Shown: one piece after another, positions 1-64,000 of the stretch
Position numbering within the stretch: the stretch's first letter is position 1
How the letters are laid out: each line of letters begins with the position of its first letter
Made by a program: the position numbers and the translations under genes
Origin: Ochrovirga pacifica
GTDB taxonomy: Bacteria; Bacteroidota; Bacteroidia; Flavobacteriales; Flavobacteriaceae
Direction of reading: 5' to 3'
NCBI RefSeq assembly: GCF_000220525.1
Contig: NZ_AFPK01000063.1
Location: forward strand, 1-64,000
Length of the DNA: 64,000 bases
The notes under the pieces: generated by a model
What the model saw: only the letters and a program-made list of their open reading frames with translations
What the model was told of the DNA's origin: nothing
Databases searched by the model: none

Positions 1-51
1 CTAGACAAACGACTAGACTCCTTTTTTGTTATTGTTGTTTAGTGTATATAC

Positions 52-3000
52 TTAAGCTAAGCCTCTTAGTACCCACTCCCCTTTTTCTAATAATGGAATG
101 GCTTGTTTAAATTTAACTTCTTTTTGCTCTCCTGATTGAATATTTTGGATAATAACACGATCGTTTCTTCCAATTTTTGGCTGTTCTCTTACCACAGTCT
201 CTTGCTGTACTGGTGGTTGCTGTTGAGAATTTTCTACAGCTTGACGGTTGGCTGATTGAGACGTATTTAGTACTTCTTCTTTACTAACTTCTACATTTTG
301 ACGTTGTTGTTGTCTTGCTTCAGAAATTTCGGTAGCGTTTTCTGATGGCAACTCTCCTTTAAACAAGAAAGATAGTACTTCTTTGTTTACTTTTTCTAAC
401 ATTTTTTTAAACAATTCATAAGCTTCAAACTTATAAATCAGTAATGGATCTTTTTGTTCGTAAGAAGCATTTTGCACCGACTGTTTCAAGTCGTCCATTT
501 TTCTTAAATGATCCTTCCACTCATCGTCTATAATAGCTAAAGTGATATTTTTTTCAAAATCTGAAATTAAATCAGCTCCTAGAGAATCGTATGCTTTTTT
601 AAGATCGGTTACTACACGTAGTGTTTTTACACCATCAGTAAATGGCACAACAATGCGTTCGTATTTGTCTCCTTCGTTTTCATAAACATTTTTGATTACA
701 GGAAATGCGGTTGCAGCATTGCGTTCCATTTTCTCTTGATAATGTTTCATTACAATGTCGTACAACTTGTCTGACAAATCTTGAGGTACAGTATTTAAGA
801 ATTCTTCTTCTGTAAACGGAGAACTCATAGAAGTGTTGACAATCAACTCAAACTCAAAGTTTTTATAATCATTGGTCAATTTGTTATTGTCTACAATTGT
901 AGCGCATGCATCATAGATCATGTTGGCAATATCTACTTGCAAACGTTTACCATCCAATGCGTGTCTTCTACGTTTGTAGACCACCTCTCTTTGTGCATTC
1001 ATAATATCGTCGTATTCTAACAAACGCTTACGAATACCAAAGTTATTTTCTTCTACTTTTTTTTGTGCTCTTTCGATAGACTTGGTAATCATAGAGTGTT
1101 GAATTACTTCTCCTTCTTCCAGTCCCATTCTATCCATCATTTTGGCAATTCTGTCCGATCCAAACAAACGCATTAAGTTGTCTTCTAGAGAAACATAAAA
1201 CTGTGAAGATCCAACATCTCCTTGACGTCCTGCACGTCCTCGCAACTGTCTGTCTACACGTCTAGAATCGTGTCTTTCTGTACCTATAATAGCCAAACCA
1301 CCAGCAGCTTTTACTTCGTCAGATAATTTAATATCGGTACCACGACCTGCCATGTTGGTAGCAATAGTAACAATACCTGCCTTACCAGCTTCTGCAACAA
1401 CTTCTGCCTCTTTTTTATGCAACTTTGCGTTTAATACGTTGTGTTTTATTTTACGAATAGACAACATTCTTCCTAACAATTCCGAAATCTCTACCGATGT
1501 TGTACCTACTAAAACAGGTCTTCCTGCTTCTACCAATTTTACGATATCTTCTATCACCGCATTGTATTTTTCACGCTGTGTTTTATAGACCATATCTTCT
1601 TTGTCTTGTCTAGCAATCGGTTTGTTGGTTGGAATTTCAACAACATCCAATTTATAAATTTGCCAAAATTCTCCCGCTTCTGTAATCGCAGTACCTGTCA
1701 TCCCAGAAAGCTTGCGATACATTCTAAAGTAGTTTTGTAGCGTAATGGTGGCATAGGTTTGTGAAGCTGCTTCGATTTTAACATTTTCTTTGGCTTCTAT
1801 GGCTTGGTGCAATCCATCAGAATAACGACGACCGTCCATAATACGACCTGTTTGTTCGTCTACAATTTTTACCTTGTTGTCCATTACAACATATTCCACG
1901 TCTTTTTCAAACAATGTATATGCTTTTAACAACTGGTTTAAAGTGTGTATACGTTCGCTTTTTACGCTAAAATCTCTGTATAAATCTTCTTTTTGGTTGA
2001 TTTTTTCATCATCTGAAAGATCAGAGGCTTCTATATCTCCAATTTTTACCCCAATATCAGGTAGTACAAAAAAGTCTTCTCCTTCGTCGCCAGAAATGGC
2101 AGCAATTCCTTTTTCTGTTAGTTCAATAGAATTGTTTTTTTCTTCAATTACAAAATACAACTCCTTGTCTACTTTAGGCATTTCTTTGTTGTTGTCTGCC
2201 ATGTAATGGTTTTCTGTTTTTTGCAACAACTGTCTAATTCCTTCCTGAGATAAAAATTTAATTAAAGCTTTGTTTTTTGGCAAACCTCTGTGTACTCGTA
2301 ACAATTGAAAAGCACCTTCTTTGGTATCTCCTTCTTTAATTAATTTCTTTGCGTTGGCTAGTACGCTTACCAGATATTGACTTTGCATTTTTACAATGTC
2401 TGCAACTTTTGGCTTTAATTCGTTAAATTCATGTCTGTCTCCATCTTGAACTTGTCCAGAAATAATCAATGGTGTACGAGCATCGTCAATCAACACAGAA
2501 TCTACTTCATCAACAATGGCGTAGTTAGGTCTACGCTGTACCAAATCTTCTTGAGTGCTGGCCATGTTATCACGCAAATAATCAAAACCAAACTCATTGT
2601 TGGTACCGTAAGTAATATCGGCATTGTATGCTTTTCTTCGAGCAGCTGAGTTAGATGGATGTTTGTCAATACAATCAATTGTTAGACCATGAAATTGGAA
2701 TATAGGAGCCATCCAAGCACTATCACGTTTTGCCAAATAGTCGTTTACAGTAACTACATGTACCCCTTTTCCTGTTAGGGCATTTAAATATATAGGTAAA
2801 GTAGCAACCAGAGTTTTTCCTTCTCCTGTCATCATTTCTGCAATTTTACCTTGATGCAATACAGAACCTCCTATTAGCTGTACGTCGTAGTGAATCATGT
2901 TCCAGGTTACTTCTGTTCCTGCTGCGTTCCAAGAGTTGTACCAAACAGCTTTGTCTTCACCTTTTAAGTCTACATAATCTGCATCTGCAGAAAGCTCTCT

Positions 3001-3408
3001 GTCTAAAGTTGTTGCTGTAACTTCTATTTCTGTGTGTTCTGTAAACCTTCTTGCGGTTTCTTTAATAACCGCAAAGGCCTCTGCCTGAATACCGTTTAAT
3101 ACTTTTTCCGAAGCTTCGTAAGCTTGATCTTTTAAGTTATCTATTTGATTGTAAATAGCTTCTTTTTCGTCTATAGATGCAGTTTTTGCTTTTTCTTCTA
3201 ACGATTCTATTTCTGTTTCAAAAGAAGATGTTGCTTCTTGAATAGCTTTCTGAAAACTAATTGTCTTAGCTCTTAATTCATCAATGTTTAATTTTTGCAA
3301 AGCCTCTTCATAAGACCTTACTTCGGCCACAATTGGCTGTAAGCTTTTTAAATCTTTTTGCTGTTTGTCTCCAACAAAGATTTTAATTACTGAGTCTAAT
3401 ACCCCCAT
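52..3408 (-). CDS. secA: Preprotein translocase ATPase SecA
   Basis: SecA drives post-translational protein export through SecYEG by cycles of ATP hydrolysis at the inner face of the cytoplasmic membrane. The 1118-residue product carries the Walker A motif GEGKT near residue 195, the DEVD Walker B box near residue 300 followed by the family signature around DDARTPLIISG, and the helicase motif GRGTDIKL with QLRGRAGRQGD further on. A charged, probably coiled-coil insertion lies at about residues 55-110; insertions here are usual in Bacteroidota SecA and explain the length beyond the ~900 residues of proteobacterial forms. The C-terminus is Gln-rich and lacks the Cys-rich zinc tail that binds SecB. 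The ATG follows the terminator of the upstream DUF2795 gene, and I see no perfect TAnnTTTG box before it. Identification is certain. Confidence 0.98.
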   Translation of the reverse strand: MGVLDSVIKIFVGDKQQKDLKSLQPIVAEVRSYEEALQKLNIDELRAKTISFQKAIQEATSSFETEIESLEEKAKTASIDEKEAIYNQIDNLKDQAYEASEKVLNGIQAEAFAVIKETARRFTEHTEIEVTATTLDRELSADADYVDLKGEDKAVWYNSWNAAGTEVTWNMIHYDVQLIGGSVLHQGKIAEMMTGEGKTLVATLPIYLNALTGKGVHVVTVNDYLAKRDSAWMAPIFQFHGLTIDCIDKHPSNSAARRKAYNADITYGTNNEFGFDYLRDNMASTQEDLVQRRPNYAIVDEVDSVLIDDARTPLIISGQVQDGDRHEFNELKPKVADIVKMQSQYLVSVLANAKKLIKEGDTKEGAFQLLRVHRGLPKNKALIKFLSQEGIRQLLQKTENHYMADNNKEMPKVDKELYFVIEEKNNSIELTEKGIAAISGDEGEDFFVLPDIGVKIGDIEASDLSDDEKINQKEDLYRDFSVKSERIHTLNQLLKAYTLFEKDVEYVVMDNKVKIVDEQTGRIMDGRRYSDGLHQAIEAKENVKIEAASQTYATITLQNYFRMYRKLSGMTGTAITEAGEFWQIYKLDVVEIPTNKPIARQDKEDMVYKTQREKYNAVIEDIVKLVEAGRPVLVGTTSVEISELLGRMLSIRKIKHNVLNAKLHKKEAEVVAEAGKAGIVTIATNMAGRGTDIKLSDEVKAAGGLAIIGTERHDSRRVDRQLRGRAGRQGDVGSSQFYVSLEDNLMRLFGSDRIAKMMDRMGLEEGEVIQHSMITKSIERAQKKVEENNFGIRKRLLEYDDIMNAQREVVYKRRRHALDGKRLQVDIANMIYDACATIVDNNKLTNDYKNFEFELIVNTSMSSPFTEEEFLNTVPQDLSDKLYDIVMKHYQEKMERNAATAFPVIKNVYENEGDKYERIVVPFTDGVKTLRVVTDLKKAYDSLGADLISDFEKNITLAIIDDEWKDHLRKMDDLKQSVQNASYEQKDPLLIYKFEAYELFKKMLEKVNKEVLSFLFKGELPSENATEISEARQQQRQNVEVSKEEVLNTSQSANRQAVENSQQQPPVQQETVVREQPKIGRNDRVIIQNIQSGEQKEVKFKQAIPLLEKGEWVLRGLA

Positions 3409-3444
3409 TATTTTAAATATTTATGTCTTAAAATTAAACAAAAA

Positions 3445-3464
3445 AAAGCCTCTCTCGAGACTTT
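3445..3464 (-). terminator. Terminator hairpin between DUF2795 gene and secA
   Basis: Read on the minus strand, the arms AAAGTCTC and GAGGCTTT pair (one G-U pair) around a four-base loop and run into a T tract. It sits just after the stop codon of the small DUF2795 gene, so it probably ends that transcript ahead of secA. Confidence 0.6.
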
Positions 3465-3490
3465 GTTTTATTTCTAATTATTCTATAATT

Positions 3491-3712
3491 CTAATATTCT
3501 TCCTCATTCCAAAGATAATCTTCCTCGGTAGGATAGTCTGGCCAAATTTCAACAATATCATCATAAATTTCCCCCTCATCTTCTAAACTTTGTAGGTTTT
3601 CTACCACTTCTAATGGAGCTCCAGTTCTGATGGCAAAATCAATCAATTCATCCTTTGTTGCTGGCCAAGGTGCATCTGCTAAATAGTTAGCTAATTCTAA
3701 AGTCCAATACAT
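3491..3712 (-). CDS. DUF2795 domain-containing small acidic protein
   Basis: A 73-residue, strongly acidic, probably cytoplasmic protein with no membrane segment or signal peptide. It belongs to the DUF2795 family that is nearly universal in Flavobacteriaceae, recognised by the sequence around DAPWPATKDELIDFAIRTGAP and an acidic Tyr/Trp-rich tail ending in DYLWNEEEY. No biochemical function is established for the family; the fold is thought to be a small helical domain. The start codon is supported by a promoter with both elements in place just upstream (TATTTTTG core plus TTG at 19-base spacing). It is followed by a hairpin terminator, so it is probably a single-gene transcript. Confidence 0.9.
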   Translation of the reverse strand: MYWTLELANYLADAPWPATKDELIDFAIRTGAPLEVVENLQSLEDEGEIYDDIVEIWPDYPTEEDYLWNEEEY

Positions 3713-3736
3713 TTCTATACTAATTTATAATTACTG

Positions 3737-3766
3737 CAAAAATAATTTTTTAATTAAAAAAGTCAA
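3737..3766 (-). promoter_or_regulatory. Bacteroidota-type promoter for the DUF2795 gene
   Basis: On the minus strand, TATTTTTG (3737-3744) matches the TAnnTTTG -7 consensus exactly, and TTG (3764-3766) lies 19 bases upstream as the -33 element. The predicted transcript would start about 21 bases before the ATG. Confidence 0.7.
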
Positions 3767-3789
3767 GTTTTTTTTTGCTTTTAAAGAAC

Positions 3790-4365
3790 TTAATTTTCAG
3801 ACTCTGGAATCCATTTAATTTCCTGAACCTGTAACTCTTTAGACAACATCCGTGCCAACACAAATAAATAGTCCGACAAACGATTTAAGAAAGCAATTAT
3901 GTCAATATTACCCTCTTCATTTTCTTGTAATAGTACACAAATACGCTCGGCTCTACGGCTAATAGTTCTAGCCACGTGACAATGTGACACGGTTGGGTGT
4001 CCTCCTGGCAAAATAAAATGTGTCATAGGGGTTAATTGTGGATCTAGAAAATCTATTTCTTTTTCTAACACCTGAACATCGGCCTTAGTTATTGCTGCTA
4101 TTTTTAGTCTATTTGTTCCGTTTTTTTTAACTCTGCTTTCTTCTGGTGTTGCTAAAAAAGCCCCTAGCACAAAAAGTTTGTGCTGTATAGCTAATAAAAA
4201 TTCCCGATGGTGTTGGGATACAATACTATCTCTTAGCAATCCTATGTAAGAGTTTAGTTCATCAACGGTTCCGTAAGCATCAATCCGACAGTTTGCCTTG
4301 GATACTCGTTGTCCTCCAAATAAAGAAGTAGTTCCAGAATCTCCTGTTTTGGTGTATATTTTCAT
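3790..4365 (-). CDS. Cob(I)alamin adenosyltransferase (PduO type)
   Basis: A 191-residue ATP:corrinoid adenosyltransferase that transfers the 5'-deoxyadenosyl group of ATP to cob(I)alamin to make coenzyme B12. The PduO-type signatures are present: the N-terminal ATP loop KIYTKTGDSGTTSLFGG, the Asp/Glu-containing helix DAYGTVDELNSYIG, and the C-terminal RTISRRAER segment with LNRLSDYLFVLAR. Length and order are normal for the trimeric family. The start lies three bases after the stop codon of the upstream methyltransferase-like gene, so the two are probably co-transcribed. No other cobalamin gene is nearby, which fits salvage of imported corrinoids rather than de novo synthesis. A B12-dependent enzyme is not visible in the window. 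Confidence 0.93.
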   Translation of the reverse strand: MKIYTKTGDSGTTSLFGGQRVSKANCRIDAYGTVDELNSYIGLLRDSIVSQHHREFLLAIQHKLFVLGAFLATPEESRVKKNGTNRLKIAAITKADVQVLEKEIDFLDPQLTPMTHFILPGGHPTVSHCHVARTISRRAERICVLLQENEEGNIDIIAFLNRLSDYLFVLARMLSKELQVQEIKWIPESEN

Positions 4366-4368
4366 GTT

Positions 4369-4872
4369 TTAAAAACGTATTATAAAGTTTTGTTTTTTTT
4401 GCTCTGTTCTAAAAAAAATCAGACCTAGCTTGTGTAAATCTACCGTTACGGTAAGGTCTTTATTTTGTTTTAGTGTTTCCCAAATTTTTCTTTTATCAGG
4501 CTGATGGATGTGCTCTATTAAAACAATAGTCTTGGGATGTGCGTATTGTTTTAGTACGGTAAGAACATCCGTTGATGGAATATTGGCACTTACGTAAAGT
4601 AAAAAGTATTTCTCAGGATGTGGTGAAGTGTCCAATACTATTTCTTTTGATATGTATATAGGGTTTCCAATAATTTTTCCGTTGCTAATTGAAAAATACG
4701 CAAACAATCTTTGTATTAGTAAATGGTATTTTTGTTTTTTAAACATGGTTTTTAAAGGCAAAACCATTGTTTTTCGTAGATAAATACATTCAGTTAATAA
4801 GCCATATATAAAGGGTGAATGAACTCCGTGAGCGTTGGTAGATTTGAATAGATATGCTAAATAACTTCCCAT
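4369..4872 (-). CDS. Eroded SAM-methyltransferase-like protein
   Basis: A 167-residue protein that I relate to a Flavobacteriaceae family of class I SAM-dependent methyltransferases. Both ends match that family as I recall it: the N-terminal block YLFKSTNAHGVHSPFIY and a C-terminal block of the form VTVDLHKLGLIFFRTEQKKQNFIIRF. Those proteins are about 240-260 residues long and carry a glycine-rich SAM loop (ELGTSLG-like) in the middle. Here the middle is shortened and no glycine-rich loop can be found, so methyl transfer is unlikely unless another site is used. The reading frame itself is intact. It lies directly upstream of the adenosyltransferase gene and has a perfect TACTTTTG box before it. 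It may be a decaying gene or one repurposed for a structural role. Confidence 0.6.
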   Translation of the reverse strand: MGSYLAYLFKSTNAHGVHSPFIYGLLTECIYLRKTMVLPLKTMFKKQKYHLLIQRLFAYFSISNGKIIGNPIYISKEIVLDTSPHPEKYFLLYVSANIPSTDVLTVLKQYAHPKTIVLIEHIHQPDKRKIWETLKQNKDLTVTVDLHKLGLIFFRTEQKKQNFIIRF

Positions 4873-4893
4873 GTATTTCTGTTAGTACTTGTG

Positions 4894-4901
4894 CAAAAGT
4901 A
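4894..4901 (-). promoter_or_regulatory. Promoter -7 box for the methyltransferase-like/adenosyltransferase pair
   Basis: The minus strand reads TACTTTTG, an exact TAnnTTTG match, about 22 bases before the ATG at 4872. No -33 TTG is found at the ideal distance. Confidence 0.5.
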
Positions 4902-4937
4902 ACAGAATTTAAAGTTACACACTCCAATTTATAATTT

Positions 4938-4945
4938 TATCTTTG
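4938..4945 (+). promoter_or_regulatory. Promoter -7 box for the FtsB/DivIC-like gene
   Basis: TATCTTTG is an exact TAnnTTTG match, 20 bases before the ATG at 4966. It argues against a TTG start at 4948, which would lie at the predicted transcription start. It is divergent from the promoter at 4894-4901. Confidence 0.55.
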
Positions 4946-4965
4946 CCTTGCAATTCGCAAAGATT

Positions 4966-5262
4966 ATGAGTTTAAAATTTATCAAAAACAAAAAAACTTG
5001 GGGACGTTTGGTAATCGCATTTTTTGTGATTTGGATGTTGTTTTTTGATGCCAACTCGTACATCTATCAACAAGAATACAATAGTGAGATTAATAAACTG
5101 GAACAAACTATTGAGTTTTACGAAACAGAAATTCAGAAAAACAAACAAACGCTTCATGATTTTTCTATTCAAAAAAACTTAAACAATTATGCCAGAGAAA
5201 AATATCATTACAAAAAAGAAGACGAACAGTTGTATTTGATTGAGTACGACACGTTAGACTAA
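4966..5262 (+). CDS. Septum formation initiator family protein (FtsB/DivIC-like)
   Basis: A 98-residue bitopic membrane protein. After a short basic N-terminus (SLKFIKNKKTW) there is one hydrophobic helix at about residues 14-31, then a coiled coil (about residues 38-70, rich in Glu, Lys, Gln and Asn) and a short C-terminal segment. This is the layout of the FtsB/DivIC family, which links the FtsQ and FtsL partners in the divisome, with the coiled coil outside the cytoplasmic membrane. The ATG at 4966 was preferred because the promoter core ends at 4945 and the protein then begins like its relatives. It faces the VOC gene, whose 3' end lies 11 bases away with no clear hairpin between. Confidence 0.85.
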   Translation: MSLKFIKNKKTWGRLVIAFFVIWMLFFDANSYIYQQEYNSEINKLEQTIEFYETEIQKNKQTLHDFSIQKNLNNYAREKYHYKKEDEQLYLIEYDTLD

Positions 5263-5273
5263 CCCCTATAATT

Positions 5274-5660
5274 TTATCTCACATCGTTGTTTACCTCTAT
5301 CCAGTAACCATCGGGATCTTGAAAGTAGAATTGTAAAATTCCGTCCTTTCTAATATAGTTTTTGCTAGGTGTGTTTTTCCAGTCCGAATATGGAATCTTT
5401 AATTGTTCTAAATGGTTTACAAAAGAAGGCACATTGGCTGTAGACAAGGCCAAATGTACTGCTTTGTTAACCTTTATTTCTTCTTCGGGTCTTGGAATTA
5501 AGTGCAACTGTCTTCCATCATCAAACACTAACCATCTTGTTTTAGAGGTAGATGCTGTGTTTTTTATTTCTTTTAAAGAAAAAACGCTTTGATAAAAATT
5601 AATAGAAATGTCTACGTCTTTTACAGATATTGCCACATGGTTTATGGAAAAATTAGGCAT
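5274..5660 (-). CDS. VOC-superfamily glyoxalase/bleomycin-resistance-like protein
   Basis: A 128-residue soluble protein of the vicinal oxygen chelate fold, with two beta-alpha-beta-beta-beta units. The N-terminal INHVAISVKDVD supplies the first metal ligand (His), KAVHLALS the second region, and the C-terminal FYFQDPDGYWIEV is the classic end of the second unit, with Glu as probable ligand. The substrate cannot be deduced; the family includes lactoylglutathione lyases, dioxygenases and resistance proteins. The gene starts 28 bases after the stop codon of the THUMP methyltransferase gene and has no promoter core of its own, so it is likely co-transcribed with it. Confidence 0.88.
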   Translation of the reverse strand: MPNFSINHVAISVKDVDISINFYQSVFSLKEIKNTASTSKTRWLVFDDGRQLHLIPRPEEEIKVNKAVHLALSTANVPSFVNHLEQLKIPYSDWKNTPSKNYIRKDGILQFYFQDPDGYWIEVNNDVR

Positions 5661-5688
5661 GGTGTTTTTTTTAAAGATGATTGAAATT

Positions 5689-6852
5689 TTATTGTTTTTT
5701 CGCTTTTTTACTTCCTTCGTAAATCTCGTACTTTACAAACTTACAATCCAAATCTCCGTTTTTAATGGCAATTCTTCGGCTAGTTCTTAATCCTACATGT
5801 TTTAGTGCTTCAATATCCGAAGTAATAAACCAGGCTTCTGTGTTTGGATATTGATGCTTTAAGGTGTCTCCAATATTTTTATAAAAACCTTGAATATCGT
5901 CTAGTTTTAAACGCTCTCCATAAGGAGGGTTAAACAGCACTGTAGTTGGTCCGTGCACCTCTTTAGTTGAGTTGAAAAAGTTAACGTGGTGTACTTTTAC
6001 AAAGTCGTCTAAATTAGCATTAGCAATGTTGTCATTAGCTTTCCTAACAGCCGATGGAGCTTTGTCGAATCCCATCAACTTAAACTTAGGTTCTCTTATT
6101 TTTTTTATCAGAGAATCGTGAATAGTATAAAACAAATCTTGATTATAATCTTTCCATTTTTCAAAAGCAAATTCTTTTCTATTGATATTGGCAGGTACAT
6201 TGCAAGCAATCATGGCAGCCTCAATTAAAATAGTAGCAGAACCGCACATAGGATCTATAAAATTCTGATCGCCATTGTATCCCGAAAGCTTTACCAAACC
6301 AGCAGCCAACACTTCGTTAATTGGAGCTAAGTTGGTATCTAAACGATATCCCCTTTTGTGCAAAGAGTCTCCAGAACTATCTAAAGAAATAGAACACACC
6401 CCATTTCTGTCGGTATGCATATTTACTTTTAAATCTGGATGTTTTAGGTCTACACTAGGTCTTTTTCCAAACTTCTTATTAAAATAATCAGCAATACCAT
6501 CTTTAGTTTTTAGGGCTAAATAATGGGTGTTACTTGTCAATCCACTAAACTGACTAGTGCCTTTGGTGGCAAAAGTTCCGTTTGCATCTAAATACTTTTC
6601 CCATCTTATTTTTAAAAGATTTTTATACAAATCCTCTTCGTTTCTAATTTTAAACTTTACAATAGGTTTTAAAATTCTAATAGCTGTTCTTAAATACAAA
6701 TTGGCTTTGTACATAAAACCTTCATCTCCTACAAAAGCAACCATACGTACTCCAGGTTTTACATCTTGTGCACCTAATTGTTTTAGTTCTTCTGCCAATA
6801 CTTCTTCTAGACCTTGTAATGTAACGGCTACCATTTTAAAATTATCCTGCAT
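5689..6852 (-). CDS. THUMP-domain 23S rRNA (guanine-N2) methyltransferase, RlmL N-half type
   Basis: A 387-residue cytoplasmic RNA methyltransferase. An N-terminal ferredoxin-like/THUMP region (about residues 1-160) is followed by a Rossmann methyltransferase domain with FIDPMCGSATILIEAA as the SAM-binding loop and FNPPYGERL as the catalytic NPPY motif for exocyclic-amine methylation. Family knowledge suggests m2G2445 of 23S rRNA; unlike E. coli RlmL/K there is no second methyltransferase domain. The open frame extends upstream to 6945, but the ATG at 6852 (MQDNFKMVAV) is preferred because a perfect TATTTTTG box lies at 6875-6882 inside that extension. The VOC gene follows in the same direction. 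Confidence 0.92.
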   Translation of the reverse strand: MQDNFKMVAVTLQGLEEVLAEELKQLGAQDVKPGVRMVAFVGDEGFMYKANLYLRTAIRILKPIVKFKIRNEEDLYKNLLKIRWEKYLDANGTFATKGTSQFSGLTSNTHYLALKTKDGIADYFNKKFGKRPSVDLKHPDLKVNMHTDRNGVCSISLDSSGDSLHKRGYRLDTNLAPINEVLAAGLVKLSGYNGDQNFIDPMCGSATILIEAAMIACNVPANINRKEFAFEKWKDYNQDLFYTIHDSLIKKIREPKFKLMGFDKAPSAVRKANDNIANANLDDFVKVHHVNFFNSTKEVHGPTTVLFNPPYGERLKLDDIQGFYKNIGDTLKHQYPNTEAWFITSDIEALKHVGLRTSRRIAIKNGDLDCKFVKYEIYEGSKKAKKQ

Positions 6853-6874
6853 CGTGTTCAAAATTTTAGAATTA

Positions 6875-6882
6875 CAAAAATA
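6875..6882 (-). promoter_or_regulatory. Promoter -7 box for the THUMP methyltransferase gene
   Basis: The minus strand reads TATTTTTG, 22 bases before the chosen ATG at 6852. It decides the start codon, because the longer open frame runs through this element. Confidence 0.55.
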
Positions 6883-6929
6883 CCTTTTTTGTAATGTCTT
6901 TTGATTAAAACTACTAAAGAATAAATTAA

Positions 6930-6937
6930 TAAATTTG
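6930..6937 (+). promoter_or_regulatory. Promoter -7 box for the SAM methyltransferase gene at 6956
   Basis: TAAATTTG is an exact TAnnTTTG match, 18 bases before the ATG at 6956. It lies 47 bases from the divergent promoter core at 6875-6882, so the two polymerase footprints probably overlap. Confidence 0.55.
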
Positions 6938-6955
6938 CCTTTCAAAATTTTTTAC

Positions 6956-7687
6956 ATGGAAGAATTCAAAACTTGGTTTAGCGAATGGTTTAATACCCAT
7001 TATTATCATATTTTATATAAAAACAGAAATCAACAAGAAGCCAGGGATTTTATAGAAAACTTAGTTGCTTTTTTAAAAATCCCCAAATCTAAAACTTTGT
7101 TAGATTTGGCTTGTGGAAAAGGAAGACATTCTATTTTTTTAAATTCACTGGGTTACAAAGTAATTGGAGCAGATTTATCTAAAAACAGTATTGAATATGC
7201 AAACCAATTTGCAAACAAAGATTTGAGTTTTGTTGTGCAAGACATGAGAGAACCTTTTCTGTTTTCTGTAGATGCTGTGTTTAATATGTTTACAAGTTTT
7301 GGTTATTTTGATGATGATGCAGAAGATATAAAAGTACTACAAAATATTGCCAATTCCCTACCCGATGATGGAATTGCTGTAATAGATTATATGAATGTTA
7401 ATAAAGTGATAGAAAACTTAGTTTCTAATGAAGTGGTAACCAGAGACGAATTACAGTTTCACATCCGAAGAAAAGTAAAACAAGGCTTTATTATAAAAGA
7501 AATTGATTTAACGGATCAAGGAGAAGAGTACCATTTTATGGAGCGTGTAAAAGCAATAAATCTAGAAAAGTTTACAAAGTATTGCCAGCAAGCCAACCTA
7601 ACCATACAACACACTTTTGGAAATTATCAGTTAGATCCATTTAATTTACAAACCTCGGACCGTTTGATTCTTATTTTAAGCAAATGA
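6956..7687 (+). CDS. Class I SAM-dependent methyltransferase
   Basis: A 243-residue soluble methyltransferase with a Rossmann fold. Motif I is LLDLACGKGRHS near residue 52, motif II is GADLSKNSIEYA, and a methyltransferase_25/11-type core follows, with FNMFTSFGYFDDD after the fourth strand. The substrate is unknown; small-molecule targets are usual for this class. The start at 6956 (MEEFKTWF) was chosen over the TTG at 6935, which lies inside the promoter core. The stop codon overlaps the ATG of the ZIP transporter gene (ATGA), so the two are translationally coupled. Why a methyltransferase is joined to a metal transporter is not clear. Confidence 0.9.
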   Translation: MEEFKTWFSEWFNTHYYHILYKNRNQQEARDFIENLVAFLKIPKSKTLLDLACGKGRHSIFLNSLGYKVIGADLSKNSIEYANQFANKDLSFVVQDMREPFLFSVDAVFNMFTSFGYFDDDAEDIKVLQNIANSLPDDGIAVIDYMNVNKVIENLVSNEVVTRDELQFHIRRKVKQGFIIKEIDLTDQGEEYHFMERVKAINLEKFTKYCQQANLTIQHTFGNYQLDPFNLQTSDRLILILSK

Positions 7688-8388
7688 TTTACTTGTTTTT
7701 AGTTACCTCTGTATTGGCGGGTGTTCTTTTGGTTTTAATTGTAAAACCTAAAAAAAGATACATTCAGTTAATGTTGTCATTTAGCGGAGCCTATTTGCTT
7801 TCTATGACTATAAGTCATCTTTTACCGGAGGCATTTGGCATGTTGCATGCTGCACATACACACAGCCACCAAGAAGTAGACACCAAATTGATTGGTATTT
7901 TTATTCTTTTGGGAATTTTGATACAGTTGGTTTTGGAGTCTTTTTCTAAGGGGGCCGAGCATGGTCATGTGCACATTCACGATAAAAAAAAACAATTTCC
8001 ATGGATGTTGTTTTGTAGTTTGTCTTTGCATGCTTTTTCCGAAGGGATTCCGCTAGGATACGACCATAATGCTTTTTTTTTATGGGCCATTGTAATTCAT
8101 AAAATTCCCGTTGGAATTGTATTGACTTCCTTTTTTCTAAAACATAAATACGAAATAAAAAAAGTAATCTTTTTTATGACTGCTTTTGCCATGATGAGTC
8201 CTTTAGGGAGCTTTTTGGCTTCTAAAATTCATTTTTTTCAAGATTATCAAAACTATATTACGGCCATTATTATCGGAATCTTTCTACACATATCTACTGT
8301 TATTTTGTTTGAAAGTTCGGAAAACCATAAATTTAGTTTCTCAAAATTCTTTGCCATTCTAATTGGGATGGCCGTAGCACTACTGTAA
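7684..8388 (+). CDS. ZIP-family divalent metal transporter
   Basis: A 234-residue inner-membrane protein with about eight hydrophobic segments. ZIP carriers move Zn2+, Fe2+ or related ions into the cytoplasm. The expected transport motifs are present: ISHLLPEAF in TM2, LHAFSEGIPLG in TM4 and IHKIPVGI in TM5; the last has Val where the family usually has Glu (HKxPEG), which may alter the binuclear metal site. Two His-rich loops, HAAHTHSHQE and HGHVHIHD, are typical metal-binding loops of ZIP proteins. It overlaps the upstream methyltransferase gene by four bases, and the porin gene begins 17 bases downstream, so a four-gene transcript (methyltransferase, ZIP, porin, ModA) is likely. Confidence 0.9.
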   Translation: MIYLFLVTSVLAGVLLVLIVKPKKRYIQLMLSFSGAYLLSMTISHLLPEAFGMLHAAHTHSHQEVDTKLIGIFILLGILIQLVLESFSKGAEHGHVHIHDKKKQFPWMLFCSLSLHAFSEGIPLGYDHNAFFLWAIVIHKIPVGIVLTSFFLKHKYEIKKVIFFMTAFAMMSPLGSFLASKIHFFQDYQNYITAIIIGIFLHISTVILFESSENHKFSFSKFFAILIGMAVALL

Positions 8389-8405
8389 AAAACTACTTTA
8401 AAATT

Positions 8406-9716
8406 ATGCAAAAAAACAAACTGTTTTATGTATCAATAGCATTATTTTTTTACGCTATAAATCACACACATGCACAAAAATTAAGTTCTTTCTTGCAAGA
8501 GAACTCCAATTTTAAAATGGATTTGGAATACAGGCCAAGAACAGAGTATAGACGTGGTTATAGAACACTTCCTAACAATTCTGACGACGGTGCATTCTTT
8601 ACATCACATAGAGCAAGAATTAATGTAGATTTTAATTTAAATAATCGTTTTCTATTTCATACAACTTTACAAGATATTAGAGTTTGGGGAGATACAGACA
8701 CTAGAGAATCAGAAGGAAAAGCTCAGTTTTTTGAATTTTATGTGCAACCCAAAATAACAAATCATTTATCGGTACGTGTGGGTAGGCAGCGTATTATTTT
8801 TGACAACCAACGCCTATTTGCCGAAAACAATTGGAGACAAGCAGGAGGACAACATGATGCCGTACGTTTTTTGTATAACAACAATAAACTTGTGTCGGAT
8901 GTTGTTTTAGCATACAACCAAGACAACGCTTCTGAATTTGGAACCACTTATGATGTAGACTGGGATTTTTACAGAGGAATGATTGCTCATCATCTAAAAT
9001 ACCAACTTTCTGAAGACACAGAATTGTTAACGTTAAATTTTGCTGATGAATATACAGATCCATCAACCAATAATAAAAAAGGGTACTGGAAAATGACCAA
9101 TGGTGGTCGGCTAACATACAACGTAGGGGCTATTGGTTTAACATTTTCAGGATATTACCAATGGGGTAAAATTGAAAACGGAAAAGATCATAGCGCTTAT
9201 TATTTAGAACCCGAAGTACAATGGTACGCAAATCCAAAGTATAAGGTAAGAATTGGAACACAGGTTTTTAGTGGTGATGGCAATGCAAATGATGAAAAGT
9301 CTACTGCTTTTTTATCACAATATGGAGCGTTTCATAGGCATAATGGAGGATTGGATTATACACAAAAAACAGTTAGAACTTATGAGCACGAGGGAATTTT
9401 AAACCCTTACTTGTTTCAATATTTTTCTTTTAATGATAAGTTTAGTTTACAATGGCAAAGTCATTTGTTAGGGAGTACTTCTTCTCTTGCAGTAGACCAA
9501 AAAAAGTACAATCGAATTTATGCATGGGAAAACGATTTTCGTTTTTTTTATCAACCAAACGATTATACAAAAATAGAACTATCGTATCTGTTTTTAGTGC
9601 CAGATAAAGGAATGGCAGCTATTCCAACAGGGGTGAATGGCAATACAGATCAATTGGCTCAATTTGCCTATGCCAGCATTCGTTGGACTCCAGAAATTTT
9701 AAACTTTAGTCATTGA
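8406..9716 (+). CDS. Alginate-export-like outer-membrane porin
   Basis: A 436-residue outer-membrane beta-barrel. A cleavable signal peptide (about residues 1-23, ending THAQ) precedes a mature protein made of alternating amphipathic strands with many Tyr/Trp/Arg-rich segments. The LEYRPRTEYRRGY start and the RVGRQRIIFDNQR segment match the alginate_export barrel family (PF13372-like). In Bacteroidota this family is not confined to alginate and probably forms selective channels for anions or small solutes. Its stop codon overlaps the TTG start of the ModA-like gene by four bases, which suggests that porin and binding protein work on the same solute. Confidence 0.82.
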   Translation: MQKNKLFYVSIALFFYAINHTHAQKLSSFLQENSNFKMDLEYRPRTEYRRGYRTLPNNSDDGAFFTSHRARINVDFNLNNRFLFHTTLQDIRVWGDTDTRESEGKAQFFEFYVQPKITNHLSVRVGRQRIIFDNQRLFAENNWRQAGGQHDAVRFLYNNNKLVSDVVLAYNQDNASEFGTTYDVDWDFYRGMIAHHLKYQLSEDTELLTLNFADEYTDPSTNNKKGYWKMTNGGRLTYNVGAIGLTFSGYYQWGKIENGKDHSAYYLEPEVQWYANPKYKVRIGTQVFSGDGNANDEKSTAFLSQYGAFHRHNGGLDYTQKTVRTYEHEGILNPYLFQYFSFNDKFSLQWQSHLLGSTSSLAVDQKKYNRIYAWENDFRFFYQPNDYTKIELSYLFLVPDKGMAAIPTGVNGNTDQLAQFAYASIRWTPEILNFSH

Positions 9717-10459
9717 AAATAGGTTTCTTACATAACAGTCATTGGGTTTTCGTATTCATATTAATAAGTACAGCTTGCACTCCTAAAAAAGACAAAACAT
9801 TGTTGGTGGCAACAGCAGCTAATATGCAATTCGTGATGCAAGAACTTTGTAATTCTTTTTCAGAAAACACAGGAATTACTTGTGAACTGATTCATAGCTC
9901 TTCAGGAAAATTAACCGCTCAAATTTTAGCAGGAGCTCCTTATGATATTTTTGCCTCAGCAGATCTTAAGTATCCAACTGAATTATATCAAAAAGGAAAA
10001 ACAGACCAAGCACCGTTAATTTATGCCAAAGGGAAATTAGTTTTATGGACCGTAGTAGAGAGTATAAAACCCAATCTACATACATTGTCCAAGTCAGAAA
10101 CAAAACGCATTGCCATGGCAAATCCTAAAACAGCACCATATGGAAGAGCAGCCAAAGAAGTGTTAGAAAAAAAGAAAATTCCATTAGAAGAAAAATTAGT
10201 TTATGGAGAAAGTATTTCTCAGGTAAATCAATTTGTACTATCAAAAGCTGTAGAAGTAGGTTTTACTGCAAAATCTGTGGTACTATTTAAGCAGCAAGGA
10301 GAATGGACAGAGGTGCCTTTAACACTTTATAATCCAATTAAACAAGGAGTTGTAAGTATTAAAAACGGTAAAAATTCTACACAGAACGCAAGGTTGTTTC
10401 TAGCTTTTTTGTTCTCTGAAGAAGGAAAAAAAATACTACAAAAATACGATTGTTTGTAA
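9713..10459 (+). CDS. modA: ModA-like molybdate/oxyanion-binding lipoprotein
   Basis: A 248-residue periplasmic binding protein of the ModA family (ABC-type molybdate binding). The N-terminal lipobox STAC at about residues 19-22 predicts a lipoprotein. The family core is clear: LLVATAANMQFVMQEL, the Ser-rich ligand loop IHSSSGKLTAQI, GAPYDIFASAD, and the hinge ANPKTAPYGRAAKEVL. Translation appears to start at a TTG that overlaps the porin stop codon. No ModB permease or ModC ATPase gene follows; the next gene is a helicase with its own promoter. The partner permease must therefore lie elsewhere, or the protein has another use. Binding specificity (molybdate, tungstate or another oxyanion) cannot be read off. 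Confidence 0.87.
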   Translation: MKIGFLHNSHWVFVFILISTACTPKKDKTLLVATAANMQFVMQELCNSFSENTGITCELIHSSSGKLTAQILAGAPYDIFASADLKYPTELYQKGKTDQAPLIYAKGKLVLWTVVESIKPNLHTLSKSETKRIAMANPKTAPYGRAAKEVLEKKKIPLEEKLVYGESISQVNQFVLSKAVEVGFTAKSVVLFKQQGEWTEVPLTLYNPIKQGVVSIKNGKNSTQNARLFLAFLFSEEGKKILQKYDCL

Positions 10460-10498
10460 GCTTCAACTTTTATCAGCACATATACCTCTTAGTTTCTG

Positions 10499-10506
10499 TA
10501 TCTTTG
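10499..10506 (+). promoter_or_regulatory. Promoter -7 box for the DEAD-box helicase gene
   Basis: TATCTTTG is an exact TAnnTTTG match 20 bases before the ATG at 10526, with no -33 TTG at the expected position. Confidence 0.55.
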
Positions 10507-10525
10507 TAAAAGATTATAACTAAAA

Positions 10526-11760
10526 ATGACGTTTAAAGAACTACACCTAAGCCCTAAAATTTTAAAGGCTGTTGCAGAACAAAACTACAACACTCCCACT
10601 CCTATTCAACAAAAAATTATACCATATGTGTTGGATGGTATAGATGTAATAGGTTGTGCCCAAACAGGAACGGGAAAAACTGCAGCCTTTGCACTACCTA
10701 TTTTAGAACGTTTGTTGCCGCAACAAGATGCCGAAAAAAAAGGAAAAAAATAAAAGCTTTGGTGATTAGTCCTACTAGAGAGCTGACTCAGCAAATTGAA
10801 GAGAACTTTAAGAGTTACAGTATTTACACCAATCTTAGGTCACTTGCTATTTATGGAGGTACTTCTATGGCACCACAAATTGAACAGCTAAACAAAGGAA
10901 TTGATGTTTTAATTGCAACCCCAGGTAGACTGCTAGATTTACACAAAAGAGATGTGGTAAACTTAGATTATGTTCAGGTATTGGTATTAGACGAAGCCGA
11001 TATGATGCTAGATATGGGGTTTATTGATGATGTAAAAAAAATAGAAAGACTGTGTCCCGATCAAAAACAAACCTTACTCTTTTCTGCTACCATGCCTCCT
11101 AAAATTGAAGCTTTGGCAGATGAGTTGTTAACCGAACCCGCAAAAGTATCTGTTGCAGCAATATCATCAGCAGCAAAAACAGTAAGTCAAGAACTGTATC
11201 GTGTACCAAAACCTAAAAAAATAGAGTTGTGTTTGCATTTGCTTAGGAATAATTTGCATGGAAATATGATTATTTTTAGAAGAACCAAGTTTGGTGTTGA
11301 AAAATTGGAACAAACACTTCTTAAAAATAATTATAAAGTTGATAGTATTCATGGAGATAAAACACAATCAGCTAGAACAAAAGCTCTTAACAAATTTAAA
11401 AACAACGAAATCAACATATTGATAGCTACAGATGTTGCTGCTAGAGGGATTGATATTCCAGATCTAGACATTGTTATTAATTTTGACATTCCTAATATTC
11501 CTGAAAGTTATGTACACCGAATTGGAAGAACGGGAAGAGCTGGAAAAGAGGGACGTGCTTTGTCTTTCTGTTCTGCCGATGAAAAAGCGTATATCTTGAC
11601 AATTCAAAAATTAATAGGAAAAACCATCGCTGTAGAAGAAAATCACCCTTATCCTTTAGACCCAAAAGCAAAACCCGAAGTTCATAAAAAACAAGGGAGT
11701 AAGTACAGAAAAGGAAGAAAGTCAGAAGCTTCTAAAAAAAAGAAAAAACGTTGGTACTAA
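10526..11760 (+). pseudogene. DEAD-box RNA helicase (RhlE type), interrupted by a -1 frameshift
   Basis: Joined across the shift, this is a ~411-residue RhlE-type RNA helicase of normal length: Q motif [10 protein letters not shown], Walker [26 protein letters not shown] (VLDEADMMLD), SAT, and the helicase C domain ending in HRIGRTGRAGKEGRA, then a Lys-rich tail. The first frame (from 10526) stops at TAA 10751-10753; the rest continues in the -1 frame to 11760. The break lies at an A7 run (10744-10750) read as GGA AAA AAA TAA, so a -1 slip on A-AAA-AAA gives an uninterrupted protein, as would one extra A. Possibilities are a homopolymer error in the assembly, a real mutation, or genuine slippage. 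No stop codon or damage occurs elsewhere in either part, which argues against long-standing decay. Confidence 0.8.
10734..10753 (+). other. A8-GG-A7 homopolymer with slippery heptamer and adjacent stop
   Basis: The run of eight A, GG, then seven A is followed at once by TAA. In the upstream frame the codons are GAA AAA AAA GGA AAA AAA TAA, so A-AAA-AAA is in the correct phase for -1 slippage with the stop in the next codon. I see no clear stimulatory stem-loop directly downstream. Confidence 0.6.
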
Positions 11761-11771
11761 ATAATTAAACT

Positions 11772-12827
11772 ATGCAATTGTTTCTTTTGTGTGCAACACT
11801 ATTGTTTTTAATTTTCACAGGATTACCACTTGTAAAAAGCACACATTGGTTTTTTAGAATTGCTGATTTTGCTAGTGTGCATTTGTATATTTTATTTTGG
11901 AGTTTGGTTCCGTTTGAGCTGTATCAAATCAACAAATCCTTTAATACCGTAAACATATTTACAAGTGTTGGTTTGCTTTTGGGTTTATGCTATTTGTCTG
12001 TAAAATTGTGGCCTTATTTTCCTTTTCAAAAAAAGAAGGTATTAAATGTGCATCAAAAAAAAATAAAATTGATTTCCGCTAATGTATATCAATACAATAC
12101 AGAATATCAATTATTGATTGATTTATTACAAAAAGAACAACCAGATATTTTTATAACTATAGAAACTAACAAAGACTGGGAAAAAGCACTTACTGTTTTT
12201 GATGAATCTTATCCCTATCACCGCAAAGTTTCACAAGAAAATACGTATGGAATGCATTTCTATTCCAAAATTCCTTTTGATGACTTACAAGTTCATTATT
12301 TCGTAGCTGATGACATACCGTCTATGGAAGCACATTTTACACTAGAAGAAAAAAATCTTATACTGTACGCTGTTCACCCTCCTCCTGCTTCACCTACAGA
12401 AGAATCTAACTCTAAGGAGCAAGAAGGAGAATTAATGTCTATTGCTAAAAAAAGTGTTCATCAAAAAGAAAGCAAACTAGTTGTAGGAGATTTTAACAGT
12501 GTTTCTTGGGCTAGAAGCACACGTTTATTTGCTAAACTTTCACAGTTAAAAGATGCTCGCAAAGGATTAGGTTTTATTTCTACTTTTCCGGCAAAATATT
12601 CGATTTTAAAAATTCCTATCGATTTGGCCTTTCATACACCAGACATTCAAATTTGTCAGCTTAAGACATTATCAAAAATAGGTTCTGATCATTTGCCTTT
12701 GTTTTTAGAGTTTTGTTTTACTAATAAAGACCAATCACTTAAAAAAACACACAACAAAAAAGACCTTAAAGAACAAGAAGAAATGATCCAAAAAGGAAAA
12801 GAAACGACCTCCGAAAATAGATCTTAA
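11772..12827 (+). CDS. Membrane-anchored endonuclease/exonuclease/phosphatase-family protein
   Basis: A 351-residue protein with two or three N-terminal hydrophobic segments (about residues 1-85) and a C-terminal EEP (exonuclease-endonuclease-phosphatase) domain placed on the periplasmic side or at the membrane. The domain begins with KLISANVYQYN, has a metal-binding Glu in IFITIETNKDWE, the DFNS motif in VVGDFNSVSW and the terminal GSDHLPL. These are the catalytic Asn, Asp and His positions of the family. Substrates in this family range from DNA to phospholipids and inositol phosphates; the membrane anchor favours a lipid or envelope target. The Lys/Glu-rich tail after residue 315 is probably disordered. 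It starts 12 bases after the helicase gene. Confidence 0.8.
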   Translation: MQLFLLCATLLFLIFTGLPLVKSTHWFFRIADFASVHLYILFWSLVPFELYQINKSFNTVNIFTSVGLLLGLCYLSVKLWPYFPFQKKKVLNVHQKKIKLISANVYQYNTEYQLLIDLLQKEQPDIFITIETNKDWEKALTVFDESYPYHRKVSQENTYGMHFYSKIPFDDLQVHYFVADDIPSMEAHFTLEEKNLILYAVHPPPASPTEESNSKEQEGELMSIAKKSVHQKESKLVVGDFNSVSWARSTRLFAKLSQLKDARKGLGFISTFPAKYSILKIPIDLAFHTPDIQICQLKTLSKIGSDHLPLFLEFCFTNKDQSLKKTHNKKDLKEQEEMIQKGKETTSENRS

Positions 12828-12972
12828 TTTTGGTGTATTTCTAAACACTGTCTAGGTTTTACTGACGTTCTAGTATGTTTGTTGTATAAAATTCAACATT
12901 TATTACTAATATTTGCACAAATGAAAGGTAATTTTGTTTTTTATACAATAAAACTAAAAAATTACGAAATTT

Positions 12973-14151
12973 ATGCTTAAACATTACTTCTACAAAATTC
13001 TACATTTTAGTATTGGTATTTTTACAATGTTGTGTATTTATACAACGAGTGCACAGCAAAAAACTGTTGTAAAAGGTACCGTTTATGACCAAAACAATGA
13101 AACAGTTCCTTTTGTAACAGTAGGAATTGTAAACAAGACCATTGGTACGGCTAGTACAATGGATGGAGAATTTTCTTTAATGATTACCGATAAAGAAATG
13201 CAAGATACTTTGTATGTATCAGGCTTAGGATTTGATACCTACAAAATAAAAGTACAAGAATATCTTGCAAAAAAAGATAGAAAAATTGTCTTAAAAGAAA
13301 ATATTGTAAACTTAGAAACAGTACAGTTGCTACATCCTATTGATTATGTGAAAAATGCATTAGACAAGTTAAAAGAAAATACTCTTAGCAAAACACATGT
13401 TAAAGAAATTTTATACCGTAGAGCCGCTACTGAAAACGACAAAGCCAAGTTTTTTGTAGAAAACTACATAAAATTTAGAGATCGTGGACCTGCATATTGG
13501 ATGGGAACTATACAGGTTACAGAATCTAGAAAATCGGCAGACTACAGGTTCTGGAAACGTACACAATGGAGACACTCTATTCATAATATGTGTGATGTAA
13601 ACCCATTAAGACCTGGAGATTCATTCCACAAAAGAGATTTAGAAAAGTTTGAGTGGAAAAAAATAGGAAGTTCTTCTTACGAAGGTGAAGATGTTGTAAT
13701 TCTTGAAGGAAGAAACCCTGACAAAAAATGGGAAAAAATGACTTTGTATGTAGGGATAGATAACTATCAAGTGTTTAAAATTGAAAGAGGAAGTTCTATT
13801 TTTATTTACAAAAAACACAAAAGTGGAAAAGTACATTTGAGTTATTTTCAAAATGAATGGAATTTTCCAAAAGATCAAATTCCTGCAAATATGTTAGGAA
13901 CAGCAGCTGAAACACTACATTATAGAATCGAAGCTTTTGTTTTAAACGTAGAAACTGAAAGAAAGAAAACCAGAATTCGTGAGTACGGAATAGATATAGA
14001 TATGGGGTCTTTAGAACTACCTTACAACCCAGAGTTCTGGAAAGGTTTAAGTTTGCCTCCAGACACCAAGTTCTACAAGCGTATTAAGTCTGAATTAGAA
14101 GGTTTGTATGGGGTTCCTTTAGAAAAACAGTTTGAATTGGTGAACCAATAA
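12973..14151 (+). CDS. Carboxypeptidase-regulatory-like domain protein, copy 1
   Basis: A 392-residue exported protein. A signal peptide (about residues 1-27, ending SAQQ) is followed by a carboxypeptidase D regulatory-like beta-sandwich (VVKGTVYDQNNETVPFVTVGI to about residue 120) that is normally found at the N-terminus of TonB receptors. The rest (from PIDYVKNALDKLKENT) is a conserved domain of unknown function. There is no receptor plug or barrel. The protein is probably periplasmic or surface-associated. It is the first of two tandem paralogs that share most residues, including an identical 25-residue C-terminal stretch around LPPDTKFYKRIKSELEGLYG. An imperfect promoter core (AATATTTG, about 12908-12915) lies upstream, and the second copy follows 46 bases after the stop. 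Confidence 0.75.
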   Translation: MLKHYFYKILHFSIGIFTMLCIYTTSAQQKTVVKGTVYDQNNETVPFVTVGIVNKTIGTASTMDGEFSLMITDKEMQDTLYVSGLGFDTYKIKVQEYLAKKDRKIVLKENIVNLETVQLLHPIDYVKNALDKLKENTLSKTHVKEILYRRAATENDKAKFFVENYIKFRDRGPAYWMGTIQVTESRKSADYRFWKRTQWRHSIHNMCDVNPLRPGDSFHKRDLEKFEWKKIGSSSYEGEDVVILEGRNPDKKWEKMTLYVGIDNYQVFKIERGSSIFIYKKHKSGKVHLSYFQNEWNFPKDQIPANMLGTAAETLHYRIEAFVLNVETERKKTRIREYGIDIDMGSLELPYNPEFWKGLSLPPDTKFYKRIKSELEGLYGVPLEKQFELVNQ

Positions 14152-14197
14152 TTATAGATTATAAAACATTACAACCTTACCTAACAAAAAATTAAAG

Positions 14198-15358
14198 ATG
14201 ATAAAAAGCAAAATATTATGGATTGTAATTCTTTTAATGAACTTTGTAATCCAAGCTCAAACAAAAAAAACCGTTGTTCAGGGAACAATCTATGACGAAA
14301 CCAACGAAACTATTCCTTTTGTAACGATAGGAATTGTAAACAAAACCATTGGTACAGCAAGTACTATGGATGGAGAGTTTGCCTTGATGATTACTGATAA
14401 TGAAATGCAAGATACTTTGTATGTTTCAGGTCTAGGATTTGATACTTATAAAATCAAAATACAAGATTACTTGGCAAAGAAAGATCGAAAAATTGTTTTA
14501 AAAGAAAATGTAGTTAATTTAGAAACAGTTGAACTTTTACACCCTATTGATTATGTAGAAAAAGCATTAGACAATCTTAAGAAGAATACATTAAGTAAAA
14601 CCCATGTTAAGGAGATTCTATACAGAAGAGCAGCAACTGAAGAAGGAAAATCAAAGTTTTTTGTTGAGAATTACATCAAACTAAAAGGAAGAGGACCTGC
14701 TTATTGGGTGGGACAGGTTCAAGTAACTGAATCTAGAAAATCTGCAGATTATCGCTTTTGGAAAAGAACACAATGGAGACATGCAGTTTTGGGATTGAAC
14801 GACACCAATCCATTAACTCCAAACGATTCTGAACATGCAAGAAACTTAAGAAAATTTGCATGGAAAAAAACAGGAAGTTCTTCTTACGAAGGTGAAGATG
14901 TTGTTATTTTAGAAGGAAAAAACCCAGACATAGATTGGGAAAAAATTATTCTTTATGTTGGGATTGATAAGTATCAGATTTTTAGAATTGAACGAGGACG
15001 AAGCCTTTTTATTTATAAAAAACACAACAACGGAAAAGTGTATTTAAGCTACTACAAAAATCAATGGAGGTTTCCTAAAAGTCACATTCCAAGAAACCTT
15101 TGGGGAACAGCTGCAGAAACACTCGAATACAAATCGGAAGCATTTGTCTTAAATGTGATTACTGATAAAAAGAAAATGAAAATTAAACCTTATGGTGTAG
15201 ATATAGATATGGGATCGTTGGATTTACCTTATCATCCAGAGTTTTGGGCAAATCTAAGTTTGCCACCAGATACTAAATTTTACAAAAGAATCAAATCTGA
15301 ATTAGAAGGTTTGTATGGTGTGCCTTTAGAAAAACAGTTTGAATTGGTAAATAAATAA
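14198..15358 (+). CDS. Carboxypeptidase-regulatory-like domain protein, copy 2
   Basis: A 386-residue paralog of the preceding gene, with a signal peptide (about residues 1-22, ending IQAQ), the same regulatory-like beta-sandwich starting at VVQGTIYDETNETIPF and the same unknown C-terminal domain. The two differ mainly in the middle (HSIHNMCDVNPLRPGD against HAVLGLNDTNPLTPND) and at many synonymous DNA positions, so the duplication is old but both proteins are still constrained. No separate promoter core is seen; it is probably expressed with copy 1 and ends at the hairpin at 15372-15412. I do not recognise a function. Confidence 0.75.
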   Translation: MIKSKILWIVILLMNFVIQAQTKKTVVQGTIYDETNETIPFVTIGIVNKTIGTASTMDGEFALMITDNEMQDTLYVSGLGFDTYKIKIQDYLAKKDRKIVLKENVVNLETVELLHPIDYVEKALDNLKKNTLSKTHVKEILYRRAATEEGKSKFFVENYIKLKGRGPAYWVGQVQVTESRKSADYRFWKRTQWRHAVLGLNDTNPLTPNDSEHARNLRKFAWKKTGSSSYEGEDVVILEGKNPDIDWEKIILYVGIDKYQIFRIERGRSLFIYKKHNNGKVYLSYYKNQWRFPKSHIPRNLWGTAAETLEYKSEAFVLNVITDKKKMKIKPYGVDIDMGSLDLPYHPEFWANLSLPPDTKFYKRIKSELEGLYGVPLEKQFELVNK

Positions 15359-15371
15359 ACCTATTTCTTAT

Positions 15372-15412
15372 AAAACAAAATGAGATTTCAAATTGAAATC
15401 TCATTTTGTTTT
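15372..15412. terminator. Bidirectional terminator between convergent genes
   Basis: A 20-base perfect inverted repeat (arms 15372-15391 and 15393-15412) with A-rich and T-rich flanks on each strand. It lies between the stop codons of copy 2 and the small LTXXQ-like gene, touching the latter's stop, and can serve both. Confidence 0.85.
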
Positions 15413-15764
15413 ACCTTTTATTTTTATTCCTCCAGTAGTTTCTAATAGCTTTGTTTTGCTCTTCAGACAGCAATTCTTTTACTTTTTGATTTCTTTCATT
15501 TAATTCAGGTTTTAAAGCTTTCCATAGCTCTTTTTTGTCTTTTATTGTTTTTGATTTTTCTGTTTTTTGCAGTACAAAATTCTTATAAATTTCTGAAACT
15601 TTTTCCTTTTGCTCTGTTGTTAGCACCAAAGCCTGGTCGGTAGCAGCTAATTGCTTGTTGGTTTTGGCTATTTCAGTAGCAACTTGATTGTTTACCCACT
15701 TTTGAGAAAATGCACTGGTAGATGTTATGAATAAAAAGACGATTGCTAATTTTTTTAATTTCAT
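15411..15764 (-). CDS. Small exported LTXXQ/Spy-like protein, paralog A
   Basis: A 117-residue protein with a signal peptide (about residues 1-20, ending AFSQ) and an all-helical, Lys/Glu-rich mature part. The segment LVLTTEQKEKVSEIYKNF has the LTxxQ pattern seen in Spy/CpxP-like periplasmic proteins, and a second helix pair ends in LLSEEQNKAIRNYW. A periplasmic chaperone-like or stress role is possible by family analogy only. It has a paralog at 16435-16794 with the same layout; the DoxX gene lies between them. A perfect TATTTTTG box sits at 15795-15802. Confidence 0.72.
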   Translation of the reverse strand: MKLKKLAIVFLFITSTSAFSQKWVNNQVATEIAKTNKQLAATDQALVLTTEQKEKVSEIYKNFVLQKTEKSKTIKDKKELWKALKPELNERNQKVKELLSEEQNKAIRNYWRNKNKR

Positions 15765-15794
15765 TTGATTTCTGTTTTTAGGTTACTATGTTTC

Positions 15795-15802
15795 CAAAAA
15801 TA
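15795..15802 (-). promoter_or_regulatory. Promoter -7 box for LTXXQ-like paralog A
   Basis: The minus strand reads TATTTTTG, 30 bases before the ATG at 15764. Confidence 0.5.
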
Positions 15803-15937
15803 GTTTAGAACTTATAGAGGTTTGTGGTGCTACATAAAAGATTCGTGTTTCTGGGTACATTTTTACGATTGAATAAATCAGCGTTTTTTTTTGATGAAAA
15901 ACAAAGTTGTTAAAGGATAACTAAATTTTAGAATGAG

Positions 15938-15945
15938 TACATTTG
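15938..15945 (+). promoter_or_regulatory. Promoter -7 box for the DoxX gene
   Basis: TACATTTG matches TAnnTTTG, 24 bases before the ATG at 15970. It overlaps the alternative TTG start at 15943 and so argues for the ATG. Confidence 0.5.
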
Positions 15946-15969
15946 ATAACATCATCTAAAATATTTCTA

Positions 15970-16380
15970 ATGAAAAAAATATTATTGAGTAATAAGTCTT
16001 GGGGAATACATTTTCCCATTTTGTTACTGCGTGTAACGTTTGGAGCAGCAATGCTTTTTGGACACGGTTTGGGAAAGTGGAAAACCTTAGTTGCAGGAGG
16101 TGAAATTAAATTTATGAACTTTTTAGGAATAGGAACTACCGCTTCTTTAGCTTTAGCAGTTTTTGCAGAAGTAATTTGTGCTGCATTATTGGTTTTAGGT
16201 TTGCTAACTCGTATGGCATTAATTCCGCTAATCACAACCATGGCTGTAGCTTTGTTTATGATACACCCTAATGATGCTTTTGCAACACAAGAAAAATCGT
16301 TGTTGTATTTAGTAGCTTATGTTGTATTATTTATTTACGGGGCAGGAAAATATTCTGTAGACGGTCTATTAAAAAAATAG
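15970..16380 (+). CDS. DoxX-family membrane protein
   Basis: A 136-residue inner-membrane protein with four hydrophobic helices: about residues 15-35, 55-75, 80-98 and 110-128. The first helix carries LLRVTFGAAMLFGHGLGKW, the characteristic start of the DoxX/SURF4-like family. Family members are linked to thiosulfate:quinone oxidation in archaea and to redox and oxidative-stress complexes in bacteria; the specific role here is unknown. The start at 15970 was chosen because the in-frame TTG at 15943 is inside the promoter core. It converges on LTXXQ-like paralog B through a strong hairpin. Confidence 0.85.
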   Translation: MKKILLSNKSWGIHFPILLLRVTFGAAMLFGHGLGKWKTLVAGGEIKFMNFLGIGTTASLALAVFAEVICAALLVLGLLTRMALIPLITTMAVALFMIHPNDAFATQEKSLLYLVAYVVLFIYGAGKYSVDGLLKK

Positions 16381-16382
16381 AA

Positions 16383-16423
16383 AAATAAAGCAGGAAATTA
16401 TTCAATAATTTCCTGCTTTATTT
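16383..16423. terminator. Bidirectional terminator after DoxX
   Basis: A 20-base perfect inverted repeat (arms 16383-16402 and 16404-16423) with an AT-rich foot and T/A runs on both strands. It separates the DoxX stop from the stop of LTXXQ-like paralog B. Confidence 0.88.
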
Positions 16424-16434
16424 TTAAAAAGAGT

Positions 16435-16794
16435 TTATTTCTTCTGTAAACTTTCATTAAAAGCCTTTTTTTGTGGCTGTGTTAAGAGAGTTCTAATAAC
16501 TTGGTTTGCCTCTTTAGTTTGTGGAAATGTAGCTTTCCAAAAATCCTTTTTAGTAAACGTTCCCTCCTTCTCCATTTTTAATTTTACTTCCGATTTTTTT
16601 ACCATCAAATTTTTGTAAATATCTGTAATTTTTTCAGACTGTTCGGCCGATAGTTTAAGGTTTGAATTTGTAGCTACTAGGGTTGTGTTTAATTTTTCAG
16701 TCAATTTTTCTGCTTGCTTAACTGCCCATTTTTGAGAAAAAGCAGTCGTTGAAACAATCAAACATACTACAAATACGATTTTTTTTAAGTTCAT
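16435..16794 (-). CDS. Small exported LTXXQ/Spy-like protein, paralog B
   Basis: A 119-residue relative of paralog A (15411-15764): signal peptide ending AFSQ, then a Lys-rich helical domain starting with KWAVKQAEKLTEKL, the LTxxQ-like segment LKLSAEQSEKITDIYKNL and a final TQPQKKAFNESL. Both begin the mature part with QKW and share helix order, so they are duplicates separated by the DoxX gene. A periplasmic location is predicted; function is not known. A perfect TATATTTG promoter core lies at 16823-16830. Confidence 0.72.
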   Translation of the reverse strand: MNLKKIVFVVCLIVSTTAFSQKWAVKQAEKLTEKLNTTLVATNSNLKLSAEQSEKITDIYKNLMVKKSEVKLKMEKEGTFTKKDFWKATFPQTKEANQVIRTLLTQPQKKAFNESLQKK

Positions 16795-17307
16795 GACGTG
16801 TGTTTTTTAATAAGTTTTCAATCAAATATATATTCTTTTGATATTATCATAATCAACAAGGTCAAAATACGACCATAGCATGTCAATATATCTTCTAAAA
16901 CTTAGTGAAAATTCAAGTTTTGTAGTGTAAACATTCTTTTTTTAACGAAAGTTTATTTACTAAATCCAGTTGTTTTAAGACGAGTCAGAAACTTTTAATC
17001 ACATTAAAATAAATAGAAAATAAAAAAGTAATGGCTCTAATTAATATATTCTACCTTGTTTTTTTGCTAACAAACACACTAATAAGGTGTGTTATTTATA
17101 AAAATCAAACTATAGTATGATGGTGTTGTAGGTATATATGCGTATTTTTGAAATATCAATAATTTATTTTATTTATCCCACTTTTACGTTTACAGTATCA
17201 AAACTGATTAAATTTTAGATCATACAACCCAATTGCTTAATAATTATAAATTCCTACCCAGCTAATTTATTTTGACTAGAAGTCTATAGCATTGTATGAA
17301 AAATGAT
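16795..17307. other. Non-coding stretch of about 510 bases, possible small RNA
   Basis: No convincing gene lies here. It holds the promoter of paralog B (16823-16830), a short inverted repeat AACACAC/GTGTGTT (17073-17093), a 28-codon hydrophobic open frame at about 17030 that I do not trust, and an isolated plus-strand TATTTTTG core at 17143-17150 with no gene downstream before the bidirectional hairpin at 17308-17332. That core and hairpin would bound a transcript of roughly 180 bases. Confidence 0.35.
16823..16830 (-). promoter_or_regulatory. Promoter -7 box for LTXXQ-like paralog B
   Basis: The minus strand reads TATATTTG, 28 bases before the ATG at 16794. Confidence 0.5.
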
Positions 17308-17332
17308 AAAGGTTGCTAAATTAGCAACCTTT
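17308..17332. terminator. Terminator after the outer-membrane receptor gene
   Basis: The arms AAAGGTTGCTAA (17308-17319) and TTAGCAACCTTT (17321-17332) pair perfectly; an A/T run follows on either strand. It lies immediately after the minus-strand receptor stop codon at 17337 and could also stop plus-strand transcripts. Confidence 0.85.
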
Positions 17333-17336
17333 ATTT

Positions 17337-19709
17337 TTATCTTCTTTTACCAGAATACGTCATGGCTTCACCTTTTCCAAAACCATAGCTAAAACCAAGC
17401 GTAAAAAATCTTCCTCTTTGTCCAAAACTATACTGATACCTACTGCTGTTGTTAACGGTACTTTCTTGAATTCTAGAGGCAAATACATCTCTTACTGCTA
17501 TGTTTATTACTGCTTTTCCTTTTAAAAGCTTTTTGCGTAAACCCATATCCATAAATGCAAAACCAGAAGTTTGTCCTTGTATCGTTTTGTATTTTGATCT
17601 GTAATTTCCTGTCAATTCAATATCTATATCTGATGGAAATCCAATTTTAGAAGTAACACGAGAACTCCAACTATCCCCCGAGAAATCAAAATTTTGAGTA
17701 TCGTACACTCCTTCTCTACTAAAATAATTCCAATTGAAATCTCCATTAAAAGTCAACCATTTTAACGGACTATACTTTCCATTCACTTCTACCCCAGTAG
17801 TATTTTTAGTACCAATGTTAAAAGGACTTGTAGTGGTAACATTACTGTTTTCGTCAAAAAGAAAAATACGCTCCATAACATCTGTGGTATAACGGTTGTA
17901 AATACTCGTGTTCATGCTAGCTTTACCTAAATCGTATACTGCTGTTAATTCATACGAATCTGTATATTCGGGCAATAAATTAGGGTTTCCTACACGAATA
18001 TTAAAGTTGTCACGAATGCTAAAAAACGGATTTAAATCCCACAATCGTGGACGATAGATTCTGCGAGAATAACCTGCTTGCAAAGAAAAGTTAGTACTGA
18101 TTTTATAAGAAGTATGTACTGTCGGAAAAAAATCGGTATAATTTTGTTGATTGTCCTCATTTGTATTGGTTAGCAATGTTTGTAGGTTAGTATGTTCTAA
18201 ACGCAACCCCAATTTTACTCCCCACTGATTGGCTTCGTAAGCTCCTGTTCCATAAAAAGCCAATACTTTTTGGTTGTATTCAAAATTGTTTGTTAGATTA
18301 GGATCTATTTCAAAACTATTGTTTGTATTGTTATAATCTCTTACCTCATAATTGTTACCTACATCATTAATTACGTATTGACTTCCTGCTTCTAGTGTAT
18401 ATGCATCTGTAATAGGGTTGGTATAATCTAGTTTAAAAGTATAGTCTGCTTGTTGAAAATCGGTATTTGTTTCTTGATCTGTTTGTGTGGTGTTTCCACT
18501 GTTTTCAAATTCTGAATCTGTTTCTTTACCAAAAAATCGACCTAAAGCACTTACCAACAACACGTGATCTTTGTTGTTTTTAAACTCTTTTTTGTAATTA
18601 AACTCGTACTGCCATTTAGGATTTTCTGCACTGGTTTCTTCTTCTCGCTCCCACTTACTTTCTAAAATATCATTTTGATACAATTGATAATACGTTTTAG
18701 ATGGTTGATCCTCCCATTCATAAGCAAAATTTCCTGATAAGGTTAGTGTATTGTAATCATCAATATGATAATCGGTTCCTAAAATAAAATTAAAAAACGT
18801 TTCGTTTCTGTAGTTGGTTCCGTAGCTTTCTACCTTTTGATTGTTAACTTTATTTAAGTTGCTGTTTTTATTGTCTCTAGGCATTGATCTGTGTCCCCCT
18901 CCTAGTTGTGTAAAAAGGTTAAATTTTTCTGTTCTCCTATTCAAACTGACCCCAACACTATGATTGTCTGGTGTTCCTGTATTCAGAGAAACAGATCCGT
19001 TAATACCTCTTTTTTCCTCTTTTTTAAGTACAATATTTAGCAATCCTGCTGTTCCTTCTGCATCGTATTTGGCAGAGGGATTGGTAATTACCTCAATACT
19101 TTCAATCATATCGGCTGTAATAGTCCCTAAGGCATTGCTACTGTCGTCGGACAAAATAGAAGGTTTTCCATCTACTAAAATTTGTACCCCATTGCTTCCT
19201 CTTAAACTCACTTCTCCTTCTATATTTACATTTACTGAAGGTACATTGTTTAACACTTCCAGAGCACTCATTCCTGTACTTGCTATATCTTTTCCTACAT
19301 TGAATACTTTTTTATCTAATTTGAATTGTGTTTTAGATTTTTCTGCTCTAACCTGAACAGCTTCTAATTGCTGACTGTCTTCTTCTAACCAAATCGTTCC
19401 TAGATTGATACGACTTTGAGAACTATTAAAATCTGTAATTGTTTTGGTTTTAAAACCTAAAAAACTGATTTCAACGTAAAAACTAGAAGCTGTAGTTGTA
19501 ATACTAAAAGCACCTTTATCGTTAGAGGTTGTTCCGTTATGCACCTTTTGCGTTTGGGTATCTTTAATTAAAATGCTTGCATAAGGAATGTCTGATTGCG
19601 TAGTTTTATCTTTAATTTGCCCTAACAGAACATGTGCGTTTTTTGTTTGTGCTTGAACAAAAAAAGTAAAAATGAAATATAAAATTGGGATCAAAGTTTT
19701 CTGAATCAT
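17337..19709 (-). CDS. TonB-dependent-receptor-like outer-membrane beta-barrel protein
   Basis: A 790-residue outer-membrane protein of the OMP_b-brl_3 class. In order: signal peptide (about residues 1-22, ending VQAQ), carboxypeptidase-like regulatory domain (about 28-110), plug domain (about 120-230, with LEVLNNVPSVNVNIEGEVSLRG and IESIEVITNPSAKYDAEG), then a long barrel. The ligand is unknown; this class is often taken for a peptide or metal-chelate receptor, or a channel. The ATG at 19709 was chosen over one at 19763 because a normal signal peptide begins there. It is transcribed away from the LytS/LytTR pair, 113 bases off, so that system may control it. No perfect TAnnTTTG core was found upstream. 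Confidence 0.88.
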   Translation of the reverse strand: MIQKTLIPILYFIFTFFVQAQTKNAHVLLGQIKDKTTQSDIPYASILIKDTQTQKVHNGTTSNDKGAFSITTTASSFYVEISFLGFKTKTITDFNSSQSRINLGTIWLEEDSQQLEAVQVRAEKSKTQFKLDKKVFNVGKDIASTGMSALEVLNNVPSVNVNIEGEVSLRGSNGVQILVDGKPSILSDDSSNALGTITADMIESIEVITNPSAKYDAEGTAGLLNIVLKKEEKRGINGSVSLNTGTPDNHSVGVSLNRRTEKFNLFTQLGGGHRSMPRDNKNSNLNKVNNQKVESYGTNYRNETFFNFILGTDYHIDDYNTLTLSGNFAYEWEDQPSKTYYQLYQNDILESKWEREEETSAENPKWQYEFNYKKEFKNNKDHVLLVSALGRFFGKETDSEFENSGNTTQTDQETNTDFQQADYTFKLDYTNPITDAYTLEAGSQYVINDVGNNYEVRDYNNTNNSFEIDPNLTNNFEYNQKVLAFYGTGAYEANQWGVKLGLRLEHTNLQTLLTNTNEDNQQNYTDFFPTVHTSYKISTNFSLQAGYSRRIYRPRLWDLNPFFSIRDNFNIRVGNPNLLPEYTDSYELTAVYDLGKASMNTSIYNRYTTDVMERIFLFDENSNVTTTSPFNIGTKNTTGVEVNGKYSPLKWLTFNGDFNWNYFSREGVYDTQNFDFSGDSWSSRVTSKIGFPSDIDIELTGNYRSKYKTIQGQTSGFAFMDMGLRKKLLKGKAVINIAVRDVFASRIQESTVNNSSRYQYSFGQRGRFFTLGFSYGFGKGEAMTYSGKRR

Positions 19710-19822
19710 GTTTTGGGTAAATTTTAATTCTTTGCAAGAATAGAACATATAATAATTTTTCAAAAAAGGAATCTGTAAACAACCGTTTTTTTATTATCAA
19801 CGTCATTTTTACTTTTTAGACA

Positions 19823-20926
19823 ATGCAAAAAACTACACTCATCCAAATAAAACAGGTGTTTACAGATTATATCAGAAATATATTAAAGCTTTTGTATAGC
19901 TTTGAGTTTATGAAATTTACAAATACATCGGCTTCTTTTAGTAAAGAACTTCTTTTTCAATGCTGTTTAACGGGCTTTGTGTTTGTTCTTTATTCCTTCG
20001 GAAGGCATGATAGAATCATTACGCTACAAGAACTTTTTTTCTTTAGCAACCATGCTATTGGAGCTTATTTTATAGGCTATGTGTTGCTACCAAAATTTTA
20101 CTATACGCGAAAATACCTACGTTTTTCGTTGTATAGTTTTTTGACCTTAACTTGGGTTGTTTTTGTTGAAGAAGGAATTATGGAGCGTATTTACTACCCA
20201 ACAACAAGAGGAAGAAATTTAGCAGCACAAATTTATGATGTGTTGGATGTTTTACCCACACTATCAATTTTATTAGGAGCTAAATTTGCTTGGGATGCCA
20301 TTATAGAACGAAAAAAAACAGAACAACTAGAATTGTTAGCTAAAAAAAGTGAATTGCAATTTTTAAAAACACAAATCAATCCACACTTTTTGTTTAATAA
20401 CTTAAACAATCTCTATGCATTGTCTATCGAAAACTCAAACAAAACTCCTGATTTTATTTTAGAGTTATCCGATATGCTAAGATATATGTTGTACGATTGT
20501 AAGGCACAATTTGTTTCGCTTGATAAAGAAATAGAACATTTGCAAAATTTTATCAAACTGAATGAAATGCAAATTGAAGGAAGAGGATTTGTTAATTTCA
20601 ATCTTAACGTGGCTCAAAATAATTATCAGATAGCACCACTTATTTTTATGGTTTTTATAGAAAATGCATTTAAGCATAGTGCAAGTAGCCAAACCACAAA
20701 CATACATATTGATGTTAATTTGAGCTTAAACCCTGACGGAAGATTAATTTTTACTTGTGTTAATAGTTACCTACCAAAAAGTAATACTCAAAATTTAGCT
20801 AAAGGAATTGGATTGAAAAATGTTAAAAAACGATTAGAACTATTATATCCTAGCAATTATCAGTTAGAAATTGCAAAAAAAACAGACAACTATTGGGTAA
20901 ATTTGCAGATTCAACTTGCTCCATAA
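19823..20926 (+). CDS. LytS-family sensor histidine kinase
   Basis: A 367-residue membrane sensor kinase. Four hydrophobic segments occupy about residues 42-160, followed by the His_kinase (LytS/YehU) domain with QINPHFLFNNLNNL, where His188 is the expected phosphoacceptor, and an HATPase_c domain with the N-box FIENAFKHS and G-box GIGLKNVKKRL. There is no large extracytoplasmic sensor domain, so the signal is probably perceived within the membrane. A shorter start at 19910 is possible. It is followed after three bases by its LytTR response regulator and faces the barrel receptor gene on the other strand. Confidence 0.92.
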   Translation: MQKTTLIQIKQVFTDYIRNILKLLYSFEFMKFTNTSASFSKELLFQCCLTGFVFVLYSFGRHDRIITLQELFFFSNHAIGAYFIGYVLLPKFYYTRKYLRFSLYSFLTLTWVVFVEEGIMERIYYPTTRGRNLAAQIYDVLDVLPTLSILLGAKFAWDAIIERKKTEQLELLAKKSELQFLKTQINPHFLFNNLNNLYALSIENSNKTPDFILELSDMLRYMLYDCKAQFVSLDKEIEHLQNFIKLNEMQIEGRGFVNFNLNVAQNNYQIAPLIFMVFIENAFKHSASSQTTNIHIDVNLSLNPDGRLIFTCVNSYLPKSNTQNLAKGIGLKNVKKRLELLYPSNYQLEIAKKTDNYWVNLQIQLAP

Positions 20927-20929
20927 AAT

Positions 20930-21610
20930 ATGAATTGTATTATTATAGAAGACCAACTACCAGCACAACGTATTTTAAAAAAATACCTAAACGATTATGG
21001 ACAAATTTCTTTAGTAGCTACATTTACAGATGCTATTACAGCTATAGATTTTTTAAAAAACAATGCTGTAGATCTTATTTTTTTAGACATTCACTTGCCT
21101 AAAATTTCTGGTTTGGATTTTTTAAAAAGTCTAAGACATCCACCAAGGGTAATTCTCACCACCGCTTTTCCTGATTATGCTTTGGATGGTTACGAACTTA
21201 ATGTGTTAGATTATTTGTTAAAACCTTTTTCTTTTCAACGATTTGTAAAAGCAGTTCAAAAATTACCAAAAGAAGATATAAAACTGGAAAATGATAAGGG
21301 TTCTGATGAAATGTTTTTAAAATCTGGTTATGAGTACATCCGAATACAAATCAGTAATATTTTATACATTAAGTCCGACACAGATTATACACTTTTTGTT
21401 TTTAAAAATCAAAACATTTTATCCTCAGAACCTTTGCGTTTTTGGGAAAATGAATTTGTACATCACAATTTTGTTAGAGTACACAAGTCGTATCTCATCA
21501 ACTTAAAACAAATTGTAAAAGCGAATAAAAATTATTTATACCTACAGCACCAACATCAAATTCCTATAGGAAGGTCTTATAAAGATGCTTTTTTTAAATT
21601 GCTAAATTGA
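20930..21610 (+). CDS. LytTR-family response regulator
   Basis: A 226-residue cytoplasmic transcription factor. The receiver domain (about residues 1-115) has the acidic pair at Glu7/Asp8, the phosphoacceptor Asp53 in LIFLDIHLP and the Lys of LLKPFSF. The C-terminal LytTR DNA-binding domain (about 125-226) shows the usual EYIRIQISNILYIKSD and FVRVHKSYLINLKQI. It is the cognate regulator of the kinase immediately upstream. The most likely target by position is the divergent outer-membrane receptor gene. It converges on the Fur-family gene, with 16 bases between the stop codons and no obvious hairpin. Confidence 0.93.
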   Translation: MNCIIIEDQLPAQRILKKYLNDYGQISLVATFTDAITAIDFLKNNAVDLIFLDIHLPKISGLDFLKSLRHPPRVILTTAFPDYALDGYELNVLDYLLKPFSFQRFVKAVQKLPKEDIKLENDKGSDEMFLKSGYEYIRIQISNILYIKSDTDYTLFVFKNQNILSSEPLRFWENEFVHHNFVRVHKSYLINLKQIVKANKNYLYLQHQHQIPIGRSYKDAFFKLLN

Positions 21611-21626
21611 GACTATTGCTAAAAAA

Positions 21627-22040
21627 CTATTTCTTTTTTATGCAATTTTCGCAAGTTCCTTCTGCTAAGATTTGTAGTTTGTCTATGTTTTTGCTTTGCA
21701 GTGACTTTAGATAATTTTCGGGCAATTGGGGAAGCTGAATAACAGTATGGCATGTCTTACATTTAAACAACGGAAACGTAGCCTTATCTGTATTTTCTAT
21801 TTGCTGATTGAATATATAACTAGTATTATTGTTGGAGTCTATTATTTTAGCAAGAAAATTATTTTCATAAAAACAATGCAGCATTCTGTAAAGGCTAACG
21901 CGATCAATTTTACTTTTTATTTTTTGTTCTAGTTGTGCATGTGTTAGTGCTTGATTGCTTTTTATAAAATAATTCAATACTTCACAACGGTGAGATGTAG
22001 CTCTAAATCCATGTTGTTTTAAAAGTTGTTTTGCATCCAT
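21627..22040 (-). CDS. Fur-family transcriptional regulator (Zur-like)
   Basis: A 137-residue metalloregulator. An N-terminal winged helix (HGFRATSHRCEVLNYFI to about residue 80, with VSLYRMLHCF as recognition helix) is followed by a small dimerisation domain holding a structural zinc site CKTC and CENC. The His-rich regulatory metal site that normally precedes the first CxxC (an HHHF-type segment) is replaced here by a stretch reading NTDKATFPLFKC, so metal sensing may be reduced or use other ligands. It is the last gene of the minus-strand metal cluster, 25 bases after the MogA-like gene. By context it is likely to regulate zinc genes, perhaps including its own operon. Confidence 0.85.
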   Translation of the reverse strand: MDAKQLLKQHGFRATSHRCEVLNYFIKSNQALTHAQLEQKIKSKIDRVSLYRMLHCFYENNFLAKIIDSNNNTSYIFNQQIENTDKATFPLFKCKTCHTVIQLPQLPENYLKSLQSKNIDKLQILAEGTCENCIKKK

Positions 22041-22065
22041 CTAAACTAAAATAATCCGTTACTAA

Positions 22066-22605
22066 TTATTTATTTTTAGGTCTAAAAGCAGTAGTATTGT
22101 TGGTGTTTACCTCTAAATATGGTCCGTCTATTAAATCTACACAGTACGGAATGGCAGGGAATACTGATTGCATACAATCTTTAATTGCCGAGGGTTTACC
22201 AGGTAAATTTACAATTAATGTTTCTTTGTAAATGCCTGCTGTTTGCCTAGACAGTATAGCTGTTGGAACAAATTCTAGACTAACTTTTCGCATCAACTCT
22301 CCAAATCCAGGGAGTAACTTTTCGCAGACATTTTCGGTGGCTTCTACCGTTACGTCTCTTTTAGCTGGTCCTGTGCCTCCAGTAGTAAAAATTAGACAAC
22401 AGTTGTCTTGGTCTGCTAATTTTTTTAAGGTCGTTTCAATCATGTCTTGCTCATCTGGGATGATTACATATCTTTTTTGCCAAGTAGATTGAATATAGGT
22501 GCTTAACACCGTTGCTATTGCTTTGCCCGATAAATCTTCGTAAATACCTTGAGAAGCTCTGTCGGAAATAGTTAAAATTCCTATGTTGATGGAGTCTTTA
22601 TTCAT
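22066..22605 (-). CDS. MogA/MoaB-like molybdopterin adenylyltransferase
   Basis: A 179-residue protein of the MoCF-biosynthesis fold. MogA adenylylates molybdopterin before metal insertion. Typical elements are NIGILTISDRASQG at the N-terminus, the nucleotide/pterin loop TTGGTGPAKRDVT, and LSRQTAGIYKETLIVNLPGKPSA. Length fits MogA. It sits between a zinc-chaperone-type GTPase gene and a Fur-family gene with gaps of 14 and 25 bases, an unexpected place for a molybdenum-cofactor gene; no moaA, moaC, moaE or moeA gene is in the window. Either it serves a zinc-limitation response as a backup enzyme, or it was simply recruited to the transcript. Confidence 0.85.
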   Translation of the reverse strand: MNKDSINIGILTISDRASQGIYEDLSGKAIATVLSTYIQSTWQKRYVIIPDEQDMIETTLKKLADQDNCCLIFTTGGTGPAKRDVTVEATENVCEKLLPGFGELMRKVSLEFVPTAILSRQTAGIYKETLIVNLPGKPSAIKDCMQSVFPAIPYCVDLIDGPYLEVNTNNTTAFRPKNK

Positions 22606-22619
22606 ATTGCTATTTTTAT

Positions 22620-23819
22620 TTATCTAACTATTGGCCATTGATCTTCTTGAGGAAAACAACCATTTTTCCAGTCTGTAATTTCATCATCCGTTAACAAACA
22701 GCTGTTTAATTGTGTAATGGTGGTCTCTTTATCTATATTTTGCCCTATAAAGACCAATTCTATTTTTCGATCGCCAAAATCTGGATGCCAATCGGATTCT
22801 ATCAAAGCTGTGTTTTCAGTAAAAGCTGCATAATTGATTCGCTCACTATAGGGCATAGATGCCCACCAAACACCTGCACTATCTGCTTTTAAGGAACCTC
22901 CTGCTGTGCTCCATAACAAAGCTTGATGAGACCTTGATGCCATCCAAAACAATCCTTTGCTACGAATAATATTAGCTGGAAAATCTGTATTCAGATACGT
23001 TAAGAAACGTGCTGGGTGAAACGGTTTTTTACTTTTAAACACAAAAGATCCTATTCCGTATTCTTCCGTTTCTGGGGTGTGTTCGTTTTCCAACTCTTTA
23101 ATCCACCCTGCAGAAGCTTCTGCCTTTTCATAATCAAACAAACCTGTATGGATGACTTTATCTAAAGCAACTTCGGAATGACTGGTAGTAATGATGTTAG
23201 CCTCTGGATTTAACCTTTTAATTACGGCACATAATTCTTCCAAATCATTTTTGCTGATCAAATCTTTTTTATTGATTAGAATCACATTGGCAAATTCTAT
23301 TTGATCTGTTAATAAGTTTACCAGTGTTCTCTGATCTCCTTCTATATTGGTTAAATCTCTGGTAGCTAAATAGTCTGAACTAGAAAAATCGTTAAAAAAA
23401 TTAAACGCATCTACTACGGTAACCATGGTGTCTATATAGCTAAAACGGCTCAAATCGATGGAACCATCCTCACTCTCAAAACTAAATGTTTGTGCTACAG
23501 GAATGGGCTCACTTATGCCAGTACTTTCAATAATCAAATAATCAAATTTGTTTTGAGCTGCTAATTTTTCTACCTCTACCATTAAATCTTCTCTAAGTGT
23601 ACAACAAATACATCCGTTAGACATTTCAACCAATTTTTCTTCGGTTCTAGACAAGGTGTTTTCACTTTCTATAAACTTAGAGTCTATATTCACTTCGCTC
23701 ATATCATTCACAATAACAGCTACTTTTAGTCCTTGTTTGTTGTGTAATATATGATTTAACAAAGTAGTTTTTCCGGCTCCCAAAAAACCACTTAATACGG
23801 TTACGGGTAATTTTTTCAT
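22620..23819 (-). CDS. COG0523 (CobW/ZigA-type) GTP-binding zinc metallochaperone
   Basis: A 399-residue cytoplasmic G3E-family GTPase. The P-loop is GFLGAGKTTLL near residue 12, the metal-binding CxCC motif is GCICCTLREDL near residue 72, the switch region is ESTGISEPIPVAQ, and NKKD specifies guanine. The C-terminal CobW_C domain contains FWMASRSHQALLWSTAGG, as in the ZigA subgroup. ZigA proteins are induced by zinc starvation through Zur and pass zinc to client enzymes. Position in a transcript with a TonB receptor and a Fur-family regulator supports that reading. The start is well placed 28 bases after the DUF4625 gene. Confidence 0.92.
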   Translation of the reverse strand: MKKLPVTVLSGFLGAGKTTLLNHILHNKQGLKVAVIVNDMSEVNIDSKFIESENTLSRTEEKLVEMSNGCICCTLREDLMVEVEKLAAQNKFDYLIIESTGISEPIPVAQTFSFESEDGSIDLSRFSYIDTMVTVVDAFNFFNDFSSSDYLATRDLTNIEGDQRTLVNLLTDQIEFANVILINKKDLISKNDLEELCAVIKRLNPEANIITTSHSEVALDKVIHTGLFDYEKAEASAGWIKELENEHTPETEEYGIGSFVFKSKKPFHPARFLTYLNTDFPANIIRSKGLFWMASRSHQALLWSTAGGSLKADSAGVWWASMPYSERINYAAFTENTALIESDWHPDFGDRKIELVFIGQNIDKETTITQLNSCLLTDDEITDWKNGCFPQEDQWPIVR

Positions 23820-23847
23820 TATAACTATTCAAAGAGTATAGAAAGTT

Positions 23848-24327
23848 TTATTCTATTATTTTAATATCTATAGAAGTCTGTGTTTGCCATCCTGTTTGAT
23901 CAGTAATAGAATAAGCACAATGATAATCACCTACATCTATATTGTTAGGAATTTCTACCGTAATGCTTAGTTCGTAAGCTGTTGGCTGCTGTTCTAACGT
24001 AAAGTTTTTCTTAAAAAGGAATGGGTTTACAGGAGTTTTTATGGGGCCTAAATCACACTCTACTCCTTGATCGTCGTGTGTATGGTGATCAAAATTATGA
24101 TGTACATCTATACTATAAGCCACCAATCCTACATTGTCTGTCGCTTTTGCTTTAAATGTATAGGTTTGTCCTCTTTGCAATTGCTCACAAGCTTTAGGAA
24201 ATGCTTCATCAAACTGAATGGTTAAGGTTGGTTTTTCTAGGTCTTTATCTATATCGCTATCAGAACTACAAGCGTTGAATAAGAACAAGGTGATGGCTAA
24301 AAAACTTATTTTTTGTGTTAATTTCAT
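23848..24327 (-). CDS. DUF4625 His-rich lipoprotein, single domain
   Basis: A 159-residue lipoprotein. The lipobox FNAC puts the modified cysteine at residue 20; an acidic linker SSDSDIDKD follows and suggests transfer to the outer membrane surface, as with acidic Bacteroidota export signals. The DUF4625 immunoglobulin-like domain contains a histidine cluster, DVHHNFDHHTHDD, and ends with VGDYHCAYSITDQTGWQ. The density of His and Asp is consistent with binding a transition metal. It is the second DUF4625 gene in the cluster and is separated from the first by a strong hairpin. No enzyme motif is visible; a metal-capture role is inference from composition and context. Confidence 0.78.
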   Translation of the reverse strand: MKLTQKISFLAITLFLFNACSSDSDIDKDLEKPTLTIQFDEAFPKACEQLQRGQTYTFKAKATDNVGLVAYSIDVHHNFDHHTHDDQGVECDLGPIKTPVNPFLFKKNFTLEQQPTAYELSITVEIPNNIDVGDYHCAYSITDQTGWQTQTSIDIKIIE

Positions 24328-24341
24328 AATTCTTGGTTTAA

Positions 24342-24371
24342 AATCCGCACAAACAAAAGCCTGTGCGGATT
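24342..24371 (-). other. Intergenic GC-rich hairpin between the DUF4625 genes
   Basis: AATCCGCACA and TGTGCGGATT form a perfect 10-base stem around a 10-base loop, followed on the minus strand by TTTTAAA. It lies after the stop codon of the two-domain DUF4625 gene and just before the start of the single-domain gene. It may be a leaky terminator or an mRNA-stabilising stem that sets relative expression within the operon. Confidence 0.65.
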
Positions 24372-24390
24372 GTTTTAAAAGAAGGTTTTG

Positions 24391-25173
24391 TTATTCTTTG
24401 GTAACATCTATGTGAGTTTCGTACTCATAAGTGTTTCCTTTCTCATCTTCTATTGTAAAAGTTGCATGGTATTCTCCGGCAGGTGCTGTATTGGGTACAA
24501 CGATGTGTTTGTGGAACTCTGCTTCGGTTTTTTCGTGCAAACCTTCTTCGTATTGCATCTCAAAATCCCACTCTTCTTCCCCATCACCTATAGGTAAGTC
24601 GTGTGCGTGGATATCTACTTCTACATTGTGGATTCCATTTACGACTTTGATCATAAATTCAGCGTGAATATCATTTCCTCTAACCACTGTAGCATCTACA
24701 TCCACATCGCTAATAGAAATAGGATTCAATACGTCTAAATGTCCATCCACTTCAGTACTATTACCCAATTCATCAGTTACCACAATTTCTACGTGATACT
24801 CTCCTACAGGAGCAGTTGCAGGAATGTCGATGTGTTCATGAAATGTTGGGTTTTTAATCAAGTAATTTGCATCGGTATACACCTGTTCAAAATCCCATTC
24901 TTCTTCTTTATCACCTACAGGTAAGTCGTGTGCGTGTACAGAAACAGAAATACTTTTTACATTGGCTTCTGCTAAAATTTCTGCTTCTAAGTGCAGGTCA
25001 TTACCTCTGTAAGCTGTGTGTCCTTCTTCTCCGTGAATTCCATATTCAAAACCAGAAATTACGGGTCCTTCTGCCATGGTTTCGTCATCGTCACTACACG
25101 ATTGTAAAGAGAAAGCTAAGAAAGCTCCCATTGCTAAAAATTTAAAACTTGATTTGATCATGTTTGTTCTCAT
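24391..25173 (-). CDS. DUF4625 His-rich lipoprotein, two tandem domains
   Basis: A 260-residue lipoprotein with the lipobox LQSC (modified Cys26) and an acidic SDDDE linker. Two homologous Ig-like DUF4625 domains follow, about residues 38-150 and 151-258. Each has the same His-containing landmarks: HAHDLP (80 and 189), GD-EEEWDFE, FHEH/FHKH (111 and 220) and APxGEYH. The repeated His/Asp/Glu pattern suggests two equivalent metal sites. An internal duplication is also visible in DNA, with a shared stretch around 24593-24608 and 24910-24925. An alternative ATG at 25161 gives the same signal peptide. It starts 34 bases after the TonB receptor gene, as expected for a surface partner of that receptor. 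Confidence 0.82.
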   Translation of the reverse strand: MRTNMIKSSFKFLAMGAFLAFSLQSCSDDDETMAEGPVISGFEYGIHGEEGHTAYRGNDLHLEAEILAEANVKSISVSVHAHDLPVGDKEEEWDFEQVYTDANYLIKNPTFHEHIDIPATAPVGEYHVEIVVTDELGNSTEVDGHLDVLNPISISDVDVDATVVRGNDIHAEFMIKVVNGIHNVEVDIHAHDLPIGDGEEEWDFEMQYEEGLHEKTEAEFHKHIVVPNTAPAGEYHATFTIEDEKGNTYEYETHIDVTKE

Positions 25174-25207
25174 TTTGATTTGATTTTAAAATTGATATAA
25201 TTAATAA

Positions 25208-27589
25208 TTAGTGATTTAAGGGAATGGTCATTGATAGAGAGATGTTTCTTCCTGCTTCGGGTACATCAATCAATCGATAAAAACTAGTATGATTAAAGTA
25301 TTTGGTATCCAACACATTGTTTAATTTTAGCCTTATGGTAACAGGGGCTAAGTTTTTAAACAATTGCACATCGCTCTGAATAGACAAATGAAATACTTGA
25401 TAGCCGTTGGTAATTTCTTCTGGAGGTACAATTTCCTTTTGTGCGGCAACTATTTTTGCCGTAGCCGTTAGTTGTGGTTTTATAAAAAAACGAGTGTTTT
25501 TAAATTCGTAATTGGCACTAATCAATCCTGATAGTGGTGGTGCAAATGGCAAGGTAAACCCTTTTTTAGGACCACTTGTTTGTCTAGAATACACATACTC
25601 TAAGGTTCCGTCTAGTGTTAATTTATCAAACAAAGTAGTGCTTGCTTGTAGCTCTCCTCCTGCTCTAAACACTTTGGCTTGGGTGTATTCGTAAGTTTGT
25701 AAATTTTCGGTATTGTTATAATTTGCTGTTGGATTTAAATAGATAAAATTGTCAAAAAAATTGACAAAAGGACTCATACACACACGGAACAAATTATTGG
25801 TGTGATCAAAGTCAACATCAATTTGATAAGAGGATTCTGGATCTAAGTCTAAATTTCCTTTTTCATATCGATACATGTGATAGTTTTTTCCGTCCGATGC
25901 CAATTCGTTAGCCAGTGGCATTCTAAAACTTCTTCCTATATTTAACTTGTACTTGGTGTTGTTTGCGATGTAACTTGCTCCTATAGAAGCACTGTAGTTT
26001 CCGTATTTATTGGTTTTGTTTTTAGCTCTTTGTACATAGGCATTTGTTGTGGTTCCATCTCCATGATGTACGGGTGTTTCATACCAATCTACATATTCTT
26101 TGGTTTCGATGGTACCATAATCGTAACGCAAGCCAAGCATTAGGTGAAAATCGTGCGTTAACTCGTAGTGGTCGTAAGCAAAGGCTCCCGTTGTAAAACG
26201 ATTGTAAGCCGGAATTAAAAATCCCCATCCTGCTATATTATTGTCTTGATACTCTGTATTAATTCCATATATCAACTTGTTGCGGTCATTGGGTTTAAAC
26301 TCATCTCTTAGGTTTAACGCATAGGTACTTTTCTTAAAAATTCGCTCTTTAGAATTATCAGGTTTGGGCATGTACCCATGTGCTACAGGTTCTGAATGCT
26401 CTTCTCTGTGATTGTGTTGATAGCCTAGTTCTATTGATATTTTATGCATTCCTTGCTGAATGGAAGTATTGTTCAATACCTTAAAGTGATTGACCGTATG
26501 AAAAGGCAAGTCGATATCTCTGTTAGAGCGATCGTAATCTATATCTGATGTTCTAACTTCTAAACCGTGTGCGTTGGCAAAAAATCCATTTTTAGCATTT
26601 ACATTACTAAAAAACGTTTCAGATTTTATATGTCTTGCTATATACCCTAGGCTAAAACTTGCATTGGCTTCTCTACCCGCTGTGTTTCTTAAATGATTCT
26701 TACTAAGTTGAAAAACATAGTTGTTGTAGTTAATAACATCTGCAGGTACTTTATAATCTCCATAATCCCTGTAGGTCAATCGAGCTCTGTAAAACCAATG
26801 TTCTTTTCTAGACTGAACACCAGTAGAAATTCCCAGCAAATCATTGTTTGTTTCTGCTAACAAATTAACATTGCCCGTAAAGGAATGTATATGCGGAATT
26901 TTAGGAGGTTGAATATCTACCACTCCTGCAATAGCATCTGATCCATATAATAAAGAGGCAGGCCCTTTTATAACACTTACATTTTCTATTCCGTACTGAT
27001 CAATTTCTAAACCGTGATCACTTCCCCATTGCTGTGCTTCATGTTTAATTCCATTCTGAACAACAACAACCCTATTAAACCCTAAACCTCTAATCACAGG
27101 TTTTGATTGACCTGAACCTATATTAATGGTACTAACTCCAGGAATATTTTGTAGGGTTTGCATCAGGCTGTTTTCTCTGTTTTTTTGTAAAAAATCTTCA
27201 TCTACATTGTAGGTTACTAACGGACTTTCTTCATATAGTCTATTTTTTGATTTCCCGTGCAACTCTACCTTTTTCAGAGAATTGGTAGTTTCTTTTAAAT
27301 ATATTTTAAGGTTTTCTATACTTGACGAGAAATTTATTGTTATATCTTGTGTTTTGTATCCTATGTGCGAAATACGAATACTTGTATTTTTTTTGTAAAA
27401 AGGACCTAGCACAAAACTTCCTTCAGAAGAACTAATTGTCATGTTCTGCTCTCCAAAAATAGTAACCCCCATTATAGGCTCTAACGATTTGGCATTGTAC
27501 ACGTTACCTTTTAAGGTAAACGAATTTTGGGTATAAGCTGTGGCATACATACTAAATACAGCACATAGGCACAGAAATTTCTGTAACAT
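25208..27589 (-). CDS. TonB-dependent receptor, probably for zinc or a metal chelate
   Basis: A 793-residue outer-membrane receptor: signal peptide (about residues 1-21), carboxypeptidase-like regulatory domain (about 24-108), plug domain (about 115-225, with LMQTLQNIPGVSTINIGSG, KPVIRGLGFNRVVVVQNG and GPASLLYGSDAIAGVVDI), and a 22-strand barrel ending in an aromatic-containing last strand. It imports a ligand using energy from the TonB-ExbBD complex. The plug region includes HEAQQWGSDHGLEID and the barrel has His-rich loops (HREEHSEPVAHGYM; TPVHHGDG), a pattern seen in receptors for zinc or copper. Genes downstream (DUF4625, ZigA-like GTPase, Fur-family regulator) support zinc. Confidence 0.9.
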   Translation of the reverse strand: MLQKFLCLCAVFSMYATAYTQNSFTLKGNVYNAKSLEPIMGVTIFGEQNMTISSSEGSFVLGPFYKKNTSIRISHIGYKTQDITINFSSSIENLKIYLKETTNSLKKVELHGKSKNRLYEESPLVTYNVDEDFLQKNRENSLMQTLQNIPGVSTINIGSGQSKPVIRGLGFNRVVVVQNGIKHEAQQWGSDHGLEIDQYGIENVSVIKGPASLLYGSDAIAGVVDIQPPKIPHIHSFTGNVNLLAETNNDLLGISTGVQSRKEHWFYRARLTYRDYGDYKVPADVINYNNYVFQLSKNHLRNTAGREANASFSLGYIARHIKSETFFSNVNAKNGFFANAHGLEVRTSDIDYDRSNRDIDLPFHTVNHFKVLNNTSIQQGMHKISIELGYQHNHREEHSEPVAHGYMPKPDNSKERIFKKSTYALNLRDEFKPNDRNKLIYGINTEYQDNNIAGWGFLIPAYNRFTTGAFAYDHYELTHDFHLMLGLRYDYGTIETKEYVDWYETPVHHGDGTTTNAYVQRAKNKTNKYGNYSASIGASYIANNTKYKLNIGRSFRMPLANELASDGKNYHMYRYEKGNLDLDPESSYQIDVDFDHTNNLFRVCMSPFVNFFDNFIYLNPTANYNNTENLQTYEYTQAKVFRAGGELQASTTLFDKLTLDGTLEYVYSRQTSGPKKGFTLPFAPPLSGLISANYEFKNTRFFIKPQLTATAKIVAAQKEIVPPEEITNGYQVFHLSIQSDVQLFKNLAPVTIRLKLNNVLDTKYFNHTSFYRLIDVPEAGRNISLSMTIPLNH

Positions 27590-27637
27590 ATAAAGTGGTT
27601 TTTACTAATAAAACAGCAAATAATTCACATTGATTGT

Positions 27638-27668
27638 CAAACAATTATATCATTTAGATAATTGTTTG
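27638..27668. repeat. Perfect inverted repeat upstream of the TonB receptor gene
   Basis: CAAACAATTAT (27638-27648) and ATAATTGTTTG (27658-27668) are perfect arms with a nine-base spacer; flanking bases nearly extend the match to 14. It lies 49-79 bases before the receptor ATG. Neither strand has a T run after it, so an operator or leader structure is more likely than a terminator. Confidence 0.55.
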
Positions 27669-27719
27669 GCACATGTAAAAACAGAGGCTTCTATTGCTAA
27701 GCTCACTGTACGTAGGGTT

Positions 27720-28046
27720 TTAAAGAAATAAAGAAAATTTAGGCGGAGGCCTAGAGTTAAGTTGATCCGAAGTAATAGCACTAACTTCTATAAAACAATA
27801 ACTATTGATGCTTTTTTTTAGATAAAAAAAGAGCGGAGTTTCTGGTGTAAATTCAGGTGGAGTTTCTAATTGTAAGGGAATAATATTCTGTTGTATACTA
27901 ATCTCACAAACTGAACAAGGCTTTTCTTGGTCATGATGGTCATCATTATGAAAAAAAGCATGACTGCCTACCATTTTCAATGCCATGAAAATGAAAAGCA
28001 ATACAAACGCTATACTTTTTTTTATAAAAAACGGATACCTTATCAT
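27720..28046 (-). CDS. Small membrane-anchored protein with His cluster and CxxC
   Basis: A 108-residue protein with one N-terminal hydrophobic segment (about residues 9-28, signal anchor or signal peptide) and a short extracytoplasmic part. The part nearest the membrane has HAFFHNDDHHDQEKPCSVC, a likely metal-binding site of His, Asp and a CxxC pair, then a Pro-rich stretch, and it ends with RPPPKFSLFL. The ATG at 28046 was chosen because it begins a normal signal segment; an open frame extends a further 11 codons upstream. Similar small proteins often precede metal-linked TonB receptors in Bacteroidota. Its gene is first in the cluster, 130 bases before the receptor gene. No function is established. 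Confidence 0.65.
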   Translation of the reverse strand: MIRYPFFIKKSIAFVLLFIFMALKMVGSHAFFHNDDHHDQEKPCSVCEISIQQNIIPLQLETPPEFTPETPLFFYLKKSINSYCFIEVSAITSDQLNSRPPPKFSLFL

Positions 28047-28186
28047 GTTTAAAACAATCCAAACGCATCTTTGTTGCATTTGAGCCGCGAATGTATCTAT
28101 ATTTTATGAAAACACAAAGAATTATGCTGATTTATATAAACTGTTTTTAAGCAATTATTTAGATCAATGCTTGTTAAAAATAGCGA

Positions 28187-29194
28187 CTAATAATTGTTAA
28201 GACTGGCTTGAATTCTGGTTTTAATTTTATCAACAAAACTTTGGGGTTCTAAAACAATGATTCCTTCGCCATAAGAGAGAATTTGCTGTTCTAGTTCGTA
28301 ATTAGGAATAACATCTAAAGTAAACGTCAAGCCCTCAGCGTTCATCGTGCCATTTTTTTGACTTCCGTGCATGGGTTGTGTTAAAATATAGGGAGCTAAT
28401 TCTTTAGAAGCTTTTAGTTTAATTCTTACCAATTCATCATTCAAACCACCTCTTGTAACCCCAATTACATCTTCATATCTTTCAATAAAATCGATGTCCG
28501 AAACCAAGTAAGGCTCTTTTAGTTCTTTTATATCGATAATTCTATCTATAGACAAAGTAGTTACAGGATTGTATTTGGAATGTGTCCCCAAAACAAACCA
28601 ACGATTGTTGTATTGTTTTAAATACTGTGGGTGCATTGTAAACAATTCTTCTCCTTCTTTTCTAAATGTTTGGTAGCGAATTTGTAATACTTTTTGATAC
28701 AAAATTGCATTAAACAATGGAGTTAAATGCTCTAGTCCTTTTAAAAAAGGATTGGTTTCAAAACCCAAAATTTCTCTTGGGGTTTCATGAATTCCAAAAT
28801 CTTTTTCTAGTTTTAAGGTTAGCTCCTCTACCCATCCAAATTGAGGCAATCCTTTAATTCTATTAAGGGTTAACAAAGCTTCTTTTAGTTGTAAAGCTTC
28901 GGTTTCATTTATAGGTTGGTTATTGATAGAAAAACTGGGATTAGCATAACGGTAATAAGCAGATCTCCCTTCTTTGGTAATTTCCAAATCTACACCATAA
29001 CCTTGCTCACTTTTCATAAAGTTGATGTCTTCGTATACCTGCCTTCTTTTTACACCATCACCAGAGCCATTATAATTAAATAAAGCTTGATTACAGGCTT
29101 CTATCAAATCGTTAATTCCATATCTTTTTCCTGTATTTCTAAAGCATTTATCCAATGCTTGGTAGCGTATCATCGCATTTTTATTAGTAGCCAT
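28187..29194 (-). CDS. WYL-domain transcriptional regulator
   Basis: A 335-residue cytoplasmic regulator. The N-terminus (about residues 1-70) is a winged-helix DNA-binding region; a WYL domain lies at about 145-240, with YNNRWFVLGTHS as the family's ligand-binding stretch, and a C-terminal WCX extension follows, ending LEPQSFVDKIKTRI. WYL proteins sense nucleotides or nucleic acids and control DNA repair, phage defence or other stress genes; the target here is unknown. A complete promoter (TTG, 19 bases, TAAATTTG) precedes it. A 76-codon gene is transcribed divergently from the same 101-base gap. Confidence 0.9.
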   Translation of the reverse strand: MATNKNAMIRYQALDKCFRNTGKRYGINDLIEACNQALFNYNGSGDGVKRRQVYEDINFMKSEQGYGVDLEITKEGRSAYYRYANPSFSINNQPINETEALQLKEALLTLNRIKGLPQFGWVEELTLKLEKDFGIHETPREILGFETNPFLKGLEHLTPLFNAILYQKVLQIRYQTFRKEGEELFTMHPQYLKQYNNRWFVLGTHSKYNPVTTLSIDRIIDIKELKEPYLVSDIDFIERYEDVIGVTRGGLNDELVRIKLKASKELAPYILTQPMHGSQKNGTMNAEGLTFTLDVIPNYELEQQILSYGEGIIVLEPQSFVDKIKTRIQASLNNY

Positions 29195-29218
29195 TGTAAG
29201 TGTTTTTTAGGTATATGA

Positions 29219-29248
29219 CAAATTTATCATATTCGTGCAGATTCACAA
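29219..29248 (-). promoter_or_regulatory. Complete Bacteroidota promoter for the WYL regulator gene
   Basis: On the minus strand, TAAATTTG (29219-29226) is preceded by TTG (29246-29248) at exactly 19 bases, matching both consensus elements. The predicted start is about 21 bases before the ATG. Confidence 0.72.
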
Positions 29249-29295
29249 CACACATGTATTGAATATTTGTATCACCATTACAAAACATAACAAAT

Positions 29296-29526
29296 ATGCA
29301 AGGTTTTCATAGTTTACTAAATCAAAGAAAAAAAATGAATCAATTGTTTGATGCTATCATTAGCAACCCTCGTTTATCGGAACAAGAGTTTGACAAAGCA
29401 ATGCAAGAGTGGGTATGTGCAAATCAAAAACTAGAACTTAAAGAAGAGCAATGTGCCAACAGCTGGTATGTAGCCCAAACATCTAGAGAGTTTAATGCGA
29501 CCAAAATTCTAACAGAATCTATCTAA
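29296..29526 (+). CDS. Small hypothetical protein divergent from the WYL gene
   Basis: A 76-residue, hydrophilic, helix-rich protein with no signal peptide or membrane segment: an N-terminal basic stretch (HSLLNQRKKMNQLFDAI), a middle with Glu/Lys/Gln-rich helices and two Cys residues. I do not recognise a family. It could be real because it has a normal ATG and codon use, shares the intergenic region with a regulator, and its end runs just into the lpxK 3' end (8-base overlap). An imperfect promoter core (AATATTTG) precedes it. A second in-frame ATG at 29335 is possible. Confidence 0.55.
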   Translation: MQGFHSLLNQRKKMNQLFDAIISNPRLSEQEFDKAMQEWVCANQKLELKEEQCANSWYVAQTSREFNATKILTESI

Positions 29527-30541
29527 AGTTTTCTACAAAAGAGGTTATCAACTGATCGAACTGCTCTTTTGAATCTAAAAATTCTATCTCGATAGGTAGG
29601 TAGTACAAATTGGTTATTTCATCACATAGTCTTACGTAATCTTTTTCGGTGGTTAAAACTAAGTGAGTTATAGATTTTTCATGAATATCACCTAGTTCTT
29701 TAACACTAAAGTTATGATGATCTGAGAATTTTAAATGTTCAAAAGAAATACCTAAAGAGCGTAAATACGTAGTTAACGGTGTTGGGTTGGCAATTCCAGT
29801 AACTAGTACAATGGGACGATCTATTTTTTCTAAAGCCATCGTGTTTTGTTTGCTGATTAGCTGCTTAGAATAACGTATTTTGGTAAAAAACAAAGATTGA
29901 TGAGAGTTGGGTTTAAGCTTATGTCTAATGTGTTTTTGTTCTTTTTTTGACAAATCAACAGGGCACTTGGTTACTACAATAATTTGGGCTCTTTTTTTAC
30001 CTGCTTTAAATTCTCTTAGCCTTCCTGTAGGCATCATAAAATCATCACTATACAAATTGTGGTACGAGGTTAATAGAATCTGAAGTCCAGCCTTTATTTT
30101 TCTATGCTGATAAGCATCATCTAACAAAACAAGTTCGGTGCTAGGCAACTGTTCTAAAATCTGATATACCCCCTCTACTCTGTTGTTATTGACAGCTACA
30201 TCAATTTCATTAAATTTTTGAAAATATTGATAGGGCTCATCTCCTAAATCCCTTACGGTTGTTTGTGAATTTGCGAGTACAAATCCTTTACTTTTTCTTT
30301 TATAACCTCTGCTTAAAACTGCAGTTTTATAAGAAGTAGCTAGTAGTCTAATAAGATATTCTATTTGCGGAGTTTTACCTGTTCCTCCTACACTTAAATT
30401 TCCTACACAAATAATGGGAATCTTAAATTTGGTAGATTTTAAGACTTGGTTGTTGTACAAACCATTTCTAATTGCTGTGATGGTTCCGTACAACAAAGAA
30501 AATGGTAACAAAAGATAGCGAACAACCTTACTAAAAAACAT
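29519..30541 (-). CDS. lpxK: Tetraacyldisaccharide 4'-kinase
   Basis: A 340-residue inner-membrane-associated kinase that phosphorylates the 4' position of the lipid A precursor (the sixth step of the Raetz pathway), making lipid IVA. The N-terminal amphipathic/hydrophobic helix (VVRYLLLPFSLLYG) anchors it to the membrane. The P-loop is GNLSVGGTGKTP near residue 50, with further signatures LSRGYKRKSKGF, GDEPYQ and LLDDAYQHR. The ATG at 30541 was chosen because a promoter core lies at 30571-30578, inside a longer upstream frame. It is divergent from the nif3-like gene. Confidence 0.95.
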   Translation of the reverse strand: MFFSKVVRYLLLPFSLLYGTITAIRNGLYNNQVLKSTKFKIPIICVGNLSVGGTGKTPQIEYLIRLLATSYKTAVLSRGYKRKSKGFVLANSQTTVRDLGDEPYQYFQKFNEIDVAVNNNRVEGVYQILEQLPSTELVLLDDAYQHRKIKAGLQILLTSYHNLYSDDFMMPTGRLREFKAGKKRAQIIVVTKCPVDLSKKEQKHIRHKLKPNSHQSLFFTKIRYSKQLISKQNTMALEKIDRPIVLVTGIANPTPLTTYLRSLGISFEHLKFSDHHNFSVKELGDIHEKSITHLVLTTEKDYVRLCDEITNLYYLPIEIEFLDSKEQFDQLITSFVENFR

Positions 30542-30570
30542 CAATGTAAAATTATTGTTAAGTAAAAAAT

Positions 30571-30578
30571 CAAAACTA
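30571..30578 (-). promoter_or_regulatory. Promoter -7 box for lpxK
   Basis: The minus strand reads TAGTTTTG, 29 bases before the ATG at 30541, with a TTG (30599-30601) 20 bases upstream. Confidence 0.6.
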
Positions 30579-30621
30579 AAACAAATAAAGCCTAGAAGCA
30601 ATAGTAAAAAAATAAAATCTT

Positions 30622-30629
30622 TATTTTTG
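30622..30629 (+). promoter_or_regulatory. Promoter -7 box directly abutting the nif3-like start codon
   Basis: TATTTTTG matches TAnnTTTG exactly and ends only three bases before the ATG at 30633. Given the usual distance from this box to the start of transcription, the RNA would begin at or next to the start codon. Confidence 0.55.
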
Positions 30630-30632
30630 GGT

Positions 30633-31727
30633 ATGAAAATTAAAGAAATTACAGATTGTATTGAAACACTAGCTCCCTTGTCTTATGCAGAAGATTTTGA
30701 CAATGTGGGGTTGCTTGTAGGAGATGCACAGACAAAAGTTACAGGCGTTTTAGTAACCTTAGATACTTTAGAGGCTACTGTTGATGAAGCTATAGAAAAC
30801 AAATGTAACCTAATTGTTAGCTTTCACCCTATTATTTTTTCTGGGTTGAAAAAACTAAACGGAGCAACCTATGTAGAAAGAGTTGTATTAAAAGCTATAA
30901 AAAACGACATTGCAATATATGCTACACACACAGCTTTGGATAATAGTTTTGATGGAGTAAATGCTAAGATTTGTGAAGTTCTAGGATTGACCCAAAGGGA
31001 AATTTTAATTCCACAAAAAAACACTATAAAAAAACTTACTACCTACGTTCCCACCAACGCTTTAGAACAGGTAAGAAATCATCTTTTTGAACAAGGAGCT
31101 GGTAGTATTGGAAATTACGATCATTGTAGTTTTACAAATCTGGGTACAGGAACCTATAAAGGCAACGAAAATTCTAACCCTACTATTGGAGAAAAAGGAA
31201 AACTCCATACCGAAGAAGAAGTGCAACTACATGTAACTTTCCCAAAACATTTAGAAGGAAAAATTATCAAAGCATTATTAGCTTCCCATCCTTACGAAGA
31301 AGTAGCATACGAAGTAAGCTTACTAGAAAACAAAAACCAGCACATAGGTATGGGAATGGTTGCAGAATTAGAAACTCCCATGGCCACGGAAGAGTTTTTA
31401 GCTTTAGTAAAAAGCAAAATGAATGTTTCTTGCATCAAACACTCAGCTATTATAAATTCACAAATCAAGAGAGTGGCTGTGTTGGGTGGTTCTGGTAGTT
31501 TTGCAACCTCCTATGCAATTGCAAAAAAGGCAGATGTATACCTGTCTGCGGATTTTAAATACCATGATTTTTACAAAGCTGAAGGGAAAATTTTACTGGC
31601 AGATATTGGACATTATGAAAGTGAGCAGTTTACAAAAAATCTATTAGTTGACTTTCTTACCGAAAAATTTTGTAATTTTGCAATCATTTTATCGAATATC
31701 CATACAAACCCAATATATTATTCATAG
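30633..31727 (+). CDS. Nif3-like dinuclear metal-centre protein
   Basis: A 364-residue protein of the Nif3/YqfO family, which forms hexameric rings with a di-metal centre; it is also annotated as GTP cyclohydrolase I type 2, but its reaction is unsettled. Metal-ligand regions are visible: DNVGLLVGD, IVSFHPIIFSG, YATHTALDN and, near the C-terminus, DIGHYESE. The length shows the extra PII/CutA-like domain inserted in the middle (about residues 120-235), usual in Bacteroidota and Firmicutes. The ATG at 30633 is chosen over an upstream in-frame start because the promoter core lies between them. The COG1579 gene begins five bases downstream, a pairing conserved in this phylum. Confidence 0.9.
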   Translation: MKIKEITDCIETLAPLSYAEDFDNVGLLVGDAQTKVTGVLVTLDTLEATVDEAIENKCNLIVSFHPIIFSGLKKLNGATYVERVVLKAIKNDIAIYATHTALDNSFDGVNAKICEVLGLTQREILIPQKNTIKKLTTYVPTNALEQVRNHLFEQGAGSIGNYDHCSFTNLGTGTYKGNENSNPTIGEKGKLHTEEEVQLHVTFPKHLEGKIIKALLASHPYEEVAYEVSLLENKNQHIGMGMVAELETPMATEEFLALVKSKMNVSCIKHSAIINSQIKRVAVLGGSGSFATSYAIAKKADVYLSADFKYHDFYKAEGKILLADIGHYESEQFTKNLLVDFLTEKFCNFAIILSNIHTNPIYYS

Positions 31728-31731
31728 TATT

Positions 31732-32505
31732 ATGGCAATGAAACAAGAAGTAACCGTAGAAGATAAGTTAAGAGCTCTTTATAACTTACAATTAATTGAT
31801 TCTAGAATTGATGAAATCAATAACGTACAAGGAGAATTGCCTTTAGAGATTGAAGATTTAGAGAGTGAAATTGCTGGTTTGTCTAAACGTATTGAGAAAT
31901 TAAATCAAGATGTTGCTAATTTTGAGACCGAAATCTCTAATCGTAAAATCAGTATTGAAGACGCTAAAACTGCGGCTAAAAAATATGCTGAACAACAAAA
32001 ATCTGTTCGTAATAACAGAGAGTTTGATTCTTTAAGTAAAGAGATTGAATTCCAAGAATTGGAAATTGAATTGGCAGAAAAAAGAATAAAAGAAGCTTAT
32101 GCTAAAATTGAGCACAAAAAAGAAGCTATTGCAAAAACTAACGAAAAATTAGAAGCGCAACAAGCACATTTAGATCACAAAAAAAACGAGTTAAACTCAA
32201 TTTTAAAAGAGACAGAGAACGAACAAAACGAATTGAAATCTTTGTCTGATCAGATGGCAGAAAAAATTGACAACCATTTGTTAACTGCTTATCAAAGAAT
32301 TAGAAGCAATGTAAAGAATGGATTGGCTGTAGTAGCTATTGAAAGAGGTGCTGCAGGAGGTTCTTACTTTACCATTCCACCACAAGTACAAATTGAAATT
32401 GCTAGTCGTAAAAAAATCACTATCGATGAATACTCAGGACGTATTTTGGTAGATGCTGCTTTGGCTCAAGAAGAAAAAGAAAAGTTGGATGCGATTTTAA
32501 ACTAG
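31732..32505 (+). CDS. COG1579-type coiled-coil protein lacking its zinc ribbon
   Basis: A 257-residue soluble protein. Residues about 30-175 form a long antiparallel coiled coil rich in Glu, Lys, Ala and Leu. The C-terminal part, with VAIERGAAGGSYFTIPPQVQ, corresponds to the zinc-ribbon domain of the COG1579/CdsZ family, but the product contains no cysteine, so it cannot bind zinc in the usual way. The family is associated with nucleic acids or ribosomes, but its role in Bacteroidota is not known. The start at 31732 is preferred, five bases after the nif3-like stop; an open frame that overlaps nif3 further upstream is not convincing. A strong hairpin ends the transcript. Confidence 0.85.
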   Translation: MAMKQEVTVEDKLRALYNLQLIDSRIDEINNVQGELPLEIEDLESEIAGLSKRIEKLNQDVANFETEISNRKISIEDAKTAAKKYAEQQKSVRNNREFDSLSKEIEFQELEIELAEKRIKEAYAKIEHKKEAIAKTNEKLEAQQAHLDHKKNELNSILKETENEQNELKSLSDQMAEKIDNHLLTAYQRIRSNVKNGLAVVAIERGAAGGSYFTIPPQVQIEIASRKKITIDEYSGRILVDAALAQEEKEKLDAILN

Positions 32506-32524
32506 ACAATCACATACTATATTC

Positions 32525-32560
32525 AAAAAAGCATTTCTAATTGATTAGAAATGCTTTTTT
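32525..32560. terminator. Bidirectional terminator between COG1579 and AraC genes
   Basis: Arms of 16 bases (32525-32540 and 32545-32560), AAAAAAGCATTTCTAA and its complement, with a TTGA loop and a following T run. It serves the plus-strand COG1579 gene and the minus-strand AraC gene, whose stop lies six bases away. Confidence 0.9.
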
Positions 32561-32565
32561 TATTT

Positions 32566-33435
32566 TTAGACCTCCCAATGTTCTTTTCTATATTGTAATG
32601 GTGTTTTTTGTGTTAGTTTTTTAAATACTCTAGAAAAATAAGACACATTAGAAAACCCCACCTGATCCGCAATTTCCTGTAAATCATTTTGTGTTGCAAC
32701 CAGTAATAGTTGTGCTCTTTCTACACGTTTTTTCTGGATATATTCATTAGGACGTATTCCAAACGTTTTATAAAACAGCCTAGAAAAATAATCTACGTTT
32801 AAATTTAAAGAAGAAGCCAACTCCATAACCGTCATTTCTGTATGCAAATTAATATTAATGTAATCTTGAATTTTATTCATTTTTGCATTTTTCTTTTTAG
32901 AAGAAACATCATTTTGATAACGCACAATAAATTTAGACAAGATACACTTTAACAATCCAGATGTTTCAAAATAAGCACTTTGAGACAAACGTTGATTTTC
33001 TGTTTTAAAAGAAACCAACCCTGTTTCATTATCATACACTTTAGGGTCATCATTGGTATATGATCTATTAGGATTTAGTTCTAAAATTCGTTTAAAATAA
33101 ATCAAACTAATTGCATCAGCTTTGGTTTCGTAAATAAAATTTAGCTTCGAAAAAATAGACAACCCAGAAGCCGAGATTTCTGTTGCACTAATGTAGTATT
33201 GAGTCATCTGCTTATCACATCTGTAATGACTGTAGGTAAAACTAGGAATTAAATACATAAATCCAGGTTTTAACACATATTCCTGTTGATGATGAAACAC
33301 CTTGGCCTCACCATCAGTTACATAATATAATCTAAAAAATGGACTCATCACATTTTGATAGTTCCAATCATTTGATAAATTCACATATCCTACATTTAAT
33401 AGAGATAAAGTTGTGTTTTCTATAGATTTATTCAC
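32566..33435 (-). CDS. AraC-family transcriptional regulator next to the cytochrome/DUF1501 locus
   Basis: A 289-residue regulator. The N-terminal half is a cupin-like sensor domain (about residues 20-150, with the loop PFFRLYYVTDGEAKVFHHQQEY). The C-terminal half (about 188-285) holds two helix-turn-helix motifs: MELASSLNLNVDYFSRLFYK and LQEIADQVGFSNVSYFSRVFKK. Cupin AraC proteins usually sense sugars or their derivatives. It is transcribed away from the PSCyt1/DUF1553 gene, 121 bases apart, and is the obvious candidate regulator of that block. I found no exact TAnnTTTG core for this gene itself. Confidence 0.9.
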   Translation of the reverse strand: MNKSIENTTLSLLNVGYVNLSNDWNYQNVMSPFFRLYYVTDGEAKVFHHQQEYVLKPGFMYLIPSFTYSHYRCDKQMTQYYISATEISASGLSIFSKLNFIYETKADAISLIYFKRILELNPNRSYTNDDPKVYDNETGLVSFKTENQRLSQSAYFETSGLLKCILSKFIVRYQNDVSSKKKNAKMNKIQDYININLHTEMTVMELASSLNLNVDYFSRLFYKTFGIRPNEYIQKKRVERAQLLLVATQNDLQEIADQVGFSNVSYFSRVFKKLTQKTPLQYRKEHWEV

Positions 33436-33530
33436 TTTTTTATATAATTACTTCACAATAACAACTAGACAAGTCGGATTTGTGTTGAAAAATATCTGAC
33501 AAATATAATAAAAGAACCTTTGTTGAAAGT

Positions 33531-33538
33531 TAATTTTG
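33531..33538 (+). promoter_or_regulatory. Promoter -7 box for the cytochrome/DUF1501 locus
   Basis: TAATTTTG matches TAnnTTTG exactly, 18 bases before the ATG at 33557, with no -33 TTG at the right spacing; weak -33 contact is compatible with activation by the divergent AraC protein. Confidence 0.6.
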
Positions 33539-33556
33539 TAAAAAAACAACTTTTAC

Positions 33557-36500
33557 ATGAAACAGATAGTTTACACAATTGCTGCCTTTTGTCTTTTTTC
33601 TTGTGGTGTTAGCATGCCAGAGGGAGTTGAAGTAGCGTATAAAGACCTTCCTAAAAAGTTGGACTTTAACCAAGATGTAAAACCTATTTTATCGGATAAG
33701 TGTTATTTATGTCATGGACCTGATGAGAAAAAAATATTAGGTGGTGTGCAATTGCATACCGCAGAGAAAGCCTATGCGGAGTTGCCTGAATCTCCGGGTA
33801 AAGTAGCCATTGATCCAGGAAATCTAAAAAACTCTGAAATGGTTCACAGAATTCTTTCTGACGATCCTAAATATGTAATGCCTACTCCAGAATCTCATCT
33901 TAATCTAACTAATTATGAAAAAGCAGTTTTATTAAAATGGATAGAAGATGGAGCAGAATATAAAAAACATTGGGCTTTTGAACCTGTAGAAAACCCAGAA
34001 ATACCCAAAGTAAAGTTAACAGATAAGGTGCAAAACCCTATCGATAACTTTGTATTGAGTAAATTAGAACAAAAGAAGTTAACTCCTTCTGAAAAAGCAG
34101 ACAAAGAAACTTTGTTAAGACGTGCTTCTTTAGATTTGATAGGTTTACCTCCTACCGAAGAAGAAATCAATGCTTTTTTAAATGATACATCTGACAATGC
34201 TTTTGAAAAGCAAATAGATCGTTTGTTAGCCTCTCCTCACTATGGAGAGCAAAGAACTTTAGACTGGATGGATGTTGCTCGTTATGCTGATACGCATGGT
34301 TATAGTAACGATTATTACAGAGACGTATCTCCTTGGAGAGATTGGGTCATTAAATCGTTTAATAAAAACATGCCTTATGATCAGTTTATTACTTGGCAGT
34401 TAGCGGGAGACTTATTACCCAATGCAACTCGCGAACAACGTTTAGCAACAGCATACAATAGGCTGCATCCTCAAAATATAGAGGGAGGAATTATTGATGA
34501 AGAGTTTCGAGTTGCTTATGTTTCAGATAGAACTGCAACTGTAAGTCAAGGATTGTTAGGATTATCCTATGCATGTGCACAATGTCACGATCACAAATAC
34601 GACCCTATTTCTCAAAAAAATTATTATGAACTGTTTGCATTCTTTAATAATGTAGACGAAACAGGATTGATTCCATGGGATAGAGCAACTCCTGTACCTG
34701 CCATGTTGCTACCAACAGAAAAACAAGAAAAAGTATTGGCTTATTTAAAAGGGATTGTTGATGAAACCAAAGAGGAAACTCAAAAAGTAGCTAAAACAGA
34801 AGCAAGCAAGGCCGAAAAATGGATCGCTAAGAATGCTTTTAAAACTATACCAAACAACCCAAACCCTAAAGGTTTGATTGCTCATTTTGATTTTAACGAT
34901 GGAAAATTAACCAACAAAGTTAGAACTAAAGAAAAGCAAAAATACCAGATGAGACAAGAGTTTGTAAAAAACGAACCTGTAATTACAAAAAAAGGAAAAT
35001 CAGGAAAAGGATTGGCCATGAACGGTGATACTTGGATGGACTTAGACAAGCTTGGTGTTTTTCAACGAAACGAACCTTTTACAATTGGTCTGGAAGTTTT
35101 TATTCCTAAGGACTTAAAAGAGGGAGTTATTTTTCACAAAATGAACAGCCCAGAATTACACAGTTTCAGAGGTTATCATTTAAAAATTAAAGACAATAAA
35201 TTAGAAGCTTTGTTAGCACACGTTTATCCAGATAACGCTATTGTAGTACAAACTTTTGACGATATTCCTAGAGAAGAATGGGTGCATTTAACCATGACCT
35301 ACAATGGATCTAGTAAGGCCGATGGAGTAGGAATTTTTGTGAACGGAGAAAAACAAAAAACAGAAACTATTTTTGACAACTTGTACAAAGACATTATTTT
35401 CCATGGTTTGCAATTGTACGGAGCTAAAAGCCCACGTATAGAACCAGGATTAAGAATTGGAGCTGTGTGGAGAGGAAAAGGAATTAAAGATGCCGTGGTA
35501 GATGACTTAATGGTATACGAAAGAGAATTAAGTGAAATTGAAGTTTTACAACTCGCAAAATCAGATGCCTTAAAAGAGCTTAAAAAAGCAACTTATGCAA
35601 GTTTATCAGAAGAACAAAAGCAGCAATTAACAGACTACTACTTGGCCGTAAATTCTGATAGTTACAACAAAATGCTTTACAAATTAGAAAAAGACCGTTT
35701 GGCTTATGTTGATAGTATTAATAAGGTAAAACAAATTATGGTACTTAAAGAAAGTAAGCGAAATCGTCAAGCATATATACTAGATAGAGGCTTGTACGAT
35801 TCTCCTACAGACTCAGTATTTCCTAACGTACCAGAAGATATTTTTCCTATGCCAAAAGAATATCCAAAAAACAGGCTAGGATTGGCTAAGTGGATTACAG
35901 ACAAACGAAACCCTTTAACAGCCAGAGTAACTGTTAATAGATATTGGCAAAATTTATTTGGAAGAGGAATTGTAAATACTTCTGAAGATTTTGGAAATCA
36001 AGGAGAGTTACCTACACATCCAAAACTGTTAGACTGGTTAACCACCAATTTTGTAGAATCTGGATGGGATGTGAAAAAATTACATAAAACCATCATGATG
36101 TCTTACACTTATCAACAAAACTCTGCCGTGTCTGAAAAATTACAAAGCATTGATGGAGATAATAAATGGTTGGCTAGAGGGCCTGCTGTAAGACTGTCTG
36201 GAGAAATGCTTAGAGACAATGCACTATTGGCTGCAGGATTATTGAATAAAGAGATTGGAGGACAAAGTGTAAGCCCTTATCAACCTAAAGGATTGTGGAA
36301 AGTAAATGGAGCTGAATACAAACAAGATGAAGGAGATAAATTATATAGAAGAAGTATGTATACTATATGGAAACGTACTGTTCCTCATCCTACTTTGGCT
36401 ACGTTTGATGCACCTTCAAGAGACTTGTGTACCACTAGGAGACAAAAAACAAACACTCCATTACAAGCTTTGGTTATTTTAAATGACCCTACTTATGTAG

Positions 36501-36802
36501 AAGCCTCAAGAGTTTTAGGAAAACAAATTGCAGATGCACCAACAATTACAGATGGTATTAAATCAGCCTTTAGAAAATTGACTGGTAGAACACCTACTGA
36601 AAATGAGTTAAAGTTACTATCTGAATTGCAAAAATCAGAATACGAAAAGTTTAAAAATAATCCAGAAAAAACAAAAGGATGGTTGAATACTGGAGAGTTT
36701 AAGATTGCGGCTAATGATACCGATAGCAAAGCATTAATTACTGCCAACGCAGTAGTTGCGAGTACCATTATGAACGCTGATGCTAGTATTACCAAAAGAT
36801 AA
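33557..36802 (+). CDS. PSCyt1/DUF1549/LamG/DUF1553 cytochrome-type lipoprotein
   Basis: A 1081-residue exported lipoprotein (LFSC, modified Cys16). Domains in order: a PSCyt1 haem domain with CYLCH (49-53) and LGGVQLHT; a DUF1549 (PSCyt2) domain to about residue 370, with LLRRASLDLIGLPPT and a second haem motif CAQCHDHKYDP (340-350); a LamG-like beta-sandwich at about 430-670; and DUF1553 (PSD1) from about 790, with NRYWQNLFGRGIVNTSEDFG and TRRQKTNTPLQALVILNDP. This architecture is abundant in Planctomycetes and rarer in Bacteroidota. Two c-type haems imply electron transfer in the envelope; the LamG domain may bind a polysaccharide. The reaction is not established. The next gene encodes the DUF1501 partner that almost always accompanies it. 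Confidence 0.9.
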   Translation: MKQIVYTIAAFCLFSCGVSMPEGVEVAYKDLPKKLDFNQDVKPILSDKCYLCHGPDEKKILGGVQLHTAEKAYAELPESPGKVAIDPGNLKNSEMVHRILSDDPKYVMPTPESHLNLTNYEKAVLLKWIEDGAEYKKHWAFEPVENPEIPKVKLTDKVQNPIDNFVLSKLEQKKLTPSEKADKETLLRRASLDLIGLPPTEEEINAFLNDTSDNAFEKQIDRLLASPHYGEQRTLDWMDVARYADTHGYSNDYYRDVSPWRDWVIKSFNKNMPYDQFITWQLAGDLLPNATREQRLATAYNRLHPQNIEGGIIDEEFRVAYVSDRTATVSQGLLGLSYACAQCHDHKYDPISQKNYYELFAFFNNVDETGLIPWDRATPVPAMLLPTEKQEKVLAYLKGIVDETKEETQKVAKTEASKAEKWIAKNAFKTIPNNPNPKGLIAHFDFNDGKLTNKVRTKEKQKYQMRQEFVKNEPVITKKGKSGKGLAMNGDTWMDLDKLGVFQRNEPFTIGLEVFIPKDLKEGVIFHKMNSPELHSFRGYHLKIKDNKLEALLAHVYPDNAIVVQTFDDIPREEWVHLTMTYNGSSKADGVGIFVNGEKQKTETIFDNLYKDIIFHGLQLYGAKSPRIEPGLRIGAVWRGKGIKDAVVDDLMVYERELSEIEVLQLAKSDALKELKKATYASLSEEQKQQLTDYYLAVNSDSYNKMLYKLEKDRLAYVDSINKVKQIMVLKESKRNRQAYILDRGLYDSPTDSVFPNVPEDIFPMPKEYPKNRLGLAKWITDKRNPLTARVTVNRYWQNLFGRGIVNTSEDFGNQGELPTHPKLLDWLTTNFVESGWDVKKLHKTIMMSYTYQQNSAVSEKLQSIDGDNKWLARGPAVRLSGEMLRDNALLAAGLLNKEIGGQSVSPYQPKGLWKVNGAEYKQDEGDKLYRRSMYTIWKRTVPHPTLATFDAPSRDLCTTRRQKTNTPLQALVILNDPTYVEASRVLGKQIADAPTITDGIKSAFRKLTGRTPTENELKLLSELQKSEYEKFKNNPEKTKGWLNTGEFKIAANDTDSKALITANAVVASTIMNADASITKR

Positions 36803-36827
36803 TTGTGAACCTCCAAATAAAAAAACT

Positions 36828-38345
36828 ATGTGTAACGATTTAGAAAACAGTAAGTTTAGATCTAATAATAGAGATTTACAACAAATAGAAAAACAAATAG
36901 ACAGAAGACACTTCTTAAAAAAGACTTCTTTAGGTTTAGGAGCTTTGGCTCTAGGAAACTTGTTAGGAGCTGAAAAGATGTGGGCTGCCGGGAATCAAGA
37001 AAAGATGACCGAAAAAATATTAGAAACCTACAACAAAAACAGATTGGGGTTACCGCATCATTTGCCAAAAGCAAAACGTGTTATTTACCTGTTCCAAAGT
37101 GGTGGACCTTCACAAATGGACATGTTTGATTACAAACCTAAGTTGAGCGATATGTTTGGAAAAGAATTGCCAGATTCTGTAATTGGAGGTACAAGATTAA
37201 CAGGAATGAGTGGTAGCCAAAGTACTTTACCTATTGCTCCATCAACTTTTAAATTTAAACAATACGGAGAATCTAGAGCTTGGGTAAGTGAAGTAATGCC
37301 TTATACTGCAGAAATCGTAGACGACTTGTGTTTTATAAAAGGAATGCAAACCGATCAAATTAACCATACTCCAGCAATTACTTTTATGCAAACAGGACAT
37401 CAATTGCCTGGTAGGCCTTCTATTGGTTCTTGGTTAAGTTATGGTTTAGGTTCTGATAACCAGAACCTACCAACATTTATTACTTTGGTTTCTAAAAACG
37501 GAAAAGGGCAACCCTTGAATGCTAACTTGTGGGGGAACGGTTTCTTGCCAACAGAACATCAAGGAGTACAATTTAGATCAGGAAAAGATCCTGTTTTGTA
37601 TTTAACAGATCCTGAAAATTATGATGGTAAAGACCGTAGAAAAATGTTAGATTATTTAAGTCATTTAAATGATTTACAAACAGACTCTTACGGAGATCCA
37701 GAAATTCAGGCTAGAATGGCTCAGTACGAGATGGCTTTTAAAATGCAAACTTCCGTACCCGAGGTAACAGATATCAGTGATGAGCCCGAACATATTTTTG
37801 AAATGTATGGTAAAGACAGTAGAAATGCTGGTACCTATGCTGCCAATTGCTTAATGGCCAGAAAATTATTAGAAAAAGGAGTTAAGTTTGTACAATTGTA
37901 TCACCAAGGGTGGGACCAACACAATTACTGTCCAGGAGGAGTTAAAAACAATTGTAGAAAAACAGACCAACCAACAGCTGCTTTAATTAAGGATTTAAAA
38001 CAACGTGGAATGTTAGAAGACACACTAGTTGTTTGGGGAGGTGAGTTTGGTAGAACAGTATACTCTCAAGGTCAATTAACCAAAACAAATTACGGTAGAG
38101 ACCATCACCCTGCTGCTTTTACGATGTGGATGGCTGGTGCTGGAGTAAAACCGGGATTTTCTTTTGGAGAAACAGATGACTTTAGTTATAATGTAGTAAA
38201 AGACCCTGTACATGTACACGATTTTCATGCTACCTTATTGCATTTATTTGGTGTAGATCACGAACGTTTGACCTTTAAACACCAAGGAAGACGTTACCGT
38301 TTAACCGATGTTCATGGTCACGTAGTAAAAGATTTATTAACCTAA
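36828..38345 (+). CDS. DUF1501 protein, Tat-exported, sulfatase-like fold
   Basis: A 505-residue protein. A twin-arginine signal DRRHFLKKTSLGLGALALG lies at about residues 27-45, preceded by an unusually long polar N-terminus. The DUF1501 domain is related to the alkaline-phosphatase/sulfatase fold: VIYLFQSGGPSQMDMFDYKP near the start and WGGEFGRT, GRDHHPAAFTMWMAGAGVK and VHDFHATLLHLFG near the end supply likely metal-binding Asp/His positions. Folding before export fits a cofactor-containing enzyme. It always travels with DUF1553 proteins; the substrate is unknown. The ATG at 36828 begins 25 bases after the upstream stop; an alternative frame into that gene was rejected because its N-terminus is unrelated to the family. 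Confidence 0.9.
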   Translation: MCNDLENSKFRSNNRDLQQIEKQIDRRHFLKKTSLGLGALALGNLLGAEKMWAAGNQEKMTEKILETYNKNRLGLPHHLPKAKRVIYLFQSGGPSQMDMFDYKPKLSDMFGKELPDSVIGGTRLTGMSGSQSTLPIAPSTFKFKQYGESRAWVSEVMPYTAEIVDDLCFIKGMQTDQINHTPAITFMQTGHQLPGRPSIGSWLSYGLGSDNQNLPTFITLVSKNGKGQPLNANLWGNGFLPTEHQGVQFRSGKDPVLYLTDPENYDGKDRRKMLDYLSHLNDLQTDSYGDPEIQARMAQYEMAFKMQTSVPEVTDISDEPEHIFEMYGKDSRNAGTYAANCLMARKLLEKGVKFVQLYHQGWDQHNYCPGGVKNNCRKTDQPTAALIKDLKQRGMLEDTLVVWGGEFGRTVYSQGQLTKTNYGRDHHPAAFTMWMAGAGVKPGFSFGETDDFSYNVVKDPVHVHDFHATLLHLFGVDHERLTFKHQGRRYRLTDVHGHVVKDLLT

Positions 38346-38427
38346 TATTTTGTCAACTCATTAACTTAAATTGCTCAGCGGCTTCCTATAAGCTTCTTGC
38401 ATTTTCAGTTTTTTATACCCAATATAC

Positions 38428-39564
38428 ATGTCAACATCACGAAGAGATTTTTTAAAACAAGCAACTACCGCTTCTATGGTAGCAGCCGCTCCCTCAGCTT
38501 TTGGAGCTTCTATTATTAGTAAAAAAGGAGAATCAGAAGCAGATTGGCTATTGAACGAAAGCGATACCGTTATTGGTCATGGAGATTATAAATACAAAGT
38601 AGAAAAAAACTGGGCAAAAATTAGCCCTACGCATACTCCCCTACTCAACTGCCACGAAATGGTACAAGATAGTAAGGGTCGTTTGATTATGATTGGAGAT
38701 CATCCACAAAATAATGTGTTGATTTTTGATAAATCAGGGAAATTGCTAGATTTCTGGGGAACATCTTTTCCTGGTGGTCATGGATTGACATTGCATGATG
38801 AAGGTGGAGAAGATTTACTTTACATAGCTGACTCTGGTTGGCAAATGGGAAAATATGGTCAAATGGAAAACTATAATGGTAGAGTTTCTAAAACTACTAT
38901 TGATGGAAAAATTCTTTTTGACATAGGACATCCAATGCAAATAGGAGTCTACAAACCAGATGAACCTTTTAGACCTACAGAAACAGCCATTGGCCCTAAT
39001 GGAGATATTTATGTTGCCGATGGATACGGGATGAGTAGAATTATTCAGTACGATGCTAACGGACGTTACATTCGTCATTGGGGAGGAAAGGACAATCCAG
39101 ATCCTAATTACAAGTTGGTTAGTGCTCACGGAGTTGCTATAGATTATAGAGACAAAGAAAATCCAATGGTGGTGTGTACCTCTAGAGTACAAAATTGTTT
39201 TAAATATTTTACACTCAACGGTAAGTACATCAAAACCATACAGATGCCTAACATGTCTGTTTGTAGAGCAGTTTTTGATGAAGACAATTTGTATTCTGGT
39301 GTTTGCTGGTCGCAACCCAAAGAAGGAAAAACAAACTGGAAAGACCATACAGGTTTTATAACTATCATGGAGGGAGACAAAGTAGTTTCTAACCCTGGAG
39401 GAACACAACCTGTCTACAAAAATGGAGAGTTGCAAAAAACCTTTCAGCTGCCAAACAAACCCATTTTACATGGCCATGATGTATGTGTAGATAACGATAA
39501 AAACTTGTATGTATGTCAATGGAATGCCAACCATTCTGCTCCTTACAAACTAACTAGAGTCTAA
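38428..39564 (+). CDS. Tat-exported NHL/six-bladed beta-propeller protein
   Basis: A 378-residue exported protein with a canonical twin-arginine signal (SRRDFLKQATTASMVAAAP, residues 4-22, cleavage near AFGA). The mature part is a beta-propeller with NHL-type repeats, for example GRLIMIGDHPQNNVLIFDKS, GDIYVADGYGMSRIIQYD and KNLYVCQWNANHSAPY. It resembles the lyase half of peptidylglycine amidating enzymes and related planctomycete proteins; His residues in LNCHEM, GGHGLT, SAHGV and HGHDV may bind a metal at the propeller axis. The function is unknown. It lies 82 bases after the DUF1501 gene and belongs to the same block. Confidence 0.83.
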   Translation: MSTSRRDFLKQATTASMVAAAPSAFGASIISKKGESEADWLLNESDTVIGHGDYKYKVEKNWAKISPTHTPLLNCHEMVQDSKGRLIMIGDHPQNNVLIFDKSGKLLDFWGTSFPGGHGLTLHDEGGEDLLYIADSGWQMGKYGQMENYNGRVSKTTIDGKILFDIGHPMQIGVYKPDEPFRPTETAIGPNGDIYVADGYGMSRIIQYDANGRYIRHWGGKDNPDPNYKLVSAHGVAIDYRDKENPMVVCTSRVQNCFKYFTLNGKYIKTIQMPNMSVCRAVFDEDNLYSGVCWSQPKEGKTNWKDHTGFITIMEGDKVVSNPGGTQPVYKNGELQKTFQLPNKPILHGHDVCVDNDKNLYVCQWNANHSAPYKLTRV

Positions 39565-39594
39565 TTTTTTTAAAAATTTAAAAAAGTTACTATT

Positions 39595-39602
39595 TAGCTT
39601 TG
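39595..39602 (+). promoter_or_regulatory. Possible internal promoter before the DUF2231-cytochrome gene
   Basis: TAGCTTTG matches TAnnTTTG; it would give a leader of about 60 bases before the ATG at 39666. The two last genes of the block may therefore also be transcribed separately. Confidence 0.45.
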
Positions 39603-39665
39603 GTACTTATCACTAAAACAACAAAACTATAAACTCTAAACAGAGGATTTAATACAATTATAAAA

Positions 39666-41045
39666 ATGAACGAAGTTGCTGATATTTTTATCTTTCTAGG
39701 AAGATTTCATCCCTTAATAGTCCACTTACCTATTGGATTTATCATGTTTGCTTTTCTACTAGAGTTGCTAAGCAAATGGAAGAATTTAAAAGAACTAAGA
39801 GCAGCAATTCCCTTTGCCTTGATTTTTTCTTTTTTATCAGCCGTAGTTGCCTGTACACTAGGATACATGCTTTCTATGACAGGAGAATATGATGGTCCTA
39901 TGCTAGACGGACACTTTTGGTTTGGAATTGCTACAACGATAATTACTTTAGTTGCTTGGTTAATTTCTATTGAAAAAATTAAAATTAACGCACTACAAGG
40001 TTTTAAAGCCAATATATCTACTTTAACCCTATTGGTAGTTTTAATAAGTATTACAGGTCATTATGGAGGAAATTTAACCCACGGTTCTGAGTACTTAACG
40101 GAATATGCACCTTTTGGAGAAAAACCGAAAGAGAAAGTAAAACCTAAAAGTATTGAGGAGGTAGCCATGTTTGAACATATTGTTTTGCCAATTTTAGAAG
40201 AAAAGTGTACTAGTTGTCACAATCCATCAAAGAAAAAAGGAGGATTGGCTTTGCATGACATGGAAAGCATTTTAAAAGGTGGTAAAGAAGGTCTTGCTGT
40301 AGCTCCTGGTGATGTTGAAAATTCTGAATTGATACACCGTGTAACAATGAATCCGCATGACAAAGGTTTTATGCCTCCTGAAGGTAAAACACCTTTAACC
40401 GAAGAAGAAATAAAACTGATAAGCTTTTGGATTGCTAGTAACAAAACAGATTTTAATTTTAAATTGGCAGAATCTCCTAATAAAGACGAAGTTTTAAAAA
40501 TCGCTTTGGCATATTTACACTTAGAAGGTGGTGCAGCTGATAAAATGCCAACCGTACAACCAGTAGACAGTTTGTATATTGGAGAACTTATAGGAAAAGG
40601 GTTTACTATTAGAGAACTGGTATACAATGCCAATTTGTTTGATGTGGTATTGCCAGAAAATACTGCTAAAACATCCGAAGAAGCTCAAAAACTTTTAGAA
40701 GACTTAAGTAAAATTAAAAATAATATCCTTTGGTTATCTTTAGAAAAAAATAATCTTACAGATCAGCATTTAACTACTTTAGCTAGTTTTAACAACTTAA
40801 GACAATTAAAATTAAACAAAAATAACATCTCCAACAATGGGGTAAAAAGCTTACAGTCGCTACCCAACCTAAAAGCATTGGGATTGTACGGAACTGCAGT
40901 GGATGACGAATGCTTGACTACGTTATCTGCTTTTAAAAAGTTAGAAAAAGTATATTTATGGCAAACCAAAGTAAGTCCAGAAAAAATAAAAACGTTTCGT
41001 TCTAAAAATCCAAAACCTGCTCTAGTAGCTGGTATCAATAACTAA
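39666..41045 (+). CDS. DUF2231-cytochrome c-LRR membrane protein
   Basis: A 459-residue inner-membrane protein. Four transmembrane helices (about residues 12-35, 45-70, 84-101 and 118-135) form a DUF2231 domain whose GRFHPLIVHLPIGF start has paired His residues that could ligate haem b. A periplasmic PSCyt1 haem domain follows with CTSCH (181-185), KGGLALHD and the GFMPPEGKTPL loop holding the probable axial Met. The C-terminus has short leucine-rich repeats (RQLKLNKNNISNNGVKSL and similar). The design suggests a route for electrons between a periplasmic donor and the membrane quinone pool or oxidase. It ends one base before the peroxidase gene. Confidence 0.88.
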   Translation: MNEVADIFIFLGRFHPLIVHLPIGFIMFAFLLELLSKWKNLKELRAAIPFALIFSFLSAVVACTLGYMLSMTGEYDGPMLDGHFWFGIATTIITLVAWLISIEKIKINALQGFKANISTLTLLVVLISITGHYGGNLTHGSEYLTEYAPFGEKPKEKVKPKSIEEVAMFEHIVLPILEEKCTSCHNPSKKKGGLALHDMESILKGGKEGLAVAPGDVENSELIHRVTMNPHDKGFMPPEGKTPLTEEEIKLISFWIASNKTDFNFKLAESPNKDEVLKIALAYLHLEGGAADKMPTVQPVDSLYIGELIGKGFTIRELVYNANLFDVVLPENTAKTSEEAQKLLEDLSKIKNNILWLSLEKNNLTDQHLTTLASFNNLRQLKLNKNNISNNGVKSLQSLPNLKALGLYGTAVDDECLTTLSAFKKLEKVYLWQTKVSPEKIKTFRSKNPKPALVAGINN

Positions 41046-41046
41046 A

Positions 41047-42198
41047 ATGAAAATAAAACACATCGTTATTATTTGTTTAACTCTGTTTGGTTGTAAACAA
41101 AAAAAGACAGCTATTTTGGCAGACGATAACGATGTGTATATTCCACTTCCTAAAGTCATTCATCCAAAAGATAATCCCAGCTCTCCAGAAAAAATAAGGT
41201 TGGGAAAGTTGCTTTTTTACGACCCTATTCTTTCGGGAAACAAAGATGTTTCGTGTGCTACGTGCCATCACCCTAAATTTGCCTATGCTGAAAATATAGA
41301 TTTGTCTATGGGTAGCAATGCTGTTGGACTAGGAATGCATAGGACATTTTTAAAAAACAACACCATTCCTTTTGTAAAAAGAAACGCACATACCGTTATA
41401 AATGCAGCATATAATGGTATCAACACCAAAGGGAAATTCAATCCTAATAACGCTCCTATGTTTTGGGATAATAGGGTAAAAAGCTTAGAAGAGCAAGCTC
41501 TAAAACCAATACAGGCTTTGGAAGAAATGCGAGGTAACATCCTTGAAGAATCTGTAATTTTAGATACTGTTGTTAATAGATTGCAACAAAACAGAGAGTA
41601 TCAAAAACTATTTGCCTCCGCATTTCCAAAACAACCTAATATCAATAAAACCAACTTAGCAAAAGCCATTGCTTGTTTTGAACGTACTTTGGTAACTCCC
41701 AACTCTCGTTTTGACCGTTATTTACAGGGAGATGAAAATGCTATATCACAATCAGAGAAGGATGGATTTGCTTTGTTCAAAAAGGCTAAATGTCACCTAT
41801 GCCATTCAGGACCTATGTTTAGCGATTATAAAATTCATACCTTGGGAATGAGGGACAATAAAAAGCTAAAAATAAGTGATGATGGCTTTAAAAAAACTTA
41901 CGGTTTTAGAACCCCAACATTAAGAAATTTAAGACATACTGGTCCTTATATGCACAACGGAGAACTAAAAACTTTGTTAGAAGTGTTGGAGTTTTACGAA
42001 GATATTTCTACTGGAATTTCTCAAAATCCATTGGTTGCTAATGAACAAATGGACTCTTTAGCGGTTCAAATAAACTTAAAAGTTAAAGATATGTCCTCTA
42101 TTATTTCTTTCTTTAACACTTTAAACTCCGACAATTTTGATAAAGAAATTCCATCTAAAGTTCCAAGTGGATTGCCTGTTGGAGGAAACATTCAATAA
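41047..42198 (+). CDS. Di-haem cytochrome c peroxidase/MauG-family lipoprotein
   Basis: A 383-residue lipoprotein (LFGC, modified Cys16). Two haem-attachment motifs are present, CATCH (70-74) and CHLCH (249-253), with the typical spacing of bacterial di-haem peroxidases and MauG relatives. Other signatures are LGKLLFYDPILSGN, MFWDNRVKSLEEQALKPI and FRTPTLRNLRHTGPYMHNGELKTL. These enzymes reduce hydrogen peroxide with cytochrome electrons or carry out long-range oxidation of a partner protein. It ends the block, co-transcribed with the DUF2231 gene one base upstream. Its presence suggests that an oxidase step in the locus yields peroxide or needs a matured cofactor. Confidence 0.92.
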   Translation: MKIKHIVIICLTLFGCKQKKTAILADDNDVYIPLPKVIHPKDNPSSPEKIRLGKLLFYDPILSGNKDVSCATCHHPKFAYAENIDLSMGSNAVGLGMHRTFLKNNTIPFVKRNAHTVINAAYNGINTKGKFNPNNAPMFWDNRVKSLEEQALKPIQALEEMRGNILEESVILDTVVNRLQQNREYQKLFASAFPKQPNINKTNLAKAIACFERTLVTPNSRFDRYLQGDENAISQSEKDGFALFKKAKCHLCHSGPMFSDYKIHTLGMRDNKKLKISDDGFKKTYGFRTPTLRNLRHTGPYMHNGELKTLLEVLEFYEDISTGISQNPLVANEQMDSLAVQINLKVKDMSSIISFFNTLNSDNFDKEIPSKVPSGLPVGGNIQ

Positions 42199-42236
42199 AA
42201 AATAAACAAGCGTATCATTTTTTGATTATATTTAAT

Positions 42237-42270
42237 AAACACTCCTGAAGTCTTATTTCAGATAGTGTTT
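42237..42270 (+). other. Imperfect hairpin upstream of the MscS gene
   Basis: AAACACT and AGTGTTT pair around an inner TGAA/TTCA stem. It lies 39 bases after the peroxidase stop and 17 bases before the channel ATG. It may be a weak terminator, though no T run follows, or a leader structure. Confidence 0.3.
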
Positions 42271-42287
42271 GTATGAATGTATATTAT

Positions 42288-44180
42288 ATGAAAAAATCAA
42301 TTTTACTACTGTTTCTTGTTTCTCTTTGGATGATTCAAATCCAAGCCCAAAACAAAACAGAATTAGATAGTGTTAATATTAAAAAAGATAGTGTTAACAA
42401 AGACAGTATCAACCATTTGTTACTAGAAGATTTTCATCAAAAACTAGCAGCAATTACTCAGCAAAGAGTACAAGACTCACTCAGAAAAATTGAGTTAGAA
42501 AACAAACTTCAATCTTTAAAAACAACCGATAATTTAAAAAAAGAAGAGTTATTAGCACAATTAAAACAAATTGAAGAAAGTGAGCTGAAACGTGTCTCTG
42601 AAAAAAAAGCTCGTATAGATGCACTTAGAGCTACCGCTAAAGGATATCCTGTAACCGGAGTTATGCAAGACACCTTGTTTTCTATTTATACAAAAATAGG
42701 TTCGTCTACCGCCAAAGATAGAGCTCTTAATATTTCAAGAAAAATTGCACAACTATACAACGATGATTTTTTATTACTAGAACAAATTAAAGTACAGCCT
42801 TTTGAAAATACGTTTGATATTGTTTACAAAGAAATGATTTTAATGAGTGTTTCTGAAGCTGATGCTATTTGGTACAATCAACCTATAGAAAAAGTGGCAG
42901 AGTCGTTTAAAGATGCTATAAAAACTGCCATTAGTTTTGCTAAAGAGGAAAACAGTGTTAAGAAAATAGCTATTAGAACAGGATTGGTGCTTTTAGTTAT
43001 TTTTATGATTTGGTTGGTTATCAAACTCATTACCCAACTTTTTATAAAAGTAGATCTTATCATCAAAAGAAATCAGAAATCCTTGTTAAAAGATTTAAAA
43101 TACAACGATTATGTAATTGTTAGTACAGAACAAGCGATGGTGTTGGTGTCTTATATAACCAAAGCAATAAAAATAATCGTATATGCTTTAATTCTATATA
43201 TTACACTACCGATACTGTTTAGTATTTTCCCTTTTACTAGAGACTGGGCAAGCATTTTGTTCAATCTAATTTGGAATCCTTTTAAAGGAGTTATAAACAA
43301 CATTGTATCGTTTTTGCCCAATCTATTTAGCATTGCGGTAATTTATTTTGTAATGCGCTATTTTATACGATTTGTAAAGTATATTTTTTCAGAAATTAAA
43401 TATGGTAAATTAAAAATTACAGGGTTTCATGAAGATTGGGCCATGCCCACTTACGGAATTGTACGAGTACTCTTGTATGCTTTTATGGTGGTGTTAATTT
43501 TCCCCTATCTACCAGGTTCAGATTCTGTAGTATTTAAAGGAGTTTCTGTATTTGTTGGTATATTATTTTCACTAGGTTCTTCTACAGCTATATCTAATAT
43601 GGTAGCTGGATTGGTTATTACTTACATGAGATCTTTTAAAATAGGAGATCGTATCATGTTTGGTGATATTAAAGGAGATGTTATTGAAAAAACATTATTG
43701 ATTACACGACTAAAAACAGTAAAAAACGAAATTATTACAGTACCCAATTCTACTATTTTAGCAAGTAATATCATCAACTACACCAGCAATGCTGATGAGA
43801 ATGGATTGATATTACACACCACTGTTACCTTAGGTTATGATGTGCCTTGGAAATTAGTTCATGAAACCCTTATAACAGCTGCATTACGAACAGAAGCATT
43901 GTCTAAAACACCAAAACCTTTTGTGTTACAAACAAGTTTGGACGATTATTACGTTTCTTACGAACTAAACGCATACACCAAAGTAGTAGCCAAGCAGGCT
44001 TTGATTTATTCAGAATTACATCAAAACATACAAGATGTGTGCAATGAAAATGGGATTGAAATTTTATCACCTCACTACAGAGCTACAAGAGACGGGAACA
44101 TGACCACAATACCTTCTGAATACCTTAACAAAGACTATAAAGCACCAAGCTTTCAGGTTTCTATTAAAAAGGAAAAGTAA
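42288..44180 (+). CDS. MscS-family mechanosensitive ion channel
   Basis: A 630-residue inner-membrane channel. A signal peptide (about residues 1-21, ending IQAQ) leads to a Lys/Glu/Gln-rich periplasmic coiled-coil region (about 22-120), then hydrophobic helices near residues 226-250, 290-320, 345-365, 390-415 and 425-465. The pore helix has SLGSSTAISNMVAGLVITYM and is followed by the beta-domain RSFKIGDRIMFGDIKGDVIEK and VPNSTILASNIINYT, the MscS core. It releases solutes on hypo-osmotic shock. The ATG at 42288 begins the signal peptide; an upstream in-frame codon at 42273 adds only five residues. It converges with the small gene at 44191. Confidence 0.92.
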   Translation: MKKSILLLFLVSLWMIQIQAQNKTELDSVNIKKDSVNKDSINHLLLEDFHQKLAAITQQRVQDSLRKIELENKLQSLKTTDNLKKEELLAQLKQIEESELKRVSEKKARIDALRATAKGYPVTGVMQDTLFSIYTKIGSSTAKDRALNISRKIAQLYNDDFLLLEQIKVQPFENTFDIVYKEMILMSVSEADAIWYNQPIEKVAESFKDAIKTAISFAKEENSVKKIAIRTGLVLLVIFMIWLVIKLITQLFIKVDLIIKRNQKSLLKDLKYNDYVIVSTEQAMVLVSYITKAIKIIVYALILYITLPILFSIFPFTRDWASILFNLIWNPFKGVINNIVSFLPNLFSIAVIYFVMRYFIRFVKYIFSEIKYGKLKITGFHEDWAMPTYGIVRVLLYAFMVVLIFPYLPGSDSVVFKGVSVFVGILFSLGSSTAISNMVAGLVITYMRSFKIGDRIMFGDIKGDVIEKTLLITRLKTVKNEIITVPNSTILASNIINYTSNADENGLILHTTVTLGYDVPWKLVHETLITAALRTEALSKTPKPFVLQTSLDDYYVSYELNAYTKVVAKQALIYSELHQNIQDVCNENGIEILSPHYRATRDGNMTTIPSEYLNKDYKAPSFQVSIKKEK

Positions 44181-44190
44181 TTTTTACAAA

Positions 44191-44445
44191 CTAAAAAAGG
44201 AAACTCCATTTTTTTCTCTTTATTCCTAAACTGTGTACTTTTTTACAGTTTTGCAACAAATAACGCCATAAACCAGATCCTTTTTCGGCCAATTTATTCA
44301 TTTTGTCAACATGATTTTTCGGAGTGTTTTCGTAATTGTAAACATGAACGTTTCTTGAGTGGGATAATTTAATTTTGATAAAATCTTCTCCAGATTCGTA
44401 AGACTCTATTTCTGATTTACCATTAATGTTGTGATACTTTTTCAT
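44191..44445 (-). CDS. Small KTSC-like hypothetical protein
   Basis: An 84-residue basic protein with no signal peptide. The core (IKIKLSHSRNVHVYNYENTP followed by KMNKLAEKGSGLWRYLLQNC) loosely resembles the KTSC domain, a small fold found alone or attached to nucleic-acid-acting proteins. The match is by pattern only. It is isolated, converging with the MscS gene (10 bases apart), with an imperfect promoter core (TTAATTTG) upstream. It is likely a real gene because start, codon use and length are normal for the neighbourhood. Confidence 0.6.
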   Translation of the reverse strand: MKKYHNINGKSEIESYESGEDFIKIKLSHSRNVHVYNYENTPKNHVDKMNKLAEKGSGLWRYLLQNCKKVHSLGIKRKKWSFLF

Positions 44446-44546
44446 AGTAGTGTTTTAAGGATATACTAAAGTACAAATTAATGACAGCATAAAAGTCATA
44501 CTTTAGTTGTATCCTTAAAACTATATAAACTAACCAGTTAAATTGA

Positions 44547-45371
44547 TTAATTTCCTAATATGATTGGCAATCCATCCTTACCAGAACCCACAACTACCAC
44601 TTTGGAGTTAGGTGATTTTGCAAGTTCTAATGTAGCTTGTATTCCTTTTTCTTTTAAAATTTTATCAGATAAAGATTCGTTCAAAATTCTATTTGCGGTT
44701 GCTTTACCTTCGGCATCAATCTTTTGTCTTTCCGCTTCCTTCTCTGCTTTTTCTAAACGGAATTCGTATTCTAAAGATTCTTGTTCTTGTTTCAATTTGT
44801 TTTCAATAGCTGTCTTTATCGTTGGTGGTAAAGTTACATCTCTTACCAACACTCTATTTAGCTGAATGTATTGCCCCTCTAATAGCTTTTGAGTTTCTTC
44901 AAAAATCTCACTCTGAATAATATCTCTTTTGCTAGAGTATATTTGTTCAGGAGTGTATCTTCCTACAACAGACCTTGCAGCAGATCTTAACGAAGGTTGC
45001 AATACTGTTTCTAAGTAATTTTGTCCTTTTTGTTGATGTAATAAACCTAATTGCTCCGTTTTTGGCAAATACCACACACTTACCTCCAATAATATATCTA
45101 AACCATTAGAAGATAATACTTTCATTTTTTCAAACAACTCTTGCTGTCTAACTTCGTATTGATACACCTTGTTCCAAGGTGCTATTAAGTGAAAGCCTTC
45201 TCCTAATGCAGGAGACTCTGTTTCTACTCCACCACCAAAAGTTTTAAAAAGCACACCTGCCTTACCGGCTTCTATCGTTAATGCAGATTTAGAAATAAAA
45301 ACAATAGCAATCACAGCAATAATAATAACAATGGGTAATCCTTTTGGGAATTTAATGTTCTGTTGACTCAT
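44547..45371 (-). CDS. SPFH/prohibitin-family membrane protein
   Basis: A 274-residue protein with one N-terminal membrane helix (about residues 12-30), an SPFH/Band 7 domain (about 32-200, with GKAGVLFKTFGGG and LQPSLRSAARSVVGRYTPEQIYS) and a coiled-coil tail rich in Glu and Lys that promotes ring oligomers. Prohibitin-type proteins scaffold membrane domains and regulate FtsH-like proteases. The ATG at 45371 is used (SQQNIKFPKG); a TTG nine bases upstream is less likely. Its start overlaps the end of the preceding small gene by 20 bases, pointing to translational coupling in a four-gene run that begins with the NUDIX gene. Confidence 0.9.
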   Translation of the reverse strand: MSQQNIKFPKGLPIVIIIAVIAIVFISKSALTIEAGKAGVLFKTFGGGVETESPALGEGFHLIAPWNKVYQYEVRQQELFEKMKVLSSNGLDILLEVSVWYLPKTEQLGLLHQQKGQNYLETVLQPSLRSAARSVVGRYTPEQIYSSKRDIIQSEIFEETQKLLEGQYIQLNRVLVRDVTLPPTIKTAIENKLKQEQESLEYEFRLEKAEKEAERQKIDAEGKATANRILNESLSDKILKEKGIQATLELAKSPNSKVVVVGSGKDGLPIILGN

Positions 45372-45645
45372 AGGATTCAAATTTTAATTGATTTTTTTTA
45401 ATAATTACTTTTTTAGGCAATCTCATCATCTCTTCTCTGCCTGGAATAAAACAGCATCCAGCTCTTTCTAAAGGATATAAGATATGTAGTTTAACTATTT
45501 CCTTATCTTCTTTTATAATATGATCAAACACCACAATATCTATCTGATCTAACATAGGCCAACCTCCATCACTTACAAATTCACTAATTTTTATTTGATG
45601 AATCTGCTCTTTAATTCTTTTTTTTATTTCAGCAGTAGAAAGCAT
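45352..45645 (-). CDS. Small hypothetical protein between maoC-like and SPFH genes
   Basis: A 97-residue soluble protein: helical N-terminus (STAEIKKRIKEQIHQIK), then a beta-rich part with the pattern KISEFVSDGGWPMLDQIDIVVFDH and a Cys pair CC in ERAGCCFIPGREE. I do not recognise a family. The start at 45645 overlaps the MaoC stop at 45647, and its 3' end overlaps the SPFH start, so it is embedded in the operon on both sides, which supports it being translated. Longer open frame to 45684 was rejected because it would overlap the upstream gene by 38 bases. Confidence 0.7.
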   Translation of the reverse strand: MLSTAEIKKRIKEQIHQIKISEFVSDGGWPMLDQIDIVVFDHIIKEDKEIVKLHILYPLERAGCCFIPGREEMMRLPKKVIIKKNQLKFESYESTEH

Positions 45646-45646
45646 A

Positions 45647-46111
45647 CTAGTTTGTAAAGTGATATAAAAAAATAATATCTGCATCTAAAGCTGATTTTCT
45701 CTCTCCTTCAATTTCTATTTTGATAGACAAAATTGCTTTTGAGATTCCCCTTAAGTTTTCAATAGATTTTAATACAGCTTTTAATCGAACTTTACTATTT
45801 ACAGTAACGGGTTTATTAAATTTTAATTTTTCTATTCCATAATTCACCAACATCTTACTATTATTTACCTCAATAATTTGCTCCCATAAATAAGGCATTA
45901 AAGATAAAGTTAAATAACCATGTGCTATGGGTGTACCAAAAGGACCTTCTTTGGCTTTTTCCTCATCGCAATGAATCCATTGATGATCTAAGGTAGCATC
46001 AGCAAATTGATTGATTCTTTTTTGTGGAATTTCTAAGTACTCTGAAACTCCTATTTCTTTTCCTTCATACGCTTTAAAGTCTTCAAAGCTGTTAATTATT
46101 ACTTTTGACAT
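45647..46111 (-). CDS. MaoC-family enoyl-CoA hydratase-like protein
   Basis: A 154-residue hot-dog-fold protein. The hydratase-2 signature is present in FADATLDHQWIHCDEEKA, giving the catalytic Asp and His, followed by PIAHGYLTLSLMPYLW. (R)-specific enoyl-CoA hydratases of this kind hydrate trans-2-enoyl-CoA in fatty-acid turnover. The length fits the single-domain dimeric form. It follows the NUDIX gene by 22 bases. The substrate chain length is unknown. Confidence 0.9.
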   Translation of the reverse strand: MSKVIINSFEDFKAYEGKEIGVSEYLEIPQKRINQFADATLDHQWIHCDEEKAKEGPFGTPIAHGYLTLSLMPYLWEQIIEVNNSKMLVNYGIEKLKFNKPVTVNSKVRLKAVLKSIENLRGISKAILSIKIEIEGERKSALDADIIFLYHFTN

Positions 46112-46133
46112 ATTTTTGTTTTTATTTTCAGTT

Positions 46134-46718
46134 TTAATTATCTAGCAAACCTTGGATCCATGCATGTTGTAACAAAATTAAAGTTTTACCATCTTTAATT
46201 TCATTGTTTAGAATGCTTTTTTTTACGGTATCAAAACTCATTTCAAACAGAATAATATCTTCTTGCTCATCTTGTACACCACCTCCTTTAGATACTTTCA
46301 TACTATCGTTGTATTCAGCAACAAACATGTGGGTTACTTCTGTTACTGCTCCTGGAGTCATAACAACATCACACACAAAGGTTACTTTAGGTACTCTATA
46401 TCCTGTTTCTTCTTCAACCTCTCTTATAATGGCTTTTTCAGGTTCTTGACCGTCTAACATTCCAGCAGGTACTTCAGTCACAATTCCATCACCTTTTCCT
46501 ACACTATTTACATAAGCGGGCATTCTAAATTGTTGTGTTAACAACACTTTTTTTTCTGATGTATTATACATAAAAACTGCAGCCCCATCTCCTTTGTCGT
46601 ATACTTCCCTTTTTTGAATCATTACACGGCCATCAGAAGCTGTATATTGGTATGTATATTCTTTTAAAGGTTTCCACGCATTAGATAGTATTTTTTCTTG
46701 AATGTTAGCTATTTTCAT
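46134..46718 (-). CDS. NUDIX hydrolase, GDP-mannose pyrophosphatase (NudK)-like
   Basis: A 194-residue cytoplasmic hydrolase. The Nudix box is complete: GMLDGQEPEKAIIREVEEETGY, here with the REVEEETG core at about residue 110. The N-terminal part (EYTYQYTASDGRVMIQKREVYDKGDGAAVFMYN) and the loop VTHMFVAEYND match the NudK/ADP-sugar group, which cleaves nucleoside-diphosphate sugars such as GDP-mannose or ADP-ribose. It is the first gene of the run NUDIX, MaoC, hypothetical and SPFH. A hairpin separates it from fabG upstream. Confidence 0.9.
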   Translation of the reverse strand: MKIANIQEKILSNAWKPLKEYTYQYTASDGRVMIQKREVYDKGDGAAVFMYNTSEKKVLLTQQFRMPAYVNSVGKGDGIVTEVPAGMLDGQEPEKAIIREVEEETGYRVPKVTFVCDVVMTPGAVTEVTHMFVAEYNDSMKVSKGGGVQDEQEDIILFEMSFDTVKKSILNNEIKDGKTLILLQHAWIQGLLDN

Positions 46719-46744
46719 AAAGTGATATTTTTTATAAAAATAAA

Positions 46745-46779
46745 AAACTGCTCTTAAAGAAAATCTATAAGAGCAGTTT
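46745..46779 (-). terminator. Terminator after fabG
   Basis: AAACTGCTCTTA (46745-46756) and TAAGAGCAGTTT (46768-46779) pair perfectly around an 11-base loop, followed on the minus strand by a T-rich run. It lies 22 bases after the fabG stop codon. Confidence 0.85.
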
Positions 46780-46800
46780 AATACTTATTTTATGATGCTT

Positions 46801-47550
46801 TTAAGCGGTAATCATACCTCCATCTACATTTAATGTTTGTCCTGTAATGTATGCAGACATGTCTGATGCTAAAAACACACAGGCATTGGCAATATCTTCA
46901 GGTTGACCTCCACGTTTTAATGGAATTCCTTGTCTCCAACCATCTACTACTGCTTCATCTAATTTAGCTGTCATTTCCGTTTCTATAAATCCTGGTGCAA
47001 TTGCATTGCAACGAATATTTCTAGATCCTAATTCTAAAGCTACAGATTTGGTAAACCCTAGCATCCCAGCTTTAGAAGCTGCGTAATTGGTTTGACCAGC
47101 ATTACCTTGCACCCCAACAACAGAACTCATATTAATAATGGATCCACCTCTTTGCTTCATCATTGGACGAATTACAGCCTTGGTTAAGTTAAAAACTGAT
47201 TTTAAATTGACTTCGATTACTTTGTCAAAATCTTCTTCGGAAATTCTCATTAATAAATTGTCTTTGGTAATTCCTGCATTGTTAATCAATACATCAATGG
47301 TACCAAATTCTTTTAATACATCAGCAGCAAGTTCTTGAGCAGCATCAAACTCTGCTGCATTAGATTGGTAACCTTTTGCTTTAACACCCATTTCAGACAA
47401 TTCATTTTCTAAAGCCTGTGCAGCTTCAACAGAAGAGCTAAAAGTAAAGGCAACATTTGCGCCTTGTTTGGCAAATTCTAAGGCAATTCCCTTACCAATT
47501 CCTCTGGTTGCTCCTGTAATGATTGCTGTTTTTCCTTCTAATAATCCCAT
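46801..47550 (-). CDS. fabG: 3-oxoacyl-[acyl-carrier-protein] reductase
   Basis: A 249-residue short-chain dehydrogenase that reduces beta-ketoacyl-ACP with NADPH in fatty-acid elongation. The cofactor loop TGATRGIGKGIA, the NNAG motif in LINNAGITKDN, the catalytic Ser in INMSSVVGVQG, YAASKAG and the PGFIETEMT segment are all present with FabG spacing, and the C-terminus YITGQTLNVDGGM is typical. It starts 14 bases after the sucD stop codon, so the two are co-transcribed from the sucD promoter and end at the hairpin at 46745-46779. Confidence 0.95.
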   Translation of the reverse strand: MGLLEGKTAIITGATRGIGKGIALEFAKQGANVAFTFSSSVEAAQALENELSEMGVKAKGYQSNAAEFDAAQELAADVLKEFGTIDVLINNAGITKDNLLMRISEEDFDKVIEVNLKSVFNLTKAVIRPMMKQRGGSIINMSSVVGVQGNAGQTNYAASKAGMLGFTKSVALELGSRNIRCNAIAPGFIETEMTAKLDEAVVDGWRQGIPLKRGGQPEDIANACVFLASDMSAYITGQTLNVDGGMITA

Positions 47551-47564
47551 ATAATTTGTATTAA

Positions 47565-48449
47565 TTACTTCGCAACTGATGCCAATACTTCTGCAACAGC
47601 TTCTCCAATTTTTGCAGGAGATTCTACAACTTTAATTCCATTAGCTGCTAAGATTTCCATTTTTGCTTGTGCAGACTCTCCTTCACCACTTACAATAGCT
47701 CCAGCATGTCCCATAGTACGGCCTGCAGGTGCTGTTTGTCCAGCAATAAATCCAACAACTGGTTTTTTATTTCCGTTTTCTTTTACCCATTTAGCTGCTT
47801 CTGCCTCTAATTGACCACCAATTTCACCAATCATTACGATGGCTTCAGTTTCATCGTCGTTCATCAACAACTCAACAGCTTCTTTGGTAGTGGTTCCAAT
47901 AATTGGGTCTCCTCCAATTCCAATTGCAGTTGTAATTCCAAATCCTTGTTTTACAACCTGGTCTGCAGCTTCGTAAGTTAATGTTCCAGATTTAGAAACG
48001 ATACCTACATTTCCTTTTTTGAAAATAAATCCTGGCATGATTCCTACTTTAGCTTCTTCTGGAGTAATAATTCCTGGACAGTTAGGTCCAATTAAACGAG
48101 TGTTCTTATTTTGAATATAAGCTTTAACTTTTACCATATCTCCTACAGGAATTCCCTCAGTAATACAGATGATTACTTTAATACCTGCATCGGCTGCCTC
48201 CATAATAGCATCGGCTGCAAAAGCTGGTGGTACAAAAATAATTGAAGTGTCTGCATCTGCTTTGTCTACAGCATCTTGTACTGTATTAAAAACAGGCTTT
48301 CCTAAGTGTTCCTGACCTCCTTTTCCTGGAGTAACACCACCCACAATGTTGGTTCCGTATTCAATCATTTGAGAAGCGTGAAAAGTTCCTTCACTTCCTG
48401 TAAATCCTTGTACTATGATTTTAGAATCTTTATTAACTAAAACACTCAT
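47565..48449 (-). CDS. sucD: Succinate-CoA ligase, ADP-forming, alpha subunit
   Basis: A 294-residue TCA-cycle enzyme subunit that binds CoA and carries the phosphohistidine in substrate-level phosphorylation. The CoA loop [18 protein letters not shown], the GGVTPGKGG segment, the ATP-citrate-lyase signature [18 protein letters not shown] and the active His in [11 protein letters not shown] are intact. The beta subunit gene sucC is not in the window, as is common in Bacteroidota. A TATATTTG core lies 37 bases upstream, and fabG follows. Confidence 0.96.
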
Positions 48450-48485
48450 TGAAATATATTTTTATAGTGAAAATTCGTTGCGAAC

Positions 48486-48493
48486 AAATATAA
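48486..48493 (-). promoter_or_regulatory. Promoter -7 box for sucD-fabG
   Basis: The minus strand reads TATATTTG, 36 bases before the sucD ATG at 48449. Confidence 0.5.
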
Positions 48494-48565
48494 ATATTTG
48501 TGTGTAATATCTGCCTTTTTAGTTTGTTTATCACAGAATTTTAAAACTCCTATAATTTTATAACA

Positions 48566-48594
48566 AAAAACACATCGTATAGAGATGTGTTTTT
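48566..48594 (-). terminator. Terminator of the GMC/DUF1080 operon
   Basis: AAAAACACATC (48566-48576) and GATGTGTTTTT (48584-48594) form an 11-base stem with a seven-base loop and a T run on the minus strand. It lies 20 bases after the last gene of the operon. Confidence 0.85.
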
Positions 48595-48613
48595 AAATCA
48601 ATTTGTAGAACTT

Positions 48614-49402
48614 CTATTGCAATTCCATTAAATAGATATTTCTGAATTCTACAGGGTGGCTTTCGCTTTGCAATGAAAAATATCCTTTTTCTAATAAGGT
48701 TCCAATACGTTGTTCCCAATATGTTTTGTTTTCTAACATAGTTCCTCCTATTTCAGGTTTAGTGTAACGCATCACTTCTTCTCCATTTATTTTATGAATT
48801 ATTAAATCACTCCCATGTACTTCAATTTCTGCTTGTACCCATTGGTTTCCATAATATGTTTTAGAGTTTGATTTGATACAGTGTGTTGTTTCATAAGTAT
48901 CATTTAGCATTATATTAGTACCTGGAGTACATACATTTGCTGTTGGTCTTTTTTCTTTTTTGTTAATTCCTCCTAAAAGTTGCACTTCTACAGACATGGG
49001 AAACAACTGGTCTTTTAACATGTTGTATGGGCTTTCACAGTGAATCATAACTCCACTATTACGCTCAGCCCAGCCTTCACCCCCTTTTACCTGTTTGCCT
49101 ACAAACCTATATTCTAACTTTAATTTGTAATGAGACAATACTTTATTGTAAAAAATATGCCCAAAAGTTTTATTAAAATTATAATCTTCTTGGTACTGAA
49201 CTCGTAAAACTCCGTCTTTTATCTGAAAGGTATTTTTGTAATTTTCTGCTACAGGATAATTGGTGATTTTAACCACCCAGTGATTGACTTCTTCTCCCTC
49301 TAAAAGATTTACCCATTTTTTCTCTTTTATCTTAGATACGCTAGAACAAGCCACAAACAACGTTGCAATTACAATAATAGAAAGGTGTTTTTTTATCTTC
49401 AT
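48614..49402 (-). CDS. DUF1080 lipoprotein (3-keto-disaccharide hydrolase family), copy 1
   Basis: A 262-residue lipoprotein (FVAC, modified Cys19) with a concanavalin-like beta-jelly-roll DUF1080 domain. Typical features are KWVNLLEGEEVNHWVVKI, AERNSGVMIHCES and VEFRNIYLMEL at the end. Characterised relatives act on 3-keto-glycosides, cleaving the glycosidic bond after C3 oxidation by a dehydrogenase. The operon supplies such a dehydrogenase immediately upstream (GMC protein plus subunit 3), which makes this substrate class likely here. Compared with the copies at 51780 and 60489, this one is the longest and the most divergent, with its own Cys residues (HCES, NVCTPG, THCIKS). It is the last gene before the terminator. 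Confidence 0.85.
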   Translation of the reverse strand: MKIKKHLSIIVIATLFVACSSVSKIKEKKWVNLLEGEEVNHWVVKITNYPVAENYKNTFQIKDGVLRVQYQEDYNFNKTFGHIFYNKVLSHYKLKLEYRFVGKQVKGGEGWAERNSGVMIHCESPYNMLKDQLFPMSVEVQLLGGINKKEKRPTANVCTPGTNIMLNDTYETTHCIKSNSKTYYGNQWVQAEIEVHGSDLIIHKINGEEVMRYTKPEIGGTMLENKTYWEQRIGTLLEKGYFSLQSESHPVEFRNIYLMELQ

Positions 49403-49412
49403 GTTTATAAAT

Positions 49413-50048
49413 TTATCGTAAAGACCATGCGTTTCCTACTTCTTGTACAGAAATATCCGGATCATATTTTCCTGGTATAGGGTCGTAACTTAACACAAAT
49501 TCTCCTATGTATTCTGATGTAGCAAAACCAAACATGGTTAATGAACGTAAGGTAACTAAAAATTTATACAAAGAGTATTCATCTGCTTGTTCTCTAGGTA
49601 CATTAAATATATTTTGTTTTTGCAGTGTGTGCAGTCTCTTCACTTCTTTTGGGTCGATATCAAAAAAAATAGACAACAAATTTTCTATTTCTTTTTTAGA
49701 TCCCTTTAAAATAGGTTTGTTGTATTTTTCTTTAAAATGCAAAGCAAACAAAGTTGCTCCTCTTTTAAACTGATTTCTATCGGTATCACTTTCAATATCT
49801 TTTAGCATCAGGTCAACAAATTGAGGAACGTTTACTGCAACTGCTCCTTTAGTCTCTGTTTCGGGTATTATAATATCAACCAAATGTGTTACAATATATT
49901 TTTCTTTGGTTGATAGAACTTTAGCATGCCAATCTGCATACTCCGTTTCTTTGGTTACACAGGAGTTTAAGATACCTAATAAGGTAGGGGTAGCGATTGT
50001 ATACCCCATTCCTAAAGCTAAGTTTTTTAGAGCTTTTCTTCTCTCCAT
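49413..50048 (-). CDS. Gluconate 2-dehydrogenase subunit 3 family protein
   Basis: A 211-residue exported subunit. The N-terminus RRKALKNLALGMGYTIATPTLLG has an arginine pair and a hydrophobic stretch like a Tat or hitch-hiker signal, followed by a Cys (LNSC) that could be lipidated. The C-terminal family signature is FATSEYIGEFVLSYDPIPGKYDPDI. In sugar dehydrogenases such as gluconate 2-dehydrogenase and glucoside 3-dehydrogenase this small subunit is needed for export and assembly of the FAD subunit. The gene overlaps the end of the GMC gene by 22 bases, which supports a stoichiometric complex. Confidence 0.9.
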   Translation of the reverse strand: MERRKALKNLALGMGYTIATPTLLGILNSCVTKETEYADWHAKVLSTKEKYIVTHLVDIIIPETETKGAVAVNVPQFVDLMLKDIESDTDRNQFKRGATLFALHFKEKYNKPILKGSKKEIENLLSIFFDIDPKEVKRLHTLQKQNIFNVPREQADEYSLYKFLVTLRSLTMFGFATSEYIGEFVLSYDPIPGKYDPDISVQEVGNAWSLR

Positions 50049-51748
50049 AATAAAGCTTGTTTTTTATTTTTCTTAAAATTCTCGATAGCATGATGTGCCG
50101 CTCTTGCTGTTAAAGCCATATAGGTTAGTGATGGATTTTGACAAGCAGAAGAAGTCATACAGGCTCCATCTGTTACATACACATTGGGTACTGCATGTAT
50201 TTGATTGTATTGATTTAATACCGACGTTTTAGGGTCACGTCCCATTCTTGCAGTTCCCATTTCATGTATTGCTACACCAGGATTGGATTTAGCATTGACG
50301 GGTCTTACCTCTTCAAAACCAGCAGCTGTTAACATTTCTACAGCTTGTTTTACCATGTCTTTACGCATGTTATTTTCATTTTCTCCAAATTTCACATCAA
50401 ATTCAACAGTAGGAAGTCCCCACTCGTCCAGTTTTTCATAATTTAATGTAACCTTATTATCATGATACGGTAAACACTCACCAAAGCCATACATTCCAAT
50501 TTTCCAATCACCAGGTTGTAACAAATGTTCCTTTAGATCTTTTCCATAGCTAAATTCAGGAATATTTTGTGTCCAATTATCAGCTCTACCTACTCCACCC
50601 TGAAATCCATATCCTCTAATAAAATCTTTTTGCTGAGTTTTAGGGTCTAAATTTCGAAACCTAGGAACATAAAAACTAGTAGGTTTTCTTCCTTTATAAT
50701 ATCTATCTTCAAAACCCTTTACCGTGGCTACAGCTCCTGCTTTCATATGATGATCCATCAAGTTTCGTCCTAATTCACCACTATCATTCCCTAATCCATT
50801 AGGGAAACGTTTAGATTTGGATTGCAACAAAATGCTTGCAGTCCCTACAGTAGATGCGTTGCAGAAAATAATATCAGCCTTAAAAAAAAGTTTTTCGTGA
50901 GTTTCGGCATCTATCACTCTTACCCCTGATGCTTTTCCTGTACGTTCATCATAAACAATTTCATGAACAATAGAATTCGGACGTAAAGTCATATTTCCTG
51001 TTCTCTCTGCTGCTGGTAAAGTTGATGAATTACTACTAAAATATCCACCAAACGGACAACCTCTTACACATCTATTTCTAAACTGACATTTAGAGCGACC
51101 TTCGTGTACTTTATCACCAGTAATATGTGCTACTCTAGCAGGCATCACTACACGATCATTGTATTGACTTTCTATTTGCTTTTGAAATTCTTTTTCAACT
51201 GCATTAAATGGCATGGCAGGACTTAATTTTCCGTCGGGTAATTGTGGTAGTCCTCTGTTTTCCCCGCTCACTCCAATATATTCCTCTACCTTGTCATACC
51301 ATTTTTCTATATCTTTGTAACGTATTGGCCAATCTACAGCAATCCTATCTTTTTTATTCGCATTAAAGTCTATATCACTCATACGATAGCTTTGTCTTCC
51401 CCACATAATAGATCTTCCTCCAACATGATATCCACGGATCCAATCAAAAGGCTTTTTTTCTTGATAAGGATGTTGTATATCATCAACAAACCAATGAGCA
51501 GCTTCCTCTTTTTTAACCTGACCATTGGCTTTTTGCTTGTGTTGCCTTGCCAAATCTTCGGGAGTTCGTTTTCCTCGGTGCTTAAAATCCCATGGATCCA
51601 TGTGCATTGTAGGATAATCTTTGATATGTGTTACCATTCTCCCTCTTTCTAAAACCAATGTTTTTAAACCACCCTCACACAGTTCTTTGGCAGCCCATCC
51701 TCCTGAGATCCCTGTACCAATTACAATGGCATCGAATTTATTTTTCAT
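50027..51748 (-). CDS. GMC-family FAD-dependent sugar dehydrogenase, probably glucoside 3-dehydrogenase-like
   Basis: A 573-residue flavoprotein. The FAD-binding GTGISGG (residues 11-17) leads the Rossmann fold. Near the middle is a Cys cluster, CQFRNRCVRGCPFGG, found in the gluconate 2-dehydrogenase/glucoside 3-dehydrogenase group and thought to hold an iron-sulfur or structural site. The catalytic pair is His495 (IHEMGTARMG) and Asn538 (SACQNPSLT). There is no signal peptide, as expected when the enzyme is exported with its subunit 3. The role inferred is oxidation of C3 of a glycoside in the envelope. No cytochrome c subunit gene follows, so the electron acceptor must be encoded elsewhere, possibly at 33.5-42.2 kb. 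Confidence 0.9.
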   Translation of the reverse strand: MKNKFDAIVIGTGISGGWAAKELCEGGLKTLVLERGRMVTHIKDYPTMHMDPWDFKHRGKRTPEDLARQHKQKANGQVKKEEAAHWFVDDIQHPYQEKKPFDWIRGYHVGGRSIMWGRQSYRMSDIDFNANKKDRIAVDWPIRYKDIEKWYDKVEEYIGVSGENRGLPQLPDGKLSPAMPFNAVEKEFQKQIESQYNDRVVMPARVAHITGDKVHEGRSKCQFRNRCVRGCPFGGYFSSNSSTLPAAERTGNMTLRPNSIVHEIVYDERTGKASGVRVIDAETHEKLFFKADIIFCNASTVGTASILLQSKSKRFPNGLGNDSGELGRNLMDHHMKAGAVATVKGFEDRYYKGRKPTSFYVPRFRNLDPKTQQKDFIRGYGFQGGVGRADNWTQNIPEFSYGKDLKEHLLQPGDWKIGMYGFGECLPYHDNKVTLNYEKLDEWGLPTVEFDVKFGENENNMRKDMVKQAVEMLTAAGFEEVRPVNAKSNPGVAIHEMGTARMGRDPKTSVLNQYNQIHAVPNVYVTDGACMTSSACQNPSLTYMALTARAAHHAIENFKKNKKQALLWREEKL

Positions 51749-51779
51749 AAAAACTATTAGATTATTTTATTAATCAAGA

Positions 51780-52526
51780 TTATAATTCTTTTATCCAAAT
51801 ATTCTTAAATTGTACCAAACTAGCTGTTCCTCCTAATTTTCCAGTTTTCTCATTTTTGTAACCATGATGTTGTAAACCAATGGGTCCTTTTACATCAATC
51901 CCAGGAAACAGCGCGTTATTGATTACTACAATTCCGTTACTAATCACCGTAATTCTATCTCCTTTTACATGAATATCCATAGCATTCCACTGCCCAATAG
52001 GATTGTCTTGATTTGAACTTGGAACCGCTGCTGATCTTACATTTTCTGGTAACTTTTTATTATTTCTAACAGACCATAATTCGCCAGAACCTACATCCCA
52101 ACACCATAAATTAACCTGTTGTCCGTTCTTTTTTATAAAAATACCAGAATCTGCATTAGGCTTTAACTTTGTCACTTTTTCTCCCTTTTTATCTAATAGA
52201 TAATCTCCATTGGGTAAGATGGTTGGCATTTTGTACAACATATCACCACAGCCCTTAAACCTCCATTCTATATGCAAAGAGAAATCTTTATACTCGTTTT
52301 TAGTATACAAATGTCTTTTCCCTTTTGGTGCTTTGGATCTTAAGGCACAATCTATAGTTCCATTGAAAGCAGACCAGCTTTTATTATTGTCTTTTGGGAC
52401 TACCCACCCCTCCAAGTCTTTACCATTAAACAAAGATGTATATCCTTGAGTTTTATAATAGTTTTCTTTCTGAGCTGAACTTATTTGAATAACAAAGCAG
52501 CTTAATATTGCAAGTAAATATTTCAT
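51780..52526 (-). CDS. DUF1080 exported protein (3-keto-disaccharide hydrolase family), copy 2
   Basis: A 248-residue protein with a type I signal peptide (about residues 1-18, ending SSAQ) and one DUF1080 jelly-roll: YTSLFNGKDLEGWVVPKDN at the start, FSLHIEWRFKGCGDM, DSGIFIKKNGQQVNLWCWDVGSGE as the usual ligand region, and VQFKNIWIKEL at the end. It is soluble in the periplasm rather than lipidated, unlike copy 1. It lies between the exported Gfo/Idh/MocA gene (18 bases) and the GMC gene (31 bases), so it probably acts on the product of the GMC dehydrogenase. Confidence 0.87.
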   Translation of the reverse strand: MKYLLAILSCFVIQISSAQKENYYKTQGYTSLFNGKDLEGWVVPKDNNKSWSAFNGTIDCALRSKAPKGKRHLYTKNEYKDFSLHIEWRFKGCGDMLYKMPTILPNGDYLLDKKGEKVTKLKPNADSGIFIKKNGQQVNLWCWDVGSGELWSVRNNKKLPENVRSAAVPSSNQDNPIGQWNAMDIHVKGDRITVISNGIVVINNALFPGIDVKGPIGLQHHGYKNEKTGKLGGTASLVQFKNIWIKEL

Positions 52527-52544
52527 TTCTATTTATTCTTTAAA

Positions 52545-53978
52545 TTATTTCCAAAGGTTCTCTCCAAAATTCCATCCTTCTCTTACCTCTTCTTTTATGT
52601 AAGCATTTAATGCAGGTTGATTGGTTATTTTCATACTCTCAGCATCATATTCAATCTTAGTATTAAAACGCTGTGCCAATGCTCCTAACAACGCTACTTC
52701 TGTTAAATCTGCTCCATAACTAAAGCTGGAACCTGGTTTAGGACCTTTTCCTCTAATTGCGTCTATAAACTCCCCGTGTGGACTCTCTTCTGGGATACGT
52801 TTAATGGTTTTGTCCCATCCTTTTTTATTGAATTCTGCCCAATCGTTAGCAGACATTAACATTTTAGGTTTATAGGGTTTTCCGTCAGTAATTACAGCCT
52901 GTTTACTTCCTTGCATAATCATTCCATTTCCTGGTATTTTCTTTAATCCCCACTCTGGATTGTTTTCTGGTTTCTTTCCTCCTTCATACCAAGTCATGGT
53001 TACTTCCGATTTGTTACCTCTCTTAGGGAATTGGTAACATAATATAGATTGATCGGGTCCAAACTGAGTTGGACTCTGACTTAATACAGAATGTATAGGC
53101 TCTATACTTGTAGGCATTCCTAAATCTAATGTCCAGAAAGGAGCATCTAAAGTATGACATCCCCAGTCTCCTAACATCCCTGTTCCTAAATCGTAATAAG
53201 ATCTCCACCATCTGGGCAAATAACTTGCATTGTAAGGCCTATCTGCTGCTGGTCCTAACCATAGATTCCAATCCAAATCATTTCTTACAGATTCTGGCAA
53301 AGGTGGGTAGTGAGTTGGTTTATTAAACCATGCTTTGGGTCCAAATTTAGGTCCATTAAACCATGCGTGAATTTCTTTTACATCTCCTATCAACTCCTGT
53401 TCGTACCACTCTTTTACATTTCTAATTCCATCAGAAGCATGTCCTTGGTTTCCCATCTGAGTAATAACCCCGTAATGTGCTTCTGCCTTTTTTAAAGTTC
53501 TTAGTTGCCAAATATTATGTGCCAAAGGTTTTTCCACATAAACGTGTTTTCCTAGTTCCATCGCTGCCATAGTAGCTGCAAAATGAGTATGATCGGGTGT
53601 AGAAACAATCACTGCATCAATATCCTTGTGCATTTCATCTAGCATCTTTCTAAAATCTTTGTATCGCTTAGCATCTGGAACCATGTTATAAGCAGTAGCT
53701 GCTGCTTTATCATCTACATCACAAAAAGCGACAATCTTGACATAAGGATGGGCTTTTCTTGGGCCTTTTTTCTCTAAACCATCTTTTATTCTTCTGTTAT
53801 CACCCCTTATCCCTAACATTTGAGTCCAGTTATTCATACCTCTACCACCTGCTCCTATTACAGCAATATTAACTGTGCTATTGGGTGACATTCCTCTCAT
53901 TAAATTGGGTAATAAAAAAAGACCTGCAGATGCAATTCCTGTTTTTTGAATGAAATTTCTTCGTGAAACACTCTCCAT
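52545..53978 (-). CDS. Tat-exported Gfo/Idh/MocA-family oxidoreductase, copy 1
   Basis: A 477-residue protein with a twin-arginine signal (VSRRNFIQKTGIASAGLFL, from residue 4) and a Gfo/Idh/MocA Rossmann domain: NIAVIGAGGRGMNNW binds NAD(P), AFCDVDDKAA follows, DAVIVSTPDHTHF and YVEKPLAHNIWQLRTLKKA hold the EKP motif, and DWGCHTLDAPFW lies in the substrate domain. Tat export with a tightly bound nicotinamide cofactor fits an enzyme that cycles oxidation and reduction without free cofactor. It is the first gene of the minus-strand operon, with a plausible promoter at 54056-54063. A close paralog is at 61248-62624. Confidence 0.88.
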   Translation of the reverse strand: MESVSRRNFIQKTGIASAGLFLLPNLMRGMSPNSTVNIAVIGAGGRGMNNWTQMLGIRGDNRRIKDGLEKKGPRKAHPYVKIVAFCDVDDKAAATAYNMVPDAKRYKDFRKMLDEMHKDIDAVIVSTPDHTHFAATMAAMELGKHVYVEKPLAHNIWQLRTLKKAEAHYGVITQMGNQGHASDGIRNVKEWYEQELIGDVKEIHAWFNGPKFGPKAWFNKPTHYPPLPESVRNDLDWNLWLGPAADRPYNASYLPRWWRSYYDLGTGMLGDWGCHTLDAPFWTLDLGMPTSIEPIHSVLSQSPTQFGPDQSILCYQFPKRGNKSEVTMTWYEGGKKPENNPEWGLKKIPGNGMIMQGSKQAVITDGKPYKPKMLMSANDWAEFNKKGWDKTIKRIPEESPHGEFIDAIRGKGPKPGSSFSYGADLTEVALLGALAQRFNTKIEYDAESMKITNQPALNAYIKEEVREGWNFGENLWK

Positions 53979-54055
53979 ATTTTAATTTTTAATAGTTTTA
54001 CAGTCTAACAAAAAAAAACACACAAAAGATGTTGTTTTTTTAAATTATTCCTAAT

Positions 54056-54063
54056 CAAATATA
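54056..54063 (-). promoter_or_regulatory. Probable promoter -7 box for the GMC/DUF1080 operon
   Basis: The minus strand reads TATATTTG, 77 bases before the ATG at 53978; a TTG lies about 21 bases upstream. The 214-base gap is shared with the divergent TPR-HTH regulator gene. Confidence 0.45.
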
Positions 54064-54192
54064 CTTTACCTTAACTTTTACTCACAAAAAACAACTTATA
54101 CAAACATTATACAAGTAGTATCACATTGATAACGAAACAAGAATCCAAAAACCATAATTGTTCTTAAGAAAGAAAAAAAAAGACTTAAACAA

Positions 54193-55821
54193 TTGAAAAC
54201 CAAACAAAACACAAGCCTTCTATTTCTATTAACCTTTTTAACCATATGTTTCCTAACTGTAAAAAGCTATGCTCAAGAAACTTTTATAGATTCAATTCAT
54301 TTTTATCAAAAAGAAGTTAAAACAGCTTTTAAAAATCTTAGAATTGAACCTAAAAAGTCAATTAAGACATTGTATAGAAGTAAAGCTTTTTATGAAAATC
54401 AAAAAGATACTATCAATATTATTAACTGTTTGACTAGAATTTCTAAAGCGTATGAAATAAATGGGGACATAGAAAAATCCTTTAAATCTTTATGGGAAGC
54501 TGTATTTCTTTCAAAGAAAATCAACAACAAAAATTTAAGCTCTGATATACATAGGAAGCTAGCTCTTTTGTATGACACATTTAATATGAAAGACAAAAAT
54601 CTTTTTCATTTAAAAAATGCATTAAAAAATGCTAAGGAAATTGGAGGTAAAAACAAAAGTATTAGAATGAATGCTAGCTATTTAAGTTTAGCAGACAGAG
54701 AGTGTGCAAGAGGAAATTATAGGTTAGCTTTAACCTATCTAGACTCCTGTAAGCTCTCTACACTACAAAAAGATAAAAATTACTTAAATGTACTTGTAGA
54801 AGCTGAAAGAGGTCATTTAATGTTAAAAACCAAAAATTATAACAAAGCATACTATCATTTGCTAAAAGCAAAAAACGATCAGGAAGAGTTAAAGGTAACT
54901 AATAAAGCGGGTATTTTAAATTATTTAGGAATTCTAAAAGCTGAAACCCAACAACTAGATAGTGCTGTTTATTACTACAAAGAAAGCCTAAAAGACATTG
55001 TTTCTAAAAAACTTCCAAAAGCACTTAAAGCAAGAGTTATGTACAATCTCTCTAACGCTTATTTTACTCAAAACAAACCACGAAAAGCCTATCAATTGCT
55101 TTTAAGTTCTAAAAAAATAACAGATAGTCTTATGTTTATTAAAAATGGTAGTAATAATGAACTTTTGAATATCAAGAATACTTATTTAGAAGAAATAAAA
55201 GAAAAAGATCTTGTTCTTAAAGAACAAAAAGCTGCTTTAAAAGCCAATAAAAAAACACAATTTAGGTTAAAAATAATATTAATTTTAGTAGTAATTGTAT
55301 TTTTAATTTCTTCTGTTTTCTTTAGAACCAAAATAAAGCTCCAAAAAGTTGTAGAAGAAAAAAAAGAAACAGAATACAAAGCACAACTTAAAGAAAAACA
55401 AAATCAAAAAGAGTTAGAAATCAAAAACAAGGAGCTAACCTCATATGCTTTACAGTTAATTGATAAAGATAGTTCTATAGATGATTTATTAGAAATCATA
55501 AAAACAGACTCACCTTCTTCTTACAAGTCATTACACTATAAGTATCAAAAAAGTTCTAAAAATTTATGGGAAACTTTTAATCTTCGTTTTACAGAACTCA
55601 ATTCAGAGTTTTATTACAAACTAGAACAAAAATATCCGAAACTAAGTGTTACCGAAAAAAAGCATTGTGCATTGATAAAATTGAATTTTTCTACAAAAGA
55701 GATTGCTAAAATTCTGAATATTGAACTGCACAGTGTACACATCTCAAGATCAAGAATTAGAAAAAAAATAGGAATGGATAGATCAGAAAGCTTAGAAAAA
55801 CACATCTCAAACTTATACTAA
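54193..55821 (+). CDS. Membrane-bound TPR protein with LuxR-type HTH
   Basis: A 542-residue regulator. A signal peptide (about residues 1-28, ending YAQE) is followed by about seven TPR-like helical repeats in the periplasm (residues 30-320), one transmembrane helix at about 357-376, a cytoplasmic coiled coil and a C-terminal LuxR-type helix-turn-helix (LSVTEKKHCALIKLNFSTKEIAKILNI). This is a one-piece sensor and transcription factor seen near carbohydrate loci in Bacteroidota. Translation appears to start at TTG (54193), since no ATG precedes the signal peptide. It is divergent from the GMC operon and likely regulates it. Confidence 0.82.
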   Translation: MKTKQNTSLLFLLTFLTICFLTVKSYAQETFIDSIHFYQKEVKTAFKNLRIEPKKSIKTLYRSKAFYENQKDTINIINCLTRISKAYEINGDIEKSFKSLWEAVFLSKKINNKNLSSDIHRKLALLYDTFNMKDKNLFHLKNALKNAKEIGGKNKSIRMNASYLSLADRECARGNYRLALTYLDSCKLSTLQKDKNYLNVLVEAERGHLMLKTKNYNKAYYHLLKAKNDQEELKVTNKAGILNYLGILKAETQQLDSAVYYYKESLKDIVSKKLPKALKARVMYNLSNAYFTQNKPRKAYQLLLSSKKITDSLMFIKNGSNNELLNIKNTYLEEIKEKDLVLKEQKAALKANKKTQFRLKIILILVVIVFLISSVFFRTKIKLQKVVEEKKETEYKAQLKEKQNQKELEIKNKELTSYALQLIDKDSSIDDLLEIIKTDSPSSYKSLHYKYQKSSKNLWETFNLRFTELNSEFYYKLEQKYPKLSVTEKKHCALIKLNFSTKEIAKILNIELHSVHISRSRIRKKIGMDRSESLEKHISNLY

Positions 55822-55910
55822 AATTTCATATGCAATAGAAATCTTTGCATTTTTTACATAAAAAACAAAGAATAAGCTACTAATTCTTATTTTTTGTTTA
55901 ATTTTCTTCA

Positions 55911-56924
55911 ATGAAAACTTATGAACAAAAAGTCATTTCATTTCAAGGAAATGGTATAGAATATCAAGCAGACACCTGCTTACCACTTGTAGATGCCTTT
56001 GAGCGTAAAAAAGTTAAATTTAAAGCTTTAGCTAGACATACTTATCCAGGAGATCGATTGGATCAGAACACCTTAGGCTTAAACAGTATCGGGTATTGGG
56101 ATGCCAATACTCCACAAGATTGGGGCTTAGATTGGCATAGAAACGAAGGGATTGAGTTTCATTACCTAGAATCTGGAACCATGCCTTATGGCCAAGAAAA
56201 TACGCAAACAGAATTAAAACCAGGTGATTTAACTATTACTCGCCCTTGGGAAATACACAAAGTAGGAAACCCAAACGTAGGAATAGGTAAGTTTTACTGG
56301 GTTATTATCGATTTGGGAGTTCGAAGGCCCCATCAAGAATGGGAATGGCCTGAATGGATTACGCTAACCCCCACCGACTTGCATAGATTAACCACAGCAT
56401 TGCGAAAAAATGAAAAACAAATTTGGAAAACCAATGCCAATTTTAAAGATTGTTTTTCTAGAATTAACAAAGCGATTCAAACGGATCAAAATGGCAGCAA
56501 TGCATCTTCAATTAGACTGTTGGTCAACTATTTACTTATTTTAATTTTAGAGTTGATAGATAATGAAGAAATTCAACTAAACGAAACACTTACTGATAGT
56601 TCAAGAAGTGTACGATTGTTTTTAGAAGAACTAGAAAACAATTTACAAAAGGATTGGAGCGTTGAAGAGATGGCTAAATCAGCTGGTGTAGGTTTAACAA
56701 GATTCACTTATCACTGCAAACAAATTACCAATCTAACTCCAATGAAATATCTAAATATCAGACGACTAGAAATGGCCAAACGACTATTGACCAATGAACC
56801 CAATACAAATATCACAGAAATTGCTTATAGTTGTGGATTTACATCCAGTCAATACTTTGCTACTCTTTTTAAAAAATTTGAAAAATGCACTCCCAATGAA
56901 TACAAATCTAAGATACAGGCTTAG
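55911..56924 (+). CDS. AraC-family regulator of the sugar locus
   Basis: A 337-residue cytoplasmic regulator. The N-terminal cupin-like domain (about residues 60-150, with IEFHYLESGTMPYGQ and LKPGDLTITRPWEIHKVG) probably binds a sugar. The C-terminal domain has two helix-turn-helix motifs, SVEEMAKSAGVGLTRFTYHC and ITEIAYSCGFTSSQYFATLF. It is 162 bases before the MFS gene and 89 bases after the TPR-HTH gene. An imperfect core (AATCTTTG) precedes it. The plus-strand catabolic genes downstream are its most likely targets. Confidence 0.9.
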   Translation: MKTYEQKVISFQGNGIEYQADTCLPLVDAFERKKVKFKALARHTYPGDRLDQNTLGLNSIGYWDANTPQDWGLDWHRNEGIEFHYLESGTMPYGQENTQTELKPGDLTITRPWEIHKVGNPNVGIGKFYWVIIDLGVRRPHQEWEWPEWITLTPTDLHRLTTALRKNEKQIWKTNANFKDCFSRINKAIQTDQNGSNASSIRLLVNYLLILILELIDNEEIQLNETLTDSSRSVRLFLEELENNLQKDWSVEEMAKSAGVGLTRFTYHCKQITNLTPMKYLNIRRLEMAKRLLTNEPNTNITEIAYSCGFTSSQYFATLFKKFEKCTPNEYKSKIQA

Positions 56925-57086
56925 TTGTTTAAAATTTTTCAATGCAAAATCGTAAACATAATTCTCAAATACTTACTTATTTTTACCAAAACATCATTTT
57001 TTAAGCCTTATTAAAAAGAATTAAATAATGATATACATATAATAGTAAAAATATATTAATTAGGATTAACTAAAATACATTTAGGG

Positions 57087-58247
57087 ATGAACAGTATTAA
57101 AAAAAACAGACTTTTTATAGCAAGCTGTCTTGCTTTGATTACTACCGCTATGACCTTTGCTATTAGAGCAAGGTTAGAAACCGTTTTTGGACCTGAAGGA
57201 GTAGGTTTAACATTAGAGCAAATTGGTTATGCTTTTACACCAGCCTTTTGGGGGTTTACTTTGGCCATGATTATAGGTGGCCCTTTAGTTGATACTTTAG
57301 GTATTAAAAAAATTACTTGGATTGCTTTTGTTACTCATATAATAGGAATTGTTTTAACATTAACAGCTAATTCTATGACTTCATTATTTGTAGCCACGTT
57401 ATTTGTTGGAATTGGAAACGGAATGGTTGAAGCAGCTTTAAACCCTATGATTGCCTCTATTTACAAAGAAGAAAAAACGAAGATGCTTAACAGATTCCAT
57501 GTTTGGTTTCCAGGAGGAATTGTCATTGGTTCTTTAGTAGGATGGTTGGTTATGGATGTAATGGGGATGAGTTGGCAAGTAATGGTGGCTAGTTTATTTG
57601 TTCCAACGCTTGCTTATGGTATACTATTTATAGGCCAGCAATTCCCTACCACGGAAAGAGTACAGTTAGGTATTAGTTACTCTAACATGCTAAAAAGTAT
57701 TGGTAAGCCATTGTTTTTGTTTATGGTTTTTTGTATGTTTTTAACAGCCGCTTCGGAATTAGGGACAACACAAAGAATAGAATCTTTATTAAAATCTTCG
57801 GTAAGTGCTCCTTTATTAGTTTTGGCATTTATCAATGGTATTATGGCTTTGGGTAGAGCGTTTGCAGGAAATGTTGTACACAAACTAAAACCCTCTGGAA
57901 TGTTACTATACTCTGCTATTTTAACATTTGCAGGACTATGGCTTTTAACAATCTCTACCGGAGGAATGACTTTTGTTGCTGCAGCTGTTTTTGCTTTAGG
58001 AGTTACATTTTTTTGGCCAACCATGCTAGGGTTTGTTGCTGAATATTTACCAGAAACAGGTGCTTTAGGACTCTCTATTATGGGGGGAGCGGGTATGTTA
58101 TCAGTTTCTATTGTATTGCCAATTATGGGAAATCTAATGGACAATGCAAATGCAACCGAAGCTCTAAAAACCATGTCCATTTTACCTGCAATTCTTATTC
58201 TATGCTTTACAGGATTGTCTATTTACATGAAAAAAATATCGAAATAA
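57087..58247 (+). CDS. MFS sugar transporter
   Basis: A 386-residue inner-membrane carrier with 12 predicted helices. The N-terminal half has GGPLVDTLGIKKITW, matching the major-facilitator motif A between helices 2 and 3, and the central loop is short and basic. It resembles FucP-like or nucleoside/sugar symporters in general layout, but the substrate cannot be fixed. By position it probably imports the sugar or 3-keto-sugar released in the periplasm. The region before it is AT-rich with no exact promoter core (closest TACATTTA). The cytoplasmic Gfo/Idh/MocA gene follows after 31 bases. Confidence 0.88.
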   Translation: MNSIKKNRLFIASCLALITTAMTFAIRARLETVFGPEGVGLTLEQIGYAFTPAFWGFTLAMIIGGPLVDTLGIKKITWIAFVTHIIGIVLTLTANSMTSLFVATLFVGIGNGMVEAALNPMIASIYKEEKTKMLNRFHVWFPGGIVIGSLVGWLVMDVMGMSWQVMVASLFVPTLAYGILFIGQQFPTTERVQLGISYSNMLKSIGKPLFLFMVFCMFLTAASELGTTQRIESLLKSSVSAPLLVLAFINGIMALGRAFAGNVVHKLKPSGMLLYSAILTFAGLWLLTISTGGMTFVAAAVFALGVTFFWPTMLGFVAEYLPETGALGLSIMGGAGMLSVSIVLPIMGNLMDNANATEALKTMSILPAILILCFTGLSIYMKKISK

Positions 58248-58278
58248 TCAAAATAAACCAACAACACATAAAAATCAC

Positions 58279-59421
58279 ATGAAAAAATTAAAAATGGGAA
58301 TGATTGGTGGTGGTACAGGCTCTTTTATAGGAGACGTTCACCGAAAAGCAGCCAGTATCGATGGGATGATTCAACTAGTCTGTGGTGCATTTAGTAGCAC
58401 GCCCGAAAAATCAATTGCTTCGGGAAGAGATTTAGGAATTTCCGAAAGTCGATGTTATGCCAATTACCAGGAAATGATAGTGAAAGAAAAAAAACTACCT
58501 GAAGAAGAAAGAATGGATTTTGTTGCAATTGTAACGCCTAACCACATGCACATTCCTCCTGCTAAATTGGCTTTAGAAAACGGATTTCACGTAGTTTGTG
58601 ACAAGCCTGTAAGTTTAACATTAGATGAGGCTTTGGAGTTAGAAAAGGTAATTGATAAAAGTGGAAAATTGTTTGCTCTTACCCATAATTATACAGGACA
58701 TCCTATGGTTAAGCAAGCAAAAGCTTTGGTCGCTAATGGAGATTTAGGAAATATCAGAAAAATCCAAGCACAATATTTACAAGGCTGGCTATCTACTTCT
58801 ATAGAAAAAGAGGGACAAAAACAAGCTGCATGGAGAACTGACCCAACAAAATCTGGAATTGGTGGTGCTTTAGGCGATATAGGAACCCACGCTGAAAATT
58901 TAATAGAATATATTACAGGGTTAAAAATAGAAGAAATTGCTGCAGACTTAGGAGTTTTTGGTGAAGGTAGAACATTAGATGATGACGGAAACATGTTGAT
59001 TCGTATGAATAATGGAGCTAAAGGAACCCTTTCTATTTCTCAAATTGCTTTAGGAGAAGAAAACAATCTTGCAATTAAAGTTTACGGAGACAAAGGTTCG
59101 CTAGAATGGCATCAAGAAAATCCTAACGAACTATTAACTCGTTGGTTAAAAGAACCACAAAAAACATACACTCCAAACGGAAATGGCTTGTATCCAGAGG
59201 CTTTAGAAGTATCTAGAATTCCAGCAGGACACCCTGAAGGATATTTAGAAGCTTTTGCAACAATTTATAAAAACTTTGCCACACATTTAAACGCTATTAA
59301 GAATGGAAACACCGTAGAAAAAATAGACTATCCTACCGTAAAAGATGGAATTAGAGGAATGAAATTTATTTATGCTGCGGTAGAAAGTGACAAAAACAAT
59401 GCTTCTTGGGTTAAAATTTAA
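58279..59421 (+). CDS. Cytoplasmic Gfo/Idh/MocA-family oxidoreductase
   Basis: A 380-residue cytoplasmic dehydrogenase with no signal peptide. The nicotinamide loop is MGMIGGGTGSFIGDVH, VAIVTPNHMHIPPAKLAL follows, and the usual EKP is DKP here (VCDKPVSLTLDEAL). GGALGDIGTHAENLIEYITG carries the catalytic Asp and His positions of the substrate domain. Relatives include ThuB and 3-keto-sugar reductases. In this operon it probably reduces an imported 3-keto sugar or inositol-like product. It sits between the MFS and isomerase genes with gaps of 31 and 12 bases. Confidence 0.9.
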   Translation: MKKLKMGMIGGGTGSFIGDVHRKAASIDGMIQLVCGAFSSTPEKSIASGRDLGISESRCYANYQEMIVKEKKLPEEERMDFVAIVTPNHMHIPPAKLALENGFHVVCDKPVSLTLDEALELEKVIDKSGKLFALTHNYTGHPMVKQAKALVANGDLGNIRKIQAQYLQGWLSTSIEKEGQKQAAWRTDPTKSGIGGALGDIGTHAENLIEYITGLKIEEIAADLGVFGEGRTLDDDGNMLIRMNNGAKGTLSISQIALGEENNLAIKVYGDKGSLEWHQENPNELLTRWLKEPQKTYTPNGNGLYPEALEVSRIPAGHPEGYLEAFATIYKNFATHLNAIKNGNTVEKIDYPTVKDGIRGMKFIYAAVESDKNNASWVKI

Positions 59422-59433
59422 AAAAATAAGATA

Positions 59434-60486
59434 ATGAGTACAATTAAAGGACCTGCTGTTTTTCTAGCCCAATTTATGGGAGATAAAGAACCTTTTAACA
59501 ATTTAGATTCACTTTGTAAATGGGCAGCAGATTTAGGCTACAAAGGAATACAAATCCCTACATGGGAATCGGCATTAATAGATTTAGACATTGCCGCAGA
59601 AAGTAAAATTTACTGTGATGAGCTAAAAGGAAAAATAAATGATTATGGATTAGAAATCACAGAACTATCTACGCATTTACAAGGGCAACTGGTTGCAGTA
59701 AATCCTGCTTACGACACTATGTTTGATGGCTTTGCTCCTGATGCTGTTAAAAACAACCCCAAAGCTAGAACTGCATGGGCTATAGATACCGTAAAAAAAG
59801 CAGGATCTGCTAGTAATAAATTAGGATTAAAATCGCATGCCACTTTCTCAGGTGCACTTTTATGGCATACCGTATATCCATGGCCTCAACGCCCAAATGG
59901 ATTGGTTAAAATGGGATTTGAAGAACTTGCCAAAAGATGGACTCCTATTTTAAATCATTTTGATGAACAAGGAATAGATGCTTGTTATGAATTGCATCCT
60001 GGGGAAGATTTACACGATGGGGTTTCTTTTGAAAGATTTTTAGAAGCTACAGGAAATCACAAAAGAGCTAATATTTTATACGATCCAAGTCATTTTGTAT
60101 TACAACAATTAGATTATCTAACTTTTATAGACTACTACCATAATAGAATAAAAGCTTTTCATGTAAAAGATGCTGAGTTTAACCCTACAGGGAAACAAGG
60201 TGTTTATGGCGGATATGCAGACTGGGCAGACAGAGCAGGTCGTTTTAGGTCTTTAGGAGATGGACAAACAGATTTTAGAGGAATTTTTTCAAAACTAACA
60301 AAATACAATTGTGATGTTTGGGCTGTAATGGAATGGGAATGCTGTATTAAATCTCCAGAACAAGGAGCTAGAGAAGGTGCTCCTTTTATTCAAAAACACA
60401 TTATTGAATCAACAGGTAAAACATTTGATGATTTTGCCGGTGGAGAAACCGATACAGAACAATTAAAAAATATATTAGGAATATAG
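59434..60486 (+). CDS. Sugar phosphate isomerase/epimerase (TIM-barrel)
   Basis: A 350-residue xylose-isomerase-like TIM-barrel enzyme in the cytoplasm. Metal-ligand segments in barrel order are YELHPGEDLHDG, ILYDPSHFV, AFHVKDAEF and MEWECC, giving the Glu-Asp-His-Glu set of the family. Related enzymes isomerise or epimerise keto sugars or dehydrate inosose. Its position between a Gfo/Idh/MocA reductase and a DUF1080 gene repeats a common module in sugar loci. The exact substrate is not known. Confidence 0.9.
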   Translation: MSTIKGPAVFLAQFMGDKEPFNNLDSLCKWAADLGYKGIQIPTWESALIDLDIAAESKIYCDELKGKINDYGLEITELSTHLQGQLVAVNPAYDTMFDGFAPDAVKNNPKARTAWAIDTVKKAGSASNKLGLKSHATFSGALLWHTVYPWPQRPNGLVKMGFEELAKRWTPILNHFDEQGIDACYELHPGEDLHDGVSFERFLEATGNHKRANILYDPSHFVLQQLDYLTFIDYYHNRIKAFHVKDAEFNPTGKQGVYGGYADWADRAGRFRSLGDGQTDFRGIFSKLTKYNCDVWAVMEWECCIKSPEQGAREGAPFIQKHIIESTGKTFDDFAGGETDTEQLKNILGI

Positions 60487-60488
60487 TC

Positions 60489-61223
60489 ATGAAAAAATTA
60501 GCCATATTTATTCTTGTCCCAGTATTGAGTTTTGCTCAAGAAAAAACAATCGACCCTAAACTTACAGAAGTATGGGAACCACAACCACCTAAGGTAGTTC
60601 CTGCTACAAAATATAAAGCTCCTAGTGATGCTATTGTTCTTTTTGATGGAACTAATTTTGATCAATGGTCTGGGAAAAACAATACGGTATCCTGGGCATT
60701 AAACCCTGATGGCTCTATGACCGTACAGCCAAAAACAGGTGGCATTAAATCTAAAAAAGAGTTTGGAAGTATACAGTTGCATTTAGAATGGAAATCTCCA
60801 ATTGATATTGTAGGTAAAAAAGGCCAAAAAAGAGGAAATAGTGGTGTGTTTTTACAAGGTAGATATGAAATACAGGTTTTAGACAACAACAATAACACAA
60901 CGTACGCAAACGGACAAGTAGGCTCGGTTTACAAACAGTCCATTCCTTTGGCCATGGCATCTGTTCCTACAGGAGAGTGGAACACTTATGATATTATCTA
61001 TCATCAGCCTAAATTTAATGCCCAAGGAACCGTAGTCAAAAAAGCAACAGTAACTGTGCTGCACAATGGAATTTTAGTACAAGACCATTTTGAAATTCAA
61101 GGTCCTACTGTTTTTAGAGGAAAACCTAGTTACAAAGCTCATGGAAAAGGGGCAATTTTCCTTCAAGATCATGGAGACTTGGTCAGTTACAGAAACATTT
61201 GGGTAAGAGAGTTAAAAGACTAA
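60489..61223 (+). CDS. DUF1080 exported protein (3-keto-disaccharide hydrolase family), copy 3
   Basis: A 244-residue protein with a signal peptide (about residues 1-16, ending SFAQ) and a DUF1080 jelly-roll: AIVLFDGTNFDQWSG, GSIQLHLEWKSP, GNSGVFLQGRYEIQVLDN and VSYRNIWVREL. It is more typical of the family than copy 1, and no lipobox is present. It begins two bases after the isomerase gene and precedes the second exported Gfo/Idh/MocA gene by 24 bases. With two other copies in the divergent operon, it suggests action on more than one linkage or substrate. Confidence 0.88.
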   Translation: MKKLAIFILVPVLSFAQEKTIDPKLTEVWEPQPPKVVPATKYKAPSDAIVLFDGTNFDQWSGKNNTVSWALNPDGSMTVQPKTGGIKSKKEFGSIQLHLEWKSPIDIVGKKGQKRGNSGVFLQGRYEIQVLDNNNNTTYANGQVGSVYKQSIPLAMASVPTGEWNTYDIIYHQPKFNAQGTVVKKATVTVLHNGILVQDHFEIQGPTVFRGKPSYKAHGKGAIFLQDHGDLVSYRNIWVRELKD

Positions 61224-61247
61224 TGTTACTATTAAATTGTATAGAAA

Positions 61248-62624
61248 ATGACACATAAAAACATATCTAGAAGATCTTTTTTACAACAAGCTTCTGTTGC
61301 TTCAGCTGGAATTTTAATAGCTCCTACTTTGATGAGTTTTTCTGCCAACAGTAAATTAAACATAGCAGTTATTGGAGTTGGTAATAGAGGAAACTACAAT
61401 TTAAGAGCCTCTGCTATAGGGAACAATATTGTAGCTTTATGCGATACGGACGATAGAATGATGGCTAAAGCAGCCAGTGCCTTTCCCCAAGCAAAAACTT
61501 TCAGTGATTTTAGAGTAATGTTCGATCAAATGGCTAATGAAATTGATGCTGTAGTTGTTGCAACTCCCGATCACACACATTTTGCTGCAGCTATGGCTGC
61601 TATGGAATTAGGAAAACACATTTGTGTAGAAAAACCTTTAGCTCATAGTGTTTGGCAAGTACGTACGCTAAAAAAAGCAGCAAATTACTATGGTGTGGTT
61701 TCTCAGATGGCTAATCAAGGGCATACCACCAACGGTATAAGAACTATTAAAGAATTGTATGATAATGACGTTCTTGGAGAAGTAAAAGAAGTGGTTGCTT
61801 GGAGAGGTTTTAATAAATTTAAACCTAACTTTTATTTTACCAAACCCGAAAACTATCCTCCTATTGCAGAAACTGTTCCTAATTTTTTAAACTGGGATGC
61901 ATGGCAAGGACCGGTGGTTAACAAATCGTATAATCATGTGTATACTCCAAAATCTTGGAGAGGATTTTACGATTTTGGCAATGGACAATTAGGTGACTGG
62001 GCTTGTCATACTTTAGATGCTCCTTTTTGGGCTTTGGAGTTGGGTTCTCCTAAAACGGTATTTGCAGAAATACCTAATGGAGAATTTAACCACAACAGTT
62101 TTATGCCAAATAAGTCTAAGGTGATTTTTAAATTTCCTAAAAGAGGAAAAAAACCAAAAGTAACTATGACTTGGTATGAAGGTTTAGGGGCACCAGATAT
62201 TGCAATAAGAAAAGAATGGGGTATTGAGAAACTACCTGCAGGAGGTGGAATGTTAATGATTGGTGATAAAAACACCGCTTTTCATGGAGCAAGACCTAAC
62301 GATGGAAAGCTATTGATTCCAAATGCTGATTGGGAAGAATTTAAAAAGAACAAACATCAACAAACTATTGCAAGAATAGCAGAAGAAAAACCACATCAAG
62401 AATGGATTGAAGCCATTAAAAATGATAGATTACCTGGTTCTAACTTTAATTATGCATCTGACTTAACAGAAATGGCTTTGGTCGGTGTAATTGCACAAAG
62501 ATTTGGTGGTAAAATAAAATTTGATTCTGATAAGATGAAGATTACTAACAGAAAAGAACTTAATAAATATATTAAAGAACCTGTAAGAGAAGGATGGTCT
62601 TACGGAGAAAATTTATGGAAATAA
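61248..62624 (+). CDS. Tat-exported Gfo/Idh/MocA-family oxidoreductase, copy 2
   Basis: A 458-residue paralog of the protein at 52545-53978. The twin-arginine signal is ISRRSFLQQASVASAGILIA, then NIAVIGVGNRGNYNL, DAVVVATPDHTHFAAAMAAM and CVEKPLAHSVWQVRTLKKA with EKP. The C-terminus EPVREGWSYGENLWK matches copy 1 closely. The exported location separates both copies from the cytoplasmic family member at 58279. The pair may perform opposite half-reactions or act on different sugars. The ThuA gene starts one base after its stop codon. Confidence 0.9.
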   Translation: MTHKNISRRSFLQQASVASAGILIAPTLMSFSANSKLNIAVIGVGNRGNYNLRASAIGNNIVALCDTDDRMMAKAASAFPQAKTFSDFRVMFDQMANEIDAVVVATPDHTHFAAAMAAMELGKHICVEKPLAHSVWQVRTLKKAANYYGVVSQMANQGHTTNGIRTIKELYDNDVLGEVKEVVAWRGFNKFKPNFYFTKPENYPPIAETVPNFLNWDAWQGPVVNKSYNHVYTPKSWRGFYDFGNGQLGDWACHTLDAPFWALELGSPKTVFAEIPNGEFNHNSFMPNKSKVIFKFPKRGKKPKVTMTWYEGLGAPDIAIRKEWGIEKLPAGGGMLMIGDKNTAFHGARPNDGKLLIPNADWEEFKKNKHQQTIARIAEEKPHQEWIEAIKNDRLPGSNFNYASDLTEMALVGVIAQRFGGKIKFDSDKMKITNRKELNKYIKEPVREGWSYGENLWK

Positions 62625-62625
62625 A

Positions 62626-63600
62626 ATGAAAATAAAACAATTATTTATTTGCTTAATACTATGCTTAGCTTGTGTAACACTTGGATTGGCTCAGCAGAAG
62701 AAAATAAAAGCCTTAATTATTGATGGACAAAACAATCATGCAGTTTGGCCAAAATCTACCATTATGATGCAACAGTACCTAGAAGAAACTGGTCTGTTTG
62801 CTGTTGATATTGCAAGAACCAAATACATTAACAACAGCAAAAGGTTTCACAACTGGTTAGATTATGCGCAGCAACCGTTTAAAAGTATTGAAGGTAAACC
62901 CAAAACAGATCCTGACTTTAGTCCTAATTTTTCGGACTACGATGTGGTGATTTCAAACTTTGGATTTAAAGCTGCTCCTTGGTCTTCTGCAACTCAAAAA
63001 AAATTTGAAAAATACATGAAAAAAGGTGGAGGTTTTGTAAGTGTTCATGCTGCTGATAACTGTTTTCCAAACTGGGAGGCATACAACCAAATGATTGGTA
63101 TTGGTGGCTGGGGAGGAAGAACTGAAAAACATGGCCCTTATTTGTATGTAGACAAAAATAACAAAGTAGTTACTGACCATAGTCCAGGTCATGGAGGAAC
63201 TCATGGAAAAAGAGAAGAGTTTGTAGTCACTACCTTTAATGATAAGCACCCTATTACCAAAGGCTTTCCTCATCAATGGATGCACACGTCTGACGAATGT
63301 TATGCCAAACTAAGAGGTCCCGCAAAAAAAGTTAAAATACTAGCTACGGCAGTATCTACCAAAAAAGATCCTGCATTGGGACAAAAAGAACCTGTTGTTA
63401 TGACTATTAAATACAAAAAAGGAAGAATTTTTCATACTACTTTAGGGCATGATGAAACTGCATTTTCTTCAGTTGGTTTGATAACATTGATCCAAAGAGG
63501 AACCGAATGGGCTGCTACAGGAAAAGTTACACAAAAATTACCTAGTGACTTTCCAAATGCAGAAAAGAGTGTTGCTAGAAAGTTTTATTACCGAGAATAA
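62626..63600 (+). CDS. ThuA-domain exported protein
   Basis: A 324-residue protein with a signal peptide (about residues 1-22, ending GLAQ) and a ThuA domain of the class I glutamine-amidotransferase-like fold: KIKALIIDGQNNHAVWPKST at the start, GGGFVSVHAADNCFPNW and MTIKYKKGRIFHTTLGHDET. ThuA was first described in rhizobial trehalose and sucrose use through 3-keto derivatives, which agrees with the other genes of the locus. The biochemical reaction is uncertain. It is the last gene of the plus-strand operon and is followed by a strong hairpin. Confidence 0.88.
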   Translation: MKIKQLFICLILCLACVTLGLAQQKKIKALIIDGQNNHAVWPKSTIMMQQYLEETGLFAVDIARTKYINNSKRFHNWLDYAQQPFKSIEGKPKTDPDFSPNFSDYDVVISNFGFKAAPWSSATQKKFEKYMKKGGGFVSVHAADNCFPNWEAYNQMIGIGGWGGRTEKHGPYLYVDKNNKVVTDHSPGHGGTHGKREEFVVTTFNDKHPITKGFPHQWMHTSDECYAKLRGPAKKVKILATAVSTKKDPALGQKEPVVMTIKYKKGRIFHTTLGHDETAFSSVGLITLIQRGTEWAATGKVTQKLPSDFPNAEKSVARKFYYRE

Positions 63601-63617
63601 GAAAAGTAAACTGTATT

Positions 63618-63649
63618 AAAAAGGCTTGCTAATTTTAGCAAGCCTTTTT
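63618..63649. terminator. Bidirectional terminator between ThuA and EF-P genes
   Basis: AAAAAGGCTTGCTAA (63618-63632) and TTAGCAAGCCTTTTT (63635-63649) form a perfect 15-base stem with a two-base centre and T runs on both strands. It lies between convergent genes. Confidence 0.9.
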
Positions 63650-63675
63650 GTTTTGTAAAGAAACAATAAAAACAG

Positions 63676-64000
63676 TTATTCCTTAATTCTTTCTTGGTAA
63701 CTACCTTTGGTAGTTTCTATTTTAATTTTATCTCCTTCGTTAATAAACAAAGGAACATTTACAGAAGCACCTGTTTCTACTGTTGCAGGTTTGGTTGCAT
63801 TTGTAGCTGTATTTCCTTTTACTCCAGGCTCTGTATATGTCACTTCTAAAATCACAGACTGAGGCATTTCTACAGCTAAAGGCATTTCATCTTCAGCTCT
63901 AACAATCACTGTTACTACTTCTCCTTCCTTTAATAAATCAGGAGCATCTAAAACCTCTCTTTCTAATGTAATTTGGTTGTAATCGTCTGTATTCATAAAA
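63676..64000 (-). CDS. efp: Translation elongation factor P, C-terminal part (cut by the window)
   Basis: The visible 107 codons cover domains II and III of elongation factor P, which relieves ribosome stalling at proline runs. Recognisable parts are DYNQITLEREVL, the AVEMPQSVILEV segment, GVKGNTATNATKPATVETG and VPLFINEGDKIKIETTKGSYQERI, the standard C-terminal end. The codon before the methionine at 63996 is Phe, as in the internal FM(D/N)xxxYxQ stretch of the family, so that methionine is not the start. Domain I and the start codon lie beyond the right edge of the window. Confidence 0.93.
   Translation of the reverse strand, partial: FMNTDDYNQITLEREVLDAPDLLKEGEVVTVIVRAEDEMPLAVEMPQSVILEVTYTEPGVKGNTATNATKPATVETGASVNVPLFINEGDKIKIETTKGSYQERIKE

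Follow-up and report, generated by a model that had tools for sequence, protein, structure and literature searches.

A frame break at a poly-A tract in an RhlE-like DEAD-box helicase gene, seen in one genome record of Ochrovirga pacifica

We analysed one stretch of 64,000 nucleotides of Ochrovirga pacifica DNA (contig NZ_AFPK01000063.1, positions 1 to 64,000), which is called the window below. An RhlE-like DEAD-box RNA helicase gene lies in the window, divided over two reading frames. Its features are as follows.

10526–10753, plus strand: 5′ part of the gene for the RhlE-like DEAD-box RNA helicase, with 75 codons in frame 0, from the ATG at 10526 to a TAA (open reading frame, PRK10590, Pfam DEAD)
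10734–10741, plus strand: run of eight A (A8) in a Lys-rich linker (window letters)
10744–10750, plus strand: run of seven A (A7), an A_AAA_AAA heptamer in the phase that allows a −1 slip (window letters)
10751–10753, plus strand: TAA stop in frame 0 (window letters, open reading frame list)
10750–11760, plus strand: 3′ part of this gene, read in the −1 frame over 336 codons plus a stop, with the rest of DEAD and Helicase_C (open reading frame, profiles, constraint)

The initial annotation had described a first frame that ends at an A7 heptamer and a slip back by one base that restores a full-length DEAD-box protein. The window letters bear out this description. Positions 10734–10753 read A8-GG-A7-TAA, with the GG at 10742–10743 separating the two runs. 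Frame 0 is GGA AAA AAA TAA, and one base back the reading becomes AAA AAA ATA AAA GCT. The slippery heptamer A_AAA_AAA is present in exact −1 phase with the stop as the next codon (10744–10753), and the −1 frame is open from 10654 to 11760. From the letters alone, a one-base change would fit the A8 run and the A7 run alike and is not assignable to either.

The translation of the 5′ part carries AQTGTGKT, and that of the 3′ part carries PTREL, TPGR, DEAD, SAT, ATDVAARGID and HRIGRTGRAG, all of which we take to be DEAD-box helicase motifs. In a profile search, the 5′ part aligned to positions 1–73 of PRK10590 RhlE (E = 6.5e-25). It matches the start of Pfam DEAD, and the 3′ part matches the rest of DEAD together with all of Helicase_C; both domains, with conserved motifs, were found when the halves were scanned apart. 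Between them, the two parts account for most of the profiles of the RhlE-like family (NCBIfam PRK10590 RhlE1; Pfam DEAD and Helicase_C), in accordance with the earlier identification of an RhlE-type helicase in two pieces. The window gene differs from the family in being split over two frames: each half scanned alone scored 88 and 354.8 bits, respectively, against the PRK10590 cut-off of 743, and neither reached it.

The window also holds a tandem pair of very similar genes at 12973–14151 and 14198–15358 (392 and 386 aa). At E ≤ 1e-60, the second of them has two adjacent matches in W. heitensis and one each in G003 and G005.

We compared the split gene with its orthologues. The best 80 of 254 relatives were kept; 16 titled as Firmicutes lineages were left out, and the 64 inspected were nearly all titled Flavobacteriia or Bacteroidetes, with one MAG titled Chlorobiota. 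The nearest among the best 80 of 254 were five Wenyingzhuangia, with 83–86% amino-acid identity over the 3′ part. The site was open in 64/64 orthologues from this set, with an ATG 74–77 codons upstream of the aligned codon, and motif I, PTREL and DEAD lay in a single open frame in all 64, but not in the window. In a second collection of 60 genomes, 13 matched at E ≤ 1e-120, one being O. pacifica itself, and the other 47 had no match at that limit. All 12 other matches had frames of 413–436 codons, again with motif I, PTREL and DEAD in a single frame (12/12); a 200-mer of one of these 12 genomes (L090) also occurs in a member of the first set (L021). These motif counts refer to the looser pattern, and the strict pattern was found in 49/64 and 7/12.

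The comparison bears directly on a programmed −1 ribosomal frameshift, or transcriptional slippage, that would give a 75-aa product and the full-length helicase. Both kinds of recoding were assessed by conservation of the break, which was found in 0/64 (from the best 80 of 254) and 0/12 orthologues. The initial annotation had stressed the slippage site in its title and had proposed to compare the tract in relatives; no relative inspected has the split, A runs of 7 or 8 are common among them, and no stimulator was seen by the folding described below, so that this part does not hold. Its other suggestion, a homopolymer length change, stands. The pattern is that of an isolated indel or error: the break occurs in one genome only, the gene is otherwise intact, and the relatives examined are unbroken.

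The two halves had also been called otherwise undamaged, and our measurements agree. The 3′ part has no second stop and is under purifying selection; against the five Wenyingzhuangia, dN was 0.10–0.12 and dS was 1.4–1.7, the latter near saturation. Its pN/pS (0.145–0.167) was above all ten Wenyingzhuangia pairs (0.064–0.118), which may reflect saturation at the greater distance or a slight relaxation. For 66 codons of the 5′ part, the O. pacifica values (0.163–0.213) lay inside the Wenyingzhuangia range (0.056–0.216). Because both parts are constrained and the 3′ part is free of a second stop, we infer that the event would be recent, not real, or bypassed.

The heptamer in the right phase is one argument for programmed recoding. 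However, this phase can be a by-product of a lost base. In the orthologue alignment the linker is Lys-rich, of the type KKGKKIK/R, and is mostly encoded by AAA codons; therefore, one lost base yields A_AAA_AAA in the −1 phase, and in many cases the next codon is then a stop. Within the 36-nt site, the A run of greatest length had 7 or 8 A in 44/64 relatives, a stop lay one base ahead at the Ile codon in 24/64 (TAA in 23, TAG in 1), and both occurred together in 19/64. Since such runs and stops are this frequent, the phase and the adjoining stop are weak evidence, and both can be produced by one lost base in a Lys-Lys-Ile-Lys A run.

Open reading frames of at least 60 aa that end in A_AAA_AAA-stop numbered 8/490 in the O. 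pacifica sample, rhlE included, and 8/924 in the relatives. Among the eight of O. pacifica, the −1 continuation of rhlE was by far the longest (336 codons). The second-longest (C12:4572, 192 codons) starts with an ATG at the overlap and looks like the following gene.

We then considered RNA structure at the site. By simple folding without pseudoknots, the RNA downstream was no more structured than shuffles (z = −0.35, −0.68, −0.43 and +0.62), and no stimulatory structure for a −1 frameshift was found there by the same folding. A hairpin at 10757–10780 was predicted and then set aside, shuffles folding at least equally well in 67/200 cases (47, 58 and 141/200 in the others). According to PMC4066793, even the three most efficient V_VV.A_AA.G heptamers give about 0.3% frameshifting in E. 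coli without stimulators and at most about 3.7% with a favourable 3′ context, which also speaks against programming.

Other reports are more favourable to slippage. In PMC3711429, A_AAA_AAA figures as a site of ribosomal frameshifting, and A runs of more than 7 are listed as sites of transcriptional slippage. Eight A are suggested to slip productively in IS elements (PMC1088944), and a laboratory evolution experiment saw 8A-repeat indels bypassed (PMC3812077). However, selection against slippage shows at length nine in many genomes (PMC1088944), and the proven rescue of tssM1 takes place on a tract of 11 A (PMC4256274). The A8 run satisfies the n > 7 of PMC3711429 but falls below the nine of PMC1088944. 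The main text of PMC3711429 does not mention helicase, RhlE or DEAD. With the break not conserved and no downstream structure, there is no sign that slippage at rhlE was selected, and we consider programmed recoding extremely improbable. Some slippage rescue would be possible if the split is real.

We also weighed a real, phase-variable tract through which the helicase would be turned on and off reversibly. The adjacent A8 and A7 runs are mutable in principle, and the loss of the helicase could be covered: among 10 DEAD matches in the O. pacifica genome, three unbroken genes (C30, C44 and C64) outscore the split gene and could be RNA helicases able to take its place. However, the tracts are short, and nothing marks them among the 432 A/T runs of 7 and 134 of 8 in the O. 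pacifica sample. All relatives inspected are in frame, and PMC3711429 states that phase-variable proteins are for the most part environmentally exposed. We consider phase variation highly improbable.

The remaining question is how reliable the genome record is. We aligned proteins of four Wenyingzhuangia (W. gilva not among them) to stretches of the O. pacifica genome, of which 373 kb were readable. In the 87.8 kb of aligned DNA (196 pairs), of which contig C15 made up 56.8 kb, a shift was found in rhlE alone, and with all four queries. About 126 A/T runs of at least 7 in this aligned DNA gave no break beyond rhlE, and the reverse alignment (172 kb, 206 pairs) gave no frame break. Runs of 7, 8 and 9 A/T occurred at 115.7, 35.9 and 5.4 per 100 kb in O. 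pacifica, and at 93.8–124.0, 18.8–33.0 and 5.5–9.0 per 100 kb in the four Wenyingzhuangia. The run lengths of O. pacifica look normal, and its A runs do not look generally under-called. No contig end was shared among 35 unmasked termini (38 examined, 3 masked; 77 contigs), a result that does not identify the platform.

A reference-free screen at a threshold of 0.1 gave six candidates in the 373 kb of O. pacifica (1.61 per 100 kb), rhlE being one of them, and five in 787.5 kb of relatives (0.63 per 100 kb); the screen is weak, and a threshold of 0.15 loses rhlE. Two candidates (47552 and C10:1071) were open frames antisense to other genes, and two (C7 and C13) were neighbouring genes whose Pfam domains are unrelated to each other. 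In the last (C16), a reverse-transcriptase frame precedes one that has no Pfam match, and we took them as two genes on inspection by eye only.

Two of these places deserve description in their own right. At 47540–47570, an open frame antisense to the junction of the minus-strand genes 46801–47550 and 47565–48449 mimics a frame transition, and a similar antisense shadow is found in L161 near 11470. On the minus strand of C16, at 1134–2556, a 331-codon reverse-transcriptase frame (RVT_1, E = 1.5e-7) is followed by an overlapping frame of 154 codons, without a nearby ATG, in which YLHEIVHFFDF appears metallopeptidase-like by eye. The pair may represent two genes that form a unit, or a further frame break.

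Taken together, the split is very probably a one-base change in poly-A length in a normal and conserved DEAD-box helicase gene, present in one genome record only, and not programmed. The downstream constraint must be read with the caveat that it would also be expected were the gene still translated by slippage. The length change may have arisen in either of two ways, between which the choice is about even. In the first, which we give just under an even chance, replication slippage in the strain would have produced a recent indel; the strain would then be left with a fragment of 75 residues, to which leaky slippage would perhaps add some full-length helicase. In the second, which has somewhat less than an even chance, the gene of the organism is intact and the consensus of the draft assembly miscounts the A run. 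A consensus error agrees with the homopolymer position, with a gene that is otherwise undamaged and constrained, and with a break that occurs in no relative inspected. PMC3711429 ascribes unclustered frameshifts to indel mutation or sequencing error and, for genomes of its time, expects BLASTp-validated single ones to reflect errors and not genuine indels. However, the 87.8 kb alignment held no second frame break, the other five screen candidates in 373 kb were explained as neighbours or antisense shadows (C16 by eye only), and A runs were not generally under-called. These surveys speak against a generally error-ridden assembly and are still compatible with a single wrong base.

A one-base poly-A change of this kind has counterparts among known systems. 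In the GeneTack singleton frameshift genes (PMC3711429), too, the frame is broken beside poly-A in a single genome, with similarity as the validation, and no difference appeared in the tests made. The Citrobacter rodentium tssM1 gene (PMC4256274) also carries, close to a run of A, an early stop codon that slippage could get past; there, however, the run is 11 A long and slippage has been demonstrated at the RNA and protein levels, whereas in rhlE the runs are A8 and A7 and slippage is hypothetical. With the −1 sites of the A_AAA_AAA or A_AAA_AAG type, for example in IS elements (PMC4066793), rhlE shares the heptamer and the phase. It differs from them in that its break is not conserved and that no stimulator structure was found by our folding.

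These results show that a perfect-phase heptamer beside a stop can be the plain product of losing a single base from a Lys-rich A run when the genome is AT-rich. Because one lost base alone can give the slippery phase, phase taken by itself should not count as evidence of recoding, and a better test is whether orthologues share the break. The A tract of rhlE should be flagged as needing a check against reads. It is very improbable, in our view, that the split is real in the species and that slippage on A8-GG-A7 is the only source of the helicase, the gene being a newly arisen and still tolerated frameshift gene. If true, this would show how recoding sites begin.
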